Assembly (NCBI RefSeq): GCF_000772955.1
Contig: NZ_JPVO01000042.1
Location: 1 to 64,000, forward strand
Direction: 5' to 3'
Source of the DNA: Ureibacillus sinduriensis BLB-1 = JCM 15800
GTDB lineage: Bacteria; Bacillota; Bacilli; Bacillales_A; Planococcaceae
DNA length: 64,000 nt
In this document: piece after piece, positions 1 to 64,000 of the stretch
How positions within the stretch are numbered: the first letter of the stretch is position 1
Layout of the letters: each line of letters opens with the position of its first letter
The notes under the pieces: generated by a model
Seen by the model: the letters and a program-made list of their open reading frames with translations, nothing else
Told to the model about the DNA's origin: nothing
Database searches by the model: none
Made by a program: the position numbers and the translations under genes

Positions 1-208
1 ATGTCACAATAAGGGTTCTATTAGGACAAATCAGGGATTCGCTGAACAGGGAATGTCACAAAAACGGTTGTATAAAGACAAATTATAGTCTCGCTGAACT
101 CGAAATGTCACCATAACGGTTATATTAGGACAAATCGCGAACCAATAAAGCACGGAATGGTAAAATCGCGTTTCTATTGAAACAGATCACGTGCCAAAAC
201 TTCCGATT
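1..208. repeat. 52-bp tandem repeat array, about four units
   Basis: Units begin at 1, 53, 105 and 157, exactly 52 bases apart, each starting ATGTCAC or a variant (the fourth starts ATGGTAA). Shared blocks are TTAGGACAAAT and CGCTGAAC. Units are roughly 70-75% identical by eye; the fourth is degenerate and fades near 208. The period is not a multiple of three and stop codons occur early, so the array is not coding. It may extend to the left of the window. Confidence 0.75.
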
Positions 209-237
209 TATCCAAGTCTTCCTAAAAGATTGAAAGG

Positions 238-879
238 CTATAAATAGAATGCCACGCACACCACTAAACAAGCACATCCCCCGATGACGAATAAATGCCA
301 GATTGCGTGATTATAGGGTAGTTTTCTCCAAGCATAAAAGATTGACCCAAATGTAAATAATAACCCTCCGCCAAGTAATACTGTAAATCCATCAAATTGT
401 AAAAACTGATAGAGTGGTTTAATGGCAAAAATAATCAGCCATCCCATGGCGATATAAAGAATCAAGGAAAAAGTTTCGAACTTATGGATGAACAGACATT
501 TAAATACTACGCCAAATATGGCAATGGACCAAATGATGCAGAGTAGTACAATTCCCAGCGCGCCATCAATCGCAATCAGCAAGAGTGGTGTATAACTTCC
601 GGCAATCAAAATGTAAATGGATGAGTGATCCAATATAGAAAAAACCCTTTTATATTTTTCAGGCATGCTATGTAATAAGGTGGACATTAAAAATAAAAGG
701 ACTAGCGATCCCCCGAAAACCGAATTAGAGACGATTTGGACCGCGCTTCCTGTTTGGGCGGCCAGAACAATTAAAATCACGCAGGTGGGTATACTAATAA
801 ATAAACCAATGCCGTGGGTGATGGCATTCCATAATTCTTCTTTCCAATTTTTATAATCAAAAGCTTCGTTGTTATTCAT
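238..879 (-). CDS. Haemolysin III / PAQR family membrane protein (YqfA/TrhA-like)
   Basis: An integral membrane protein of the haemolysin III (PAQR-related) family, with seven predicted hydrophobic segments across 213 residues. The N-terminal motif EELWNAITHGIG and the block LDHSSIYILIAGSYTPLLL are family hallmarks. The C-terminal FVIGGCACLVVCV holds the last conserved helix with the HxxxH-type region (NHAIWHLFVIGG). Cellular role is uncertain: the family includes proposed channels and membrane-homeostasis proteins. I chose the ATG at 879 because AAGGAG lies 8 bases upstream; a longer version starting at 903 would bury that site. It stands alone, facing the tandem repeat. Confidence 0.88.
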   Translation of the reverse strand: MNNNEAFDYKNWKEELWNAITHGIGLFISIPTCVILIVLAAQTGSAVQIVSNSVFGGSLVLLFLMSTLLHSMPEKYKRVFSILDHSSIYILIAGSYTPLLLIAIDGALGIVLLCIIWSIAIFGVVFKCLFIHKFETFSLILYIAMGWLIIFAIKPLYQFLQFDGFTVLLGGGLLFTFGSIFYAWRKLPYNHAIWHLFVIGGCACLVVCVAFYL

Positions 880-1076
880 GCAATTCACTCCTTGTGAATT
901 CACTATACTTAAATAGCAAATGAGGGGATACTATCATTTGTCATATTGTTGCTATTATAAATGTGAACAATTCATACACAATTTATAGTCATTTTTGAAA
1001 TCGATTACATTTGTCATTATTCCAGAAAGATGATTTGTATTATAATAATTCTAATCTATTAAAGGATGTGTCATTT

Positions 1077-1919
1077 TTGGGACGAATTCATATTGTTACA
1101 GACTCAACTTGTGATTTAACTAAAGAAGAACTTATGGAACATGACATTAAAGTCGTACCTTTAACAATTCAAATTGATGGAAAAACATATACAGATGGAC
1201 AGGATGTAGAACCTGCACCGTTTTTGGATTTAATGAACAACTCAAAGGAATTGCCTAAAAGCTCACAGCCCGCCCCGGGAAAATTTAAGGAACTTTATGA
1301 TGAGCTTGGGAGCAATGGTGACCAAATAATCTCGATTCATATGACTGGATCGATGAGTGGAACTGTCGATTCAGCTAGGCAGGCGGCACAGATGAGCGAT
1401 TCGGATGTAACAGTAGTCGATTCCCGTTATATTGCCATCGGACTTGCTATACAACTTCGTGAAGCAATCAAGCTGCGCGATGCTGGAGCGACAGTGGAAC
1501 AAATTGTTGCCCGCTTGGATGAAGTTAGAAAAAATACAAGATTGTTCGTCGTAGTGGATAAATTGGATAATCTCATTAAGGGTGGACGAATCGGCAAGGG
1601 GACTGGGATGATCGGCTCCCTGTTAAATATTAAACCGATTGCGACATTAGATGATGGCTCCTACACTCCAGTGGCAAAAGCAAGAAGCCATAAACAGGTG
1701 GTTAGCTATCTTTTTAAGCAGTTTCAAGAAGATGTAGAAGGCAAGACTGTTAAAGCGGTCGGTATTTCCCATGCGGACGGTTTAAAAACAATGGGAACAC
1801 CGTTGATTGAAATGATCCAATCTACAGGATTCAAGAATGTAGAGATTAAATTTACTTCCCCGATCATTAGCACGCATACAGGACCGGGTGCCATCGGGTT
1901 TATCTATTTTGCCGAGTAA
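1077..1919 (+). CDS. DegV family fatty-acid-binding protein
   Basis: DegV-family EDD-fold protein of 281 residues. It starts with the conserved GRIHIVTDSTCDL strand, followed by SSQPAPGKF and the SGT...SA block (TGSMSGTVDSA). The C-terminal part carries SHADG and the THTGPGAIG signature that closes the lipid pocket. Family members bind one fatty acid; in some Firmicutes (FakB) they deliver it to the FakA kinase. No fakA is nearby, so that partner is only a possibility. The TTG at 1077 is preferred because the DegV fold begins there and AAAGGATG lies 10 bases upstream; an upstream in-frame TTG at 1011 would add 22 unrelated residues. Transcription probably ends at the hairpin near 2054. Confidence 0.9.
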   Translation: MGRIHIVTDSTCDLTKEELMEHDIKVVPLTIQIDGKTYTDGQDVEPAPFLDLMNNSKELPKSSQPAPGKFKELYDELGSNGDQIISIHMTGSMSGTVDSARQAAQMSDSDVTVVDSRYIAIGLAIQLREAIKLRDAGATVEQIVARLDEVRKNTRLFVVVDKLDNLIKGGRIGKGTGMIGSLLNIKPIATLDDGSYTPVAKARSHKQVVSYLFKQFQEDVEGKTVKAVGISHADGLKTMGTPLIEMIQSTGFKNVEIKFTSPIISTHTGPGAIGFIYFAE

Positions 1920-2053
1920 GAAGGGCAGCCTGCTATCAATTGCTTCAGGCGCCTAAGCATAGTACAACTAAATTCAACCTCGACCTATTAACTTTTTTCG
2001 TTAGAGTAATACCGAAGATCAGTAAATTAATTTAAACTTGTTATTAAAGCATG

Positions 2054-2084
2054 GCGTTTCTACCGAGAGTGGAGACGCTTTTTT
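2054..2084 (+). terminator. Intrinsic terminator after degV
   Basis: GCGTTTC pairs with GAGACGC around a short loop and is followed by six T residues. One G-U pair weakens the stem. It lies about 135 bases after the degV stop codon. Confidence 0.6.
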
Positions 2085-2164
2085 GCTTTCAGTCAAAAAA
2101 GTGAGACCAATATATCCGATGATTCGTATATATAAGTAGTTAAATATTTTAAGGAGAAGCAACA

Positions 2165-2599
2165 ATGAAAATATTACATTCTTTACTTCTACTTGGGAGT
2201 TTAGCTTTTATTGTGGGTTGTCAGAATGAACAAGAAAATACGATGGTTCTTTTAGATGAAAAGATCAAAGAAATCCATATCTCGAAATCTAATGGTGTTG
2301 GTGACATGAATAATTCAGAAATTATTTTTTCCTATAATGATGAACAAGCAATTCAAGTGATTGAACAGGCGATAAAAACCGCACTTAAACAGCAAGCAGA
2401 CATTAATGAAACAAAACCCGATTATGATGTAGTGGTTGAATATGAAGGGGAGTTTCCTACTCATGCCATTCATTTATGGTTAGGGGAAGAGAATGAAAAA
2501 AGTACCCTGATGTATATGGTAGGAGAAGGCCAAACTTACCTGACATCAGAAAAGTCTACAAATCAACTTAGGGAATTAATACTTTCTAAGAACCAATAA
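2165..2599 (+). CDS. Small lipoprotein of unknown function
   Basis: A 144-residue protein with a short lipoprotein signal peptide. Lys-2 is followed by a hydrophobic stretch and the lipobox IVGC with Cys-19, so export and lipid anchoring are likely. The mature part is acidic and hydrophilic, with no motif I recognise. The start has a clear AAGGAG 8 bases upstream. The next reading frame begins 28 bases after the stop behind its own strong ribosome binding site, so the two may share a transcript. Its partner is a frameshifted membrane-protein gene, and the pair could be a poorly conserved accessory module. Confidence 0.75.
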   Translation: MKILHSLLLLGSLAFIVGCQNEQENTMVLLDEKIKEIHISKSNGVGDMNNSEIIFSYNDEQAIQVIEQAIKTALKQQADINETKPDYDVVVEYEGEFPTHAIHLWLGEENEKSTLMYMVGEGQTYLTSEKSTNQLRELILSKNQ

Positions 2600-2627
2600 T
2601 ACTGGATGATAGGGAGGGGGCGGGAAT

Positions 2628-3202
2628 ATGCAACCAAATGAGTTAAGAATCATGAGAAGGAAGCAAGTTGCTTTGACGAATGGGCTTATACTTATTGCCA
2701 TGATCACCTTATTCATTATCATTAAAGTCTTTACAATAACATTTGCTCATTTTTTCTTAGTTCTTGGAGTTTTGATGTTCATTCAGGGAGTTTTTGGGTT
2801 CATAAAGGGTGATTCAACGAAATCAATTATCCCTATTATTGAACAAGTAGCAATCTACGAAAAACAAAAAATGGGTAGTGAATGGTACAAACAACGAAAA
2901 GTGGGGTTTATTTGGAACTTAATTTTAAGTGGCTTAATGTTCTTGCAATTTTACTGGAATCAAAACTCAACAGATCCTGTTTTTCTAATAGATTTTGTTT
3001 TTATGTCGATTATCGTCTTTTTCTCTTAATAATAGTAAATGCTAATTTGCTTATTCACATCAGAAAAGTGGATCGTTCCACATCAGAGTTGGAGATAAGA
3101 GGCTACACTTGGAAGTCGATTCTCATTGGCCTTGTAATGGCGATACTATTTGCTTTAGTAATCATTGTAGTCACTTTTTCTTTTTTAATATCAAGATTGT
3201 AA
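2628..3202 (+). pseudogene. Membrane protein of unknown function, frameshifted
   Basis: The first frame (2628-3029) encodes 133 residues with hydrophobic segments at about 17-37, 40-60 and 92-110, then stops just after IDFVFMSIIVFFS. The overlapping frame that ends at 3202 continues with LLIIVNANLLIHIRKVD and a further strong membrane segment (LIGLVMAILFALVIIVV). Restoring one T in the run near 3010-3017 joins both parts into one protein of about 190 residues with continuous membrane topology. A one-base deletion, either a real mutation or a sequencing error, is the simplest reading. The start has a strong GGAGGGGG site. I do not recognise the family. Confidence 0.65.
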
Positions 3203-3365
3203 AAGGGTAAACCAGTTTGATGGATTGATAACATAGAGTAAAATCTTGTAAAGTTTCTCATTACGGTATTTTTGCAATTGGTCAAATGTGCCTTATAAAT
3301 GGAAGTTTACCAAACATACTCCCGCTTCGAATGGAAAGAATTTTATCTAGATTGGGGGGGAATCA

Positions 3366-3857
3366 TTGAGGTCTTGGAGAATTACGAAATATAATCCATT
3401 GCATAGGAATGCTGATGGGAGTTATGTCGATCTTGAAGAATGGATTTGTTTTTCAGAGGTTGGTACAAAGGTAAGTATGGAAGATTATGAAAAAACCGAA
3501 GAAAAATATATGAATGCTGTCACTACGTTTATGGCTGGAATCGGTTTAAGTAATGTTTATGTCAATGCTTCGGAACAAGAGTCTCACGAGGTGAAGAATC
3601 AACATGCTCAGGAATTCCTCTCAAAAATCTGGAAAGGAAAAGCTGTAACTGCACAGGAAGTCCGAGAGTTGGCGAAATTGACATTACGGAATGCGATTTG
3701 GTGTAAACTAGGCTTTAAGAAGCAGTTCTTTGTTCACATTGGGTACTATTATTATATGTATATTGGGGCGAGTGAGAGTTGTGAAAAAGCTAGGGAGATT
3801 GTTCATCGTTCAGGGTTATTTATCGAGGACTACCATTCTCCCTATTTGAAAAATTAA
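3366..3857 (+). CDS. Hypothetical protein, 163 residues
   Basis: A soluble, mildly acidic protein with the N-terminal block SWRITKYNP and EEWICFSEVG, a Tyr-rich stretch (HIGYYYYMYIG) and a C-terminal EDYHSP. I do not recognise a characterised family. The start is TTG, chosen because a run of seven G residues sits about 7 bases upstream and coding-like composition begins there. It is followed 137 bases later by a DUF4275-like gene on the same strand. Such small standalone proteins are common in variable intergenic islands of Bacillales; nothing here suggests a function. Confidence 0.75.
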   Translation: MRSWRITKYNPLHRNADGSYVDLEEWICFSEVGTKVSMEDYEKTEEKYMNAVTTFMAGIGLSNVYVNASEQESHEVKNQHAQEFLSKIWKGKAVTAQEVRELAKLTLRNAIWCKLGFKKQFFVHIGYYYYMYIGASESCEKAREIVHRSGLFIEDYHSPYLKN

Positions 3858-3993
3858 TAAACATGGGATAACAGATGAAAAGAGGAACCACGTTCGAAAT
3901 TGCTAATCGGTATGGTAGTTTATCCATTTATTGTCAATTAGTGGTTTTGACAGTTGTATATTGAGGTTATTATCATAACAGGTGGGTGTTAGT

Positions 3994-4434
3994 TTGGATT
4001 ATACGATGGAATTGGTAGATTCTCTAAGAAGTAAAAAAGTGAAAGTAATCGAAATACATAAGTGGGGAGTGTATTTGCGAAAGCAATGGGAAGAAAACTT
4101 CGCCAATCATCTCAGTAATAAGGAAAAGAAATCTATTTACCTTCTTGACGAAGATGGCTTTAGTGGTTACTTATGGCATGTGTTTAGTTATGAGAGAAGG
4201 AAGTGCCTAAAGGAGGAGCAGGCTGATTTAGCGTTCAATAAAGAAAGGAAAGAATCGTGCTACATATTTTATCAGCATTTGGATGACGCTGTCATTCTTG
4301 AAAATGCTTCGGCTTTAAATGTAAGTGATTTCCGCGATGAAGAAGATATATTTGTCGTTGATAAGGAATTCAATTGGACTTATGTGAGAACACACGAAAC
4401 GGGTTATTGTGGCCCTTATTTTTCCTGGAAATAA
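3994..4434 (+). CDS. DUF4275-like protein
   Basis: A 147-residue cytoplasmic protein. The blocks WGVYLRKQWEENFA, GYLWHVFSYE and the C-terminal HETGYCGPYF agree with my recollection of DUF4275, a Bacillales family of unknown function. No catalytic motif is evident. The TTG at 3994 is preferred because AGGTGGG lies about 7 bases upstream; a GTG at 3982 would overlap that site. The closest downstream structure is an intrinsic terminator near 4653. The role is unknown, and family assignment rests on remembered motifs rather than a search. Confidence 0.75.
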   Translation: MDYTMELVDSLRSKKVKVIEIHKWGVYLRKQWEENFANHLSNKEKKSIYLLDEDGFSGYLWHVFSYERRKCLKEEQADLAFNKERKESCYIFYQHLDDAVILENASALNVSDFRDEEDIFVVDKEFNWTYVRTHETGYCGPYFSWK

Positions 4435-4652
4435 AGTAATTGTATTTGTCTATAGGAAACGTATGACACTGAAATGTATTCAAGACCCTCCCAAAAGATG
4501 TGAAAAAATTGAAGCGAAAAATAGCAAATTAAAGAGCGGCCATGGTTTAAAACATAAAAACAGTTTGGCGATTTACTCCAAGCTACAGCCGCGAATTTAG
4601 CGAAGAACTAAAACGGATGAAACTTGAGTAACAATAATCCAAAAACAAGTAA

Positions 4653-4698
4653 AGAAGGGGCTTTCTGTTTAAATCGAACAGAAGGTGCCTTCTTTTTT
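4653..4698 (+). terminator. Intrinsic terminator
   Basis: A long imperfect stem (GAAGG...CTTTCTGTT against AACAGAAG...CCTTC) is followed by a T-rich tract. It lies 219 bases after the DUF4275-like gene and may end its transcript. Confidence 0.7.
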
Positions 4699-5476
4699 GC
4701 CTAATATGTCAACAAGTTGTTCAGTTTAGAATCTGAAGTAATCAAGAAAGTGAAAACAATAGAGCATTTGAGAATATTGGTGTATATTTCAAGACACAAG
4801 TAGTTAAATTTTTTTGAATTTTAGAAGAAAATAATAAGAATATCTTAATGAAATTCTATATGCCATCATAATTTGGTGTTAAAATGGGATAATAAACAAA
4901 ACGGATCTTGCGTTAATCCAAATGCAAATAGTAGTTTCATAAATAACTAAATTCGACAGTGCACCAACTAAGTGCTCCGTATGAGCATTAAAAATATGAA
5001 GAAAGCTTTATTTTCATACATTTTCCCTATCTTGCCTTTGGTCTTGCCTCTTAATTATATTTTATTCGTTACTCCTGCTTCATTCCTGTATTTTATCCAA
5101 GAGTTAAAATTTATTGTACTTTTTTGATTGAAATGCCGTAACAACTAGTTTGTTTCTAGTTATTTCAGTTCAGGAAAATATAGGGGAAATAGGAAGCTTC
5201 GGGTTTTACGGGCGAACTAAGTTGTTCATTCCTGTTTTTTTACATAAGATAAAATGAAGAAAACTCATGCCGGGCAAGGGTTGAGGCAAGTTGTGACCGG
5301 CGTACCAAACAGTGGTGCATCCATCTATACACAATATAGGAGTAGACGATAGCTTTTTCAAATTCGAAATAGTTTTCACATATAAAACCGTACAATTGCT
5401 CAAATTAAAAAATACAAATACAACTAAAAAAATACGCTAAGTTATGTTTTCGAATATGTTTGTGAAAGGAGTTACC
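4699..5476. other. AT-rich stretch without a convincing gene
   Basis: About 780 bases with no frame supported by both coding character and a ribosome binding site. It contains a hydrophobic 48-codon frame at 4981-5127 without a good ribosome site, and a 65-codon reverse frame at 5206-5403 of unusual composition. Neither is convincing. The stretch may hold decayed coding sequence. Confidence 0.5.
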
Positions 5477-6418
5477 ATGCTGAAACGAATAATGATCCCT
5501 ATTATATGCTGTTCCATTTTACTTGTCGGTTGCCAAAAAATAATGATAGAAAGCTGGCAAGAGAGTGCAGGGTCAAAAAGAGAAATAACGGAAGCAACCC
5601 ATATAGCTGAACCGGCACAAAATAACAACGAAATAGCAATACACCCGGTAGATGGCTTGGAAGAGCCTTTGGTAAGCACTGCGTTGCAAGAAAAAGTCCA
5701 AGTGCCATCAACGAATGAAGCACAACCTGATCCCGCAAATGATATAAGGTTAGATACAACAAAATACTATTATTTGGCATTGGGAGACTCATTAACAAAA
5801 GGAGTGGGGGATGAAGAATTAAAAAGTGGGTATACTAAAAGATTAGTGGAGAAGCTTGAGCAATGGCCAGAAGAAAAAGAAGTAGTGCTGGATAATAGAG
5901 GGAAACGCGGACGAAGAAGCGACCAACTGTTAGGGCTGCTAAAAAGAGGTCACTATGACGATGAAATCAAAAATGCCGAACTTATTACCATTACGATTGG
6001 TGGTAATGATATTATGAAAGTAGTTAAAAAAGATCTCTTCGAACTGAAACGACAATATTTCGAAGAGGAATTAGCCGATTTTGAAGATCGTTACGACCAA
6101 ATCTTAAAAGAGATTCGATTGAAAAACCCTCATGTACCGATCGTCGTCATTGGATTATATAACCCATTTTCAGTCATTACGGATGAGATTACCGAATTTG
6201 AGTCGATTATTACCGAATGGAACGAATCAATTGAAACTACTTCTAAACAGTATGACAATGCATGTTTTGTGGACATACAAGATTTATTTGATGAAAATGC
6301 AAACTTGGTCTATCATACAGATTTCTTTCATCCAAACGGATATGGATATACAATTATGACGGAACGTATAATGTCGATGATAAAATCTTGTCAAGTTGAT
6401 AAGATGTCACAGGGTTAA
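5477..6418 (+). CDS. ypmR: SGNH/GDSL hydrolase-type lipoprotein (YpmR-like)
   Basis: A 313-residue lipoprotein. The signal peptide ends in the lipobox LLVGC with Cys-19. A Glu/Pro/Asn-rich linker precedes the SGNH esterase fold: block I GDSLTKG, block III GGND and block V DFFHPNGYGY with the catalytic Asp/His pair. The Ser of GDS is the likely nucleophile. It should act on ester-linked substrates outside the membrane; the true substrate is unknown. The ATG at 5477 is preferred over one at 5444 because AAGGAG lies 5 bases upstream. The order ypmR-ypmS-msr matches Bacillus subtilis. Confidence 0.88.
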   Translation: MLKRIMIPIICCSILLVGCQKIMIESWQESAGSKREITEATHIAEPAQNNNEIAIHPVDGLEEPLVSTALQEKVQVPSTNEAQPDPANDIRLDTTKYYYLALGDSLTKGVGDEELKSGYTKRLVEKLEQWPEEKEVVLDNRGKRGRRSDQLLGLLKRGHYDDEIKNAELITITIGGNDIMKVVKKDLFELKRQYFEEELADFEDRYDQILKEIRLKNPHVPIVVIGLYNPFSVITDEITEFESIITEWNESIETTSKQYDNACFVDIQDLFDENANLVYHTDFFHPNGYGYTIMTERIMSMIKSCQVDKMSQG

Positions 6419-6456
6419 TCTTAAGTGCTTTAAGGTCCTAATAAGATTAACCTTTT
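6413..6456 (+). terminator. Intrinsic terminator overlapping the ypmR stop
   Basis: GGTTAATCTTA pairs perfectly with TAAGATTAACC, followed by TTTT. The left arm includes the ypmR stop codon. It should reduce read-through into ypmS. Confidence 0.75.
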
Positions 6457-6529
6457 CCCTGTGATGATTTCGCAGTGTAGAAAAAGGGTACATATCGAGG
6501 GGAAAGCGAGTGGGAGGGAGTGAACGAGA

Positions 6530-7108
6530 ATGAATAAATGGAAAGTCGCCTTTTTTATTTTGACTGGTGCCATCATACTTTTTCTTACCGTATTCATTTA
6601 CTGGGCGACTTCCCCAACAGAAGATGTTCCAATCGCCAGCAAAGGTGTGGCGGTGGATTCGTCTGACAGTGTACTGCTGGTTGAAGCAACTGCGGATGAT
6701 ATCGAAAAAATGGCCATGAAATATGTGCACAAAGAACTTGCCAATAGTCCAATCCCAATGGATATCGTTGTTGATAACATGATTGAATTGAAAAGCGAGC
6801 TGACGGTATTTGGGTTAACGGTACCATTCGCAATGGAATTTGACCCGATCGTAACGGAAGAGGGGAATATACAATTAAAGCAAAATTCCGTTAATGTTGG
6901 TAAAATAAATATAGACCCTTTTACAGTCCTGAAACTAATGAATGATGCTGTCTCATTTCCGGAATGGATTATTGTCAGACCGAATGATGAAGAAATCTAT
7001 GTTGATTTGTCTGGGATAAAAGTCATGTCAGGCGCAAAAGTGAGGGCAAAGGAAATTGACTTGGACAATAACCGCGTTTTGTTAGAGGTTATCGTGCCGA
7101 ATGAATAG
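6530..7108 (+). CDS. ypmS: YpmS family membrane-anchored protein (DUF2140)
   Basis: A 192-residue protein with one N-terminal transmembrane helix (about residues 7-27) and an extracytoplasmic domain. The pattern ADDIEKMAMKYVHKE and the C-terminal GIKVMSGAKVRAKEIDLDNN match the YpmS family, of unknown function. The start is supported by GGGAGGGAG about 9 bases upstream. It lies 11 bases before msrA and is probably cotranscribed with msrA and msrB, as in related genomes. The link to methionine sulfoxide repair is positional only. Confidence 0.85.
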   Translation: MNKWKVAFFILTGAIILFLTVFIYWATSPTEDVPIASKGVAVDSSDSVLLVEATADDIEKMAMKYVHKELANSPIPMDIVVDNMIELKSELTVFGLTVPFAMEFDPIVTEEGNIQLKQNSVNVGKINIDPFTVLKLMNDAVSFPEWIIVRPNDEEIYVDLSGIKVMSGAKVRAKEIDLDNNRVLLEVIVPNE

Positions 7109-7119
7109 GGGGCTTATGA

Positions 7120-7653
7120 TTGAGTAGAGAGATTGCGACATTTGCTGGCGGTTGTTTTTGGTGTATGGTAAAGCCATTTGATGAACAATCAGGGATAGAG
7201 GAAGTTATTTCAGGCTATACGGGCGGTTCTGTTGAAAATCCCACTTACGAGCAGGTATGTTCCGAAACAACGGGACATCTGGAAGCGGTGCAAATTACTT
7301 ACGATCCGACACTTTATCCATATGAAAAATTAGTTGAAACATATTGGACTTTAATCGATCCGACCGATGCAGGCGGTCAATTCTATGATCGCGGTGAATC
7401 TTATACAACCGCTATTTTCTATCACAATGATGAACAGAAGAAAATTGCCGAGGAATCAAAAGAGCGACTTGGGAAATCAGGCAAATTCAAAAAACCGATT
7501 GCTGTAAAAATTCTGCCTGCCAAAACTTTTTACCCTGCAGAAGAATACCATCAACAATACTATAAAAAAAATCCGATGCATTATGAACGCTATCAAATTG
7601 GTTCAGGACGGGCTGCATTTATTCAACAACATTGGGGGAATCGACATGAATAA
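7120..7653 (+). CDS. msrA: Peptide methionine-(S)-sulfoxide reductase MsrA
   Basis: Reduces the S form of methionine sulfoxide in proteins. The catalytic Cys-12 lies in GGCFWC near the N terminus, followed by [14 protein letters not shown] and the [16 protein letters not shown] block that shapes the substrate pocket. At 177 residues it is full length. The start codon is TTG, with AGGGGG about 9 bases upstream; the ATG four bases before it is out of frame. Its last 8 bases overlap the start of msrB, suggesting translational coupling. A second msrA is encoded at about 41.4-41.9 kb. Confidence 0.96.
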
Positions 7654-8074
7654 GGATGAAAGATTAAAGCAACTCACGGAGATGCAGTACTATGTAACTC
7701 AAAAACAAGGGACAGAACCGCCTTATCAAAACGAATATGACCAGCATTTTGAAGAGGGGATCTACGTGGATATCGTTTCCGGTAAACCACTTTTCAGTTC
7801 AAAAGATAAGTTTGATGCTGGTTGTGGGTGGCCAAGCTTTGCCAAACCGGTTGAATCGCAAGAAGTTACAGAGCATTTTGATACTTCCCATGGAATGCGA
7901 AGAGTGGAAGTCCGCAGTAAAACTGCCGATTCACATTTAGGGCATGTTTTCCCGGACGGACCAAGTGAATTAGGCGGTTTGCGCTATTGCATAAACTCAG
8001 CGGCACTTCGCTTTATCCCGAAAGAAAAAATGGAAGAACAAGGCTATGGCGAATACCTGCAGCTATTTGAGTAA
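7646..8074 (+). CDS. msrB: Peptide methionine-(R)-sulfoxide reductase MsrB
   Basis: Reduces the R form of methionine sulfoxide, complementing MsrA. Conserved blocks are [19 protein letters not shown] and the catalytic Cys-115 in [10 protein letters not shown]. The four zinc-binding cysteines found in many MsrB proteins are absent, so this is the zinc-free form. Length is 142 residues. The ATG at 7646 is preferred because it follows TGGGGGAA and gives the usual N terminus; an in-frame ATG at 7583 would add 21 residues read from within msrA. The overlap with msrA and the short gap from ypmS indicate one operon. Confidence 0.96.
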
Positions 8075-8140
8075 TAAATAATAAGTGGAAGTGCCATCTT
8101 TTTATTGGGTTTCCGATATATAAGGAAAAGGTACTTAATT

Positions 8141-8170
8141 AGGCTCCCCAGAAATTGCTTTGGGGAGCCT
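8141..8170. terminator. Convergent stem-loop between msrB and the germination operon
   Basis: AGGCTCCCC and GGGGAGCCT form a perfect 9-bp stem with a 12-base loop, placed between convergent transcripts. There is no strong T tract on either side, so termination efficiency is uncertain. Confidence 0.65.
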
Positions 8171-8184
8171 ATCGTATTATCCGG

Positions 8185-9333
8185 TTATTCAATGGACTCT
8201 TTAAATGATTTTCTTCCGGACTCTACTTGTTGAACACTTATATTAATGTCACGGATTGACTCTTCTGTTAATTTTATTTTCCCATCTGTTTGTTTCTCCT
8301 GCCAAACATCTACCTTTTGTCTATAAAGAACTTCTGAAAAGCGATATATATCAATATTTTTTTCTAATCCGGCCTTGTATGTTTCTTTTACTTCTTTTGT
8401 TATCTGTTTAGTGACCGCTTGCTCAATGTCTTTTGCCTCCAGTTTCCCCGTAAAACTCCCAAGGGAGGCTGTTAATGCAATATTGATGTCAAACTGTAAC
8501 TTATTACCTTTTATAACGGGATCTATTTTCGTCTTTAAATTTTTTATAAATACGGAAATGTATTGATTATTGTCTATTTTTGTTGTGATTCGCGACTGCT
8601 TCGTTTCATTGGTGAGCCATTTTAACCCGAGCGCTTTTTCGTCTTTTATATAGCCTTTGAAATTGGAGGGGGTTAAAATCCCGATTCCGGCCGTCTCAAT
8701 TGATTTACTGGGTTCTTTTTGCGACTCCCATCCTTCTTTTAAACGGATATAAGGAATGTTTACTTCATAGCCTGGTTCATTCAATGCAATGAGCAGCTTT
8801 CTTATATCAATTGGTTCAATAAATGATTCCCTTTCAAATGAATTCAATGGGTCTGCCACCCTTGTAAGTGTAATTGAGCGTCTAAGCAAGGGCGTTACTG
8901 TTAAAAATTCGCTTAAAGGCTCGTCTGTGGAATATACCCATGTAAGATACCTTGTATCAGGAAATCTTGTCAGCACATTGATGACGCTATTTAGCCTGTT
9001 TTCCTCCATGGCTGCATCCTTTAAAATGATAAATGAGAAATGACCCCAATAAAGTTTTTCATCAATGGCATTGTACAAATGATCAAATGCCTCGCCAAGT
9101 GTCTTTCCCTTAAATGAATTTACCTCCGATTGGATAACATCCTGATTGACTGATTCTGTTTTGGCCACATTGGAAAAACTAATTATTTGGATAAAAACTT
9201 CGTATTCCCCATCCTTATAATCCACACCCATACCTTGAACGTAATACATTCGTTCATTTTCATTGATATCCCAACATCCGGATAAAATTAAAGTTCCGGC
9301 AAGCAATAAAAATAGTCTTTTCAATCTTGTCAT
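8185..9333 (-). CDS. Spore germinant receptor lipoprotein subunit, Ger(x)C family
   Basis: The C subunit of a GerA-type germinant receptor, a lipoprotein on the spore inner membrane. The signal peptide ends in LILSGC with the lipidated Cys, immediately followed by WDINENE, typical of the family. The central RYLTWV and C-terminal helix-rich domain fit the usual 370-400 residue length (382 here). The start overlaps the stop of the A-subunit gene by four bases (ATGA), with GAGGG upstream. It is the last gene of the B-A-C operon. Ligand identity cannot be read from the sequence. Confidence 0.93.
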   Translation of the reverse strand: MTRLKRLFLLLAGTLILSGCWDINENERMYYVQGMGVDYKDGEYEVFIQIISFSNVAKTESVNQDVIQSEVNSFKGKTLGEAFDHLYNAIDEKLYWGHFSFIILKDAAMEENRLNSVINVLTRFPDTRYLTWVYSTDEPLSEFLTVTPLLRRSITLTRVADPLNSFERESFIEPIDIRKLLIALNEPGYEVNIPYIRLKEGWESQKEPSKSIETAGIGILTPSNFKGYIKDEKALGLKWLTNETKQSRITTKIDNNQYISVFIKNLKTKIDPVIKGNKLQFDINIALTASLGSFTGKLEAKDIEQAVTKQITKEVKETYKAGLEKNIDIYRFSEVLYRQKVDVWQEKQTDGKIKLTEESIRDINISVQQVESGRKSFKESIE

Positions 9334-10811
9334 GAATTTCCCTCACGATTTCTTGACTGATCTTCAGGATCCAGCATTTTGGGTCGTTTATTATAATGAG
9401 ATTGAGAACGTCTGAATAGAGCTTTTTTGATGTTCGCCCAACTCAAATCAGAGGTAATATCCAAATAAGGCGTGCCAAATATACGAATATTCGCTACGTA
9501 TAGGATAAGGAAAAATAAACAGACGAAAAATCCAAACAAGCCCAAAATGGAAGTGATCATGATAAAGCCGAAGCGAAGAATACTGATAATGGTCGAAAGC
9601 GACTGATTGACAATGGTATAGGAAGCAATGGTAGAGACCGCAATGATTACAACCATGGCGGGACTAGTGATTCCTGCCCGAATTGCCGCATCCCCAATAA
9701 TCAAACCTCCTACAACTCCCACCGTCGTCCCAATTTTTGTAGGTAGGCGTAATCCTGCTTCACGGAACATCTCAAACAGGAAAAGCAAAATCAGCATTTC
9801 AAGTACTGCAGGAAAGGGTAACCCGCGGTTCATGATGACAACGGTTGCAAGTAATTGGAGTGGTAATTGATCCTGGTGGAATAATGTCAACGCTAACCAA
9901 AAGGCAGGGAGGGTGATACCGATAATGACACAGATTAACCGCAACATTCGTTCAAAAGAACTAAAGAGAATCGGATTCTCGTTATCCTCGGAAGTTTTTA
10001 ACAAATAGAAAAAATTAATAGGTGTTATCGTTGCATATGGCGTTCCATCCACAAGAATCACAAATCTCCCACGGATAAGGGATTCAATCGCAAAATCAGG
10101 GCGGCCTGTTGTATTGGAAGAGGGGAGAATCCAATTTTTTTTATTGACAAATTCCATTAGTGCCGTGGCATTGGTTGCAATATCAATATCAATTTTTTGG
10201 AATTGCTCGATTAGTTCAGCAAGAATATCTTTGTTAGCTATATCTCCTATATACATTACGGCTACTTGGGTCTTTGAACGCCTGCCAATCTGCAATTTTT
10301 CTACACAAAGGGAATTTGTTGGCAGACGTTTGCGGATGAGGGCGATATTAATCGACAGATCTTCTATAAAATTATCCCTAGGTCCTTTCACCAAAACTTC
10401 CATATTTGTTTCTTCCGGATTTCGGTTTGGTTTACGTGAGATATTACATGAGTAAAGAAGGGCTGATTCTTCGAAATACATCAATACATTGCCGCTATAA
10501 ACTTCTGTTGTTGCCTGCTCGGTCTCAGTAACTTTAGTTAATTCGGGGAGAGGCAACTCTTCAATTTGTTTTGCTGTTATTGTTTCCATTTTCTTTTTCT
10601 GCAGCTGCTCTTTGTCTTTATAAAGACTCTCGATATTGGGCAATACAACGGTATAAAGCATTTGTTGATCAACCATACCATCACATTTAAACATAAGCAC
10701 TTTGTTTTGTTCAAAATTGAATTCATGAAAAACAACATCTGCTGATTTTTCGAACAGTTTTTTTAATGTAGATGTAGAAAAATTATCGATTGAATGCCCA
10801 CTTATCTCCAT
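9330..10811 (-). CDS. Spore germinant receptor subunit A, GerA family
   Basis: A 493-residue A subunit. The N-terminal soluble part (about 1-260) carries ETNMEVLVKGPRDNFIEDL and the LVDGTPYA motif before the membrane domain. The C-terminal half has four or five hydrophobic helices including PFPAVLEMLILLFLFEMFREAGLR. Such proteins form the ligand-gated pore with the B and C subunits and trigger germination. Its start lies 10 bases after the stop of the B-subunit gene; the ribosome site is weak, so translational coupling is likely. The C-terminal tail is basic and cytoplasmic. Confidence 0.94.
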   Translation of the reverse strand: MEISGHSIDNFSTSTLKKLFEKSADVVFHEFNFEQNKVLMFKCDGMVDQQMLYTVVLPNIESLYKDKEQLQKKKMETITAKQIEELPLPELTKVTETEQATTEVYSGNVLMYFEESALLYSCNISRKPNRNPEETNMEVLVKGPRDNFIEDLSINIALIRKRLPTNSLCVEKLQIGRRSKTQVAVMYIGDIANKDILAELIEQFQKIDIDIATNATALMEFVNKKNWILPSSNTTGRPDFAIESLIRGRFVILVDGTPYATITPINFFYLLKTSEDNENPILFSSFERMLRLICVIIGITLPAFWLALTLFHQDQLPLQLLATVVIMNRGLPFPAVLEMLILLFLFEMFREAGLRLPTKIGTTVGVVGGLIIGDAAIRAGITSPAMVVIIAVSTIASYTIVNQSLSTIISILRFGFIMITSILGLFGFFVCLFFLILYVANIRIFGTPYLDITSDLSWANIKKALFRRSQSHYNKRPKMLDPEDQSRNREGNS

Positions 10812-10821
10812 TCAAGATTCA

Positions 10822-11946
10822 CTACTTTCTGTTTTTTGATTTTGTCGTGGACGTCCGTATTTTGTTTTTGTGACCATTGCCACTAAAAGCTGCAATCATG
10901 CCGAGCAGCAAAGATAATACGAAGAAGAAAAGGAAAGTGGCGATTAGCATTTCATTGCTATTTAGCTGTAAAAACAAACTATCGTCCAACGATAATAAAA
11001 TTAAACAGACGAAGAAGAAGGGAGGGATCATGTAAGCCCAAATTTTTTTCCTCTTGCCAGTTAAATCCAATAGTTCAGCAGCAATAAATAATAATAATCC
11101 GACCCGAATAAATGTGCCTGTCAGCCACTGATAGATTGAAAGAAAATCCATATGTTCAATAAATCGTCCGATTGTAACGAGCCCCCACTCTTCAAAAGCA
11201 GGATATCTTTGCCTAGCAGCTTCTTCAGGACCAAACTCTACAATTGCACCGATTAGTGGACCTAATGTTAAGCCTGTCAAAATGAATAACATGATGGCTA
11301 AATGGTACCATTTTAATTTACTTTTAAAATGTTGCTGGATAAATAGAAGCAAGAATAGTTCGATAAAACCGGAAGCAGGGTAAACAATCCCTTTTAGAAC
11401 TGGACTAAAGCCATGTTCCAGTACGGGAAGCAAGAGGCTAAAATCTTTTAAATGGGAATTGGCAATTGCAACATAAAAACCGAAAACAACTACGAAAAAG
11501 AGAACCAAAGTATTCACAATAACGATGGTTAGCATATTTGTAGAAATCAGGCTTGCACATAGTAGAATATAGACAAATAATAATAGGATTTTTGGTGTTG
11601 AAATTAAAAATGTTGATGAAATCCAAAGAATGGTTTCACGTAATGAAAATGCGGCAAGTAAAAAAATGAAACCAGCTGTACTAAATACGATAATGGACGA
11701 GCCAACTTTTCCGATTCTTTCATGTAACCATTTTTTTAATGATTTTTGGTTTGTTTTATTATGGATGAATAGTATTAAAAATAACCATGGAAACATAAAG
11801 AGAGCTGCTAGAATCACGGACATCCAGCCATCCCTTTTTACATGTTCGAGGATTGGCGGCAGGATGGTTACATGGTTTTTTAACCCGATAAAAGTCATCA
11901 CTATAAATATCACATGTAAAATGCCGATTTGACCGATTTTATGCAT
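10822..11946 (-). CDS. Spore germinant receptor subunit B, GerAB/YndE-type transporter fold
   Basis: A 374-residue integral membrane protein with about ten helices of the amino acid-polyamine-organocation fold used by GerAB subunits, which bind the amino acid germinant. It begins MHKIGQIGILHVIF. I selected the ATG at 11946 because GAGGGT lies 6 bases upstream and the length then matches the family; the in-frame extension to 12021 adds 25 unrelated residues. It is the promoter-proximal gene here, giving the order B-A-C, whereas the classical operons start with A. Expression in the forespore is expected from the family. Confidence 0.9.
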   Translation of the reverse strand: MHKIGQIGILHVIFIVMTFIGLKNHVTILPPILEHVKRDGWMSVILAALFMFPWLFLILFIHNKTNQKSLKKWLHERIGKVGSSIIVFSTAGFIFLLAAFSLRETILWISSTFLISTPKILLLFVYILLCASLISTNMLTIVIVNTLVLFFVVVFGFYVAIANSHLKDFSLLLPVLEHGFSPVLKGIVYPASGFIELFLLLFIQQHFKSKLKWYHLAIMLFILTGLTLGPLIGAIVEFGPEEAARQRYPAFEEWGLVTIGRFIEHMDFLSIYQWLTGTFIRVGLLLFIAAELLDLTGKRKKIWAYMIPPFFFVCLILLSLDDSLFLQLNSNEMLIATFLFFFVLSLLLGMIAAFSGNGHKNKIRTSTTKSKNRK

Positions 11947-12026
11947 TATTTTACCCTCTAACTTTTTCTTAAAAGTATAGACATGGATTGAAAGAAATAT
12001 AAGAGCGACCCGGGTTAGCAATCAAC

Positions 12027-12060
12027 AAAAAAATCGTGAGGAATCAATCGTTTCCTCACG
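12027..12060 (-). terminator. Intrinsic terminator of the chemoreceptor gene
   Basis: Read on the minus strand, CGTGAGGAA pairs with TTCCTCACG around an 8-base loop and is followed by ATTTTTTT. It lies directly after the chemoreceptor stop codon and separates it from the germination operon. Confidence 0.88.
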
Positions 12061-12068
12061 AACTAATA

Positions 12069-13790
12069 CTAAATCTTAAACTCATTTACAATTGTGCGCA
12101 ATTCATCAGCCTGTTTTGCCAATTCGGCGGTAGATGCCGTAATTTCTTGCATCGAAGCGGATCCTTGGGCTGCTGCTGAAGCCGATTTCTCTGTATTCAT
12201 CGCCGTATTTTCAGCGATATTATTTACTTCAACAAATGAAACGGCAACTTCATTGCTAGTATTCAAAGTAATGGATATATTATTGACCATCGAAGTGATG
12301 ATTTCATTTGTAGCCAAAGTATGGTTTAAAATGTCGTGTAATACTTTATTTGTTTCATTCGTCACTTCCACTCCACGAATTACGGTGTGCACACCTTGAT
12401 GATTCTGAGAAATGATTGATTCTACTTCGTTGTTTATAGAAGTTACGATTCCTTTCACCTCGTATGCAGCATTTTGAGATTGATCTGCCAGTTTTCTTAC
12501 TTCATCGGCAACAACAGCAAATCCCTTGCCGTGCTCTCCAGCCCTTGCCGCCTCAATGGCCGCATTCAACGATAGTAGATTTGTTTGCTCTGCAATTGCT
12601 GTAATTGTACCAATGATGGAAGTAATATCCCTGGATTTTTTACCTAAAGCTTCTACAGTGCTGGAGGTATTTGCCATAATTTCTTCTATTGATAGCATTA
12701 CTTCCGAGGATTGCTGCACGGATTCGCTGCCTAGTTTGGCCGCGCTGCCCATTTCCTCCGCTGATCGCTTTACCCGGTTTGCTTCGCTATCTAAATCATG
12801 CATTAGTTGTTCGAGCTGCTGCATTTTAATGATGGAAGCATGAGTGCGGGATTGTGTATCATCACTATCTGCCGCTATTTCTTGTGAACTACTGGCAATA
12901 TCCATGATGGTTTTTGAATTTTCCTCAGAAAGAGCCATTAATTCTTGAGAACTAGCAGAAACGTTTTCTGCGAGGTTTGACACTCTTTTCACTAAGTTTG
13001 AAATCGATTCAATAAGGGAATTTGTTGAGTTGGCTATGAGGGAAAACTCATCCCTTGTTTTAATGTTTACCCTACGAGTTAAATCTCCACCCGCTTTAGC
13101 AATTTCCAAAATCGACTGATTGATCTTATAAGTATTTTGACGAATGCTTTTAAAAAGAAGGTAACCGAATGATATCGTCAAAATTACCGCTAAAGACGTC
13201 AACACGATTGAAGTAGTGCGGGTAAACTTTGTAAATGCATGCAGCTCGGAAATCTTTTCCATGTTTTTTGTTTCCAACAAGGCAATTAATTGTTCAGTAT
13301 ACTCATTAATGTAGGATTTAAGGTTGTCCGCATCATTAAGTGCCATCACTTTTTGAGCGCTTTCGAAACCATGACCCCTCCTTGCATCGATCACTTTGGA
13401 GGAATAATTATTATAGACAACATAGTATTGATCAATGAGAGCGAGCATTTCTTTTTCTTCTGGACGGTTTTCAAAAACCGAATGGAATTCAGTCATTCGT
13501 TCATCGATTGAATTTTTCAAGTCCTGATAATCTTGTATATGAGAATCCTGTGCGTTGATAATATAAGCTTGCTCGTAGTTGGACAACTGTGAAATATCAC
13601 TTGCAAGCTTGTTAATCTGCATTTGTTCTTTAAGATTTTCATCGGCAAAGCTAGATAAGCTATCTTGCAAATTGGAAATATTAATATAGGATAAAGTTTG
13701 CATTCCTATGATAATAGCAAGTAAAATGCTGAATAGAAGTAATACCCGGCCACGGATCAAATGGTAAAATCTAGCTTTTCCTTTTTTCAT
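12069..13790 (-). CDS. Methyl-accepting chemotaxis protein
   Basis: A 573-residue transmembrane chemoreceptor. The first helix ([17 protein letters not shown]) is followed by a periplasmic-side four-helix-bundle type sensor of about 150 residues, a second helix near 190-210, a HAMP domain ([16 protein letters not shown]) and a long coiled-coil signalling domain. The tip carries [19 protein letters not shown] and [13 protein letters not shown], which bind CheA and CheW. The ligand is unknown. The ATG at 13790 is chosen; a GTG at 13799 is an alternative because the ribosome site is weak. The gene is monocistronic, bounded by a strong terminator. Confidence 0.95.
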
Positions 13791-13921
13791 TAAATTCACC
13801 AGCTTTTCTAATTATTAGTATTTTTTAAATTTTACATTAAATTCAGAATATTTACTACATAAAAAAGTATAAAGTCCTAATTTAACGAATAACATTTAGG
13901 TTGAAAGTAAGGAGTGTTCGA

Positions 13922-14143
13922 ATGGTTGAAAGTTTTTATTTGTTTATTCTTTCTTATAGAGGTGGGGATTCCAGCGATCTAAAGTCACAGTTTGCAGAGA
14001 GGGCATTTTTGGATCATAGTTTTCCTAAAGTGAGTACTTCTTTTGAGGAACTGTCCAGTTATATAGAAACGCTGGCGGATGAGCAAATGTCATCGCAGGT
14101 ATTTGATGAGTTGTGGGATTTGTATGAACTGAAATATCGATAA
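13922..14143 (+). CDS. yozE: YozE family protein (UPF0346)
   Basis: A 73-residue protein beginning VESFYLFILSYRGG, with DHSFPKVSTSFEELSSYIE and a C-terminal DELWDLYELKYR. These match the YozE/UPF0346 family, a SAM-like helical fold of unknown function widespread in Bacillales. The ATG at 13922 follows AAGGAG by 7 bases, so the longer in-frame version from 13901 is not needed. It stands alone between the chemoreceptor and deoD, which has its own promoter. Confidence 0.9.
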   Translation: MVESFYLFILSYRGGDSSDLKSQFAERAFLDHSFPKVSTSFEELSSYIETLADEQMSSQVFDELWDLYELKYR

Positions 14144-14199
14144 GGACTGGAATCATTAAAAATTCCATTGATGTAAAATGTTAAATAAAAGGTAAATCA

Positions 14200-14228
14200 T
14201 TGCACAAAGCTAAAAAAGCAAGTATATT
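14200..14228 (+). promoter_or_regulatory. Predicted sigma-A promoter of deoD
   Basis: TTGCAC at 14200-14205 and TATATT at 14223-14228 are separated by 17 bases and sit 35 bases before the deoD start codon. Confidence 0.6.
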
Positions 14229-14263
14229 TTAAGATGAGATAATTTTGGAAAGAGGGATTGCTA

Positions 14264-14968
14264 ATGAGTATCCATATTAATGCTAAACAAGGTGACATCG
14301 CAGAAACAATTTTATTGCCTGGAGATCCATTGCGTGCAAAATATATTGCTGAAACATTCTTAGAAGATGTAACATGCTATAACGAAGTGCGTAATATGTT
14401 TGGATATACTGGTACATATAAAGGAAAACGTGTTTCTGTACAAGGTACAGGTATGGGTGTACCATCAATTTCAATTTATGCAACAGAGTTAATGCAAGAT
14501 TACGGGGTACAAAAGTTAATCCGTGTAGGTACTTGCGGAGCAATCCAAAAAGATGTGAAAGTTCGTGACGTCATTATTGCGCAATCTGCTTCGACAGATT
14601 CCAAAATGAATGAGATTATTTTCAATGGCCTGGATTTCGCGCCAACAGCTGATTTTGATTTACTGCTTAAAGCGTATAATGCTGGTGTAGAAGCTGGTTT
14701 GAATTTAAAAGTAGGGAATATATTTACTGCCGATATGTTCTACTCTGAAGAAAATCAAAACGAAAAATTGGCTCGTTACGGTGTATTGGCTGTCGAAATG
14801 GAATCTGCTGCTCTTTATACACTGGCTGCCAAATTTGGTCGTAAAGCGCTTTCTGTATTAACAGTTTCTGACCACATTATTACTGGAGAGGCTACTTCTT
14901 CCGAAGAACGACAAACAACTTTCAACGATATGATCGTTGTGGCATTAGAGGCTGCAATTCAAGAGTAA
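14264..14968 (+). CDS. deoD: Purine nucleoside phosphorylase, DeoD type
   Basis: Cleaves purine nucleosides with phosphate to base and ribose-1-phosphate in nucleoside salvage. It has the hexameric DeoD signature: [21 protein letters not shown], the [13 protein letters not shown] block, [16 protein letters not shown], and the active-site region [16 protein letters not shown] followed by TVSDHI with the catalytic Asp. Length is 234 residues, as expected. The ATG at 14264 follows AGAGGG; an ATG at 14258 is in frame but closer to the ribosome site. A weak hairpin with a T-rich tail follows the gene. Confidence 0.96.
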
Positions 14969-15003
14969 AGTAATATCTAAATGCTTTGCATAATTGTTAT
15001 CGT

Positions 15004-15036
15004 AAGGCTGTCTGTAAATTGACAGTCTTTCTTTTC
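15004..15036 (+). terminator. Intrinsic terminator after deoD
   Basis: AGGCTGTC pairs with GACAGTCTT around an 8-base loop and is followed by a T-rich tract interrupted by one C. Confidence 0.7.
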
Positions 15037-15140
15037 GTAAATGCGATAATGAAGTTTTTTCAAGGCATTATTGTCTTAGTTTATGGGGGACATTAAAGCA
15101 GATTCTTTTACGTTTGTGTAAAAATGAGAGTGGTGATTAG

Positions 15141-16640
15141 ATGGATGATCAAAACCAACAAGGATTTGAGAATACCGAACAAAATGAACAACAAGAAGAA
15201 CAAATAAAGCCTGCAAAAAAGGCGATTCATATTAAACCGTTTACCTTCATCATGCTAATATTTTTGACGATTATACTTACAGCTGGTTTAACCATTTTTG
15301 CGCTGACTTTTGGTGAGAAAAAAGTAGTGGAAGTTTCGGTGCCTGTGGAAAGAGCCGAATTTTCCGAGCTCTACGATGCATTCGATGAACTAAAAAGTAA
15401 ATATTACGTTGAAATTGATGAAGAGGCTGTCATTACTGGTGCCATCAATGGAATGTTCGATGCTTTGGATGACCCTTATTCGGACTACATGGACGTACTT
15501 CAAGCCGAACAATTTAATACGGATCTTTCCTCTAGTTTCCAAGGTATTGGTGCAGAAATCCAGGAACGGAATGGCAACATTGTCGTTGTATCGCCTATTA
15601 AAAACTCGCCTGCTGAAAAAGCCGGGATCTTGCCGGAGGATATGATTCTCACGGTAGATGGGCAAAGTATCCAAGGAATGAGTGCGTCGGAAGCTGTCTT
15701 ATTGATCCGTGGGGAGAAAGGGACACCTGTTGAGTTAACAATCCAGCGGGGGGAAACGGAAGAAATTATCGAAATGACCGTTATTCGTGATGATATTCCA
15801 ATCGAAACGGTTTACGGTGAAATGGGGGAAGACAAAGTCGCCCACATCCAAATTACATCCTTTAGTGAACAAACCTTCGATGAATTAGTGAAATTCTTGG
15901 AAGAATTCAATGCGGATGGTATGAAAAGTATTATATTAGATGTTCGTCAAAATCCAGGAGGCTTTTTAACTTCTGCCATCGACATAGCAAACCTTTTCGT
16001 CGATGAAGGGAAACCGATTGTTCAATTGCAAGGACGGGAAGGTGATGCAGAAGTGATGCTTGCTGAAGGCGGCAAAAAGTATCATCAACCGGTCGTGGTA
16101 TTAATTGATAATGGTAGTGCTTCTGCCTCTGAAATTTTGGCAGGTGCGCTTAGTGAATCTGCTGGCGCAAAACTTGTAGGTTTAACTTCATTTGGTAAAG
16201 GCACTGTGCAAACGGTAAGCTATTTGCAAGATGGTGCAAATCTAAAATATACAACGGGTAAATGGCTAACGCCAAATGGTAATTGGATAAATGAAAAAGG
16301 AATCAAACCAGATGAGGTCCTCGAATATCCAGAATATGCATCGGCCAGCTATATTAATCCGGAGACGAAGTTCGCTATTGGGAATGTTTCACCATCGGTT
16401 CGCTCCGCTGAACTAATATTAAGTGCACTAGGTTATGAAGTCGGTACAGTCGACGAAACATTTGATCAAACGACTCAAAATGCTGTGAAGTCATTCCAAG
16501 CTAAAGAACAATTGGAACAAAACGGAGTGCTTGCTGGTGAAACTACTTATGCATTAATGGATGCGATTCGGGAGAAAATCAAGAATGAGGATCCCCATAT
16601 ACTGAAGGCAAAAGAAATATTAGGTACTTCAAACGAATAG
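15141..16640 (+). CDS. S41 carboxy-terminal processing protease (CtpA/CtpB-like) with peptidoglycan-binding domain
   Basis: A 499-residue membrane-anchored serine protease. One transmembrane helix (about 35-57) precedes a PDZ domain (about 120-205) and the S41 catalytic domain with NGSASASEILAGAL (catalytic Ser) and TSFGKGTVQ (catalytic Lys). The C terminus (about 415-485) is a peptidoglycan-binding helical domain (SAELILSALGYEVGTVDETF). Such enzymes trim C termini of extracytoplasmic proteins; CtpB processes SpoIVFA in sporulating Bacillus. Whether this one is CtpA-like or CtpB-like is undecided. It has its own terminator. Confidence 0.93.
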   Translation: MDDQNQQGFENTEQNEQQEEQIKPAKKAIHIKPFTFIMLIFLTIILTAGLTIFALTFGEKKVVEVSVPVERAEFSELYDAFDELKSKYYVEIDEEAVITGAINGMFDALDDPYSDYMDVLQAEQFNTDLSSSFQGIGAEIQERNGNIVVVSPIKNSPAEKAGILPEDMILTVDGQSIQGMSASEAVLLIRGEKGTPVELTIQRGETEEIIEMTVIRDDIPIETVYGEMGEDKVAHIQITSFSEQTFDELVKFLEEFNADGMKSIILDVRQNPGGFLTSAIDIANLFVDEGKPIVQLQGREGDAEVMLAEGGKKYHQPVVVLIDNGSASASEILAGALSESAGAKLVGLTSFGKGTVQTVSYLQDGANLKYTTGKWLTPNGNWINEKGIKPDEVLEYPEYASASYINPETKFAIGNVSPSVRSAELILSALGYEVGTVDETFDQTTQNAVKSFQAKEQLEQNGVLAGETTYALMDAIREKIKNEDPHILKAKEILGTSNE

Positions 16641-16661
16641 TTTTTGTAATAATTTACAAAT

Positions 16662-16710
16662 GGAGGGCTGTTTTGTTCGTATTTGAACAATCGACAGCCC
16701 TTCCTTTTTA
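16662..16710 (+). terminator. Intrinsic terminator after the S41 protease gene
   Basis: GGAGGGCTGT pairs with ACAGCCCTTCC, with an inner GTTC/GAAC helix, and runs into TTTTTA. The stem is long and GC-rich. Confidence 0.88.
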
Positions 16711-16757
16711 TCTGCAAAAAGGCTAGTACGAAAAAAAGTTTATAAGGATGTGTATAT

Positions 16758-17660
16758 ATGAAGGATGTATTTTTATTCAGCGGTTTTTTAGGCAGCGGAA
16801 AGACGTCGATGCTCACTCATGTTTTGAAACAATTTAAAGAAAAGGGATTAAAACCTGCTGTAATCATGAATGAACTAGGAAAGCTTCCATTCGACTCCCA
16901 AGCACTTGACGAAGATATCCCCTTAAAAGAAATGCTGGAGGGTTGCATTTGTTGTTCAGGTGCAGAAAAAACAGAAGCTCAAATCCAATCCCTTCTGGCA
17001 GACAACGAATTTGATGTATTGATAATTGAAACAACCGGCGCGGCCCACCCAGTAGAAGCATTGGATGCCGTATACTCGCCGTTATTTGCTGAAAGTTTAA
17101 ATATCAAGGGGATAGTAACGGTTGCAGACAGTAAACGATGGCTTGAGCGTGCTGCACTGACTCCGCAAGTCAGAAGTTTATTTATGGAACAAATTCGTCA
17201 CGCTCATCTTTTGTTAGCAAACAAAATGGACTTGCTTACAGAAGCGGAACAGGCAAAAGTTGTTTTTGAAATGCAAGGTGTTAACCCGAATGCCTTCATC
17301 CTGCAGACGACTAATGGAAAGGTGCCGATCAACTTACTGGAAAACTTGCAGGCAACAGCACCGTCATCAAACAAAGAGGTCCAATCTGCTAAAATCGGCA
17401 AGAATTTGCACTTAAGTTCCCGATTGATCGAGCTCCATCAGAGCTACACACAGGAAGAGTTTGAAGAATGGGTTCGTTCGCTCCCGTCATCTGTCTACCG
17501 AATAAAAGGTTATGTAGCGATTGAAGGGATTCGCAATCCTTTTGTATTCCAATACGCATATGGGTTGGTTCAATGGATTCCTGAATATATCAACATGCCG
17601 CCTAAAATTGTCATGATAGGTGAGAACATTCAAGAAATCGAGGTAATAGGAGATAAATAA
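16758..17660 (+). CDS. COG0523 family GTPase (CobW/YciC-like metal chaperone)
   Basis: A 300-residue G3E-family GTPase. The P-loop GFLGSGKTS is at residues 9-17, the metal-binding motif GCICCSG near 62, the Walker B region IIETTGAAHP near 98, and NKMD for guanine recognition near 153. A CobW C-terminal domain of about 90 residues follows. Family members insert or deliver transition metals, often under zinc limitation, but no zinc-uptake gene or clear Zur site is adjacent. It is flanked by terminators on both sides, so it is probably monocistronic. Metal and client protein are not determined. Confidence 0.9.
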   Translation: MKDVFLFSGFLGSGKTSMLTHVLKQFKEKGLKPAVIMNELGKLPFDSQALDEDIPLKEMLEGCICCSGAEKTEAQIQSLLADNEFDVLIIETTGAAHPVEALDAVYSPLFAESLNIKGIVTVADSKRWLERAALTPQVRSLFMEQIRHAHLLLANKMDLLTEAEQAKVVFEMQGVNPNAFILQTTNGKVPINLLENLQATAPSSNKEVQSAKIGKNLHLSSRLIELHQSYTQEEFEEWVRSLPSSVYRIKGYVAIEGIRNPFVFQYAYGLVQWIPEYINMPPKIVMIGENIQEIEVIGDK

Positions 17661-17752
17661 ATGTAATGTAGTCGTCATATAAGTTAAGTATTTGCTATAT
17701 CTAGTAATCCTGAAAATTTGTCAATAGCTTTTCAGTTGTAACTGTTGCTTTT

Positions 17753-17785
17753 AAAGGGAAAACCTGCCTTTTCCTTTTGTTTTTA
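17753..17785 (+). terminator. Intrinsic terminator after the GTPase gene
   Basis: AAAGGGAAAA pairs with TTTTCCTTTT around a 6-base loop, continuing into a T-rich tract. Confidence 0.7.
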
Positions 17786-17894
17786 ACATACTATGATACA
17801 AGGTTCAAAGATTGTGTTGGGATTATTGCCAAGTTATGGGCCATTTTTTTCAATTATTCTCGTATATGATTAGTTGCGAGAGGAGGAATACAAA

Positions 17895-18803
17895 ATGAAA
17901 AAATGGTTTATTACATTTTGTGCACTTGGTTTAATCTCGACACAAGCCCAGGCAGCAGACGCTGCATCTTATCAGGAGGACTCGCAGTATAAAAATATAG
18001 AATATGAAGTGAAAGTCGTCAACGCAAACCACTATGGTGATTTACTAGCAGATTTTAAAGACGAAATTTCTCAAGCAAATATTCATAGTTTGAAAGAGTT
18101 ATCGACTAAGCTGCCGAGCTCAAAAGAAGAATTGGAAAAATTCATTACAGCGCATTTAAAAGGATATAATAACAACACTCAAGTGGAAAAGACTGCACCA
18201 TTAGCACCTTCAGAAAATGAAACTACTAATGAATTGCTAGTCAAAGATAAAAAAACTGAAGAAACAACAGAGGCGGTTATTCCTTCTACCTCGAATTCGG
18301 GCAAAGGACAAGTTGAGGCACCGGTTGTGAAACCTCCTACTTCGCCCACAGCTCCTTCGGTTCCAAGTGAAGAAGTACAAAAATCAGCGAATGCAACTTC
18401 AAAGCCGGTTGTAAAAGAGGGTACTGTTTCAGCATTTGAAACGGAAGTAGTGGAATTAACGAATGCTGAACGTGCTAAAAATGGACTTGCACCGCTTCAA
18501 GCATATGAACCTTTGATGAAGGTTGCGGGTGCCAAATCTCAAGATATGGCGGCGAATAACTACTTTTCACATACTAGTCCTACTTATGGTAGTCCATTTG
18601 ATCAAATAAAAGCATCGGGCATCACATACCGTGCCGCAGGCGAAAATATTGCACAAGGTCAAAGAACGCCAGAAGAAGTCGTTCAAGCTTGGATGAACTC
18701 GGAAGGTCACCGAGCGAACATCTTGAACACAAGCTACACACATATTGGTGTTGGCTATGTTGAAGATGGCAACTATTGGACTCAACAATTTATACAACGA
18801 TAA
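17895..18803 (+). CDS. Secreted CAP-domain protein (YkwD-like)
   Basis: A 302-residue exported protein. The signal peptide ends around AQA-ADA (residues 20-24). A 150-residue Pro/Thr/Glu-rich low-complexity linker leads to a C-terminal CAP (SCP) domain of about 125 residues: VELTNAERAKNGLAPL, YFSHTSPTYGSPFDQ, AGENIAQGQRTPEEVVQAW and GHRANILN. These contain the His and Glu residues conserved in bacterial CAP proteins. The role is unknown; spore-coat or wall association is common. The ATG at 17895 follows AGAGGAGG by 8 bases, so the upstream in-frame start at 17874 is rejected. Confidence 0.92.
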   Translation: MKKWFITFCALGLISTQAQAADAASYQEDSQYKNIEYEVKVVNANHYGDLLADFKDEISQANIHSLKELSTKLPSSKEELEKFITAHLKGYNNNTQVEKTAPLAPSENETTNELLVKDKKTEETTEAVIPSTSNSGKGQVEAPVVKPPTSPTAPSVPSEEVQKSANATSKPVVKEGTVSAFETEVVELTNAERAKNGLAPLQAYEPLMKVAGAKSQDMAANNYFSHTSPTYGSPFDQIKASGITYRAAGENIAQGQRTPEEVVQAWMNSEGHRANILNTSYTHIGVGYVEDGNYWTQQFIQR

Positions 18804-18822
18804 AAATTATTTCCCCCGTAGG

Positions 18823-18856
18823 ACCGGGCCAAGATTATCCATTGGCCCGGTTTTTG
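18823..18856 (+). terminator. Intrinsic terminator after the CAP-domain gene
   Basis: ACCGGGCCAA pairs perfectly with TTGGCCCGGT, with a 9-base loop and a following T run. Confidence 0.92.
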
Positions 18857-19074
18857 TTGCTTTCAGAAGTAGTGGACGTGCATAAGCGACGTCATTTACT
18901 AATAAGTGAATAAAAGGGCGAAGGACAATAAATAGCGGCTCCTTGCCCCCTAAATGTGTATGATGAAGTCTATGGGACAGCGTGAAGATTGTAATGGCTG
19001 ATAGTTTGAGTAGGGGAATGTAATGTATCTTATGTTGAAAATGAATTTCGGAAGGATTAAATCTGTTGGTAGGA
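18857..19074. other. Intergenic stretch, nothing recognised
   Basis: Part of a 360-base gap between the CAP-domain gene and murG. I see no coding frame with a ribosome site and no strong fold. The right part of the gap holds the predicted murG promoter. Confidence 0.5.
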
Positions 19075-19102
19075 TTGTTAGAATGAAGAAATATGATACA
19101 AT
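19075..19102 (+). promoter_or_regulatory. Predicted sigma-A promoter of murG
   Basis: TTGTTA at 19075-19080 and TACAAT at 19097-19102 are separated by 16 bases. The leader to the GTG start would be about 110 bases. Confidence 0.55.
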
Positions 19103-19218
19103 ATTGACTAAATGTCACAATAGGAAAAGAAAAACTGTTGCCAAGTGTTCATGTCTTTTTTTTCTAAACATATAACTTTAAATGAAATACAAAAGGTATT
19201 TGGATAGGAGATTTTTTA

Positions 19219-20298
19219 GTGAAGCAAAAATCAATTATTTTAACGGGTGGCGGAACAGCGGGCCATGTATCCTTGAACCAGGCCATCATCCCATCATTGG
19301 TGAACGAGGGGTATAAGGTCCATTATATCGGCTCGAATGACGGGATTGAACAAGAGTTAATCACTCAAAGCTTTCCAGAGGTACCCTATCATAGCATTTC
19401 AAGTGGAAAATTGCGCCGTTACTTCTCTATGAAAAACTTTACCGATCCATTTAAGGTGTTGGCTGGCGTCGGGCAGGCTTTTTCTGTCATGAGAAAAGTG
19501 AAACCGACAATGATTTTTTCCAAGGGAGGTTTTGTATCTGTACCGGTCGTCATTGCTGCCAAGATAGCCAAAATACCGGTCGTGATTCACGAATCGGATG
19601 TTACGCCTGGTCTTGCCAATAAAATTGCTTTACCCTTTGCATCCCATGTTTTCACCATCTTTCAAGATACATTAAAATACTTGCCAATCGATAAAGCGAC
19701 CTGTACGGGTTCCATCGTTCGCGAACAGTTATTGAAAGGGAAAGGAGCAAGAGGTAAAAAACTATGCGGGTTTACGGATGAAAAAAAGATCCTTTTGGTA
19801 ATGGGGGGAAGTTTGGGCTCCGTTGTCTTAAACGATTCATTGAGAAGCAACTTGCCTGAACTTCTAGCAACCTACAATGTGATCCATCTTTGTGGAAAAG
19901 GAAATGTGGATACTTCTTTAGAGAGTCTGAAAGGATATAAGCAATTCGATTATGTGACAACGGAGCTTCCTGATATACTCCAAGCCGCTGATTTCGTTGT
20001 GTCTCGTGCAGGCTCAAATTCTATCTTTGAATTTTTGGCTTTGAAAAAACCGATGTTGCTCATCCCTCTTTCGGCTTCCAAAAGTCGTGGAGATCAAATA
20101 TTGAATGCGAATATTTTTGAGCGTCAAGGCTTTGCCCATGTGTTGGAAGAGGAAATGCTTTCAAAAAGCACCTTTATGAAGGCGATAAATACATTATCAA
20201 ATAAAAGAAGTGACTATTTGGAAGCGATGGGAAAAGCGGAGAGTCCAAAAACGCCGGACGAAATGGTTAATTTGATTCTTCGTTATGAAAAAAGCTAA
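19219..20298 (+). CDS. murG: MurG, UDP-GlcNAc:lipid I N-acetylglucosaminyltransferase
   Basis: Adds GlcNAc to lipid I to form lipid II on the inner face of the membrane. The N-terminal GGGTAGHVSLN loop binds the lipid pyrophosphate, HESDVTPGLANKIA is the central signature, and SRAGSNSIFEFLALKKPML with PLSASKSRGDQ is the UDP-GlcNAc-binding site. At 359 residues it is full length. The start is GTG, with AGGAG 8 bases upstream. It is monocistronic with its own promoter and terminator rather than inside a division-cell wall cluster, so a second paralogue elsewhere is possible. Confidence 0.93.
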   Translation: MKQKSIILTGGGTAGHVSLNQAIIPSLVNEGYKVHYIGSNDGIEQELITQSFPEVPYHSISSGKLRRYFSMKNFTDPFKVLAGVGQAFSVMRKVKPTMIFSKGGFVSVPVVIAAKIAKIPVVIHESDVTPGLANKIALPFASHVFTIFQDTLKYLPIDKATCTGSIVREQLLKGKGARGKKLCGFTDEKKILLVMGGSLGSVVLNDSLRSNLPELLATYNVIHLCGKGNVDTSLESLKGYKQFDYVTTELPDILQAADFVVSRAGSNSIFEFLALKKPMLLIPLSASKSRGDQILNANIFERQGFAHVLEEEMLSKSTFMKAINTLSNKRSDYLEAMGKAESPKTPDEMVNLILRYEKS

Positions 20299-20340
20299 TA
20301 ATGATCAAAATCAATTTAGTAAATATAGGTTGAAGATAGA

Positions 20341-20382
20341 AAAAGCTGACCGCAATCTTGCATTGCCGGTCAGCTTTTATTT
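20341..20382 (+). terminator. Intrinsic terminator after murG
   Basis: AAAAGCTGACCG pairs perfectly with CGGTCAGCTTTT; the loop is 14 bases. Both flanks are A/T-rich, so it probably serves murG and the convergent acetyltransferase gene. Confidence 0.9.
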
Positions 20383-20396
20383 ATGTGAAAAATGGA

Positions 20397-20945
20397 TTAC
20401 ATTGCTTGTTCTTCTTCGTTCGATTGTTCGTTTGCAGAAACAATATAGAATAAGTCCCTTGGGATCTTGTATAAATCAAATTTAGTTTCACCAGTATTGA
20501 TCTCTTCGTATAGTGCCGGGTTAGTTTCTGCCGCTTCGATTACATATGGCAGTTTTAGTGCTGCGCGTTTCGATTTTTCATTCTCTTTGCGGATGCGCAA
20601 AAATACAGTATGAACGTCCTTTTCGAAAAAAAGTTCCATGAGAAAATCGTGTTTTGCCGCTTGATTATAACCTTTACCTTGAAACGGTACACCTATCCAT
20701 GTTCCAAGGAAGCCAGCTCCATCTTGAATATCGTATAAAGTGATAGTCCCAATTGGTTGACCCCAGTCATCGGTTATCGTTCTTGAAATAGTCTTTCCTA
20801 GTTGTTCTTCTTCTAATAATTGTTTCGTTATAAATAGATACTCTTCTTGTGAGTTTGCTTTATGACGAACATAAGGGAAAACTGTAGGGTGAATCATTAA
20901 TTGGTATAACTCATTTGTTTCTGAAAGGTCTCTATACTTTAACAA
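20397..20945 (-). CDS. GNAT family N-acetyltransferase
   Basis: A 182-residue GNAT-fold enzyme. The N-terminal substrate-recognition half is LKYRDLSETNELYQL, and the acetyl-CoA binding part contains GTWIGVPFQGKGYNQAAKH, with the Q/GxGxN loop, then TVFLRIRKENEKSKRAALK. It resembles RimJ/RimL-type enzymes that acetylate proteins or small amines; the substrate is unknown. The TTG at 20945 is chosen because AAGGAGG lies 8 bases upstream; an extension to 21008 has no such site. It is convergent with murG and divergent from dapF. Confidence 0.87.
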   Translation of the reverse strand: MLKYRDLSETNELYQLMIHPTVFPYVRHKANSQEEYLFITKQLLEEEQLGKTISRTITDDWGQPIGTITLYDIQDGAGFLGTWIGVPFQGKGYNQAAKHDFLMELFFEKDVHTVFLRIRKENEKSKRAALKLPYVIEAAETNPALYEEINTGETKFDLYKIPRDLFYIVSANEQSNEEEQAM

Positions 20946-21225
20946 ATGAAACGCCTCCTTTTTTAGGATAGTTGCAAATCTAAAATTAACTTTGTTACAA
21001 GGCAACATTTGAAATAATATACCTAAAGGAACTAGACGTCAAACAATATTTTTCTAGAAATTAAGTTTCCCGGATTTAATGACAAAAATACTATTTTAAT
21101 AAATATTTTCTGTTAATATCATATTATAGAATTTCGATTTTATACAACAATTTTAATCTAATATTACATTTTTTTCTCATTAAAAATTGTGAACAAATTA
21201 TAAATTATTTATTAAATATATTAAG

Positions 21226-21254
21226 TTGATTCAGGGTTCATTTACAATTATGAT
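21226..21254 (+). promoter_or_regulatory. Predicted sigma-A promoter of dapF
   Basis: TTGATT at 21226-21231 and TATGAT at 21249-21254 have a 17-base spacer. The start codon lies 32 bases further on. Confidence 0.6.
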
Positions 21255-21286
21255 AGAAGTAAAGATTAATAGGGAGCGATCGATAA

Positions 21287-22252
21287 GTGGAAAAATCATT
21301 TCTAAAAGTCCATGGTTCTGGCAATACATTTTACTTATATAGTACTGAGAACGAAGATGAATATAATTGGGCAGATTTGACCAAGTGGCTTTGCCAATCC
21401 GATAACCATAACGGTGCAGACGGTTTGCTGCTAGTTTTACCTTCAAAATCGGCGGATGCAAAAATGAGAGTAATCAACGCAGACGGTTCTGAAGCTTCAA
21501 TGTGCGGGAACGGCCTCCGATGTGTGGCAAGGTTTGTGTGTGAAGATCTTGGAAAAGAAGAAGCACTTATTGAAACAATGAAAGCAAATCTATTTGTAAA
21601 AAAAGAATCATCATTATTTGAGGACATCCCAACATATGCTGTGGAAATTTCTCCCGTGTTATTTTCATTAACGAGCTTACCAATGAATTATAAAGACCAA
21701 AGTGAAATTCGTCATCAAGTCATACCGGAATTCTCGAGTACAATTCCTTTCACGGCGGTTTCAGTCCCTAATCCGCATTTAATCGGAATCGTTGAACAGC
21801 ACGATATAGAAAACAATGATCATCAAAAAAAATTAGCGCAATACTTGAATAGTGAAAATGAATATTGTACAGATGGCGTCAACGTAAGCTATGTGTATCC
21901 AATGAAATCAGATGCCATCTTTGTACGCACTTTTGAACGGGGCGTCGGATTTACAAATGCCTGCGGAACAGCTATGACCGCTTCAGCACTTGTCTCTAGG
22001 CTTAATGGAATTGTAGACTGCGATGTAACTACTGTATTCAACCCTGGCGGTTTTGTGAAATGCGAAGTGAAGATTTTTGAAGAAGAATATAAATTAACAT
22101 TAATCGGGAATGCCACGGTTACCGCATTCTCTATTTTGGATATTACTGACAATAAATACAAATTTGTAAGCTTTAATGAAACGGAAGAACAAAAACAATA
22201 TGAAAAATGTCTTGAACTTGTTAAGAAGGAGGCCGCTTCTTTTGCTTCTTGA
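21287..22252 (+). CDS. dapF: Diaminopimelate epimerase
   Basis: Interconverts LL- and meso-diaminopimelate in the lysine and peptidoglycan pathway. The two catalytic cysteines are visible: Cys-73 in ASMCGNGLRC and the second in FTNACGTAMTASAL. The flanking KVHGSGNTF and RTFERGVG motifs are also present. At 321 residues it is about 40 longer than many DapF proteins, mainly through a longer middle and a C-terminal tail. The start is GTG with AGGGAG upstream. It is followed 22 bases later by a diguanylate cyclase gene, which may share the transcript. Confidence 0.93.
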   Translation: MEKSFLKVHGSGNTFYLYSTENEDEYNWADLTKWLCQSDNHNGADGLLLVLPSKSADAKMRVINADGSEASMCGNGLRCVARFVCEDLGKEEALIETMKANLFVKKESSLFEDIPTYAVEISPVLFSLTSLPMNYKDQSEIRHQVIPEFSSTIPFTAVSVPNPHLIGIVEQHDIENNDHQKKLAQYLNSENEYCTDGVNVSYVYPMKSDAIFVRTFERGVGFTNACGTAMTASALVSRLNGIVDCDVTTVFNPGGFVKCEVKIFEEEYKLTLIGNATVTAFSILDITDNKYKFVSFNETEEQKQYEKCLELVKKEAASFAS

Positions 22253-22274
22253 TGATAAGTAGGAGGGGTGCTCA

Positions 22275-24308
22275 GTGTCTTTACAGAACTTTTCAAAAAA
22301 TCAATTTGATTTACTTTTTGGTAATAGCAAAGATTTTGTTTATTTAATGGAAAAAACTGGCGGTGAATACCGTTATATCCATTTGAATAAATCAGCTATG
22401 GATCTGCTTTCAGATCAGGTAATTGGCAAAACGATTACCGAGGTGATGAAAGCGTGTGATTATAAATCGATTATCAGTAATTATGACAAAGCGGTGAAAG
22501 AAGCGGAACAAGTAAGTTATCAGGATTATAACTATGTGCTATCCGAAGTGAAAAAGTATGAAACGACGCTCATTCCTATATTTGATGGGGATTGTACGTA
22601 TGTTCTTGGGTTGACGAAAGAGATCGCTTTTGATCGTGACCTGGAAGATAAATACCTTTTCATGCGTTCCATATTTTTTAACACTTGTTTGTCGACAGTG
22701 CTTGTATCGAATGAGGGGAAGCTCCTGGAAGCTAATCCCCAATTTCTCGAAGACTTTGCATTGAATATCGAAGAGGTTCGGTTGTCGGATTTCTTTGGAT
22801 TGCCCTTCATTGGAAATGCTGATCAACTTAAAGATTATTTAGATGAGGCCTATAGAGGCAATGGGGTGACATCCAAACTGTTGACCTTCACACATAGGGA
22901 TGGAAATGTAAGAAGTTTTACTGCAACTTTTTCCCCGCTTTTGCAAGACAACATCGTTGTAGCGGTTTTCATCATTTTACAGGATGTGACGCAGCTTATT
23001 GAGCAAGAAAAAAAATTGCGTACTACTTCTTTAGGACTCTCTAATTTCCAACATGCTATCAATAGTGTTGCAGAAATTATCATCATGAACGAAAATTGCG
23101 AAGTGTTGGATGTAAATGACCGCTTTGTACAGCAAATGGGTTTCACTCGTGAAGAATTAATCGGCAATTCATTGGAAATGATTGATTCACGCACACATTC
23201 CAAGGAGTTTTTTGATAATATTTATGCTTTAGTCCAAAAAGGGGAAGTTTGGCGAGGCGAAATTTGCAATCGAAAAAAATATGGTGCCCCATATTGGGCG
23301 GATACAACGATTATCCCGTTTTTTGATGAGGAAGGGAATATAAAACAATATATTAATGTTTATTATGATATTTCCGAGAAAAAAAGAATGTTGACGGAAC
23401 TTCAAAATATTGAACATATGTTTAAACTGATCACGGAAAATACAAATGATATGATTGTCGTGACGAATGAAGATGGCATTATATTATATGTATCGAATGC
23501 TTATACGAGCAAACTGGGTCATGAACGAAAGGATTTGCTCGGTCAATTTTATACAAATGTTCTAACACCTGAGAGTAGAGAAAACTGGAACGATGAATTG
23601 ATTGGCATGCCGGAGCGCAAAAACTCAAAAATCGACCTCATACATCAATCAAAAAATGGGGAGCAATTTTGGACTGAGTGCAATTACACAGTTGTACAAG
23701 ATTATATACGAAATCGCGGAATCCAGATTATCATGGTTGCCCGCGAAATTAACGAAAGAAAAGAGAAAGAAAATCAACTGTCATTCCTTGCTTTCCACGA
23801 CTCGCTCACTCAGCTGCCGAATCGCCGATATCTTAATAAAGAGTTTCCTCGTATAGTGGAAATTTCGGATATTAGTTCGGAATCGCTAGCTGTTCTTTAT
23901 GTCGACGGCGATAATTTCAAAAAAGTTAATGACCAATATGGCCATGATGTAGGCGATGAATTTATCATTCAATTTGGTAATGCGTTGATGAGAAGTGTAC
24001 GGGCCAATGATTTGGTTGTCCGAATGGGTGGTGATGAGTTTGCCATTGTTTTAACCGGGCTCCTTCGCGATAAAACCAAGAGGAAACATCAGGTAGAACA
24101 GATCATTGAGAGAATTAATGAGAATTTGCAGCAGGGCTGGTTGATTTCCAAGCAAACTTTCGCACCTACAGCCTCCATCGGCGTTGCATTTTACCCTGAT
24201 CATGGGGTTAGCCTGGATAAATTATTATCCAGTTCCGATAAAGCCTTATATAACGTCAAATCGACTTCAAAAAATAATTATACGATTTATAATCCAGAAC
24301 TATTATAG
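22275..24308 (+). CDS. Multi-PAS diguanylate cyclase
   Basis: A 677-residue cytoplasmic signalling protein with four PAS-type repeats (roughly 15-120, 130-245, 255-375 and 385-495) and a C-terminal GGDEF domain (about 505-675). The active site reads MGGDEFAIVL, preceded by FHDSLTQLPNRRYL. It should make cyclic di-GMP. There is no EAL or HD-GYP domain, no membrane segment and no obvious haem or flavin signature in the PAS domains. The GTG start follows AGGAGGGG by 6 bases. It sits 22 bases after dapF and is followed by a terminator. Confidence 0.93.
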   Translation: MSLQNFSKNQFDLLFGNSKDFVYLMEKTGGEYRYIHLNKSAMDLLSDQVIGKTITEVMKACDYKSIISNYDKAVKEAEQVSYQDYNYVLSEVKKYETTLIPIFDGDCTYVLGLTKEIAFDRDLEDKYLFMRSIFFNTCLSTVLVSNEGKLLEANPQFLEDFALNIEEVRLSDFFGLPFIGNADQLKDYLDEAYRGNGVTSKLLTFTHRDGNVRSFTATFSPLLQDNIVVAVFIILQDVTQLIEQEKKLRTTSLGLSNFQHAINSVAEIIIMNENCEVLDVNDRFVQQMGFTREELIGNSLEMIDSRTHSKEFFDNIYALVQKGEVWRGEICNRKKYGAPYWADTTIIPFFDEEGNIKQYINVYYDISEKKRMLTELQNIEHMFKLITENTNDMIVVTNEDGIILYVSNAYTSKLGHERKDLLGQFYTNVLTPESRENWNDELIGMPERKNSKIDLIHQSKNGEQFWTECNYTVVQDYIRNRGIQIIMVAREINERKEKENQLSFLAFHDSLTQLPNRRYLNKEFPRIVEISDISSESLAVLYVDGDNFKKVNDQYGHDVGDEFIIQFGNALMRSVRANDLVVRMGGDEFAIVLTGLLRDKTKRKHQVEQIIERINENLQQGWLISKQTFAPTASIGVAFYPDHGVSLDKLLSSSDKALYNVKSTSKNNYTIYNPELL

Positions 24309-24318
24309 TTTGTTAAAG

Positions 24319-24354
24319 CCTCTTTTTAAGATAAACTTAAGAAGAGGTTTTTTT
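24319..24354 (+). terminator. Intrinsic terminator before the two-component system
   Basis: CCTCTTTTTAAG pairs with CTTAAGAAGAGG around a 5-base loop and is followed by seven T residues. Confidence 0.88.
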
Positions 24355-24379
24355 ATTTATTGGATTAGAAGGTGATAGG

Positions 24380-25060
24380 ATGCAGAAACGAGTCTTGCTT
24401 ATCGAAGATGAAAAAAATATAGCTCGTTTTATCGAACTTGAATTGAAATATGAAAAATTTGATGTGACTGTATCGCATGATGGAAGGGAAGGATTAAATA
24501 TAGCAACAAAACAAACATTTGATTGTCTATTGATTGATGTCATGCTTCCCGGTTTAAACGGTATAGAAATTTGCCGCAGGGTCCGGGCTCAATCCGATGT
24601 ACCCATTCTATTAATCACTGCTCGCGACGCGGTGATGGACCGTGTAGCTGGTTTGGATGCAGGTGCGGATGATTATGTTGTAAAGCCCTTTGCGATTGAA
24701 GAATTACTTGCCAGAATCCGCTCGGTACTAAGGAGGGTGCGAACAAATGCAGAGGATGGTGGAAATGATTTAATCAGAGTCCGGGATATCGTTATTAATC
24801 CAAAATCCTATGAGGTAATCTTTGAAAATAGAAAACTTGAATTAACGAAAACGGAGTACGATTTATTGAAGTTGTTGTGTGAAAACAAAAATCGAGTCTG
24901 TGATAGAGAGCTAATTCTGCAATCTGTTTGGGGTTATTCCACGGAAGTGGAAACAAATGTAGTGGATGTGTACATTCGACACCTGCGTGCAAAGTTAAAA
25001 ACTGAACTTGAGCCTTATATTGAAACGGTACGTGGTGTAGGTTATGTGGTGAGAGGATGA
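24380..25060 (+). CDS. OmpR-family response regulator (ArlR-like)
   Basis: A 226-residue DNA-binding regulator. The receiver domain has the acidic pair Glu-9/Asp-10/Glu-11, the phospho-acceptor Asp-53 in LLIDVMLPG, Thr in LLITARDA and Lys in VVKPFAIEEL. The winged-helix domain has NRVCDREL and the recognition and wing region NVVDVYIRHLRAKL. The gene overlaps the kinase gene by four bases (ATGA), so the two are translationally coupled. Partner and length resemble ArlRS of staphylococci. Targets are unknown. Confidence 0.94.
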   Translation: MQKRVLLIEDEKNIARFIELELKYEKFDVTVSHDGREGLNIATKQTFDCLLIDVMLPGLNGIEICRRVRAQSDVPILLITARDAVMDRVAGLDAGADDYVVKPFAIEELLARIRSVLRRVRTNAEDGGNDLIRVRDIVINPKSYEVIFENRKLELTKTEYDLLKLLCENKNRVCDRELILQSVWGYSTEVETNVVDVYIRHLRAKLKTELEPYIETVRGVGYVVRG

Positions 25061-26463
25061 ATAAGCTGCGCGAGCTTCTTCCAAAAAATCAGTCGTTAAA
25101 AAAGAAATGGACGATTTCAACGGCTGTTGTCATTTTTATAAGTTATGCTGTAATCTGCAGTGTTATTTATTTAGCATTTTATTCTTGGTTAATCCAAAAT
25201 GAAGAGAATAATGCAATAAGAACAGCGGACGATCTAACTTCCTTTTTTAGTTCTCAGGACAACTCCATCTCCATTCAAGAATTTCAAAGAAATACGGGTT
25301 TATCAAAAGCAATCGTGAATCAAAATCAGACCGCTCGGATTTTTAACTTTGATGGTTATGAAGTATTGCAAATCAATAATGTCAATTCGGCCGTCGCTCT
25401 GGATCTATCCTATGATCAATTGGAAAAACCAATCGTTGCAAAAGTCAACGTTGATAATGAGGATGTTTTTGTTGTGAATAAACTAGTGACGATTGGAAAC
25501 TTCACGGGCATTCTGCAGCTCATTCACCCATTGTCTACTTTCCAATCAATGATGCAATATATTATTACAACGATGTTGATCGCAGGAATCGGGGCCATAT
25601 TACTCGCAGGCTTTATCGGCTATTATCTAGCAAATGTATTAATAAGACCATTGCAGGATCTAAGAGATTCCATGCTATCGATACAGAAAAAAGGGTTTGA
25701 GGAGAAAATAAACTTTACCTATGATGCAGACGATGAAATTGGAGATTTACTAAAACTCTACGTTTCCATGATGGAAGACTTGGAAAGTTCTTTTGCAAAG
25801 CAACAACAATTTGTATCAGATGCTTCGCATGAATTACGAACACCGATTCAAGCGATTGAAGGTCACTTATCATTGTTGCAACGCTGGGGCAAAAATGATC
25901 CGGACGTATTGGAGGAATCACTGAATACCTCCCTGGAAGAAGTGACAAAGATGAAAAAGATGATTGAAGAGTTGCTGGACTTGGCCAGAAAGGAAGAACG
26001 GGATGAAGATGCGGCTGCCAATGTGAAAAAAGTTTTATCATCAGTCAGGGAAGAGCTTTTGATCATCTATCCAAATGCGAGTATCGGCATTGTTGAGAAG
26101 GGCGAGTCCAAACAAGCAAAAATTACAGAGAATGCCCTTGCTCAAATTGCGCGCAATATCATTGAAAATGGTATACGCTATAACGACAGTGTAGTGCCCA
26201 TAATAGAGATGGAAGTCCATTACTTATCTGAAAGTATCTTTTTAACAATAAGGGACAATGGGATCGGAATTCCAAAAGAACATCTTCCATATATCTTTGA
26301 CCGTTTTTATCGAGTGGATCCATCACGAGAGAATAACGGAGGAGGTACAGGTCTCGGACTTAGCATCACCAAGATGCTGACAGAAAAGTATCAAACCGAA
26401 ATCGACGTCACGAGCATGATCGGGAAAGGGACAACTTTCACTTTGAAAATGAAAGTATCGTAG
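25057..26463 (+). CDS. Sensor histidine kinase with HAMP domain (ArlS-like)
   Basis: A 468-residue membrane kinase. Helices at about 18-42 and 165-190 flank an extracytoplasmic sensor of about 120 residues. A HAMP domain (about 190-243) leads to the dimerisation domain with the phosphorylated His-258 in SDASHELRTPIQAIEGHLSL. The ATPase domain has NIIENGIRYND (N box), DNGIGIPKEHLPYIFDRFYR (G1/F boxes) and GGTGLGLSI (G2). The phospho-acceptor stretch resembles ArlS. The signal it senses is not evident. The two-gene operon is bounded by a terminator on the left and the odhA promoter on the right. Confidence 0.94.
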   Translation: MNKLRELLPKNQSLKKKWTISTAVVIFISYAVICSVIYLAFYSWLIQNEENNAIRTADDLTSFFSSQDNSISIQEFQRNTGLSKAIVNQNQTARIFNFDGYEVLQINNVNSAVALDLSYDQLEKPIVAKVNVDNEDVFVVNKLVTIGNFTGILQLIHPLSTFQSMMQYIITTMLIAGIGAILLAGFIGYYLANVLIRPLQDLRDSMLSIQKKGFEEKINFTYDADDEIGDLLKLYVSMMEDLESSFAKQQQFVSDASHELRTPIQAIEGHLSLLQRWGKNDPDVLEESLNTSLEEVTKMKKMIEELLDLARKEERDEDAAANVKKVLSSVREELLIIYPNASIGIVEKGESKQAKITENALAQIARNIIENGIRYNDSVVPIIEMEVHYLSESIFLTIRDNGIGIPKEHLPYIFDRFYRVDPSRENNGGGTGLGLSITKMLTEKYQTEIDVTSMIGKGTTFTLKMKVS

Positions 26464-26635
26464 AAGAATTTGATAGTTGGATACTAAAAATAGTTGATTA
26501 GTCAAAAAAATATGCTTAATTTGTGAAAAATAGTTGTATTTTTTGTGAAGAGTAGTAAGATTGAAATGGAAAAAATACGTTCTTCATTTTAATTAATAAA
26601 TATTCATAATTAATTCAATAGATAATTTCTATTGT

Positions 26636-26664
26636 TGAAGAATGGTAAAATATGAAATAATATT
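26636..26664 (+). promoter_or_regulatory. Predicted sigma-A promoter of odhAB
   Basis: TTGAAG at 26636-26641 and TAATAT at 26659-26664 have a 17-base spacer in a 250-base AT-rich gap. The odhA start lies 50 bases downstream. Confidence 0.55.
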
Positions 26665-26713
26665 TTAGTTATAACAATGGAACTGCCTTAGGGCGAAATT
26701 TGGAGGTTATCTC

Positions 26714-29515
26714 ATGTCGAACAATGTATTATTTGCTGGTTCCCCTTGGTCAGCATTCTCTGGTCCAAACTTAGGGTACGTAATGGAGCAATATGATTTA
26801 TTCTTGCAATCCCCTGAACAAGTTGAACCAGAACTTGTTGCACTTTTCCAACAATTCGGATCACCTGTCATTGCAAATGAGCAAGGTGTAGCTGAGAGTG
26901 TGACAACTCAACCTGGCAATATCAAGAAAATCTTTGCAGCAGTACAATTAGCCGATGCAATTCGATCTTACGGACATTTAGCTGCTGATATTTACCCACT
27001 TAAGGACCGTGAATTGGATTCATCTCGCATTGAATTAGGTTCTTATGGCATAACAGAAGCTGATCTAGTTGAAATGCCGGCTTCATTATTCTTTAATAAT
27101 GTTCCTGGAAGCGTTAACAACGGCAAACAAGCAATCGACTTTTTGCGTTCACAATATACTGGTAAAATCGCTTATGAGTATGCACATGTAGAAGAAGCAG
27201 AACGTCAATGGATTCAAGATAAAATTGAATCAGGCAGCTCAATCTTCAATCTATCTGCCGAAGACAAAAAAGCTTTATTGGAAAGATTAACTCGTGTAGA
27301 AGATTTCGAAAAATTTATTCATAAAACTTTTGTCGGCCAAAAACGTTTTTCAATCGAAGGTCTTGATACTTTGGTTGTATTGCTTGATGAAATCGTAAGA
27401 AAAGCCGACGAAGAAAAAATGAAATATTTACAAATCGGGATGGCACACCGTGGACGTTTGAATGTTTTAACTCACGTTGTCAACAAACCATACGATATGA
27501 TGTTTGCTGATTTTGCACACGTACCGAATGATTATTTCTTCCCAGAGGATGGTTCTTTGGAAATCACTAAAGGTTGGACTGGTGATGTGAAGTATCATAT
27601 GGGAGCTACTCATTCCAAAAAATCCGGGATGAAAGTGAAGTTGGCATATAATCCATCACACTTAGAAGTAGTAAGCCCGGTTATTACAGGTTCAACACGT
27701 GCGGCACAGGAAGTAACAACTAAAGCTGGAACTCCTGGCCACGATCCAAGCAAGGCCGTAGCTGTTCTTGTACATGGAGATGCAGCATTTGCAGGAGAAG
27801 GCATTGTTCAAGAGGTATTTAACTATGCAAATACATCAGGCTTCTCAACAGGCGGTTCAATCCATATCATTTCGAACAATATGATTGGATTCACAACGGA
27901 GCACTACGATTCACGCTCCACTCATTATTCATCCGATGTGGCGAAGGGTTATGGAATTCCTGTAATTCACGTCAATGCCGATGATCCGGAAGCTGTATTG
28001 CAAGTAGCAGGTTTAGCATTCCAATATCGCCAGACTTTCGGCAAAGATATTTTAGTAGACTTAATCGGATACCGTCGCTTTGGTCATAATGAAACAGACG
28101 ATCCAACTGTAACGAATCCATTAACATACCATATCGTGACAAAGCACCCAACTGTACGTGCGCTTTATGGAGAAAAATTAACTTCTGAAGGTATTCTGAC
28201 TCAAGATCAAGTGAAAAAGCTTGATGAAGAAATTTATGCAGAAATGCAAACTTCTTATGACCATGTAAAAGCGGTTGGTGCGGAGAAAGGCCATTTCGAA
28301 ATTGATATGCCTGAAGCGGTTAAAAATGAGTACCCAGAAGTGGATACAAGTGTACCAAAAGAGAGCCTAAAACAAATCAACGAAGACTTATTATCTTGGC
28401 CGGAAGGGTTTGAACCTCAAAACAAGCTTGCCAAAATCCTGAATAAACGCATCGAAGCTCTTGAAACTGATAAAATTGATTGGGGACACGCCGAAACATT
28501 GGCTTTCGCCGCTATTTTACGCGATGGAAACCCTATCCGAATTACTGGACAAGATGCACAGCGTGGTACTTTCTCACAACGTCACTTAGTATTGCATGAT
28601 AAAAATACTGGGGCGGAATTAGTGCCATTGCACAATGTGTCTGACTCGAAAGCTTCATTTGCTGTATACAATTCACCACTGACTGAAACAGCAATTGTCG
28701 GTTTTGAATATGGTTACAATTTGGAAAATGAAAATGCTTTAACAATTTGGGAAGCCCAATTCGGCGACTTTGCGAATATGGCTCAAGTTATGTTCGATAA
28801 TTTCATTTCTTCTTCACGTTCTAAATGGGGTGAAAAATCCGGTTTAGTCTTCTTATTACCAAATGGTATGGAAGGTCAAGGTCCGGAGCACTCATCAGCA
28901 CGTATTGAAAGATATCTACAGTTATCGGCTGAAAACAACTGGATTGTAGCAAACTGCTCGAATGCAGGTAACTACTTCCACTTACTGCGCCGACAAGCAA
29001 AAATGTTGGGAACTGAGGCAATTCGCCCATTAATCATTCCTTCACCAAAATCATTGCTTCGCCACCCACTGGCAGCTGCTACTCTTGATCAGCTATCTAA
29101 AGGTGGTTTCCAAGAAGTAATTGAACAACCTGGTTTAGGGGGCAATGCTAAAAAAATAGAACGTATTATTCTTGCTTCAGGTAAAGTAACAATTGATCTA
29201 GCGGATCGTGTACAAGATGGAAAAGGATATGACAATCTCCATATCGTTCGTGTAGAACAACTTTACCCATTCCCGTCACAAAAAATTGCGGACATCATTG
29301 CAAAGTATCCTAATGCGAAAGAAATCGTATGGGTGCAAGAAGAACCTAAAAACCAAGGTCCATGGAAATATGCATTGGAATATTTACTAGACCTAGCAGA
29401 TGGTAAAAAGGTAAAATATGTAGGACGTCCAGAAATGTCTTCAACTTCTGAAGGAGATATGGATTCACATAAAATTGCACAGGCAAAAGTCATTGATGAG
29501 GCTCTTGCAAAATAA
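26714..29515 (+). CDS. odhA: 2-oxoglutarate dehydrogenase E1 component
   Basis: The thiamine-diphosphate E1 subunit of the TCA-cycle 2-oxoglutarate dehydrogenase complex. It decarboxylates 2-oxoglutarate and transfers succinyl to the lipoyl group of E2. Signatures include the N-terminal GPNLGYVMEQYDLF, QIGMAHRGRLNVL, GDAAFAGEGIVQEV (TDP-Mg binding), GYRRFGHNETDDP and the C-terminal SRSKWGEKSGLVFLLPNG. Length is 933 residues, normal for OdhA. GGAGG lies 7 bases before the ATG. It is followed after 103 bases by odhB, with a short hairpin between. Confidence 0.97.
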   Translation: MSNNVLFAGSPWSAFSGPNLGYVMEQYDLFLQSPEQVEPELVALFQQFGSPVIANEQGVAESVTTQPGNIKKIFAAVQLADAIRSYGHLAADIYPLKDRELDSSRIELGSYGITEADLVEMPASLFFNNVPGSVNNGKQAIDFLRSQYTGKIAYEYAHVEEAERQWIQDKIESGSSIFNLSAEDKKALLERLTRVEDFEKFIHKTFVGQKRFSIEGLDTLVVLLDEIVRKADEEKMKYLQIGMAHRGRLNVLTHVVNKPYDMMFADFAHVPNDYFFPEDGSLEITKGWTGDVKYHMGATHSKKSGMKVKLAYNPSHLEVVSPVITGSTRAAQEVTTKAGTPGHDPSKAVAVLVHGDAAFAGEGIVQEVFNYANTSGFSTGGSIHIISNNMIGFTTEHYDSRSTHYSSDVAKGYGIPVIHVNADDPEAVLQVAGLAFQYRQTFGKDILVDLIGYRRFGHNETDDPTVTNPLTYHIVTKHPTVRALYGEKLTSEGILTQDQVKKLDEEIYAEMQTSYDHVKAVGAEKGHFEIDMPEAVKNEYPEVDTSVPKESLKQINEDLLSWPEGFEPQNKLAKILNKRIEALETDKIDWGHAETLAFAAILRDGNPIRITGQDAQRGTFSQRHLVLHDKNTGAELVPLHNVSDSKASFAVYNSPLTETAIVGFEYGYNLENENALTIWEAQFGDFANMAQVMFDNFISSSRSKWGEKSGLVFLLPNGMEGQGPEHSSARIERYLQLSAENNWIVANCSNAGNYFHLLRRQAKMLGTEAIRPLIIPSPKSLLRHPLAAATLDQLSKGGFQEVIEQPGLGGNAKKIERIILASGKVTIDLADRVQDGKGYDNLHIVRVEQLYPFPSQKIADIIAKYPNAKEIVWVQEEPKNQGPWKYALEYLLDLADGKKVKYVGRPEMSSTSEGDMDSHKIAQAKVIDEALAK

Positions 29516-29569
29516 TTAACTATTTATTTTAATTATGAATTAGCTGCGCTATGATAGCAGTGGCGATAC

Positions 29570-29595
29570 CATGTGTACCTTTTAAGGTGCACATG
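29570..29595 (+). promoter_or_regulatory. Hairpin between odhA and odhB
   Basis: CATGTGTACC pairs with GGTGCACATG around a 6-base loop. There is no T run, so it is more likely an mRNA processing or stability element than a terminator. It lies 23 bases before the odhB start codon. Confidence 0.55.
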
Positions 29596-29618
29596 ATATT
29601 TAAAGGAGGATATTTAAA

Positions 29619-30881
29619 GTGGCTGAAATTAAAGTTCCTGAATTGGCAGAATCAATTACAGAAGGTACCATTGCACAATGGGTGAAAAAAGTTGGAGATC
29701 GTGTTGAAAAGGGCGAATTCATCGTCGAATTGGAAACAGATAAAGTAAATGCTGAAATTATCTCAGAGGAAGCTGGCGTTCTAACTCAAGTGTTGGCTGA
29801 AGAAGGCGACACAGTTTTAGTGGGGCAAGTAATTGCCATCGTTGAAGCTGGAGAAGGAGCAGCACCAGCACCTGCTGCTGCTGTAGAAGAACCAAAAGCT
29901 GAAAGTGCGCAAACTTCGGCACCAGCACCAGCAACAGTTCCTGCAGCACCAGCACCTGTTGCTCAAGAAACTAACAATGAACGCGTAGTTGCATCTCCAG
30001 CTGCACGTAAACTAGCTCGAGAAAAGGGAATTGACTTAAGTGCAATTTCACCGGTAGATCCACAAGGTCGTGTACGCGTTCAAGACGTGGCTGCACATGG
30101 CTCTGCTCCAGTAGCGCAGGCTTCCGCGGCACCGATCACTACATCAAACGGTCCGGTAGTATTTGCTCCAGCATCAGAAACTGACCGTATTACGATCGAA
30201 AAAATGTCACGTCGTCGTCAAACAATTGCAAAACGTTTGCTTGAAGTGAAACAGTCAACAGCAATGTTAACGACATTCAATGAAATTGATATGACGAATA
30301 TTATGGCTTTACGTAAACGCAAGCAAGAAGAGTTTGTGAAGGCAAACGACATTAAACTTGGTTTCATGTCCTTCTTCACTAAAGCAGTTGTTGCTGCTCT
30401 TAAAAAGTATCCTTACGTAAACGCACAAATCAATGGTGATGAAATTCACTTAAATAACTTCTTCGATATCGGTATTGCCGTATCAACAGAAGAGGGTCTG
30501 GTAGTGCCGGTTGTTCGCGACGCAAATGCTAAAAACTTTGCTGAAATCGAGAAAGACATTGCGGACTTAGCGAAAAAAGCACGTGATAAAAAGCTAGGTC
30601 TGAATGATATGGCCGGTGGTTCTTTCACAATCACTAACGGTGGAGTATTCGGATCATTGATGTCTACACCAATCATGAACGGGACACAAGCTGGTATTTT
30701 AGGAATGCACTCAATTGTTCAACGTCCTATTGCTGTAAATGGGGAAATTGAAATCCGTCCAATGATGTATGTTGCTTTATCATATGACCACCGTATCATC
30801 GATGGAAAAGATTCAGTTGGATTCTTAAAAACAGTTAAAGAATTAATCGAAAATCCAGAAGATTTACTATTAAATTCATAA
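29619..30881 (+). CDS. odhB: Dihydrolipoyl succinyltransferase, E2 of 2-oxoglutarate dehydrogenase
   Basis: The E2 core of the same complex. The N-terminal lipoyl domain (1-77) has the lipoylated Lys-42 in ETDKVNAE. An Ala/Pro-rich linker (about 80-120) precedes the E3-binding domain ([18 protein letters not shown]). The catalytic domain has the active-site motif [16 protein letters not shown]. Length is 420 residues. The start is GTG, with AAAGGAGG 9 bases upstream. The E3 subunit is not encoded here and is presumably shared with pyruvate dehydrogenase. The gene is followed by a terminator-flanked repeat element. Confidence 0.97.
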
Positions 30882-30890
30882 TACAAAAAA

Positions 30891-30913
30891 ACCTGGCGAA
30901 ACATTCGATAGGT
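30891..30913 (+). terminator. Left flanking hairpin of repeat element copy 1
   Basis: A palindromic stem begins ACCTGGCGA and ends GATAGGT, ten bases after the odhB stop. It matches the hairpin on the right side of the element (31119-31141) at 19 of 23 positions. Confidence 0.7.
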
Positions 30914-31118
30914 CCAGAGTGTAGGCAAAGTCGATATATGACTTTGTCTACACGTTTTTTTAGGTTATTTCCTTAAAAATGAAGGATTATCCAGACTGTC
31001 TTGAAAACGCTTGGCAGGCAAGGCGGGCAGTCGAGTGAAGACCCGAGTAGACCATGACGTTCACGAGGGGGCGAATGAGACAACCAACGCAGAGTGAAAA
31101 CGTTTGTCAAAAGTCTGA
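30914..31118. repeat. Dispersed intergenic element, copy 1 (core about 205 bp)
   Basis: The core resembles 44463-44665 along its whole length, including GTTATTTCCTTAAAAATGAAG, ATTATCCAGACTGT, GTTCACGAGGGG and CGTTTGTCAA. It contains a 14-bp stem (30919-30932 with 30940-30953) followed by seven T residues, so it can itself terminate transcription. A second, long-range inverted repeat joins 30993-31009 with 31101-31116. I see no reading frame that both copies preserve. GC content is higher than the surrounding spacers. Confidence 0.8.
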
Positions 31119-31146
31119 ACCTAGCGAAATATCCGCTAGGTCTTTT
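31119..31146 (+). terminator. Right flanking hairpin of repeat element copy 1
   Basis: ACCTAGCG pairs with CGCTAGGT and is followed by CTTTTG. Near-duplicate of the hairpin at 30891-30913. Confidence 0.75.
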
Positions 31147-31191
31147 GTTGCTGTTCAAAGTAGCAATTTTAAATTAACAGAATAATGATTA

Positions 31192-31220
31192 TTGACATGA
31201 TATTATTAATATAGTAGTAT
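31192..31220 (+). promoter_or_regulatory. Predicted sigma-A promoter of the riboswitch transcript
   Basis: A perfect TTGACA at 31192-31197, a 17-base spacer and TAGTAT at 31215-31220. Transcription would start just upstream of the aptamer. Confidence 0.75.
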
Positions 31221-31244
31221 TTGATTAGTAATTTAATATTTAAA

Positions 31245-31506
31245 CCTCACGTTACTTGTGAGGTAGAGGCGCGATACTTAATAGTTTTTCATGGAGTTAA
31301 GAGCAAAACGATGATATGAAAAATGAGGAAATGTCGCCGAAGTGTGAATGTAGGCTCTCTACATCATGCTGGGTCTGCAGTGAATAATTGCAGGACTGTC
31401 TCAGATGGAGATCCCAACCATCTGAGGTGAGCTATCTCAGGAAGGGAACGTAAGAGGATTTGGGCTAAAACTTTAGCGACCTAAGTTCATCTTAGGTCGC
31501 TTTTTT
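31245..31506 (+). promoter_or_regulatory. Lysine riboswitch (L-box) with terminator
   Basis: The aptamer spans about 31258-31404. P1 forms from TGAGGTAG (31259-31266) and CTGTCTCA (31396-31403). The hallmark GTCGCCGAAGTG is at 31333-31344, preceded by GAGGCGCG, and GCTGGGTCTGCAG...CTGCA-like arms form the last helices before GGACTGTC. The expression platform has a CAGATGG/CCATCTG hairpin, then a 10-bp terminator stem (GCGACCTAAG with CTTAGGTCGC) and six T residues ending at 31506. An OFF switch by termination is expected when lysine binds. An upstream CCTCAC/GTGAGG pairing (31245-31263) competes with P1. Confidence 0.88.
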
Positions 31507-31544
31507 CATTAAATGGTCCAAAGAATAAAGAAGGAGAGAGAAAA

Positions 31545-32390
31545 ATGTCGAAAAAATTAACAATATTAATGACTACATTGCTTGCGGTTTTGTTACTTGC
31601 AGCTTGCGGTACTTCCGATGAAAGTGCTTCAACACCTAGCTCTGAAACGAAAGAAAAGGATGTATTCAAAGTTGGTTTGGAAGCTGGTTATGCGCCGTTT
31701 AACTGGACTCAACAGGATGATTCGAATGGTGCTGTAAAAATTGAAGGTTCACAAGAGTATGCAGGCGGTTATGATGTCGAAATCGCAAAACGTGTTGCAG
31801 ATGCTCTAGGGAAAGAATTAGTGATTGTTAAAACGGAATGGGACGGACTGCTTCCAGCATTGCAATCAGGTGTAATTGACGCAATCATTGCGGGAATGAG
31901 CCCGACAGATGAGCGTAAAGAAGTTATCGATTTCTCAGATAACTATTATACTAGCCAATTTGTTATTGTAACAAAAACAGGTGGTCAATATGCGGAAGCA
32001 AAAACGCTTGAAGACTTTGCCGGTGCAAAAATTACTTCCCAGTTAAACACAACAAACTATGCCGTTATCGATCAAATTCCAGATGTTAAAAAAGAAGTAG
32101 CGATGGAAAGTTTTTCACATATGCGTGTTGCATTGGAGTCAGGAGCAATTGATGGATATGTCGCTGAACGACCAGAGGCGATTTCAGCTTCTGCAGCAAA
32201 CGAAAACTTTACTTACATCGAGTTGGAAGATGGTTTTAAAACGGAAGAAGCGGATACATCAGTGGCTATAGGTCTTAAAAAAGGCGATGAAAACATTGAT
32301 GTAATCAACGAAACATTAAATGCGATTTCTGAAGAAGAACGTCAACAAATTATGGACGATGCAATTGCAAACCAACCAGCCGCACAATAG
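31545..32390 (+). CDS. Amino acid ABC transporter substrate-binding lipoprotein, probably for lysine
   Basis: A 281-residue type-II binding protein of the polar amino acid family. The lipobox LLLAACG gives the lipidated Cys-21. The fold signatures are VGLEAGYAPFNW, GYDVEIAKRVADAL, WDGLLPALQSGVIDAIIAGM and the hinge region with GAIDGYVAERPEA. Lysine as substrate is inferred from the L-box immediately upstream, not from binding residues. Start: AAGGAG 8 bases before the ATG. The permease and ATPase genes follow after an intergenic hairpin, which may lower their expression relative to this protein. Confidence 0.92.
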   Translation: MSKKLTILMTTLLAVLLLAACGTSDESASTPSSETKEKDVFKVGLEAGYAPFNWTQQDDSNGAVKIEGSQEYAGGYDVEIAKRVADALGKELVIVKTEWDGLLPALQSGVIDAIIAGMSPTDERKEVIDFSDNYYTSQFVIVTKTGGQYAEAKTLEDFAGAKITSQLNTTNYAVIDQIPDVKKEVAMESFSHMRVALESGAIDGYVAERPEAISASAANENFTYIELEDGFKTEEADTSVAIGLKKGDENIDVINETLNAISEEERQQIMDDAIANQPAAQ

Positions 32391-32402
32391 GGCAGGAAAA
32401 GT

Positions 32403-32426
32403 ACTGGTCACATGCTTGTGGCCAGT
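32403..32426 (+). terminator. Intercistronic hairpin after the binding-protein gene
   Basis: ACTGGTCAC pairs with GTGGCCAGT around a 6-base loop. Only a weak T tract follows, so it is likely a partial terminator or mRNA end-stabiliser. Confidence 0.6.
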
Positions 32427-32513
32427 TTATCCTTCTTATCTATCTATTGGAGTATAGCGTAGTAAGAATCCTGTAGTGGTTTTCGGTTTTCCAAATTATT
32501 TAGGGGGATATTT

Positions 32514-33245
32514 ATGAGTTTAGATATAATACTCTCAATTCTAAAAGAGAATTGGCCAAGTTATTTACATGGTGCATACATAACATTACTAATTGCAGTT
32601 TTCAGTACAATTATTGGTGCTCTTATCGGATTATTAATCGGTGTTGTGCACACGATTCCTCTTCGAAAGAAATCTATTAAAGCTGTTATTTTAAAGGTTA
32701 TAAATTTCATACTGACAGTTTATGTTGAAATCTTCCGTGGTACACCAATGATTGTACAAGCAATGGTTGTGTTCTATGGATTGTATGCATATGGGATCGA
32801 AATGGATCGATTTGTGGCAGCTGTTGTAGTGGTTGGGCTAAATACAGGGGCCTACATGGCTGAATATGTTCGTGGTGGGATTGTTTCCATCGATAAAGGG
32901 CAGTATGAAGCGGCAGCTGCAATCGGGATGGGACACTTCCAAACGATGGTCCATGTCATTTTACCACAAGTATTCCGTAATATTTTACCTGCTACAGGGA
33001 ACCAGTTAATCATGAATATCAAGGACTCGGCTGTATTAAGTGTAATAAGTGTAACGGAACTATTCTTTACGACAAAATCGATTGCAGGAGCAAACTTCCG
33101 GTTTGCTGAATCCTTCATTATCACATGTTTCATCTACCTGATCATGACTTTCATCGCTTCACGGATTTTGCGTATCGTCGAGAAGAAAATGGATGGGCAA
33201 GATGCATATCAAGTTCAAACTAAAAAAGAAGAACCAAATCTTTAA
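32514..33245 (+). CDS. Amino acid ABC transporter permease (HisM family)
   Basis: A 243-residue permease with about five to six transmembrane helices. The conserved cytoplasmic EAA loop reads EAAAAIGMGHFQTMVHVILPQ, contacting the ATPase. The N-terminal block YLHGAYITLLIAVFSTIIGALIG and the FRGTPMIVQ motif are typical of polar amino acid permeases. A single permease gene suggests a homodimer. AGGGGG lies 6 bases before the ATG. It shares the riboswitch-controlled transcript and is followed after 20 bases by the ATPase. Confidence 0.94.
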   Translation: MSLDIILSILKENWPSYLHGAYITLLIAVFSTIIGALIGLLIGVVHTIPLRKKSIKAVILKVINFILTVYVEIFRGTPMIVQAMVVFYGLYAYGIEMDRFVAAVVVVGLNTGAYMAEYVRGGIVSIDKGQYEAAAAIGMGHFQTMVHVILPQVFRNILPATGNQLIMNIKDSAVLSVISVTELFFTTKSIAGANFRFAESFIITCFIYLIMTFIASRILRIVEKKMDGQDAYQVQTKKEEPNL

Positions 33246-33265
33246 TGGCGTAAGGAGATAAAGTG

Positions 33266-34003
33266 ATGGAAAAAGTAATTGATATAAAACATCTAAATAA
33301 ATCATTTGGCAGCCATGAAGTTTTAAGAGATGTAAACTTCACTGTAAATAAAGGTGAGGTAGTTTGCTTAATCGGTTCTTCAGGTTCAGGAAAGTCAACT
33401 TTGCTTCGTTGTATCAACCTTCTTGAAACTCCAAGTGGCGGGGAAATTATATATAATGGCGAGAATATACTAGATGATAAGCATGATATCAAACAATATC
33501 GTACACATTTAGGAATGGTTTTCCAACAATTCAACTTATTTAATAACCATAACGTACTGAAAAATTGTATTGTGGGTCAACAAAAAGTGTTAAAACGTTC
33601 AAAAGAAGAAGCCAAAACAAATGCACTAAAATACTTGCAAATCGTCGGAATGGATCAATATATAAATGCAAAACCACGCCAGTTATCGGGTGGACAAAAG
33701 CAACGCGTGGCCATTGCGCGTGCACTTGCAATGGATCCTGAGGTAATGTTATTCGATGAACCGACATCAGCCCTGGACCCGGAAATGGTGGGGGAAGTAT
33801 TAAAAGTTATGCGCCAACTGGCTGATGAAGGGCATACGATGCTAATTGTTACCCACGAAATGGAATTCGCGCGGGAAGTTTCAGACCGTGTTGTCTTTAT
33901 GGATAAGGGAGTAATTGTGGAAGAAGGTTCACCAGAGCAAGTACTCGTTAATCCGAAACAAGAAAGAACGAAAGAGTTTCTAAAACGAACATTGAAGCAA
34001 TAA
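33266..34003 (+). CDS. Amino acid ABC transporter ATP-binding protein
   Basis: A 245-residue ATPase of the polar amino acid uptake type (GlnQ/HisP-like). Walker A is GSSGSGKST, the Q-loop is [10 protein letters not shown], the signature is [16 protein letters not shown], Walker B and catalytic Glu are [15 protein letters not shown], and the switch His is in [18 protein letters not shown] lies about 8 bases upstream of the ATG at 33266; a GTG three bases earlier is also possible. It ends the operon before a long bidirectional terminator. Confidence 0.96.
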
Positions 34004-34005
34004 AC

Positions 34006-34052
34006 AAAAAAGATAAATTCATGGGCATGTCATGAATTTATCTTTTTTTAGT
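34006..34052. terminator. Strong bidirectional intrinsic terminator
   Basis: A perfect 18-bp stem (AAAAAAGATAAATTCATG with its complement) with T-rich ends on both strands. It closes the lysine importer operon and would also stop transcripts from the right. Confidence 0.9.
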
Positions 34053-34103
34053 TTTTAAGATTCAACTGGAACATGATTCTCATATTGCTTCCTTAAACTG
34101 AAG

Positions 34104-34208
34104 TTAGCTTCTTGAATTCCATTCGGAAATGATGATGAAAATTATGGTAAAGATAATTGCTATAACGAAAAACCACATCGGAACCCCACTGAAACCCCCA
34201 AAGTGCAA
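34104..34208 (-). CDS. Candidate small membrane peptide, 34 residues
   Basis: A short frame starting at TTG (34208) with GAGGTG placed 6 bases upstream. It reads LHFGGFSGVP, then the single hydrophobic helix MWFFVIAIIFTIIFIII, then SEWNSRS and stop. The combination of ribosome site, spacing, one clean transmembrane span and a polar tail fits the many small membrane proteins of Bacillales. No homologue is known to me. An in-frame ATG ten codons in is a possible alternative start but lacks a ribosome site. Confidence 0.5.
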   Translation of the reverse strand: MHFGGFSGVPMWFFVIAIIFTIIFIIISEWNSRS

Positions 34209-34351
34209 TCAAATCACCTCATCATTAATGTACCATTCATATCAGTAATCCTCAATAAGTTAGAAAACTTTCCACAAATGAGTGGAAATGAGATACAATT
34301 AGGGCTAGAATAGAAAAATATATAGATAAGTTTTAAAGTGAGGTTAAAAAG

Positions 34352-34549
34352 ATGTTGAACTTAAAATGGAAAGATGCACCGACAATACGAAAGGTGACTT
34401 GTACTCATACGAATGCCGAAAAATATTTGGTATCAAATGTGTTAACGGTCGGCAAAGAATATGAAGTGAAAAATGAAACAGAAGAATTCATCTTTGTTGT
34501 TGATAATACAGGCAATGTTGGCGGCTACTACAAAGATTACTTTGAATGA
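34352..34549 (+). CDS. DUF6501-like small protein
   Basis: A 65-residue soluble protein: WKDAPTIRKVTCTHTNAEKY, then a beta-rich segment VGKEYEVKNETEEFIFVVDN and a C-terminal GGYYKDYFE. It agrees with my memory of a short conserved Bacillales family (DUF6501) of unknown function, probably a small SH3-like barrel. GTGAGG lies 8 bases before the ATG. It is flanked by terminators on both sides and so forms its own transcription unit. Confidence 0.82.
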   Translation: MLNLKWKDAPTIRKVTCTHTNAEKYLVSNVLTVGKEYEVKNETEEFIFVVDNTGNVGGYYKDYFE

Positions 34550-34558
34550 TGGAAAAAC

Positions 34559-34604
34559 GAAATGCACCATAGTTCCTCTTAAGTGGGGAACTATGGTGCA
34601 TTTC
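34559..34604. terminator. Bidirectional terminator between DUF6501 gene and yaaN
   Basis: A perfect 18-bp inverted repeat (GAAATGCACCATAGTTCC and its complement) with a 10-base loop, between convergent genes. Confidence 0.88.
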
Positions 34605-34637
34605 ATTTCATGGTTTTAATTTTATTTGTGCTTTCCT

Positions 34638-35747
34638 TTAATCATTCTTAATGACTTTTGCTTCAAGCGACGCTTGTTGTTCGTTGCTCATCGCTTGAAC
34701 TCTCAGCGCTTCTTCGATGGAATGGATTAGCTCTAGCTGTGTTTGTTTAAATAAGTTAATTTCGCTGTGAGAAATCGAAGTGAATTTATTTCGATCTTTG
34801 GCGGTTGTTTGAATCATTTTTGCATTTTTTTGCAGCATTTGTTCAGAAGTATCAATTAAACGACGTGTTGTTTGATCCGCTCTTCTCTGATTATTCATAT
34901 TCATAAGCATCGAGATTTGGGTTTGCCATAATGGAATCGTTGTCATGACAGATTGCTGTATTTTTTCAACAAGCATTTGGTTTGTTTGTTGAATCATACG
35001 GATCTGTGGTGCGGTTTGAATCGCAATTTCCCTGGACATTTGGAGGTCATATAGCCGTTTATCAACCCATTCGATGGAATTTTGCAAATCATTTAACCGT
35101 TGTTTATCCAATGGATTATTGGATAACCGAATAGACTGTTCCAGTTTAGGCAAATGATTATCGCATAGATCCTTTTTCTTCATCTCTGCAGCAGCAATAT
35201 ACACATTCAGATTATGATAGTATTCTTCATTTAATTGATATAATTCATTCAACATCTTCATATCGGCCAGTAATCCCTTTTGCGAGTGTTGCAACTGGAT
35301 GCTTAAACGGTCTACTTGTTTACTTAAACGGTTGTATTGGCTCATCATTTCCTGAATGGATGATTTCGAGCGATTAAATAGTTTTTGAAGGAAACTTTTG
35401 TCCCTTTCTATGAGATCATCAGGATTGATTTTATCGAGATGCTCCATCAGCTTATGTAAAATTTCCCGAATAGGGGATGTATCATTGCGCTGTACTCGAA
35501 TAAGCATATTATGAGTAAAGTTTTTTAATGAATGTTGTATTTCCGAGCCAAATTGCAGGACATTCTCATATTGGGAAGCATCCAATTTGCTTGCTATTAG
35601 TAATGCACGTGCCCGATCTTCTTCGTTTAGAGTGGTGAATACAGGTGTATCAGAATTGTAGATGGCCTTTTCAAACGAATGTAAAAAAGAGCCTTCATTA
35701 TTTGAAAACTCTTCAAATGGATGATCTAGGCTCTTTTTATTTGTCAT
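34638..35747 (-). CDS. yaaN: TelA/YaaN family protein
   Basis: A 369-residue, mostly helical coiled-coil protein of the TelA family (toxic anion resistance, Pfam TelA). Family blocks are visible: FNRSKSSIQEMMSQYNRL, MLNELYQLNEEYYHNLNVYI, LPKLEQSIRLSNN and the C-terminal IETS-like IDTSEQMLQKNAKMIQ. Members are linked to tellurite, nisin and other envelope stresses by genetics; biochemistry is unknown. It overlaps the stop of xpaC by one base (TAATG) as in the xpaC-yaaN operon of Bacillus subtilis. A paralogue lies at 56.7-57.8 kb. Confidence 0.92.
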   Translation of the reverse strand: MTNKKSLDHPFEEFSNNEGSFLHSFEKAIYNSDTPVFTTLNEEDRARALLIASKLDASQYENVLQFGSEIQHSLKNFTHNMLIRVQRNDTSPIREILHKLMEHLDKINPDDLIERDKSFLQKLFNRSKSSIQEMMSQYNRLSKQVDRLSIQLQHSQKGLLADMKMLNELYQLNEEYYHNLNVYIAAAEMKKKDLCDNHLPKLEQSIRLSNNPLDKQRLNDLQNSIEWVDKRLYDLQMSREIAIQTAPQIRMIQQTNQMLVEKIQQSVMTTIPLWQTQISMLMNMNNQRRADQTTRRLIDTSEQMLQKNAKMIQTTAKDRNKFTSISHSEINLFKQTQLELIHSIEEALRVQAMSNEQQASLEAKVIKND

Positions 35748-36394
35748 TATTTTCCACCCCGAAGTTCAATTTGCTGTAGTTTTTTAGCGTTTTCAAGTTT
35801 AACAAAATCCAATTCGATTCTAAGGCTTTCTAAGTCAGATTCAATCGCACATTTTAAATCATTTTCCATTGTACCATGTAGTCCTTTCAAGGTCTTGCGG
35901 GTATCTTCCAACGCCAAATGAATTTCCGTATCTTTCACTTGAGTTTGACTGAGCATTGTATATGTTTGTGTTAACTGAACTGCAGATGGCAAGTGTGAAT
36001 AAAAGAAATCCTGTACAGAATAAAATTTTTGCGGGTTACTCTGGACAATATTGACGATTCTTTTGGACAATTTCATCATTTCATTCAATAATTTGAAAGA
36101 ACGAACTGAACGAACACGAATATATTGTTGAGAAAGAGAATTGATATGACCCTTCGCTTGTTTGATTTGTGCTTCGATATGCTTAAATTCAGAGCGGGAT
36201 AACCCAAGCTCTTTGCTTCGTCTCGATTTTTGTATTGCTTTAATCGCTTTATTGCTGATTAAATAGGCAATAAATGATAAAATCGGCACGAAAATTAAAT
36301 CAAAATCAAAATTAAATATTGATAAAATAAACACTGTAAAGCCTATTAAAAAGTTGAGTGCATGTCTTATAAAAAAGTTTGCAGCGCCAAGCAT
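35747..36394 (-). CDS. xpaC: XpaC family membrane protein
   Basis: A 215-residue protein with two N-terminal hydrophobic helices (about 8-28 and 30-47) and a long cytoplasmic helical part. SRRSKELGLSRSEFKHIEAQI and FYSVQDFFYSHLPSAVQL are typical of XpaC, historically annotated as needed for hydrolysis of 5-bromo-4-chloroindolyl phosphate; its real activity is unknown. AAGGAGG lies 7 bases before the ATG. It is cotranscribed and translationally coupled with the TelA-family gene, suggesting a membrane-TelA complex. Confidence 0.92.
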   Translation of the reverse strand: MLGAANFFIRHALNFLIGFTVFILSIFNFDFDLIFVPILSFIAYLISNKAIKAIQKSRRSKELGLSRSEFKHIEAQIKQAKGHINSLSQQYIRVRSVRSFKLLNEMMKLSKRIVNIVQSNPQKFYSVQDFFYSHLPSAVQLTQTYTMLSQTQVKDTEIHLALEDTRKTLKGLHGTMENDLKCAIESDLESLRIELDFVKLENAKKLQQIELRGGK

Positions 36395-36714
36395 ATTCGT
36401 ACCTCCTTAATTTCTATACTTGTAATACGAAAAGAAAGATAAAAAAGTTTCAATACGTTTCGAACTTTTACGCTAAATTATCCTATAGTTTTACTTTAAA
36501 TAAATATATAAAAGAAAACAAGCATCTTGATATATATTTAGCAACTATTCGTATAGAGTGTTTATAATTTTTTCCCCCGGGGTAATATTCTGTAAACCAT
36601 ATTAAATAACATACATTGCTATTTTCGTCATCGCAACGCAAGCTCTGAGAATAGACATACTACTGCCGTTTCCATTAAAATACTTATTAGCAGAAGGAAA
36701 GGATCGAAATTAGT
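36395..36714. other. Intergenic stretch, nothing recognised
   Basis: About 320 bases between the divergent xpaC and DUF1033 genes. It should hold both promoters, but I cannot point to a convincing pair of hexamers. No coding frame with a ribosome site and no strong hairpin was seen. Confidence 0.5.
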
Positions 36715-37005
36715 GTGTACCAAATTATATATATGAAAGCAGATTACGAACCGTGGTGGCAATTTGAAGGATGGGAATCAACGATTGTTAGTACAACTTT
36801 ATTTGAAACGGAAAAGGAGTTTCAAGAAGGACTTCAAGCAACATTTATGGATTTTCGTCAAAAATTTGAACATGAAGCATCAAAAGAGGATAAATATTAT
36901 GCCTTTTGGACGGAAGAGGAGCGGGAATATTGTGAAGCATGTGAGGATGATATCCAGATATTTCATGGGATAATTATCAATCAATTGTTGGATAATAAGA
37001 TATGA
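36715..37005 (+). CDS. DUF1033 family protein
   Basis: A 96-residue acidic cytoplasmic protein: YQIIYMKADYEPWWQFEGWE at the N terminus, then DKYYAFWTEEEREYCEACED with two Cys. This matches DUF1033, found in Bacillales and Lactobacillales with no known role. The start is GTG, with AAAGGA about 11 bases upstream. The downstream csp gene has its own promoter, so the two are probably separate units. Confidence 0.85.
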   Translation: MYQIIYMKADYEPWWQFEGWESTIVSTTLFETEKEFQEGLQATFMDFRQKFEHEASKEDKYYAFWTEEEREYCEACEDDIQIFHGIIINQLLDNKI

Positions 37006-37058
37006 ACATATCAATTAACAGAAATGATTAAAAATTAGAAAAAAATTGAATATTGCAT

Positions 37059-37086
37059 TTGACAAATTGTCATAAGATGGTACAAT
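37059..37086 (+). promoter_or_regulatory. Predicted sigma-A promoter of the cold-shock gene
   Basis: A perfect TTGACA at 37059-37064 and TACAAT at 37081-37086 with a 16-base spacer. The transcript would have a leader of about 150 bases. Confidence 0.75.
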
Positions 37087-37124
37087 ATAAATAACAATAA
37101 AATTGCATGGCCGGGTACAAATTG

Positions 37125-37187
37125 ATTCACATATTACAAAGAGTGATCGGTGTAAAGTCGGTACTCTTTGTAATATGTGAATTTTTA
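37125..37187 (+). promoter_or_regulatory. 20-bp perfect hairpin in the csp leader
   Basis: 37125-37144 is the exact reverse complement of 37163-37182, with an 18-base loop, and is followed by TTTTATT. It could be an intrinsic terminator with conditional read-through, or a thermosensitive leader. It lies 55 bases before the start codon. Confidence 0.75.
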
Positions 37188-37241
37188 TTACGGTAAACAA
37201 TCACATATTGTTAATATTTTTATTTTTGGAGGTTTTCTTAA

Positions 37242-37442
37242 ATGAAACAAGGTACAGTAAAATGGTTTAACTCAGAAAAAGGTTTTGGTTTCATCGAGGT
37301 TGAAGGAGAAAACGACGTATTCGTACACTTCTCAGCTATTCAAGGTGAAGGATTTAAAACACTTGACGAAGGTCAAAAAGTGGAATTCGAGGTTGTTGAT
37401 GGAAACCGCGGACCACAAGCTGCTAACGTTGTAAAACTTTAA
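37242..37442 (+). CDS. Cold-shock protein, CspA family
   Basis: A 66-residue single OB-fold RNA chaperone. RNP1 is KGFGFIEVE and RNP2 is VFVHFSAI, both intact, inside [15 protein letters not shown]. Such proteins melt RNA secondary structure and act as transcription antiterminators. GGAGG lies 9 bases before the ATG. The long structured leader is typical of cold-inducible csp genes, and a terminator follows the gene. It cannot be assigned to CspB, CspC or CspD by eye. Confidence 0.97.
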
Positions 37443-37472
37443 TTAGTACTAACTAAACTAAAAACGTTATTT

Positions 37473-37508
37473 AGAGGCATCCCTACGAAGAGGGGTGTCT
37501 CTTTTATT
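37473..37508 (+). terminator. Intrinsic terminator after the cold-shock gene
   Basis: AGAGGCATCCCT pairs with AGGGGTGTCTCT around a 6-base loop, then a T-rich tract. Confidence 0.85.
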
Positions 37509-37655
37509 TTGTGTTCATTTTTAGATTATACCGGTCCATTCCAGAATGGGCAGGGGAGGGCGACGGTTGGAAAGTAGTTCAGCCTTATTTACGAGAAGTG
37601 CTTTGCATCATAGTTTGTTCATCTCATAATATTATTATGTAAACTAAAGAAGGAT

Positions 37656-37690
37656 ATAAAAAATCCGTAAACTTTAAGAGCTTACGGATT
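37656..37690 (-). terminator. Intrinsic terminator of the ABC-F gene
   Basis: On the minus strand AATCCGTAA pairs with TTACGGATT and is followed by six T residues, 13 bases past the stop codon. Confidence 0.88.
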
Positions 37691-37703
37691 AGTACAGATT
37701 TGC

Positions 37704-39308
37704 TTATTTATTTCCTTGTGTTTCTTTCCATTCTAAGAACTCGTCGTATGTCAATTGTTTATCCAGAATCGAACCATCTTCTTGAATCTCAATAACACGA
37801 TTTGCGATTGTTTGGATAAATTGGTGGTCATGTGATGTGAAAATCATGGCACCTTTGAAACGAATCAATCCTTCATTAAGTGCTTGAATTGATTCCAAGT
37901 CTAAATGGTTAGTAGGTTCATCCAATAATAATACGTTGGAGTTTGAAAGCATCATTTTGGACAGCATGCATCGAACTTTTTCTCCACCCGATAAAACAGA
38001 AGGGGACTTTTTCACTTCTTCTCCGGAGAATAACATACGTCCCAGGAATCCTCGCAAGAAGCTTTCTGTTTCATCTTCAGGTGAATATTGGCGCAGCCAT
38101 TCAACCAATGATTTTTCTGAACCTGTGAAGTATTTATCATGGTCATTTTCAAAGTAGCTTTGGGAAGTTGTGACACCCCATTTAAATGAACCACTATCTG
38201 CTTGGCGTTGCTCCGTCAAAATATCCATTAGGGCTGTTTTGGCAATTGGGCTTCCAAGTAATACGATTTTGTCCTCTTTATTCATCATAAAGCGGATATC
38301 TTTAAATAACACTTCACCTTCTTGAGATGCAGACAAGCCTTCAACAGTTAATACATCATTTCCGATTTCTCGGCCAACTTGGAAATTGATGAAAGGATAC
38401 TTACGACTTGAAGGTTTGATATCGTCCAATTCGATTTTATCCAGCATTTTTTTACGTGAAGTTGCTTGGCTTGATTTGGAAGCATTTGCAGAGAAACGGG
38501 CAACGAATGCTTGTAACTCTTTAATTTTTTCTTCCTTTTTCTTGTTTTGGTCTTGTGCCATTTTAAGGGCTAACTGGCTTGATTCATACCAAAAATCGTA
38601 GTTCCCAACGTAGATCTGGATTTTCGAGAAATCTAAGTCCGCAATATGCGTACACACTTTGTTTAAGAAGTGTCGGTCATGGGATACTACAATAACAGTA
38701 TTTTCGAAGTTGATTAAAAACTCTTCCAACCATTTAATGGCTTGCAAATCAAGGTGGTTGGTAGGCTCGTCAAGTAATAGCACGTCAGGTTTACCAAATA
38801 AAGCTTGAGCTAATAGAACTTTGACTTTATCCGAACCTTCCAAGTCTGCCATTTGCACATAGTGTAATTCGTCACCGATACCTAATCCATTTAATAAGGT
38901 TGCAGCTTCGGATTCTGCTTCCCAACCGTTTAAATCTGCAAATTCACCCTCCAGTTCTGCGGCACGCATACCGTCTTCATCGGAGAATTCTTCTTTCATA
39001 TAAATAGCATCTTTTTCGGCTTTTACTTCCCAAAGGCGTTTATTACCCATTACTACCGTATCAAGTACGTTGAACTCATCGTATTCAAAGTGGTTTTGTT
39101 TTAAAACGGATAAACGTTCATCTTTCCCCATCGATACATGACCTTCCTGAGGTTCAATATCCCCGGATAGGATCTTAAGGAAAGTGGATTTTCCGGCACC
39201 ATTCGCACCGATTAGTCCATAACAGTTCCCCGGTGTGAATTTAATATTTACGTCTTCAAATAGTTTGCGATCGCCATAACGAAGACCTACATTGCTAACT
39301 TGAATCAT
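37704..39308 (-). CDS. ykpA: ABC-F ATPase, YkpA/YbiT type
   Basis: A 534-residue soluble protein with two ATPase domains, no membrane part, and the charged inter-domain linker (NKKKEEKIKELQAFVARFS) that reaches into the ribosomal P/E region in ABC-F factors. Walker A of domain 1 is GANGAGKST; its signature is the divergent LEGSDKVKVLLAQ. Domain 2 has a degenerate Walker A (GSPIAKTAL) but an intact LSGGEKVRCML. Both divergences are typical of the YkpA branch as I remember it. AAGGAGG precedes the ATG. It is a housekeeping translation factor, not a resistance determinant, as far as can be judged. Confidence 0.93.
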   Translation of the reverse strand: MIQVSNVGLRYGDRKLFEDVNIKFTPGNCYGLIGANGAGKSTFLKILSGDIEPQEGHVSMGKDERLSVLKQNHFEYDEFNVLDTVVMGNKRLWEVKAEKDAIYMKEEFSDEDGMRAAELEGEFADLNGWEAESEAATLLNGLGIGDELHYVQMADLEGSDKVKVLLAQALFGKPDVLLLDEPTNHLDLQAIKWLEEFLINFENTVIVVSHDRHFLNKVCTHIADLDFSKIQIYVGNYDFWYESSQLALKMAQDQNKKKEEKIKELQAFVARFSANASKSSQATSRKKMLDKIELDDIKPSSRKYPFINFQVGREIGNDVLTVEGLSASQEGEVLFKDIRFMMNKEDKIVLLGSPIAKTALMDILTEQRQADSGSFKWGVTTSQSYFENDHDKYFTGSEKSLVEWLRQYSPEDETESFLRGFLGRMLFSGEEVKKSPSVLSGGEKVRCMLSKMMLSNSNVLLLDEPTNHLDLESIQALNEGLIRFKGAMIFTSHDHQFIQTIANRVIEIQEDGSILDKQLTYDEFLEWKETQGNK

Positions 39309-39373
39309 GTAAGCTCCTCCTTTTTATATTCAGCTAAATTGCTTCAAAAATCTCTTTTGTACACAATGTTTCT

Positions 39374-39379
39374 ATTATA
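39374..39379 (-). promoter_or_regulatory. Predicted extended -10 promoter element of ykpA
   Basis: On the minus strand TGCTATAAT gives an extended -10 (TGnTATAAT), about 65 bases upstream of the start codon. The -35 region is weak. Confidence 0.5.
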
Positions 39380-39518
39380 GCATGGAGATGGAACAAAAGC
39401 TACAAATCACCGGGATACCCATCTTTACTGCAAGTAAAAAAAACAATCCATTCCCCGATTTTTTCTTTTGTGTTCTTTCTAGTATAATAAAGGAACTACT
39501 TAAATAGAGAGGTAGATT

Positions 39519-41282
39519 ATGATACAACAAGCACAACAAATTTTGAAACAATACTTTGGTTACGATAGTTTCCGTTCAGGACAACAGCAAGTAATCGAAA
39601 ATGTACTAAATGGACGCGATACTTTATGTGTTATGCCGACTGGAGGTGGCAAATCACTTTGCTATCAAGTACCCGCACTATATGTGGAGGGTACAACGAT
39701 CGTTATTTCGCCGCTTATTTCTCTGATGAAGGATCAGGTGGATCTTCTTCATTCAAATGGGGTACAAGCCGCATATATCAACAGTTCATTAACTTTTGGC
39801 CAAATCAATGAAACGATGGAAAATGTGAAAAATGGAACTGTAAAGCTTTTATATATTGCACCTGAGCGACTGGAAAATGAAATTTTTCGTCAGGAACTCT
39901 CAAAGCTTCATGTCCCTTTAATTGCAATCGATGAAGCCCATTGTATTTCTCAATGGGGGCACGATTTCAGACCGAGTTATCGCACGATTTCCTCACTCGT
40001 AACTCTTTGGAAAAAAAAGCCTACAGTGATCGCCTTGACCGCAACGGCAACACCCACAGTCAGCGAAGATATTTGTTCGCTGTTGAATATAAAAGTAGAA
40101 GATAGTTTTATTACGGGTTTTTCGAGAGATAATCTTTCATTTAAAGTGCTGATTGGTGAGAACAGGGAGCAGTACATTAAAAAATATGTAAAAAATAATG
40201 AAAATGAAGTGGGAATCATCTATGCAGCTACCAGAAAATCGGTGGAATCCGTCTACGAGTTGCTACTAAAAAATGGCGTACGGGTTGCAAAGTACCATGG
40301 TGGTATGGGGGAAGCTGAAAGAACCGAAGAGCAAAACCGCTTCTTGCAAGATGAAGTGCAAGTGATGGTAGCCACAAATGCCTTTGGAATGGGAATAAAT
40401 AAAACGAACGTTCGTTTTGTTATACACTATCAGATGCCGAGAAATATGGAGAGCTATTACCAGGAAGCGGGAAGGGCGGGGCGTGATGGATTGCCAAGTG
40501 AATGCATCCTGCTCTATAGCTCCTCAGATGAGCAGACACAGCGATTCCTTATTGATCAAGCTCAAGACCGCACCCGCATTCCAATGGAACTCGAAAAACT
40601 GCAAAGTATGGTCGACTACTGCCATACCGAAAATTGCCTACAGTCCTACATTGTCCAGTATTTTGGCGAGACTCGAATTTCCGAGTGTGGACAATGCAGT
40701 AATTGTATCGACAGTCGCCCTAAACTGGATGTGACCGAAGACGCTCAGAAAGTACTATCATGTGTTGTCCGTATGGGGCAAAAATTTGGCAAGACGATTA
40801 CCGCCCAAGTATTGGCAGGTTCCCGCAATAAAAAAATTGAAGGGTTCAGGCATCTCTCAACATTCGGGATCTTGAAACCGATGTCTGCAAAAGAAATTTC
40901 AAGTTTCATCGAATTTTTAATATCTGAAAAAGTGTTATTGGTTCAACCTGGGCAATTTCCTACCATTTATATTTCCGATGAAGGAAAGGCTGTTCTTTTA
41001 GGAAATAAAAAGGTTCTGCGCCGTACGAAAATAGAAGTGAGTGCCGTCAAACAGGATGATCCTTTATTCGAACATTTGCGTGCAGTTCGAAAAGAGTTGG
41101 CTGAAAAAGAAGGCGTTCCTCCTTTTGTTGTCTTTTCCGATAAGACTTTAAAAGATATGTGCGATAAAAAACCTACTGATGAAGAAATGTTCCTCTCGGT
41201 TAGTGGAGTGGGGCAAAATAAGCTGGAACGATACGGTACTATATTCCTAAAGGCAATAAAAGAATTTAGCTCCATTCAATAA
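39519..41282 (+). CDS. recQ: ATP-dependent DNA helicase RecQ
   Basis: A 587-residue 3'-5' helicase. The N-terminal FGYDSFRSGQQQVI is motif 0, PTGGGKSLCYQVPAL motif I, DEAHCISQWGHDFRPSY motif II with the aromatic loop, and GRAGRDGLPSECILLY motif VI. A zinc-binding RQC region follows (Cys residues in HTENCLQS and ECGQCSNC), then a C-terminal HRDC domain (PLFEHLRAVRKELAEKEGVPPF). All three modules make it a complete RecQ rather than the shorter RecS. GAGAGG lies 6 bases before the ATG. A bidirectional terminator follows. Confidence 0.96.
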   Translation: MIQQAQQILKQYFGYDSFRSGQQQVIENVLNGRDTLCVMPTGGGKSLCYQVPALYVEGTTIVISPLISLMKDQVDLLHSNGVQAAYINSSLTFGQINETMENVKNGTVKLLYIAPERLENEIFRQELSKLHVPLIAIDEAHCISQWGHDFRPSYRTISSLVTLWKKKPTVIALTATATPTVSEDICSLLNIKVEDSFITGFSRDNLSFKVLIGENREQYIKKYVKNNENEVGIIYAATRKSVESVYELLLKNGVRVAKYHGGMGEAERTEEQNRFLQDEVQVMVATNAFGMGINKTNVRFVIHYQMPRNMESYYQEAGRAGRDGLPSECILLYSSSDEQTQRFLIDQAQDRTRIPMELEKLQSMVDYCHTENCLQSYIVQYFGETRISECGQCSNCIDSRPKLDVTEDAQKVLSCVVRMGQKFGKTITAQVLAGSRNKKIEGFRHLSTFGILKPMSAKEISSFIEFLISEKVLLVQPGQFPTIYISDEGKAVLLGNKKVLRRTKIEVSAVKQDDPLFEHLRAVRKELAEKEGVPPFVVFSDKTLKDMCDKKPTDEEMFLSVSGVGQNKLERYGTIFLKAIKEFSSIQ

Positions 41283-41313
41283 CGACATTTCCCCCATATT
41301 GCCATCAAAATAT

Positions 41314-41355
41314 AAAAGGCGACAAAATCCAGCCAAGGATTTGTCGTCTTTTGTA
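41314..41355. terminator. Bidirectional terminator between recQ and the second msrA
   Basis: AAAAGGCGACAAAATCC pairs with GGATTTGTCGTCTTTT around a 6-base loop, with T-rich ends on both strands. Confidence 0.9.
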
Positions 41356-41392
41356 CTATTATCTTATTGCCCATGAAATGATTTGGATTAAT

Positions 41393-41908
41393 TTATTTCC
41401 AGTGCGAGTCGATAAACTCGTCCCGACCTGATTTTTCACGGTCTTCTTTATAATGAGCTTCCTCTTTTTTGTAATAATCTTGATGGTAACCTTCTGCTTC
41501 ATAGAAAGTATTTGCTTCTCTAATTTGTGTCACAATCGGTTTTTTAAAGCGTCCGCTGTTCGCCAATTGCTGTTTTGAGTTTTCTGCAATATGATGCTGT
41601 TCCTCATTGTGATAGAAAATGGCTGTTTTATAGGATTCACCGCGGTCGTGGAACTGCCCTCCATCATCCGTTGGATCAATCTGCATCCAATAGATGTCCA
41701 ATAGTTTTTCATAAGGGAATACAATCGGATCGAACTCAATTTGAACAACTTCCAAATGTCCGGTATTTCCTTCTTTTACTTGCTCGTATGTAGGGTTCTC
41801 TACGTTTCCACCCATGTAGCCGGAAGTCACTTTATGTATACCATCCCATTCAACAAAAGGTTTTACCATACACCAGAAACATCCACCTGCAAATGTTGCT
41901 TTTTCCAT
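41393..41908 (-). CDS. msrA: Peptide methionine-(S)-sulfoxide reductase MsrA, second copy
   Basis: A 171-residue MsrA with catalytic Cys-10 in [22 protein letters not shown] and [16 protein letters not shown]. It differs clearly from the first copy and has a longer C-terminal tail with [13 protein letters not shown], similar to proteobacterial-type forms. GGAGG lies 9 bases before the ATG. Unlike the other copy it stands alone without msrB. Separate regulation is likely, but no specific operator is visible. Activity is predicted from intact active-site residues. Confidence 0.95.
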
Positions 41909-42095
41909 ATTTTTACGCCTCCAATGCTTAAAATAAATAGTATTGTAACATGATATAGTTGACGAAACAAATTATTAGAATTATTTATTGGTTATTTCAA
42001 GCAACTTGTCTATATGCGTAGTATAATAATGGGAAAATGAACCTTTCTATCGTTCCAGTCGTCTGGTAATTGAATTTCAAAAGGGGAGAAAAAAG

Positions 42096-43043
42096 ATGGA
42101 AGAACAACCACTGGAAGAAAAACGACAGACTCGCCGCAAAAAAAGGAAATTGCGAAAAGGAAGACTTTTTTTTACTTTGCTTATCCTATTACTAATCGGC
42201 ATCGGTATTTTCTCTTACTTCCAATATCGGAGCGGGCTTAATCTTGCATCAAAAACAAAATTACCGGAGGCGGAATTTGTTGCAGATAAATCAGACGGGA
42301 AGATAAAAAACTACTTAATTATTGGAGTGGATAGTAGGGGGGAAGAGGAATCACGATCGGATACAATGATGCTGTTATCTTGGAATCAAGATACTAACGA
42401 TTTGAAGCTGGTATCCTTTATGCGGGACATTTATGCAGATATACCGGGATATAAATCTTACAAATTAAATACCGCCTATTATTTAGGGGGCGTGCAACTG
42501 CTTAAAGAAACATTGAATTCGATGTTTGAAGTTCCGATACACCATTACGCTTTAATCGATTTTAAAAGTTTTGAATCACTTATAGACATATTAGCACCTA
42601 ATGGCATTGAAATGGATGTCGAGAAAGATATGTCTGCCTTTATCGGTGTGACGCTTTCAAAAGGTCAACAGCGGTTGAACGGTCAAGAGCTTCTGGGTTA
42701 TGCACGGTTCAGGCACGATGCCGAGGGTGATTTTGGCCGCGTCGAACGTCAGCAAAAAGTGATTGATGCTCTGAAGGATGAACTGTTATCGCCTTCTAAT
42801 ATGGATAATCTTCCTAAATTCATCGGTGCAGCACAAGGGTACATTACGACGGATTTGACTACATCCGAGGAGATAAAAAGCGTGCTGTCTCTTGCACTTG
42901 GTGGAAAAGTGGAAATAGAAAAATTAACAATCCCTGTCGAGGGCAGTTACGATTATCAATCATACAGCCATGCCGGGGAAGTGATCGAAATCGATGTAGA
43001 TGCCAATAGACAGTATTTACATGATTTTTTACAGCTGAAGTAG
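42096..43043 (+). CDS. LytR-CpsA-Psr (LCP) family protein
   Basis: A 315-residue membrane-anchored phosphotransferase of the LCP family, which attaches teichoic acids or other anionic glycopolymers to peptidoglycan. A basic cytoplasmic head (residues 1-24) precedes one helix (about 25-44). The LCP domain begins NYLIIGVDSRGEEESRSDTM and carries SFMRDIYADIPGY, GGVQLLKETLNSMF and GYARFRHDAEGDFGRVERQQ, with the Arg/Asp residues that bind pyrophosphate. AAGGGGAG lies 7 bases before the ATG. It is closest to TagT/U/V-type proteins; which one is unclear. Confidence 0.94.
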   Translation: MEEQPLEEKRQTRRKKRKLRKGRLFFTLLILLLIGIGIFSYFQYRSGLNLASKTKLPEAEFVADKSDGKIKNYLIIGVDSRGEEESRSDTMMLLSWNQDTNDLKLVSFMRDIYADIPGYKSYKLNTAYYLGGVQLLKETLNSMFEVPIHHYALIDFKSFESLIDILAPNGIEMDVEKDMSAFIGVTLSKGQQRLNGQELLGYARFRHDAEGDFGRVERQQKVIDALKDELLSPSNMDNLPKFIGAAQGYITTDLTTSEEIKSVLSLALGGKVEIEKLTIPVEGSYDYQSYSHAGEVIEIDVDANRQYLHDFLQLK

Positions 43044-43190
43044 GAATAAAAAGCACAATGCTTCCTCGAATCATAGTAGAAAACTATCTTCTATAAATTC
43101 CAACCGTTGGGAGTTGTTGCACTTTATAAGAAAACATGGTACATGGTAAAATAAAACAAGTATAAATTCAAAGTTTGACGAGGTGGTTTT

Positions 43191-44417
43191 TTGGAAAGAG
43201 AAAAGGGTTATGAGGAACGATTGACAAGGGAAAAATCATCATTTTTCCAAACAAGATTTATCCGATTTTTAGGCGGGAAAAATCTGTTATTTTTACTGAT
43301 TACATTGTTATTAGCAGGATGCATTATTTTTATATTCGACAAAGTCGATTTTATCTTTTATCCTCTGCAAGTTTTATTTGAAGTAGTCATACTGCCAGGT
43401 GTTTTGGCAATTATCGGCTACTACTTATTAAGACCATTTGTACGTTTAGCGGATAAAAGCGGGAAGGGAAAAGTTCCTCGTAGCCTAGTAATTTTAATCC
43501 TCTATGTCATTGTAGCAGCGCTCATGACATTACTTTCACTGCTTGTTTATCCATTTTTACGGGATCAATTTACAAACCTGGTGGAAGAATTTCCGAATTA
43601 CTTCATGCAGTTCATCCAAACTACGGTAACATTTTTGAATAACTCAAGTTTCAATGAGTTGCTAACAAAATTCAACTTTGATTATGAGAAATTCTTATCG
43701 GACGTTACTGGAGATTTAGTCACAACAATGCGTGATACCGTCACAAATATTGCTTCCTCTGTAGCATCTGGGATTACCGGTTTTGTCTCCACACTTACTG
43801 GTATATTACTCTCCCTTGTAACAGTGCCTTTCATTCTATTTTATTTACTTTTAGAAGGCGAAAAATTGCCGAAATTTATTTTACGCATCTTCCCTCCACG
43901 TGCAAGAAATGAAGTGGGACAAGTGATGAAAGAAATGGATAAACAAGTAAGTTCTTACATACTTGGGCAGATTTTAGTGTCGATATGCATCGGTGTGATG
44001 ATGACAATCGGATTTTTAATAATCGGTTTGGATTACGCCTTCTTATTAGGGATACTGGCAATGGTAACGAGTGTCGTTCCTTATTTAGGTCCGGTCATCG
44101 CCATTACTCCAGCATTGGTGATCGCCATTGTTGACTCTCCATTTATGCTTTTGCAATTAATTATCGTTTGGACGATTGTACAATTGGTTGAAGGGAAGTT
44201 CATTACTCCGAATATTATGGGGAAATCCCTTTCTGTCCATCCGATAACAATTATTTTTGTATTGCTTACATTTGGGTCGCTATTCGGTGTAGCCGGGGTA
44301 ATTTTAGGTATACCAGGTTATGCGTTGCTAAAGGTATTGGTCAGTCATTTGTTCGGCCTTGTGAAACGACGATACAACCGTTTTGAACGTGATAACGACA
44401 ATAAGTATGATATTTAA
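43191..44417 (+). CDS. AI-2E family transporter
   Basis: A 408-residue integral membrane protein with about eight helices. Signatures include the N-terminal hairpin with GVLAIIGYYLLRPFVRLADK, the central SYILGQILVSICIGVMMTIG, and VVPYLGPVIAITPALVIAI with GVAGVILGIPGYALLKV at the C terminus. The family was named for the E. coli TqsA exporter, but many members are Na+/H+ antiporters or unknown, so the substrate should not be taken from the name. The start is TTG with GAGGTGG upstream. It is followed directly by the second terminator-flanked repeat element. Confidence 0.92.
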   Translation: MEREKGYEERLTREKSSFFQTRFIRFLGGKNLLFLLITLLLAGCIIFIFDKVDFIFYPLQVLFEVVILPGVLAIIGYYLLRPFVRLADKSGKGKVPRSLVILILYVIVAALMTLLSLLVYPFLRDQFTNLVEEFPNYFMQFIQTTVTFLNNSSFNELLTKFNFDYEKFLSDVTGDLVTTMRDTVTNIASSVASGITGFVSTLTGILLSLVTVPFILFYLLLEGEKLPKFILRIFPPRARNEVGQVMKEMDKQVSSYILGQILVSICIGVMMTIGFLIIGLDYAFLLGILAMVTSVVPYLGPVIAITPALVIAIVDSPFMLLQLIIVWTIVQLVEGKFITPNIMGKSLSVHPITIIFVLLTFGSLFGVAGVILGIPGYALLKVLVSHLFGLVKRRYNRFERDNDNKYDI

Positions 44418-44432
44418 AAATTACAAAAGATA

Positions 44433-44462
44433 AAAGGTTGTCTCAAAAAGGAGGCATCCTTT
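44433..44462 (+). terminator. Left flanking hairpin of repeat element copy 2
   Basis: A 30-base imperfect palindrome begins AAAGGTTGTCTCA and ends GCATCCTTT, 15 bases after the permease stop. It matches 44666-44695 at 26 of 30 positions. Confidence 0.7.
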
Positions 44463-44665
44463 CAGAGTGTAGATAAAGTGAATATTCCGCTTTGTCTACA
44501 GATTAATTACGTTATTTCCTTAAAAATGAAGTATTATCCAGACTGTATTGAAAAAGCTAGGCAGACAAGTTTGGACACATTAGTGAAGACTCGAGTACAA
44601 CATGAGGTTCACGAGGGGAAAAACGAGACATCCAACTCAGGATGAAAGCGTTTGTCAACAACAAT
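44463..44665. repeat. Dispersed intergenic element, copy 2 (core about 203 bp)
   Basis: Similar throughout to 30914-31118. The internal stem is retained with changed bases (44468-44480 with 44488-44500), but its T run has been lost. The conserved blocks GTTATTTCCTTAAAAATGAAG and GTTCACGAGGGG are present. No reading frame is shared. The flanking hairpins differ in sequence from those of copy 1, which marks the boundaries of the element. Confidence 0.8.
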
Positions 44666-44699
44666 AAAGGATGTCTCATAAATGAGACATCCTTTATTA
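44666..44699. terminator. Right flanking hairpin of repeat element copy 2
   Basis: AAAGGATGTCTCA pairs perfectly with TGAGACATCCTTT around a 4-base loop. It lies between convergent genes and can act on both. Confidence 0.85.
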
Positions 44700-44747
44700 C
44701 TGTATATGATAAATTTGACGAGCTTAAAAATAATTACGTTTATCAAA

Positions 44748-45914
44748 TTAGAGAGATAAGGAACTGAGACGATGTACTGCTTCTTTTAATCGTTCATTGT
44801 CTTGTACAAGTGCCAAACGTACAAACCCTTCACCTTCCGTGCCGAAGGTTGTTCCAGGCACCATCAGAACACCTGTTTGTTCAATCGTTTTATAGGCAAA
44901 GGAGACACTATCTAATTGATACGGGTACTTCGCCCACACAAACATCCCCCCACTTGAAGGCGCCACGTCCCACCTTAGTTCCTGCAGACCTGTCATAAGC
45001 GTGGAATGGCGTTTGGCAAAGGTACGTCGCAATGGAGCAGTTATTTCTTCAGCATGATCCAATGCCAGTGCTGCTGTCGATTGGATTGGATTGAAGATGC
45101 CGAAGTCTAAATTGGATTTCAATTGCTTAATAATGGAAACCATTTCTGCATTACCGGCAATGTAAGCAACCCGTGCCCCAGCAAGACTGAAGCTTTTTGA
45201 TAGGGAGTTGATTTCTAGCCCAACTTCTTTTGCCTCTGGAACAGCCAGGAAGCTGATTGGTGCATCGCCTGTAAAGTAAAATTCGGAGTAGGCCGCATCA
45301 TGCAGTACAATAATATTATATTTCTTGGCAAATGCAACTACTTCCGTAAAATATTCGATTGAAGGTGACATAGGAACCGGATTCCCTGGCATATTTAATA
45401 TCAAAAGTTTTGCTTTATGTGCGATTTCATCCGGAATTGCCATTAAATTCGGCAAATATCCCTTGCTCTCATCCAGTGGTATGTAGTAAGGTGTAGCACC
45501 TGCCAGGGTGATTCCTGCTGCATATGCAACATAACCTGGGTTTGTTGTTAATACATAATCGCCCGGATTGCAAAACGCAAGAGGTAAGTGCACTAACCCT
45601 TCCTGTGACCCAATTGTTTGGACGATTTCAGTTTCTGGATCCAAAGCAACTTTGTTTACACGTAAGTAGTATCTAGCCACAGCGGTGTAAAATTCATTTG
45701 AACCGGTTAAAGTATAGCCATATGAAGAGGGCTTTCCACTTAAATCGGACATGGATTTAAGCAACATATCGTGAGGAGGGATATCAGGACTTCCCAGACT
45801 TAAATCAATTAAGTTAACGCCGAACATTTCTTCTTGTTGCTTGGCATAGTTTTTTAAACTGCTAAAAATAGCGGGCTCAAATAAAGACATTTTCTTTGAT
45901 GCGATCACATTCAA
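44748..45914 (-). CDS. Class I/II pyridoxal-phosphate aminotransferase
   Basis: A 388-residue fold-type I aminotransferase. The N-terminal LIDLSLGSPDIPPHDM, the GSQEGLVHLPLAFCNPGDYV block, NMPGNPVP and the cofactor-binding Lys in NSLSKSFSLAGARVAY are present, as is the C-terminal GFVRLALVQ with the carboxylate-binding Arg. The pattern resembles the LL-diaminopimelate/PatA/YugH group; the amino acid substrate is not determined. The start is TTG at 45914 with AAGGAG 9 bases upstream, rather than an in-frame start at 45953. Confidence 0.92.
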   Translation of the reverse strand: MNVIASKKMSLFEPAIFSSLKNYAKQQEEMFGVNLIDLSLGSPDIPPHDMLLKSMSDLSGKPSSYGYTLTGSNEFYTAVARYYLRVNKVALDPETEIVQTIGSQEGLVHLPLAFCNPGDYVLTTNPGYVAYAAGITLAGATPYYIPLDESKGYLPNLMAIPDEIAHKAKLLILNMPGNPVPMSPSIEYFTEVVAFAKKYNIIVLHDAAYSEFYFTGDAPISFLAVPEAKEVGLEINSLSKSFSLAGARVAYIAGNAEMVSIIKQLKSNLDFGIFNPIQSTAALALDHAEEITAPLRRTFAKRHSTLMTGLQELRWDVAPSSGGMFVWAKYPYQLDSVSFAYKTIEQTGVLMVPGTTFGTEGEGFVRLALVQDNERLKEAVHRLSSLSL

Positions 45915-46122
45915 GGTGGAACACTCCTTATTCTCTATAAAAATATAAAACACATTTTATCATAGAGCCTATAAAAATTCGCTATTAAATCAGAAAAGAT
46001 GAAATAAATAGAAAATATAGAGCATTATTTGTTTATTTAAAGTCCATATTCCTGTAGTTAATTGAAGAGTGCAGCACCATTAAAATCTGATGTTGTATTA
46101 AACAACGGTTGGGAGAGAGTTT

Positions 46123-46932
46123 ATGAAAATACATTCGCTAAGTGGGCCAAGTGGGACGGGTAAAAGTACGAGTGCCATTCAATTTGCATACGAAAACCAA
46201 ATCGAAGCAATTATAGATGATGGATTATTGATCATAAAGGGACAAAAGGTAGCGGGAACTTCAGCCAAATTCGAAAAAAACACCATTACAGCGGTGCGCC
46301 GGGCAATTTTCCAAGAAGAACAACATAAACAACAAGTTATGGAAGCCTTAATCGAGTACGATGTGAAAGCGATACTAATTATAGGAACTTCCGATAAAAT
46401 GACGAATAAAATTGCAAAACGTCTTGAGCTAGGACCCATTCAATATTTCCATCATATCGAGGAGATTCGATCGACAAGAGAAATCTTAATGGCAAAATTC
46501 ATCAGAACAACTCAAGGGAAACATCTGATGCCGATTCCTTATAAGCAGGTTGAACAGAATTTTTTCAAGAGATTTATTTCCAGAGGTTTTGATATTTTCT
46601 CGAAAAATAAGGTGAAGTTGGGGGAAACGACAATTGTTCAGCCAGATTTTCATCAACAAGTCATCGACATTTCAAAAAATGTCTATGTGGATTTAATTAA
46701 ATATATCATAAGTCAATATAAGGTAATTGCAAAAATAGACGCCATTCACTTCGTAATGAAAGATTATAGACAAGTGCTCTATTTAGCCGTTTATCTCACT
46801 TCACCAGTGAATTATAATGTGATGGATAAAATGTGGGGATTGCAGCAATTAATTTGTGAGCAATTTTTAAGGCATTTTGAATTTGAACCCTCGGCAATAG
46901 AAATTAACATTAAAGGGATTTTAGAAAAATAG
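46123..46932 (+). CDS. P-loop NTPase with possible Asp23-like C-terminal domain
   Basis: A 269-residue soluble protein. Walker A, SGPSGTGKST, is at residues 6-15, followed by DDGLLIIKGQKVAGTSAKFEK, a short nucleotide-kinase-like core with ILIIGTSDKM. The C-terminal 90 residues (VYVDLIKYIISQYKV...FEPSAIEINIKGI) resemble the alternating beta-alpha pattern of Asp23/Gls24 proteins; this is inference. I do not recognise a named family. GGGAGAG lies 5 bases before the ATG. It is monocistronic and ends at a strong terminator. Confidence 0.82.
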   Translation: MKIHSLSGPSGTGKSTSAIQFAYENQIEAIIDDGLLIIKGQKVAGTSAKFEKNTITAVRRAIFQEEQHKQQVMEALIEYDVKAILIIGTSDKMTNKIAKRLELGPIQYFHHIEEIRSTREILMAKFIRTTQGKHLMPIPYKQVEQNFFKRFISRGFDIFSKNKVKLGETTIVQPDFHQQVIDISKNVYVDLIKYIISQYKVIAKIDAIHFVMKDYRQVLYLAVYLTSPVNYNVMDKMWGLQQLICEQFLRHFEFEPSAIEINIKGILEK

Positions 46933-46942
46933 TTTAGCAAAG

Positions 46943-46978
46943 AGGCTGCCAAACAAATCGATTTGGCAGCCTTATTTT
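46943..46978. terminator. Bidirectional terminator
   Basis: AGGCTGCCAAA pairs with TTTGGCAGCCT around an 8-base loop and runs into TATTTT. It lies between the convergent P-loop protein and enoyl-CoA hydratase genes. Confidence 0.9.
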
Positions 46979-46980
46979 AA

Positions 46981-47772
46981 TTACTTGCGATTGAAGCGAG
47001 GTTGGCGTTTTTCGACAAATGCTCGGACACCTTCAGGAAAATCGTTGTGATCTACAAAAGGTGCGGATGATTTCCAAAGAACAGGTGCAGAATCAAGACA
47101 TTCCTGCACGGAACGCTTTACGGCTAGTAACGAGGAAGGAGACATGCCTGCAACAAGCTTCCCCATACGAAAAGCAAATTTATTCAAATCTTTTTCCGCG
47201 ACAAGATAATTCAACAATCCGGCTTTGTATGCTTCATCAGCCTTATACATTCGTCCGGTAAAAACAAAATCTTTTGTAGCAGACGGACCTATCAAATCTA
47301 CGAGTCGTTTAGCAAATTTATTATTAAGCGTAATGCCAAGCTTGCCGACTGGAATTCCCATTCTTGCTTTCTCTGAACCGATCCGAATATCACAGGCAAG
47401 CGCCAATTCGAGCCCGGCTCCCATGGCAGGTCCATTAATAACTCCAATAACGGGAATCGGTAATCTTTCAATGGTTGAAATCGTCTTTTCCATATGAACA
47501 AAAGCTTCTTCAGCCTCTTCCAAAGATATTGTATGGAACTCTTTAATATCCGAACCAGCTGTGAAATTATCGCCAGATCCACGCAGGATCAATACTTTAT
47601 TTTTGGGGTTATCAAGAGTTTGTAGTGCTATTTTAGCTAATTGGTGCCACATGTTTGCCGTCAAAGCATTCTTCAACTGTGGTCGATGAATCGTAATAAT
47701 GGCGAGTCCGGCGGTTTCTTGATAAATAATTTTTGCATCCTCTTCCTGCAGTCTTGTAGTGCGTACTTGCAT
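46981..47772 (-). CDS. Enoyl-CoA hydratase/isomerase family protein
   Basis: A 263-residue crotonase-fold protein. IITIHRPQLKNALTANM is the N-terminal strand, FTAGSDIKEF the first oxyanion block, and VINGPAMGAGLELALACDIRIGSEKARMG the signature with the second oxyanion glycine. The Glu normally expected after GxP at the second catalytic position is part of PVGKLGIT, without a clear Glu, so isomerase or another crotonase activity is possible. It stands alone, with AAGGGG 8 bases before the ATG. A fatty-acid or amino acid breakdown role is likely but not specific. Confidence 0.9.
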   Translation of the reverse strand: MQVRTTRLQEEDAKIIYQETAGLAIITIHRPQLKNALTANMWHQLAKIALQTLDNPKNKVLILRGSGDNFTAGSDIKEFHTISLEEAEEAFVHMEKTISTIERLPIPVIGVINGPAMGAGLELALACDIRIGSEKARMGIPVGKLGITLNNKFAKRLVDLIGPSATKDFVFTGRMYKADEAYKAGLLNYLVAEKDLNKFAFRMGKLVAGMSPSSLLAVKRSVQECLDSAPVLWKSSAPFVDHNDFPEGVRAFVEKRQPRFNRK

Positions 47773-48059
47773 TTGAACAGCCCCTTTACTTTGTTATAGC
47801 CATTATACAATAACTTCCACTCTCGATAAATTTTGAAAATCCATATAGTGGGCAGGAATCATTGTTGCTGCTAGTAGTCCGACAATTTTTATGAAAATAA
47901 GTGTCGACTTTGATATAATAGGAACCTATGTTCTGTTTAAGGTTTTAATCACTTGCATATTATCCGACACTATTTTTATAATAAATATAAAGAACGCACG
48001 CACCTATACTAACGAAAAATATAATCATATTACGCAGGGCAAATAAGGAGTTTTTACTC

Positions 48060-48929
48060 ATGGAAGAACTGGCATCGCACTTTAAAGGATATATGGAAAG
48101 TTTGGGGAAATCCCGGCATACTATCAAACAATACGGTATTGATACTGAACAATTCTTAAGATTTATGCAGGATCATCATCTATCCTTTGATGATCATCTT
48201 CATAATATAGTCGGTACTTATAACAGCTACTTGGAAGAAGTGTATTCATCAGCCGCAAGCATTAACCGGAAAAGGGCATCTCTTCTTCAGCTTTTAACTT
48301 TTCTGGAACAACGGAAAATTGTATCCGGCATCCCGGTAAGATTATTGAAGCCAACTCGGTTGGATAGCAAACCGATCCAGACTTTAACGATCGAGCAATT
48401 GAAAAAGGTAACGAATTATTGGTTTGAAGTATATCAAACTGCACTGAATACAGAAAATAGGTGGATTGCTTTGAGGAACTTTTGCCTAGTGAATATGCTG
48501 CTGGAATTAGGGTTGAAACCATCAGAAATCACAGCATTGAAGTGGTCTTCTATAAAAGGCAGGGAAGTGACGATCGTTCAAAATAAAAAAAGTAGAAAGT
48601 TACTGCTATCACAAATTATTTACAACTGGCTCGAGCTATTTCGTTATGAAACAGCGGAATTGCTGCCTTTAAGTAATAAAGGAGAATTTGTATGGCTAGG
48701 TCTTGGCAATAAGCAAAATGCTCCAATAACGGTGAAGACGGTTGAACGAATTTTCCAATCCATGTCACAACAACTAGGATTTAAAATTACCGCCACTGTA
48801 ATCAGGTATACACTCATTGAACATGAAGTGAAAAATAACCAAGAGGTACAGCTCTCCGAACTATATAAGCGATACGGATACTCACGCAAGAGCGTTTTAC
48901 TTGAAAGGGTCAGCCGTTTTAATTATTGA
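48060..48929 (+). CDS. Tyrosine recombinase-like protein with degenerate active site
   Basis: A 289-residue protein with the two-domain layout of XerC/D-type recombinases. The N-terminal SAM-like DNA-binding domain (about 1-95) has SLGKSRHTIKQYGIDTEQFL and INRKRASLLQLLTFL. The C-terminal part aligns with the catalytic domain: LELGLKPSEITALKWSSI has Lys where the first catalytic Arg is expected, TATVIRYTLIEHEV keeps one Arg but lacks the adjacent His residues, and the nucleophile position (SVLLERVSRF) has no Tyr. It is probably not an active recombinase. AAGGAG lies 9 bases before the ATG. No attachment sites or phage genes are adjacent. Confidence 0.8.
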   Translation: MEELASHFKGYMESLGKSRHTIKQYGIDTEQFLRFMQDHHLSFDDHLHNIVGTYNSYLEEVYSSAASINRKRASLLQLLTFLEQRKIVSGIPVRLLKPTRLDSKPIQTLTIEQLKKVTNYWFEVYQTALNTENRWIALRNFCLVNMLLELGLKPSEITALKWSSIKGREVTIVQNKKSRKLLLSQIIYNWLELFRYETAELLPLSNKGEFVWLGLGNKQNAPITVKTVERIFQSMSQQLGFKITATVIRYTLIEHEVKNNQEVQLSELYKRYGYSRKSVLLERVSRFNY

Positions 48930-49010
48930 TAACTTGTCCAAGAGAGGATACTACAAAATTTCAGACCGGTACAGAAATAATAGTGCAAGTCTATTTTAGA
49001 AATTGACAAT

Positions 49011-49160
49011 ATATAAATTGATTGCGTGAAGGGCCCACCCTGTGTGTAGAGCAGGAGAGTACAGGCTTGTGCCGTGCCGTTGGATGTGCGCTTTCGCAAC
49101 GGATATCAATTTAGGCTACGTAAGAAAAAACCATTTTCCTTCTTAGGAAAATGGTTTTTT
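49011..49160 (+). ncRNA. Candidate structured RNA with intrinsic terminator
   Basis: An unusually GC-rich island in an AT-rich spacer. AAATTGAT (49015-49022) can close with ATCAATTT (49105-49112). Inside are CCTGT/ACAGG (49039-49043 with 49061-49065) and CCGTTG/CAACGG (49077-49082 with 49097-49102). A strong terminator follows. No downstream gene on the same strand starts nearby, so a free-standing RNA is likelier than a riboswitch. It matches no family I know; strand assignment is tentative. Confidence 0.45.
49125..49160. terminator. Perfect bidirectional terminator
   Basis: A perfect 16-bp stem (AAAAAACCATTTTCCT and its complement) with a 4-base loop and A/T-rich ends. It serves the candidate RNA on the plus strand and the PTS gene on the minus strand. 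Confidence 0.92.
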
Positions 49161-49184
49161 CGGGCTATTTCCCCGTCTTATGGA

Positions 49185-50213
49185 TTATTCATAATTTACC
49201 TTATAGTCATCCGATTTCACCAATTTTAACTTTGCTTCAAACAATTTTAAAAAGACAAGATTGAGTAGTATCGGAAGGACAATGAACAAAATTAAAGAAA
49301 TGATTATGCTTCCGGAATGCCATCCTTCAATATCCAGATACTTTAGAGGGCCGACAAACCCAGCCAATCCAAATCCAGCACTATAAGGAGTACCCTCTAT
49401 TTGAAATGCACCAGCAAGGGCGCCAAGTATGGCAGCTGTCATGACCATTGGCAGGGCAATTTTCGGTTTCATAAGGAAGTTGCGCATTTGGATTTTGGCA
49501 GATGCAACATGTGCAAGGGCGGTACCGAAGTTGTTGGCCCTTAAACTTGCGATACACATTCCGACACCTGACGCACACACACCAAGGTTTGCTGCTCCCG
49601 CGCCAATCCCTGACAGCATAATTACGGTCGCAACACCAATTGTCGAGATTGGTGAAATAATTAGTAAGGAGAAAATCATGGCAATGAGCGCGCCCATTAT
49701 GATTGGTTGAAGATCTGTTAAGTACATAATTCCATTACCGATCAATAATGAACTATCTTTAATATATGGAAGAATGGATAGACCAATTAAACCCGGGACA
49801 AATATTGTCAACGCCGGCATTGCAAGAAGTGTCCATTCTTTTAATTTTGAACCTAAAAACTGAACAAATAAAATCGCAAGGGCGGATGTTAAGCCGATAT
49901 TTATCACGGTCCCGATTCCGGCCATTGTTATCGAACCATCTTCCATTACAGTAGTGACACCACTCCCGATAAAGGCAGCCAATCCTACAGAACACGTCTG
50001 AATCGGCGTTAGTTTAAATTGTATTCCTGCCATCACGCCGATAACAACGGGCAGTAAACTCATTACAATGACCGAGGCATTCAGCACCGTTTCGAAAAAG
50101 GGTATGTACGGAATAACTAATTTCAATATTTCTCCGACAAGAGCATTGGGAATTAAACAAACTACAATTCCCAAACTCATACCGGTTAATAGTTTACTAA
50201 TAAAATCTTTCAT
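49185..50213 (-). CDS. PTS-type transporter subunit IIC family protein
   Basis: A 342-residue integral membrane protein with about ten hydrophobic segments. GIVVCLIPNALVGEILK, the GSGVTTVMEDGSI loop and ISTIGVATVIMLSGIGAGAANLG fit the EIIC-type-2-like family often labelled PTS transporter subunit IIC. No IIA or IIB gene is nearby, so transport by a phosphotransferase mechanism is unproven. The ATG at 50213 is chosen because AAAGGA lies about 11 bases upstream and the hydrophobic N terminus begins there; an upstream ATG at 50243 adds ten residues including two Cys. Confidence 0.85.
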   Translation of the reverse strand: MKDFISKLLTGMSLGIVVCLIPNALVGEILKLVIPYIPFFETVLNASVIVMSLLPVVIGVMAGIQFKLTPIQTCSVGLAAFIGSGVTTVMEDGSITMAGIGTVINIGLTSALAILFVQFLGSKLKEWTLLAMPALTIFVPGLIGLSILPYIKDSSLLIGNGIMYLTDLQPIIMGALIAMIFSLLIISPISTIGVATVIMLSGIGAGAANLGVCASGVGMCIASLRANNFGTALAHVASAKIQMRNFLMKPKIALPMVMTAAILGALAGAFQIEGTPYSAGFGLAGFVGPLKYLDIEGWHSGSIIISLILFIVLPILLNLVFLKLFEAKLKLVKSDDYKVNYE

Positions 50214-50532
50214 TGTGCAACAAATCCTTTCTAAGATGTCCAAGACTTAACATCACGCTTTAATGTATAGATAATTATATTTCTTTAGAAAAGTATTTCA
50301 ATACTAAATTTTCTGAAATTTAATGAATCAGATAGGATATTGCCCACATAGAGAATGGAAACGTTATTTTAGAGAAAATCGTTTAATAAATAAGTTCAAA
50401 GATAAATTTCAGCAACTCGTAATTTCTTGAATGAAAACTTGGAAATTTCCCATTCTGCTTAAAAATTGGCGAAAATTGGACATTTACAATATAGTTAAAG
50501 TGAATCAGGTTATACTGAAAGGAAGATGAGAT
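50214..50532. other. Intergenic stretch, nothing recognised
   Basis: About 320 AT-rich bases between the divergent PTS IIC and yqeY genes. A TTGGCG...TATAGT pair near 50466-50496 may be the yqeY promoter, but the spacing is loose. No small gene or stable fold was found. Confidence 0.45.
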
Positions 50533-50961
50533 ATGTTAAAAGAAACAGTTTTTGAGAGATTAAAAACAGCCATGAAGGAAAAGGATGTTTTGGCGAAAGG
50601 TGTATTAACACTTTTAAAATCTGCTTTAGATACAGCAGAAAAAGAAAAAGGTGCACCCCTTACAAATGAAGAAGAAATAGCTATTGTTAATCGCGAAATC
50701 AAACAAACTAACCAATCTCTGGATGGTGCCAAACAAGCCGATCGAGAAGATTTAATTGAAAAGGAAGAAGCAAAGCTTACATTATTAAAAGGCTTCTTGC
50801 CAAAACAACTATCTGAAGAAGAAATCGCTGCAATACTGACGGATGCAGGAATTGGCCAAGGAGTGAACATGGGGGATGCAATGAAGATTGCTAAACCGTT
50901 GCTCGCAGGAAAAGCGGACGGGGCTACAATCTCGAAAATAGTAAAAAATTTAATTTCATAA
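50533..50961 (+). CDS. yqeY: GatB/YqeY domain protein
   Basis: A 142-residue helical protein. ERLKTAMKEKDVLAKGVLTLLKSAL, then EEAKLTLLKGFLPKQLSEEEI and GDAMKIAKPLLAGKADGATIS match the YqeY family, related to the tail of GatB that binds tRNA. A link to tRNA-dependent amidation is inferred from that domain only. It is often encoded next to rpsU, but here it stands alone between its own upstream gap and a terminator. AGGAAG lies 7-8 bases before the ATG. Confidence 0.94.
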   Translation: MLKETVFERLKTAMKEKDVLAKGVLTLLKSALDTAEKEKGAPLTNEEEIAIVNREIKQTNQSLDGAKQADREDLIEKEEAKLTLLKGFLPKQLSEEEIAAILTDAGIGQGVNMGDAMKIAKPLLAGKADGATISKIVKNLIS

Positions 50962-50972
50962 ACGAAATTGGA

Positions 50973-50998
50973 CCTACGAGAACTCGTGGGTTTTTTTA
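50973..50998 (+). terminator. Intrinsic terminator after yqeY
   Basis: CCTACGAG pairs with CTCGTGGG around a 2-base loop (effectively larger) and is followed by seven T residues. Confidence 0.82.
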
Positions 50999-51141
50999 TA
51001 TTAAAGACAAAATAGGGAGTTGTTTAGTGACAAGAGGATTTAACACTATTTTTGGACAATAGTTGACTAGATATATATCGTGTTATACATTAGTATAAAT
51101 ATAAATACGCTGTTATATAACAATGAAGGAGGATGATAACT

Positions 51142-51318
51142 ATGTTAATTTATCGTGAGGGTTATGACTACTATAAACAAGCATGTGAACAGTACGGATT
51201 GGAGCCAATTAATTTTGCCTTTTATTTATTGAGATTATCGAAAGAACAATTGGATGCTTTCAATGAAAAAGCGGAACTAAAAAAGGGAGATACTCTTGTT
51301 CATGACTCTGAAAACTAA
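51142..51318 (+). CDS. Small hypothetical protein, 58 residues
   Basis: A small soluble protein, LIYREGYDYYKQACEQYGLE followed by a helical region RLSKEQLDAFNEKAELKKGD. I do not recognise the family. Support is good: AAGGAGG lies 9 bases before the ATG at 51142, codon use is coding-like, and a strong terminator starts ten bases after the stop. An upstream ATG at 51133 is too close to the ribosome site. It is probably a single-gene transcript. Confidence 0.8.
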   Translation: MLIYREGYDYYKQACEQYGLEPINFAFYLLRLSKEQLDAFNEKAELKKGDTLVHDSEN

Positions 51319-51327
51319 CAATTCATT

Positions 51328-51367
51328 ACAACCTTTCATGATTTCACAAATGGAAGGTTGTTTTTTA
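51328..51367 (+). terminator. Intrinsic terminator after the 58-residue protein gene
   Basis: ACAACCTTTCAT pairs with ATGGAAGGTTGT around a 10-base loop, then six T residues. Confidence 0.9.
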
Positions 51368-51536
51368 TTATAAAAGGGACTTTTGGATTATTACGTATAA
51401 ACAAAATGTAATGAAAATTATACATTATTCGACATATACTCTATTCACTTGCTAGCTTTATATGTATAATATTTTTATAATACTAAAAAATATTTATATT
51501 GAGGCATTTCAGTCAATTTGCAAACGGGGGAACTTC

Positions 51537-53246
51537 ATGGTCATTAATCAAATTCAGCCAACAGATGCCTCACTCATGGAGCATACTTATGAAGAATTAA
51601 AAGATATAAAAGCGGCTATTCTTGAAGCTGTTATACTGGCGGTGACAGATTCTAAAGGCATAATAACCGCTGTAAATGATCGTTTCTGCGAAATTTCGAA
51701 ATATAGCAGGGCAGAGTTGATAGGAAAAGATCACAGCATTTTAAATTCCAGGCTTCATCCAGAACAATTTTTCAATACAATGAGGACAACAATCGAGAAT
51801 GGCCGGCCGTGGAGCGGTGAAATATGCAATCTTGCTAAAGACGGCTCAATATATTGGGTGCACACTACAATCGTCCCTTTTTCAAATGAAAACGGAACAC
51901 TATACCAGTGTATATCGATCCGAACAGATATCACCGATCAAAAAAATACCCAGGTCATTAAGCATTACGAAAACCATGATCGATTGACTGGGCTGCCTAA
52001 CCGTAGATTACTGGCGCAGAGGCTAAATCTCCTGATCGAAAAAAATAAAGTGAAGCAATTAGAATTTGCAGTATTCCTCATAGATATTAATCGATTTAGA
52101 CACATTAATGATGCACTGGGCCACAAAATCGGGGATCTCTATTTAGTTGAAGTGGCAAAAAGATTCCAATTTATTGAGCCTTCTGGCAGCTCCTTTTACC
52201 GTTTGAATGGTGATGAATTTGTATTTTTACTTGAGGATATGAGATTACTACCAGAAATGGCTGCAAAACTCATGGGGATTTTCGAAAAGCCTTTTACTTT
52301 CAATAATCACGAGTTTTATTCAACGGTGAGTGTTGGTATTAGCCAATTCCCTCAACATGGCACCAACTTGGATAATCTAATGGTGAATGCAGAGTTGGCA
52401 ATGTATGTTTCAAAAAGTAGAAAGGGTAATCAATTTGAGCTTTTCAAACATAAGTTGGTAGGTAAAAACGATCATATACTTGTTCTTGAGACCAAGCTAC
52501 GTCATGCCTTAAAACAAAATTTGCTAGAACTCCACTATCAACCAAAAATGGACTTGAAAACCGGTAAACTGGTTGGGATGGAAGCGCTTTTGCGATGGAA
52601 TGATGAAGAATTAGGGCAAATCCCGCCAAATGAATTCATTCCATTCGCTGAAGAGTGTGGGTTAATCAGTGATATTGGTGAATGGGTCTTGAAAAAGACA
52701 GCGCTCCAAATTAAAGAATGGGAAAAACATTTTCTATATGATTTGCGAGTGGCAGTCAATATTTCACCATTACATTTTAAAGAGCCTGATTTTGTGGACA
52801 AGCTTAACGCTATTTTCGAAGAGACAAAAGTAAGGCCGGAGCATCTGGAAATCGAACTTACTGAAATGAGCATGATGGATTATAACAAGGACCTAATCAA
52901 CAAAATTCAGGAAGTAAAAAGGCTCGGCTTAACTGTGGCAATCGATGACTTTGGAACAGGCTACAGTTCGTTGGGCTATTTAAAACAATTTCCTGTCGAT
53001 ACGCTGAAAATCGATCGGAGCTTCATCGTCAGTATTACTGAAGGTGAATCAGGGGTTGCTATGGTTGCTGCTATTATCGCTTTGGCACAAGCCCTAAAAT
53101 TAAAAGTAGTGGCCGAGGGTGTGGAAACTAAGGAGCAAATCGAAATCCTGAAACAATACAACTGCGAGTATGTACAGGGATATTACTTCAGTAGGCCGTT
53201 GAATGTAGAGGATATAACGCTAAAAATACAAAAATCAATGAAATAA
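51537..53246 (+). CDS. PAS-GGDEF-EAL cyclic di-GMP signalling protein
   Basis: A 569-residue cytoplasmic protein. A PAS domain with PAC-like end (about 20-140) senses an unknown signal. The GGDEF domain (about 150-305) has NGDEF in place of GGDEF (RLNGDEFVFLL), so cyclase activity is doubtful. The EAL domain (about 320-565) looks catalytically complete: MEALLRWN, NISPLHF, ELTEMSMM, AIDDFGTGYSSLGYLK and VVAEGVET. A phosphodiesterase is therefore more likely. The ATG at 51537 follows GGGGGAA; an in-frame start at 51462 has no ribosome site. It may oppose the cyclase at 22.3-24.3 kb. Confidence 0.93.
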   Translation: MVINQIQPTDASLMEHTYEELKDIKAAILEAVILAVTDSKGIITAVNDRFCEISKYSRAELIGKDHSILNSRLHPEQFFNTMRTTIENGRPWSGEICNLAKDGSIYWVHTTIVPFSNENGTLYQCISIRTDITDQKNTQVIKHYENHDRLTGLPNRRLLAQRLNLLIEKNKVKQLEFAVFLIDINRFRHINDALGHKIGDLYLVEVAKRFQFIEPSGSSFYRLNGDEFVFLLEDMRLLPEMAAKLMGIFEKPFTFNNHEFYSTVSVGISQFPQHGTNLDNLMVNAELAMYVSKSRKGNQFELFKHKLVGKNDHILVLETKLRHALKQNLLELHYQPKMDLKTGKLVGMEALLRWNDEELGQIPPNEFIPFAEECGLISDIGEWVLKKTALQIKEWEKHFLYDLRVAVNISPLHFKEPDFVDKLNAIFEETKVRPEHLEIELTEMSMMDYNKDLINKIQEVKRLGLTVAIDDFGTGYSSLGYLKQFPVDTLKIDRSFIVSITEGESGVAMVAAIIALAQALKLKVVAEGVETKEQIEILKQYNCEYVQGYYFSRPLNVEDITLKIQKSMK

Positions 53247-53280
53247 AAGTCAGGAACATCTTGCATTGTTCCTGACTTAT
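53240..53280. terminator. Convergent terminator after the GGDEF-EAL gene
   Basis: AAGTCAGGAACA pairs with TGTTCCTGACTT around an 8-base loop. The T-rich tail is on the minus-strand side, so it mainly serves the convergent hypothetical gene. Confidence 0.8.
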
Positions 53281-53318
53281 GTAGGGGTATGTAGGGTGTG
53301 CAATTCCTTCATACCCTT

Positions 53319-54710
53319 TTATTCGCTCAAAAGCTCTTGCAGTCTCTCGTATTCTTCATTTCCTACAGCATCATAATATTGGAATAACAAATCCGAATCA
53401 ACTTTGATCATATCTTTAAAATTTATATACAGTTCCTCTGTTAAATGCCTAATAATAATCGGGACAGGTTGATTATGGTTAAAGTGCTTTAAATATTTTT
53501 TTATAAAGCCTTCTGATAGTTCACACCATAAATTGTTCCCTAAAGCTTCAAATTCAATATATTGAATGTGGGCAGATAGGAAATCCTCAGTTAGATGTTC
53601 GTTATAGTGACAGGCTGATTGCCAATCGATTTTGTCCCTGTAACGGTGCAGCCAATGAGGCTCCAGGACAGCACTAATTAAACTGATTTGTCGTTTCGAA
53701 TATTGGGCAAACAACGTATCCATTTCTTTATTTGATCGTTTTTTGTATCCCATATCATCGTAGATCTGACTAGCCAGCGATGGTATGCCTTTAATCATAT
53801 GTTCGCTGCCCTGCCATCTATACTGGCCGCGTTCAAACTCGAAGAAATGGTATTCCATTTTTTCTTCCTCTTGCTCCAATTCATCTTCATCCAGTAAGTG
53901 GATTGTACTATATTCGCTGAAATAAGTTTCATCCTCTATAAAAACATCGATTTCCTGTTCAAAATGGTCATTTATTTTTAACTTTTTTCGCTGTAGTTCA
54001 TTCACAATATAGTTTTTAAAAGATGCAGACAATCGGGATAAAACCGGATAATTATACTGCAGAGAAGAAACATCCACTTGGTCTAGATGTTCAATTAAAT
54101 ACTGTTCAGTTAACTGGTCGCATGCATAGCATATATAAGAAAAATCAACGTAATCTAAGTACTTTTCAAACTCTGTAGGGTGGAGTTTTACTAGATTGTA
54201 TCTCCAAAAACAATAATCATGAATAAACTTTTTTGACATATTGGGATTGGCTTCAAGCATTTGGTTCATGTCAATTTCATCGATGATCGGACCTACATAT
54301 GAAGGAATTGATTTTACATCAAATTCTTCAGGGAAGTTTAACCTGTCCAAACCTTTTTGAGGTTTGAATTTTCTTCTTCGGCTAGAATGTGTTTTCAGGC
54401 TATAGGTACCAATAAATCCGCGCTCATCCAATAAAATATAAGCCAGTTCCTGTCTTTGATCCCTAGTCAGCTTTATATTTTTAGGGAATTTTACTGAGGC
54501 GTAATATGTAATATTAGACATATCATAGAAAAATTTAAAATCACCCTCAGGAGTAAAATCCGAGCGAGAAGTATTTTTTTTCCAATACAAAAGAGCCCCG
54601 TTAACTGGGGGATAGTTTGAAAATTGAATATTAGCTATTGAAAAAATATTATGTGAAAGTGATTCATCATAGACAGTTTTTATAAATTCAATATGTTTAA
54701 TTTTAAGCAT
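53319..54710 (-). CDS. Unrecognised 463-residue protein with internal repeats
   Basis: A large soluble protein I cannot assign. Residues 188-234 and 361-406 share a pattern: D, four or five residues, Cys, LTE, a hydrophobic residue, L, H, and later LS, F and KxY. This suggests duplicated helical modules. An acidic linker lies between (about 250-292, rich in Glu and Asp). The N-terminal 130 residues are more beta-like and basic around RRRKFKPQKG. GGAGG lies 6 bases before the ATG. It is monocistronic and convergent with the GGDEF-EAL gene. A scaffold or binding role is conceivable; nothing shows enzymatic function. Confidence 0.82.
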   Translation of the reverse strand: MLKIKHIEFIKTVYDESLSHNIFSIANIQFSNYPPVNGALLYWKKNTSRSDFTPEGDFKFFYDMSNITYYASVKFPKNIKLTRDQRQELAYILLDERGFIGTYSLKTHSSRRRKFKPQKGLDRLNFPEEFDVKSIPSYVGPIIDEIDMNQMLEANPNMSKKFIHDYCFWRYNLVKLHPTEFEKYLDYVDFSYICYACDQLTEQYLIEHLDQVDVSSLQYNYPVLSRLSASFKNYIVNELQRKKLKINDHFEQEIDVFIEDETYFSEYSTIHLLDEDELEQEEEKMEYHFFEFERGQYRWQGSEHMIKGIPSLASQIYDDMGYKKRSNKEMDTLFAQYSKRQISLISAVLEPHWLHRYRDKIDWQSACHYNEHLTEDFLSAHIQYIEFEALGNNLWCELSEGFIKKYLKHFNHNQPVPIIIRHLTEELYINFKDMIKVDSDLLFQYYDAVGNEEYERLQELLSE

Positions 54711-55049
54711 ACTGTACCTCCATTATTTCTATTATATTTCTTTGGAGAAAGAAACAATAGTAAAAAGTGTTGTGAGAGTATGAATTCTTCCATAAAAATG
54801 CTGGAATTTTTAACGCAGAGTTTGTCCACTTTACTAACTTATTGCGAATCCATGTAATTTAGAACTAAATTTATTATTTTATGCAGAAAAACAGAAATGC
54901 ATTAACGGCGAGTTATTCGATGTGCCTCAAAATGATTTGCAAACAAAAGTTAATGAGAAAATATGGATTAACACTCTCTACATACTGTTAAAAGATGTAT
55001 AATTGAATTTATCGATAAATATTGAATTTAATTAAAAGATGGTGAGTTT
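54711..55049. other. Intergenic stretch, probable promoter region
   Basis: About 340 AT-rich bases between a minus-strand gene and yceG. A TATAAT at 54998-55003 could be the -10 of the yceG operon, with no good -35. No coding frame or stable hairpin was seen. Confidence 0.45.
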
Positions 55050-56672
55050 ATGCGTTCAAATTATGTTGTGTCATTGAAGGAAACAAGGAACCCACTGGAG
55101 GATATCGTGGTTCCTGTTGATAAAAGAATCGGTTACATCGAAGGGCAAACTCCTGTGATACCTATTTATTTTTATCGTTTACTTGGTGTGGAGGGTGACG
55201 AAGAGAACGATTTAAACATATATAGAAATGAATTATTTCGACTAAACGAACAGTTGACTCAAAAGGGGCGTTATGTGCGGTTTGATGGGCCGATACTTAC
55301 TCCGCAAAACAATGAAATGAGCTATTTTAAAAATTTTATCGGCTCAAACTTAACACAGGATAAAGTCGCCTTGAGAAAGCAAGGTATATCCTTATTCTTC
55401 AACTCCAGAATCTTTTATGGCCACAGTCTTTATCGCGCCATACATTTAGCGTTACAACAAGTTCTCGATCTTTTTCTTAAAAACGAGTCTTTTGTCAATA
55501 CGTCAAAAATGGAGACATTTGTTGTAAAGATGTTGATTTGGCTGCAGCGTATTATGCCAAATCTTTTTCCATCGAGTCAAATTCCAAATGATATACCAAA
55601 AATATTCTTCTATGGGGATATTAAAGCCCATGAAGTATATTTCCTGATTTTCCTTTCTTTAATTGGAATGGATGTGCTTTATATTCATACAGATAAGGTT
55701 AAAGAACAGAGGTTCTCGCAAATCGATCCATCTGACACATTCTCCAAAAAGATGGAATACCCAAACAGCTTCCCACTTGAACCTTTCCCATCTGAAGAGA
55801 GAAGGGTTAGGAAGAAAACGGTGACATATGAAGCGAAAGAAGAAATCGAAAGCTTCTTATATGGGGAAGATGTTGGATTGTTCAAAACAAGACAGTATGA
55901 AGAGGGATTAACAAAACCGATCACGTTAAGAACGACTCATGATGAAATGAAAATTCTATGGCATGAAGATGCAAAAATCAGACCGGAATTTGAAGTGGAG
56001 AATGATACCGTGTTTGTCCCAAATTTGTTTGTGAAAGTAAGTGGCACTTATCCAGTTCTTGATGAATATTGGAATGAATTATTTGAGCTCAAAGGTACTG
56101 TCAATACGGTGTTTAAAGAAAAAGTCGACTTCACACCGATAACTTACAGCAGGCAAGAAATGTACTCCACTTCATTTATTTTGGATGAAAAGGAATTAAT
56201 AGATAAGGAAAAGTTGTTTAAGCACCCTTTATATAAACTATCGTATTTAAATCAAACAGTTCAGGATTTCATTGTGAGCAAAATAAACGAACTGATCAGA
56301 TCGGATATGTTCATGCAGGAAATGACTACCGATTTAAGGGTCAAAATCCTCATGACCATCATTACGATGGAAAAAGAATTTTTAAGATTAATTGAATCTT
56401 TTGATTTTACGGGAAAGGTTCCCAAAATCGTGGTATACAATAATAAACCTGATAACTTTACCGAAACGGACATTATTCTGCTTTGCTTTTTTAATTTGGT
56501 GGGGGCCGATATACTTATATATACGCCAACCAATTATAATAATATTGAGGCGTGGATAAATCACAATTACTTTGATGTCCACCAATTACCATCCGTACAA
56601 TTTGATTTGGAAATCCCAAAAGAGTTGCCTAAGTCAAAAACAAGCTTTTTCAAAAAACTGTTTAAACGATAA
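55050..56672 (+). CDS. yceG: YceG family protein
   Basis: A 540-residue protein resembling YceG, encoded beside the TelA-family yceH in Bacillus subtilis. Two similar segments are visible: IPKIFFYGDIKAHEVYFLIF and VPKIVVYNNKPDNFTETDII, each followed by a hydrophobic strand and a D-I/V-LIYTPT or D-VLYIHTDK element, suggesting a duplicated domain. Both are predicted cytoplasmic. The function is unknown; related genes occur in tellurite and stress-resistance clusters. GGTGAG lies 3-4 bases before the ATG. The TelA-family gene follows after 29 bases. Confidence 0.87.
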   Translation: MRSNYVVSLKETRNPLEDIVVPVDKRIGYIEGQTPVIPIYFYRLLGVEGDEENDLNIYRNELFRLNEQLTQKGRYVRFDGPILTPQNNEMSYFKNFIGSNLTQDKVALRKQGISLFFNSRIFYGHSLYRAIHLALQQVLDLFLKNESFVNTSKMETFVVKMLIWLQRIMPNLFPSSQIPNDIPKIFFYGDIKAHEVYFLIFLSLIGMDVLYIHTDKVKEQRFSQIDPSDTFSKKMEYPNSFPLEPFPSEERRVRKKTVTYEAKEEIESFLYGEDVGLFKTRQYEEGLTKPITLRTTHDEMKILWHEDAKIRPEFEVENDTVFVPNLFVKVSGTYPVLDEYWNELFELKGTVNTVFKEKVDFTPITYSRQEMYSTSFILDEKELIDKEKLFKHPLYKLSYLNQTVQDFIVSKINELIRSDMFMQEMTTDLRVKILMTIITMEKEFLRLIESFDFTGKVPKIVVYNNKPDNFTETDIILLCFFNLVGADILIYTPTNYNNIEAWINHNYFDVHQLPSVQFDLEIPKELPKSKTSFFKKLFKR

Positions 56673-56701
56673 ATCACTTCTAACTAAAAGGAGGAAGTAA
56701 G

Positions 56702-57796
56702 ATGGAAATAGCAAATGATATAGTTCAATTACCGAATGAATTGCAACAAAAAACAGAGGAGATTAAAAAAAAAGTACAATACGCACCGGAAGTGCAAGTG
56801 ATCATCCGCCAGCTTGATATTGAGAATCTTAACTCAATCGTATCATTTGGAAGCCAATCCGCAGTCGAAATCTCAAATTTTTCAGACATGTTCTTAAGTT
56901 CAATCAGAAGGACGAAGATGGAGGAGGCCAAAGACTTGACTTTGCGCCTTGGTAAAATCATGGAAGTTTTTAATTTGAATGATTTTGAACAAGAAAAAAA
57001 ACCAACATTTTTTCAGAAGCTTTTCAAAAAGGCGAAAGATTCCTTGGAAACGATCCATAAAAAATATGAAACTATGCAGACAGATGTTGAAAAGGTAGGC
57101 ATTACGCTAAAAAAATTTGAAGCGGATATTTTAAAGGAAAATGACCAACTGGAAACACTATTCCAACATAACTTAGCTTATTATGAAGAGCTCCAAAAAT
57201 ATATAGCGGCAGGCGAAATGGCCGTTCAGGAAATTTCACGCAAGTTGATCCCCGAATGGGAAGAGAAGGTCAAATACTCCGGCAATCAACTGGACCAATT
57301 GAAGCTGCAAAATTTGCATCAAGCAAAACAAATGCTCGAACAGCGAATTTACGATTTACAGTTGGCAGAAAATGTCGCGTTGCAAAGTCTCCCAATGATC
57401 AAAATCAACCAGATGGGCAATGATGAATTGGTTCGGAAAATCAATGCTTCATTCATTGTGACGCTCCCATTATTCAAACAGGCTTTAATACAATCGGTCG
57501 CATTGAAACGACAGCAGGTGAGAGAAAAAGCGCAGCAAGCATTGGATGAAAGAACAAGTGAGGTGCTTGTGCGTAATTCAAATAATGCTCAGTTACAAGA
57601 AAAAGCGATGGCGCACTTAAGAACCGGGAACTCACTTCAACTGGAGACTCTCGAAAAAACATGGAGTACAATCATGCAGGGGATTGAGGATGTGAAAAAG
57701 ATTTATTCGGATACCAGTGAAATGCGGGAACAAGATACGAATAAATTGGAGAAGTTCAAACGAATGTTCGAACAACGCAAAATGTTGACAGATTAA
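56702..57796 (+). CDS. yceH: TelA/YceH family protein, second paralogue
   Basis: A 364-residue, mostly helical TelA-family protein. FFQKLFKKAKDSLETIHKKY, LETLFQHNLAYYEELQKYIA, LIPEWEEKVKYSGN and VLVRNSNNAQLQEKA correspond to the same blocks in the yaaN product at 34.6-35.7 kb. AAAGGAGG precedes the ATG. It is cotranscribed with yceG and ends at an intrinsic terminator. The TerD-type genes that accompany this pair in Bacillus subtilis are not present here. A role in envelope or metal-oxyanion stress is suggested only by family association. Confidence 0.92.
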   Translation: MEIANDIVQLPNELQQKTEEIKKKVQYAPEVQVIIRQLDIENLNSIVSFGSQSAVEISNFSDMFLSSIRRTKMEEAKDLTLRLGKIMEVFNLNDFEQEKKPTFFQKLFKKAKDSLETIHKKYETMQTDVEKVGITLKKFEADILKENDQLETLFQHNLAYYEELQKYIAAGEMAVQEISRKLIPEWEEKVKYSGNQLDQLKLQNLHQAKQMLEQRIYDLQLAENVALQSLPMIKINQMGNDELVRKINASFIVTLPLFKQALIQSVALKRQQVREKAQQALDERTSEVLVRNSNNAQLQEKAMAHLRTGNSLQLETLEKTWSTIMQGIEDVKKIYSDTSEMREQDTNKLEKFKRMFEQRKMLTD

Positions 57797-57808
57797 TAGT
57801 ATAAAAAT

Positions 57809-57845
57809 AAGCGTATCCACCAAATTTTGGGATACGCTTTTTCTC
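57809..57845 (+). terminator. Intrinsic terminator after yceH
   Basis: AAGCGTATCC pairs with GGATACGCTT around an 11-base loop, then a T run. Confidence 0.88.
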
Positions 57846-57970
57846 GTCTGAATTCTTAATAACCCTGCACCCCAAACACTAGAAATACTCCCTAAGGGTG
57901 TTCAAAATGATATTTGGCATTCCACTCGACGTATACTACTCTAATTTTTCCCAAGTTTTCAAAACTTCCG

Positions 57971-57999
57971 TTGACACAGTTTTTTGAAGCGTTTACAAT
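57971..57999 (+). promoter_or_regulatory. Predicted hut promoter with cre-like site
   Basis: TTGACA at 57971-57976, a 17-base spacer and TACAAT at 57994-57999. TTGAAGCGTTTACA (57984-57997) resembles the CcpA cre consensus with about two mismatches and overlaps the -10, so glucose repression would be simple steric block. Confidence 0.7.
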
Positions 58000-58071
58000 T
58001 AAATTAGTTAATAGATATTAGATTATTCAGCAAATTGTATATTTACTTAGAAAACGAAATGAGATGTTCAC

Positions 58072-58515
58072 ATGGCTTTAAGTAATGATCGCCGTATTGG
58101 TAAACACGCCATCCTGCTTTTGCTTTCTGACGACTCGGATGAACATCTTGAGTGGCTCAAGCAATTGAATTGGAAAAGTTGTACAGGAAAAGTTGGATCG
58201 ATGGATGCACATAAAGTTGTTGCTGCAATTGAAACGGCGGCAAAAAAAACTGGCGTTATTAACCCGGATTTATATCGTGAATCACATGCACTATATCATG
58301 CGATCATCGAAGCATTGAATGGGATAACTAGAGGTCAAGTGCAAATAGGATCCGTCTTGAGGACAGTAGGTTTATCTTTTGCCGTTTTACGTGGAAACCC
58401 ATATGAAAACGAGCATGAGGGAGATTGGGTTGCTGTTTCCTTATACGGGACAATTGGTGCACCTGTTAAAGGATCTGAGCACGAAACAATCGGTTTAGGC
58501 ATTAATCACATATGA
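58072..58515 (+). CDS. hutP: HutP, histidine-dependent RNA-binding antiterminator
   Basis: A 147-residue activator of the hut operon. With L-histidine and Mg2+ it forms a hexamer that binds UAG-containing RNA and prevents a terminator from forming. The metal-binding histidines correspond to His-72 and His-76 (in [10 protein letters not shown]) and His-137 (in GSEHETIG), all present. Conserved [16 protein letters not shown] is also seen. The ribosome site is weak (GAGATG). Its target lies just downstream, between hutP and hutH. Confidence 0.95.
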
Positions 58516-58523
58516 ATCGCCCA

Positions 58524-58594
58524 TAGTATTTTAGTTAATAGGGGGCTATATCAAGGAATCATTTTTGGTGATTTCTTTGATATAGCCCCCTTTT
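58524..58594 (+). promoter_or_regulatory. HutP-dependent terminator/antiterminator
   Basis: Three UAG triplets at 58524, 58532 and 58539 are spaced by 5 and 4 bases. The last runs into a long stem (58541-58561 with 58569-58590, GGGGGCTATATCAAGG... against ...GATATAGCCCCC) followed by TTTT. HutP bound to the UAG repeats would open the stem and let transcription continue into hutH. Confidence 0.88.
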
Positions 58595-58633
58595 CTATTG
58601 GGTTATTTTACAAAAGGACTGGAAGGGAGACAA

Positions 58634-60154
58634 ATGATGGTTACATTAAACGGTCAAACACTTACATTTTCAGATGTAAAAAAAGTGTTATACGAAGGAG
58701 AAAAAGTTGTTTATTCCGACGAGAGCATGAAAAAGGTGCAGGAAAGCCGAAGAGCAGTTGAAAAAATCGTTTCTGAAGAGAGAATTGTTTACGGGATTAC
58801 AACAGGGTTCGGAAAATTTAGTGACGTACTTATAGAGAAGGAGGATGTAGAAGCATTACAGCTTAATTTGATTCGTTCGCATGCATGCGGGGTAGGTGAG
58901 CCGTTTCCGGAGGTGGTGTCGCGCGCGATGATCCTCCTTCGGGCAAATGCTTTATTGAAGGGCTTTTCAGGTGTGCGTCCCGTAGTTATTGAAAGACTGT
59001 TGGAGTTATTGAATGCTGGGGTTCATCCGGTAATTCCCCAGCAAGGATCACTGGGTGCGAGCGGGGACTTGGCGCCGCTGTCACATTTGGCCTTGGTGCT
59101 GATTGGGGAAGGGGAAGTTTTCTATAAAGGAGAAAAAATGTCCGCAATTTCCGCATTAAAGAAAGAATCAATCCTCCCGCTTACCTTAACGGCCAAAGAA
59201 GGCTTGGCCTTGATAAATGGCACACAAGCGATGACTGCAATGGGGGTTATTGCTTACTTGGAAGCAGAAAAGTTGGCCCATCAAACAGAACTCATTGCAT
59301 CCGTTACAATCGAGGGGTTACGGGGCATTATTGATGCTTTTGATGAGGATATTCATTTTGCTCGTGGCTATAAAGAGCAAGTGGAAGTGGCAGAACGGAT
59401 ACGTAAGTATTTGGCCGATAGTTCTTTGACGACAAGACAGGGGGAACTTCGTGTGCAAGATGCTTACTCCATACGTTGTATTCCTCAAGTGCATGGTGCC
59501 ACGTGGCAGACATTAAATTATGTGAAAGAGAAATTGGAAATTGAAATGAATGCAGCAACGGATAATCCTTTAATTTTTAACAACGGCGAAAAAGTTCTAT
59601 CCGGTGGTAATTTCCACGGTCAACCGATCGCATTTGCGATGGATTTTCTGGCAATCGCCGTAGCGGAACTCGCCAACATATCGGAACGCCGCATCGAACG
59701 ACTCGTAAATCCGCAACTGAATGACTTGCCACCGTTTCTAAGTCCTGAACCCGGCCTGCAATCAGGTGCAATGATTATGCAATATGTTGCGGCATCGCTA
59801 GTATCGGAAAACAAAACCTTGGCACACCCGGCAAGTGTCGATTCAATCCCATCATCAGCGAACCAGGAAGATCATGTAAGTATGGGGACGATCGGGTCCA
59901 GACATGCCTATCAAGTTATTACCAATACTCGTCGAGTATTGGCGATAGAAGCCATTTGTGGTCTGCAGGCTGCCGAAATACGAGGGAAAGGCAAAATGGC
60001 TTCAGCAACACGCGAATTTTTTGACAGTGCCAGAAAAATTGTTTCCTCGATTGACGCCGACCGAGCGTTTTCTCAAGATATCGAGGCAATGAATGAATGG
60101 TTAAAGAATGGAAGTTTTCAATTCTCAAGATGCGAAGCATTGATGCCTAAATAA
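58634..60154 (+). CDS. hutH: Histidine ammonia-lyase
   Basis: Converts L-histidine to urocanate and ammonia, the first step of histidine use. The Ala-Ser-Gly triad that makes the MIO cofactor is in [37 protein letters not shown] and [15 protein letters not shown] are also typical. Length is 506 residues. Two adjacent ATG codons follow AAGGGAG; I report the first at 58634, while the second at 58637 has slightly better spacing. An in-frame upstream start at 58598 would lie within the terminator region and is rejected. Confidence 0.96.
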
Positions 60155-60215
60155 CTTAGTAAGGTAGATGGTTTTATAAACGCTTCTTTAAACAAACACT
60201 TGGAGGGAAATGAAT

Positions 60216-61892
60216 ATGAAAGAGACAACAAACAAGAAAGTGATCCGTTATAGAGGGTCAAAACTCAATACGAAAGGTTGGCAACAGGAAGCTGTGCTTC
60301 GTATGTTAATGAATAATCTGGATCCGGATGTGGCGGAAAGACCTGAAGATTTGGTGGTGTATGGTGGAATCGGAAAGGCTGCGCGCAACTGGGAGTCTTT
60401 CGACAAAATTGTCCACTCGATAAAAGAGCTAGAAAGTGATGAAACATTGCTTGTTCAATCAGGAAAGCCTGTTGCCATTTTTAGAACACACACCGATGCA
60501 CCACGTGTGCTACTTGCAAATTCCAACATTGTCCCAGCCTATGCAAATTGGGAAACGTTCCATGAGCTAGATAAAAAAGGGCTGATGATGTATGGTCAAA
60601 TGACTGCTGGCAGCTGGATCTATATTGGCTCTCAAGGGATCGTCCAAGGAACATATGAGACTTTTGCCGAGTTGGCAAAACAGCATTTCAACAATACGCT
60701 TGCAGGTACCATCACGGTTACGGCAGGTTTGGGTGGGATGGGTGGTGCACAGCCGCTCGCTGTAACGATGAATGGTGGTGTATGCATCGCAATTGAGGTG
60801 GATGAAACTAGAATAGATCGCCGCATTGAAACTCGCTATACAGATGTAAAGGCCTATACATTAGATGAAGCGATTCGATTGGCTGAAGAAGCAAAGAGCG
60901 AAAGCAAAGCTTTATCGATTGGGTTGTTGGGGAATGCATCGGAAATACTACCTGAAATGATTGCAAGAAACTTCATCCCGGATGTTCTAACAGATCAAAC
61001 ATCCGCCCACGATCCGCTAAACGGTTATATTCCTAGCGGGATGTCACTGGAAGAAGCAGCACTTCTAAGAAGCTCGAATCCAGAGCAATATGTAAAGTTT
61101 TCAAAAGCATCGATGGCAACGCATGTAAAAGCAATGCTTGACATGATGGAAAAAGGAGCCATTACTTTCGACTATGGGAACAACATTCGTCAAGTTGCCA
61201 AAGATGAAGGGGTTGCCAATGCATTCGACTTCCCTGGATTCGTTCCAGCATATATTCGTCCACAGTTTTGTGAAGGAAAGGGACCATTCCGTTGGGTCGC
61301 ATTATCGGGGGATCCTGAAGATATTTATAAAACAGACAAAGCAATTTTACGGGAATTTAGTGAGAACGAACATTTATGCAATTGGATTCGTATGGCGCAA
61401 GAAAAAATACAGTTCCAAGGCCTTCCTTCCCGAATTTGCTGGTTGGGTTACGGCGAGCGTGCCCGATTCGGGAAAATCATCAACGATATGGTTGCTAGTG
61501 GCGAGCTAAAAGCACCTGTTGTAATCGGACGCGATCATTTGGATTCTGGCTCAGTAGCCTCGCCAAATCGCGAAACAGAAGCGATGAAAGACGGATCGGA
61601 TGTTGTAGCAGATTGGCCAATTTTAAATGCAATGCTCAACGCAGTTGGAGGTGCTACTTGGGTTTCCGTGCATCACGGTGGAGGAGTTGGAATGGGATAC
61701 TCATTACACGCAGGCGTAGTGATTGTCGCGGATGGTACGAAAGAAGCAGCAGCACGTCTTGAGCGAGTATTGACAACAGACCCGGGTATGGGAGTCGTAC
61801 GTCACGCCGATGCGGGTTATGAACTTGCCAAGAAAACGGCACGTGAAAAAGGAATCAAGATGCCGATGCTTGATGAAGGGGATGACCAGTAA
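60216..61892 (+). CDS. hutU: Urocanate hydratase
   Basis: Adds water to urocanate to form imidazolonepropionate, using NAD as an electrophile. The NAD-binding [18 protein letters not shown] and the [15 protein letters not shown] block with the conserved Cys are present, as are [13 protein letters not shown] and [15 protein letters not shown]. Length is 558 residues. The ATG at 60216 has GGAGGG 8 bases upstream; the ATG at 60210 is too close to that site. The stop codon overlaps the start of hutI (TAATG). Confidence 0.96.
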
Positions 61893-63148
61893 TGACAAAA
61901 CCTATCTGGATTAAGCATGCGTCACAACTTGCAACACTTGCTTCAAATATCAATGGTCCACGCACAAAAGAAGCGATGTCCGATCTGGGCATCATCGAAG
62001 ACGGCAGCATGTGGGTTGAAGATGGGATCATACAAGCTGTAGGCAGTACGAAAGATCTGGAAAAACTCTATTCAGGAAAGCTTCATGAAGCAGAAGTTGT
62101 AAATGCGGCGGGACATCTAATCACGCCGGGATTGGTGGACCCTCACACACATGTTGTTTATGGGGGAAGCCGTGAACAGGAATTTGAAATGCGCCTTCAA
62201 GGTGCAACCTATATGGATATTATGAATACCGGCGGGGGGATTCATGCGACAACCCGAATGACAAGGGAAGCAACCGAAGGGGAACTGATTGAGCAAACGA
62301 CACGCCGGCTCGATTCGTTTTTAGCCCATGGTGTCACAACGATTGAGGGAAAAAGCGGCTATGGCATGAATGTTGAGACAGAGCTGAAGCAATTGCGGGT
62401 CATGAAAAAACTGCAGGAGCAGCATATGATAGATATCGTTCCGACCTTTATGGGTGCCCATGCCGTGCCACCTGAATATAAGGGACGTGAAGATGAATTT
62501 ATCGAATACTTGATTCGAGAAATGTTACCGGTAGTAGCCGAGGAAAAACTGGCTGAATTTAATGATGTGTTTTGTGAAAAAGGCGTTTATACACCCGAGC
62601 AATCGGAGCGGATTTTGGAGGCGGGAAAACGTTTTGGGTTGATTCCGAAAATCCACGCAGATGAAATTGAGCCATACGGAGGAGCTGAATTGGCCGCCAG
62701 AATTGGGGCCATTTCCGCAGAGCATTTGTTAAAGGCGTCCGAAGCCGGTATAAAAGCGATGGCAAACTCCGGTACAATTGCGTGTCTTCTTCCAGCTACT
62801 GCCTTATATTTGCGAGAAGAAGCGGCAGCAGGCAGGAAAATGATCGACTGTGGAGTGCCTGTGGCGATTTCGACGGATTGCAATCCAGGGTCCTCACCAA
62901 CAACATCCATGCCGCTTGTGATGAATTTGGCCTGTATTTCGATGCGTCTAACGCCTGCTGAAAGCTTGACCGCAGCAACTTATAATGCGGCTTGTGCAAT
63001 CAACCGGCAGGAGCAAGTAGGGTCACTTGAAGTCGGCAAACAGGCAGATATCGTATTATGGAATGTAAAGAGTTACCAAGAATTGCAATATTTATTTGGC
63101 GTCAATCATGTGAAAACGGTTTGGAAAAACGGGGTAAAGGTGGTTTAA
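61892..63148 (+). CDS. hutI: Imidazolonepropionase
   Basis: Hydrolyses imidazolonepropionate to formiminoglutamate. It is a metal-dependent amidohydrolase-fold enzyme of 418 residues. Metal and substrate motifs are DPHTHVVYGG, PKIHADEIEPYGG and STDCNPGSSPTTSMP; the C-terminal GKQADIVLWN is the usual composite beta-sandwich element. The start overlaps the hutU stop, and AAGGGGAT lies 8 bases upstream, so the genes are translationally coupled. hutG starts 2 bases after the stop. Confidence 0.96.
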   Translation: MTKPIWIKHASQLATLASNINGPRTKEAMSDLGIIEDGSMWVEDGIIQAVGSTKDLEKLYSGKLHEAEVVNAAGHLITPGLVDPHTHVVYGGSREQEFEMRLQGATYMDIMNTGGGIHATTRMTREATEGELIEQTTRRLDSFLAHGVTTIEGKSGYGMNVETELKQLRVMKKLQEQHMIDIVPTFMGAHAVPPEYKGREDEFIEYLIREMLPVVAEEKLAEFNDVFCEKGVYTPEQSERILEAGKRFGLIPKIHADEIEPYGGAELAARIGAISAEHLLKASEAGIKAMANSGTIACLLPATALYLREEAAAGRKMIDCGVPVAISTDCNPGSSPTTSMPLVMNLACISMRLTPAESLTAATYNAACAINRQEQVGSLEVGKQADIVLWNVKSYQELQYLFGVNHVKTVWKNGVKVV

Positions 63149-63149
63149 T

Positions 63150-64000
63150 ATGAGCGGGCATTGGCTTCAATACCCTGAATGGACATGGAATATTGCGGAA
63201 GAAATGCAACCGACTTATGTTCATCAATGGGTTCAACAACTGAACAATATAACATCTACACCCGATATGATTGTTTATGGAGCGCCCATTTCGAGATCGT
63301 CCATCAGTGTGTCGGGGGCTTCCCTTTATCCGTCCGAGTTCCGGCGGGCGTGGAAAGGTTTTGCGACATATAATCTGGATGAAGATGTTGACTTAATCCA
63401 CTATAAAGTGGCAGATGCCGGTGATGTGGAAATGCATACGACAGATATTCTTTTATCACATCGACGGATTCAAGAGGCAACAACGTATGTAGCAAAACAC
63501 TTTCCAAGTTCAACTACTTGCATGATTGGCGGTGACCATTCCACAACTGCGTGTGCGGTTCGGGGGATTAAAGAAGCTTTTCAAGATGAAACGATAGGGA
63601 TTTTACAGCTCGATACTCATCTTGATGTGAGAGATCCCAATGAATTGGGGCCTGCAAACGGCACGCCCATCAGACAATTAATTGATGGGCAGATTGTCGA
63701 GGGTGGGAATGTATTCAATATCGGTTTACATGGCTACTATAATGCAAAGCCTCTCATTGACTATGCAAACGAACACAACATCCAAATGGTGACATTAAAG
63801 CAAGCACGCAAGAGAGGGCTTATCAAGACAATCCAAGGTGCGCTTGAGCAACTAACGGCAAAAGTTGACCGTATTTATGTAACAGTTGATATGGACGTAC
63901 TTGATATATCAGTTGCACCTGGAGTACCGGCTTCCACTCCGGGTGGTATGACTTCGGTCGAATTGTTTGATAGTCTGCTAGAAATCGGCAAACACCCAAA
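63150..64000 (+). CDS. hutG: Formimidoylglutamase, partial at the window edge
   Basis: Hydrolyses formiminoglutamate to glutamate and formamide. The frame is open from the ATG at 63150 to the end of the window (283 codons seen; family length is about 315-320). The binuclear manganese site of the arginase/agmatinase fold is visible: GGDHS, DTHLDVRD and VDMDVLD. The start has AAAGGTGG 6 bases upstream, 2 bases after hutI. A histidine permease gene often follows, beyond this window. Confidence 0.92.
   Translation, partial: MSGHWLQYPEWTWNIAEEMQPTYVHQWVQQLNNITSTPDMIVYGAPISRSSISVSGASLYPSEFRRAWKGFATYNLDEDVDLIHYKVADAGDVEMHTTDILLSHRRIQEATTYVAKHFPSSTTCMIGGDHSTTACAVRGIKEAFQDETIGILQLDTHLDVRDPNELGPANGTPIRQLIDGQIVEGGNVFNIGLHGYYNAKPLIDYANEHNIQMVTLKQARKRGLIKTIQGALEQLTAKVDRIYVTVDMDVLDISVAPGVPASTPGGMTSVELFDSLLEIGKHP

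Follow-up and report, generated by a model that had tools for sequence, protein, structure and literature searches.

The window analysed here, i.e., the whole stretch of 64,000 nt from Ureibacillus sinduriensis BLB-1 = JCM 15800, contains odhB, a terminator hairpin that is present twice after this gene, and a short repeat (MITE copy 1) between the two hairpins. A second copy of the repeat (MITE copy 2) lies further along the window between hairpins of its own. The features are as follows (window coordinates).

30890..30914, + strand: left copy of the duplicated odhB terminator hairpin, 25 nt, without T-tract (flank alignment, terminator scan)
30915..31117, + strand: MITE copy 1, 203 bp, 89% identity to the 201-nt consensus of 38 copies from the same genome
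30915..30930, + strand: left terminal inverted repeat CAGAGTGTAGGCAAAG of MITE copy 1, similar to the left end CAGACTGTAGACAAAC of insertion sequences (IS)
30919..30961, + strand: the MITE's own terminator, 15-bp stem and T-tract (terminator scan, pair counts); ISs have a similar 47-nt stretch
31102..31117, + strand: right terminal inverted repeat GTTTGTCAAAAGTCTG of MITE copy 1, similar to the IS right end TTTTGTCGACAATCTG
31118..31142, + strand: right copy of the duplicated odhB terminator hairpin, native T-tract kept (flank alignment, terminator scan)
44433..44462, + strand: left copy of the 30-nt hairpin duplicated around MITE copy 2 (flank alignment)
44463..44665, + strand: MITE copy 2, ~79% identity to the consensus, right end decayed
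44666..44695, + strand: right copy of the 30-nt hairpin around MITE copy 2 (flank alignment)

A preliminary description of this DNA had pointed to a core after odhB that resembles 44463-44665 throughout. The two did align over their full length, and the bounds of the first were refined to 30915-31117 (203 bp). The hairpins at 30891-30913 and 31119-31141, described as near-identical, have the same letter at 19 of 23 positions; when the whole duplication is taken (30890-30914 versus 31118-31142), the count is 21 of 25. The four differences are split evenly between stem and loop, and the stem letters of the right copy are, by reading, those found in relatives. As had also been described, the hairpins differ between the two MITE copies: those of copy 2 (26 of 30 positions alike) form a pair unrelated to the odhB pair. 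The T-tract adjoins only the right odhB hairpin. A consensus terminator scan of 30850-31200 gave two calls, the MITE's own terminator (30919-30953) and the right hairpin (31119-31141), and no call for the left hairpin copy, which has no T-tract. The 5' arm of the MITE's own terminator overlaps the left terminal repeat. The element is too short for open reading frames of at least 80 aa, and none of those listed overlaps it. Its flank overlap score was 34, compared to a mean of 9.4, a 99th percentile of 23 and a maximum of 28 for 400 mismatched left/right flank pairs of the same family, which served as the null for all MITE copies of this genome. A lysine riboswitch (RF00168, 107.9 bits, 31256-31442, + strand) lies shortly past the second odhB hairpin; we take the genes downstream of it to be an amino-acid ABC transporter operon.

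The genome (4.0 Mb, 55 contigs) carries at least 43 copies of the MITE. The first search yielded 58 matches, corresponding to 40 distinct copies and 18 opposite-strand matches of the left hairpin, which were not counted. Two further searches added three places (C1:477838, C5:93008 and C21:101766). The total of 43 is a lower bound, since the first search scored 40 of 78 candidates and a later one likewise 40. Three copies (L029, L045 and L251) were dropped because their left end was undetectable. The consensus, the main flank test, and the substitution and pair counts were based on the 38 full copies of the first search, and the later copies L250 and L252 were flank-tested separately. The consensus of the 38 aligned copies is 201 nt long and ends in imperfect terminal inverted repeats, CAGAGTGTAGACAAAG and GTTTGTCAACAGTCTG. 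A 15-bp hairpin whose 5' arm includes the left repeat precedes a T-tract, an arrangement that resembles an intrinsic terminator. Substitution across the 38 copies was low in the arms of this left hairpin (3.7-4.3%), in the T-tract (4.6%), and in the two arms of a right-hand palindrome (3.3% and 6.4%), and higher in the left loop (17.9%), the spacer (14.3%) and the middle (8.6%). A separate short form of 126 bp was considered and rejected: by reading, the flanking hairpin in L048, L060 and L244 lies further out, and the left end seems simply to have diverged.

Matching flanks scoring above the 99th percentile of the null were found at 31 of the 40 both-ended copies (31 of 38 in the main test and neither of the two later copies, whose scores were 9 for L250 and 16 for L252), and the matching stretch was mostly one stem-loop. 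The right copies of these duplications were 14-33 nt long, with a mean identity of 91% to their left counterparts; two pairs were perfect. Of the 31 right copies, 25 folded with an outermost base pair no more than 2 nt from either end. When a limit of -5 kcal/mol was added to this fold criterion, 22 of 31 right copies passed, as did 29 of 620 shuffles. No clear flank duplication was detected at nine of the 40 copies: L020, L022, L023, L027, L030, L037 and L043 among the 38, in addition to the two later ones. By reading, L030, L037 and L252 have kept part of a hairpin. L009 (contig C55) is a true exception, with a 14-nt A-rich duplication that is not a hairpin and lies on the 5' side of a terminator; we presume the gene ending there to be pyrG. 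Such exceptions indicate either that the rule is not absolute or that old copies have been rearranged. A steady extra decay of the hairpin copy without a T-tract was also considered, and no rule emerged, the stem energies being mixed.

The state of the sites before insertion was assessed in relatives. After odhB, the element was absent and one hairpin was present in 24 of 24 genomes of the same genus (110 nt past the stop codon, by reading). This hairpin had a CTAGCG...CGCTAG-like core in 19 of them and was a different terminator in five. For eight further sites matched in six relatives (170 nt each), the element was absent from all 30 places read out of 35 matched. A homologous single hairpin was recognised by reading at five of the eight: L002 (6 of 6 read), L009 (4 of 6), L017 (3 of 4), L025 (4 of 5) and L010, where it was clear in one of three relatives and similar in a second. 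The L004 site had single yet dissimilar hairpins in all three relatives read, and L014 (one read) and L016 (two read) had no clear hairpin counterpart in the relatives. Single hairpins at comparable element-free sites thus indicate that insertion duplicated a pre-existing single hairpin. The preliminary description had offered this very scenario, a small non-coding element entering an existing terminator and duplicating it, and had proposed a search for further copies and a comparison with empty sites; both were carried out, and the empty sites had one hairpin rather than two.

The MITE was found in five of 25 genomes of the genus (including the one studied here) and in 11 of 151 genomes of the family, representing three of 19 genera. 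A 29-mer pattern of the MITE had no matches across the genome contigs searched, a set from which the present genome is possibly absent. Among 24 copies examined in relatives, 11 had a long left end, and the flanks of 8 of these 11 scored above the 99th percentile of their null (17; maximum 28), with the left end picked by best overlap. The L241 score, 28, just equalled the null maximum.

The terminal repeats CAGAGTGTAGACAAAG and GTTTGTCAACAGTCTG of the MITE are like the ends CAGACTGTAGACAAAC and TTTTGTCGACAATCTG of ISs present in the same genus. Identity between MITE and ISs over the left 47 nt was 79-85% in the main matches; the interiors had no similarity, so the likeness is confined to the ends. 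The transposase of the partner ISs belongs to the IS1182 family (NF033551, 472 bits, cut-off 270) and contains domains PF13751 and PF05598; similar genes in plasmid records carry the label IS1182 family transposase. We consider the repeat a MITE of the IS1182 kind and an insertion sequence of this family its likely parent.

The genome itself contained no IS1182-family gene above the family cut-off and no intact transposase. Five matching pieces were found, which represent three decayed copies (L031:1260-2650, L033/L034 and L035). All three have CAGACTGTAGACAAA at their start (a one-base variant in the C14 copy), as part of a terminator-like hairpin, and each is flanked on both sides by copies of a single hairpin. 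As no intact transposase was found, the MITE family looks immobile and stranded in this genome. Elsewhere in the genus, 15 of 25 transposase matches exceeded the family cut-off, intact ones among them. We examined 29 IS loci of the genus, 12 of which were left out because both ends were not found. Hairpin duplication was seen by reading in 14 of the remaining 17; it was missing at L100, L120 and L125, the right end of L125 being doubtful. L120 (G005) and L100 (G020) have two unrelated hairpins at their sides, as after recombination between two IS copies. The ISs come in forms of ~1.57 kb and ~1.72 kb (L102, L103 and L104 compared with L101, L106 and L122). The longer form seemingly has an extra G/C-rich palindromic module between the left end and the transposase gene, as in L031 and L035.

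We extended the comparison to ISs in named genomes, taking the best 80 of at least 564 relatives for one query. They come from Ureibacillus, Lysinibacillus, Sporosarcina, Cytobacillus, Neobacillus, Peribacillus, Saccharibacillus and other genera. Several share a genome, so the 80 loci are separate insertions and not separate lineages. Five loci (L133, L151, L169, L171 and L207) were left out since both ends were not found. Among the 75 both-ended loci of these best 80 of at least 564, a stem-loop target duplication scored above the null (99th percentile 14, maximum 20) in 72, the exceptions being L137, L141 and L192; IS ends were chosen by best flank overlap, a freedom that the null lacked, though perfect matches leave little room for it. 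In all 72 duplications (best 80 of at least 564), the outermost pair lay within 2 nt of both ends and the minimum free energy was -5 or lower, as was the case for 90 of 1440 shuffles. Letter-perfect duplications numbered 68 of the 72, with lengths of 19-42 nt (same best 80 of at least 564). A T- or A-tract adjoined 63 of the 72, compared to 228 of 1440 places drawn at random from these records (best 80 of at least 564 loci). Given the stem-loop folds, the perfect copies and the range of lengths, the length of the duplication follows that of the target palindrome.

The 68 perfect duplications show where the cut lies. Complementarity between their two ends was 97-100% at inner positions 2-8 and 85% at the outermost position. 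Beyond the boundary, pairing was 82%, 76%, 71% and 63% at positions +1 to +4 and 43-51% at +5 to +8. The first base was A in 59 and the last base T in 60. The cut is therefore symmetric about the palindrome and lies in the A/T run by the stem, and the last pairable base does not mark it strictly, since pairing often runs one to four pairs beyond the boundary.

Other IS1182-family loci of this genus behaved differently. The outer flanks of L099 and L108-L111 had no common 12-nt word, and those of L100, L125 and L126 shared only a 12-nt word that is not a hairpin. Because these loci showed no hairpin repeat, the target rule is claimed only for the group with CAGACTGT ends; other IS1182 groups may follow different target rules. 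L108-L111 and L126 mostly have longer transposases that match the same NCBIfam model, and a simple test revealed no direct repeat of a hairpin around them.

We propose, with a probability of roughly 0.88, that the MITE was moved in trans by an IS1182-family DDE transposase that joins the element ends at the feet of a hairpin, whereupon repair copies the hairpin. The target recognised by the transposase would be a palindrome that can fold into a hairpin or cruciform; in practice, such targets are mostly intrinsic terminators. On both strands, 3' ends of the element would be joined close to the 5' foot of the respective arm, within the A/T run bordering the stem, and gap filling would then copy the whole stem-loop. 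The target duplication would consequently be as long as the hairpin (about 19-42 nt) instead of having a fixed length. Mobilisation in trans is something we infer, because MITE and ISs share their ends alone and this genome has no intact transposase. After insertion, the hairpin copy that keeps the T-tract should still terminate transcription; the other copy loses its T-tract, and the terminator in the left end of the MITE should stop incoming transcripts. To judge from this anatomy, insertion should leave termination at the gene end intact, because one copy keeps the T-tract and the element brings its own terminator. On balance, we also lean towards a wider version of this proposal, in which the transposases of a widespread IS1182 subgroup target an extruded hairpin or cruciform and cut both strands beside its feet, the stagger being equal to the length of the hairpin.

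The same boundaries could reflect sequence and not structure. The transposase might recognise two inverted half-sites, each an A-run leading into a G/C-rich stem, at flexible spacing and on a target with no extruded hairpin. The prevalence of A as the first base (59 of 68) and T as the last (60 of 68), and the position of the boundaries in an A/T run, are what this reading would predict. However, the near-complete complementarity of positions 2-8 at spacings anywhere from 19 to 42 nt is not required by half-sites, and nine of the 72 sites have no T- or A-tract by the criterion used. We regard this explanation as unlikely.

Quite improbable, in our view, is a choice of hairpins through pausing or termination of RNA polymerase, with an R-loop or an exposed single strand as the target instead of a DNA cruciform. 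The enrichment of T- or A-tracts by the stem (63 of 72 sites versus 228 of 1440 random places) would fit such a choice, but terminators are common strong palindromes anyway, and the tract is missing at nine of the 72 sites. Moreover, the symmetry of the duplications about the palindrome is not explained by a transcription signal, which is one-sided.

It is very improbable that the repeat is a structured non-coding RNA or a regulatory element downstream of genes, with terminators doubled by slippage or recombination. The stretch does fold better than 200 shuffles (z -4.9), and two-sided changes were counted in five of the 15 pairs of the left hairpin, compared to none of the 19 pairs of the right-hand palindrome. 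Shuffles for the left hairpin gave a mean of 1.2 such pairs and never reached five (0 of 500), but one of six slid structures reached eight, more than the five observed. As a consequence, the pair changes only weakly suggest that the left terminator of the MITE is kept functional. Moreover, the lysine riboswitch downstream was the only hit to reach the Rfam gathering score in a scan of the window for described structured RNA families. The element also has the hallmarks of a transposon, i.e., terminal inverted repeats, flank duplications at 31 of 40 copies, and the ends and target rule of a transposase-bearing element. Finally, the other option raised in the preliminary description, that the element and both hairpins move or are kept as one unit with fast-changing ends, would account for the matching flanks, mostly hairpins, at 31 of 40 both-ended copies and is scarcely credible, as the hairpins are locus-specific and single at the same loci of element-free relatives, i.e., they belong to the host sites, and 68 of 72 IS duplications (best 80 of at least 564) are perfect and likewise locus-specific.

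Joining of element ends at hairpin feet by an IS1182-family transposase has parallels in print. Some members of the family are known to target palindromes (Siguier et al., as cited in the passages seen of PMC5678879 and PMC4923244). In the same passages, IS1272 and TnSha1 of staphylococci, members of the same family, are described as likewise inserting into stem-loops, several of them terminators, with no sequence consensus (PMC5678879, PMC4923244). In contrast to the present elements, which keep the stem-loop twice, they remove it wholly or partly and produce no duplication. Furi 2016, in the parts available, reports that TnSha1/IS1272 enters hairpins, several of which are confirmed terminators, and deletes part of them (PMC4923244). 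Wan 2017 proposes that the 3' ends of IS1272 are joined to the 3' feet of an extruded stem-loop and that the stem-loop is subsequently lost; in pathway b of the model (Figure 13), the joints would lie at the 5' feet instead, and the result would be a duplicated stem-loop (PMC5678879). The present elements are a set of cases in line with pathway b. Replacement of the IS1272 type was not what we observed: duplications were present at 31 of 40 MITE copies (that of L009 being non-hairpin) and at 72 of 75 ISs (best 80 of at least 564). Within the family, the rule is not general, since ISPse1, an IS1182 member of Paracoccus, is listed with a 4-bp duplication in the part seen of PMC3281130. The present ISs and MITE have common ends, a left-end terminator and a target rule, the MITE having no transposase; the passages of the IS1182 literature consulted do not describe a stem-loop duplication set by the palindrome. 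The earlier statement that no such element had been described therefore held in part: in these sources, the duplication itself is only drawn as a model pathway, and the targeting of palindromes by IS1182 members and the deletion of hairpins by IS1272 are already in print (PMC5678879, PMC4923244). Bacterial MITEs, as portrayed in the portion seen of a review, are likewise short, non-coding, multicopy and mostly intergenic, with terminal inverted repeats (PMC10969869). Unlike those reviewed, the present MITE duplicates its target hairpin and has a terminator of its own inside one end; the term IS1182 has 0 occurrences in this review.

A literature search covering titles and the starts of abstracts, with ISfinder/TnPedia and most subscription papers outside its scope, found no whole-terminator duplication by an IS or MITE. 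Variable duplication lengths are reportedly given for the IS1182 family in ISfinder, and parts of the present finding may be recorded there. Relative to the sources covered, the new elements are hairpin duplication as a rule and a MITE that follows it, with an earlier description in ISfinder or subscription reviews being possible. Terminators and palindromes also serve group IIC introns and REP-targeting insertion sequences as harmless landing sites, via different enzymes.

The length of a target duplication is normally regarded as a fixed property of the transposase. Here, it varies with the palindrome between 19 and 42 nt, and targets of this kind are deleted by IS1272, a sibling. One family thus offers both outcomes, and the drawn model can therefore be tested by comparing the two enzymes. 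If the proposal is true, a DDE enzyme whose duplication length is determined by structure-measured cleavage would be unusual, and the present group would be the stem-loop-duplicating counterpart, within one family, to stem-loop replacement by IS1272. For ISs and MITEs with a backup terminator of their own, intrinsic terminators would then be landing sites that repair themselves. The MITE seems to spare its host, as it lands on terminators and brings one along. Hairpin duplication also helps in practice to locate precisely where ISs of this group, and their MITEs, begin and end, and explains puzzling twin terminators in annotation.
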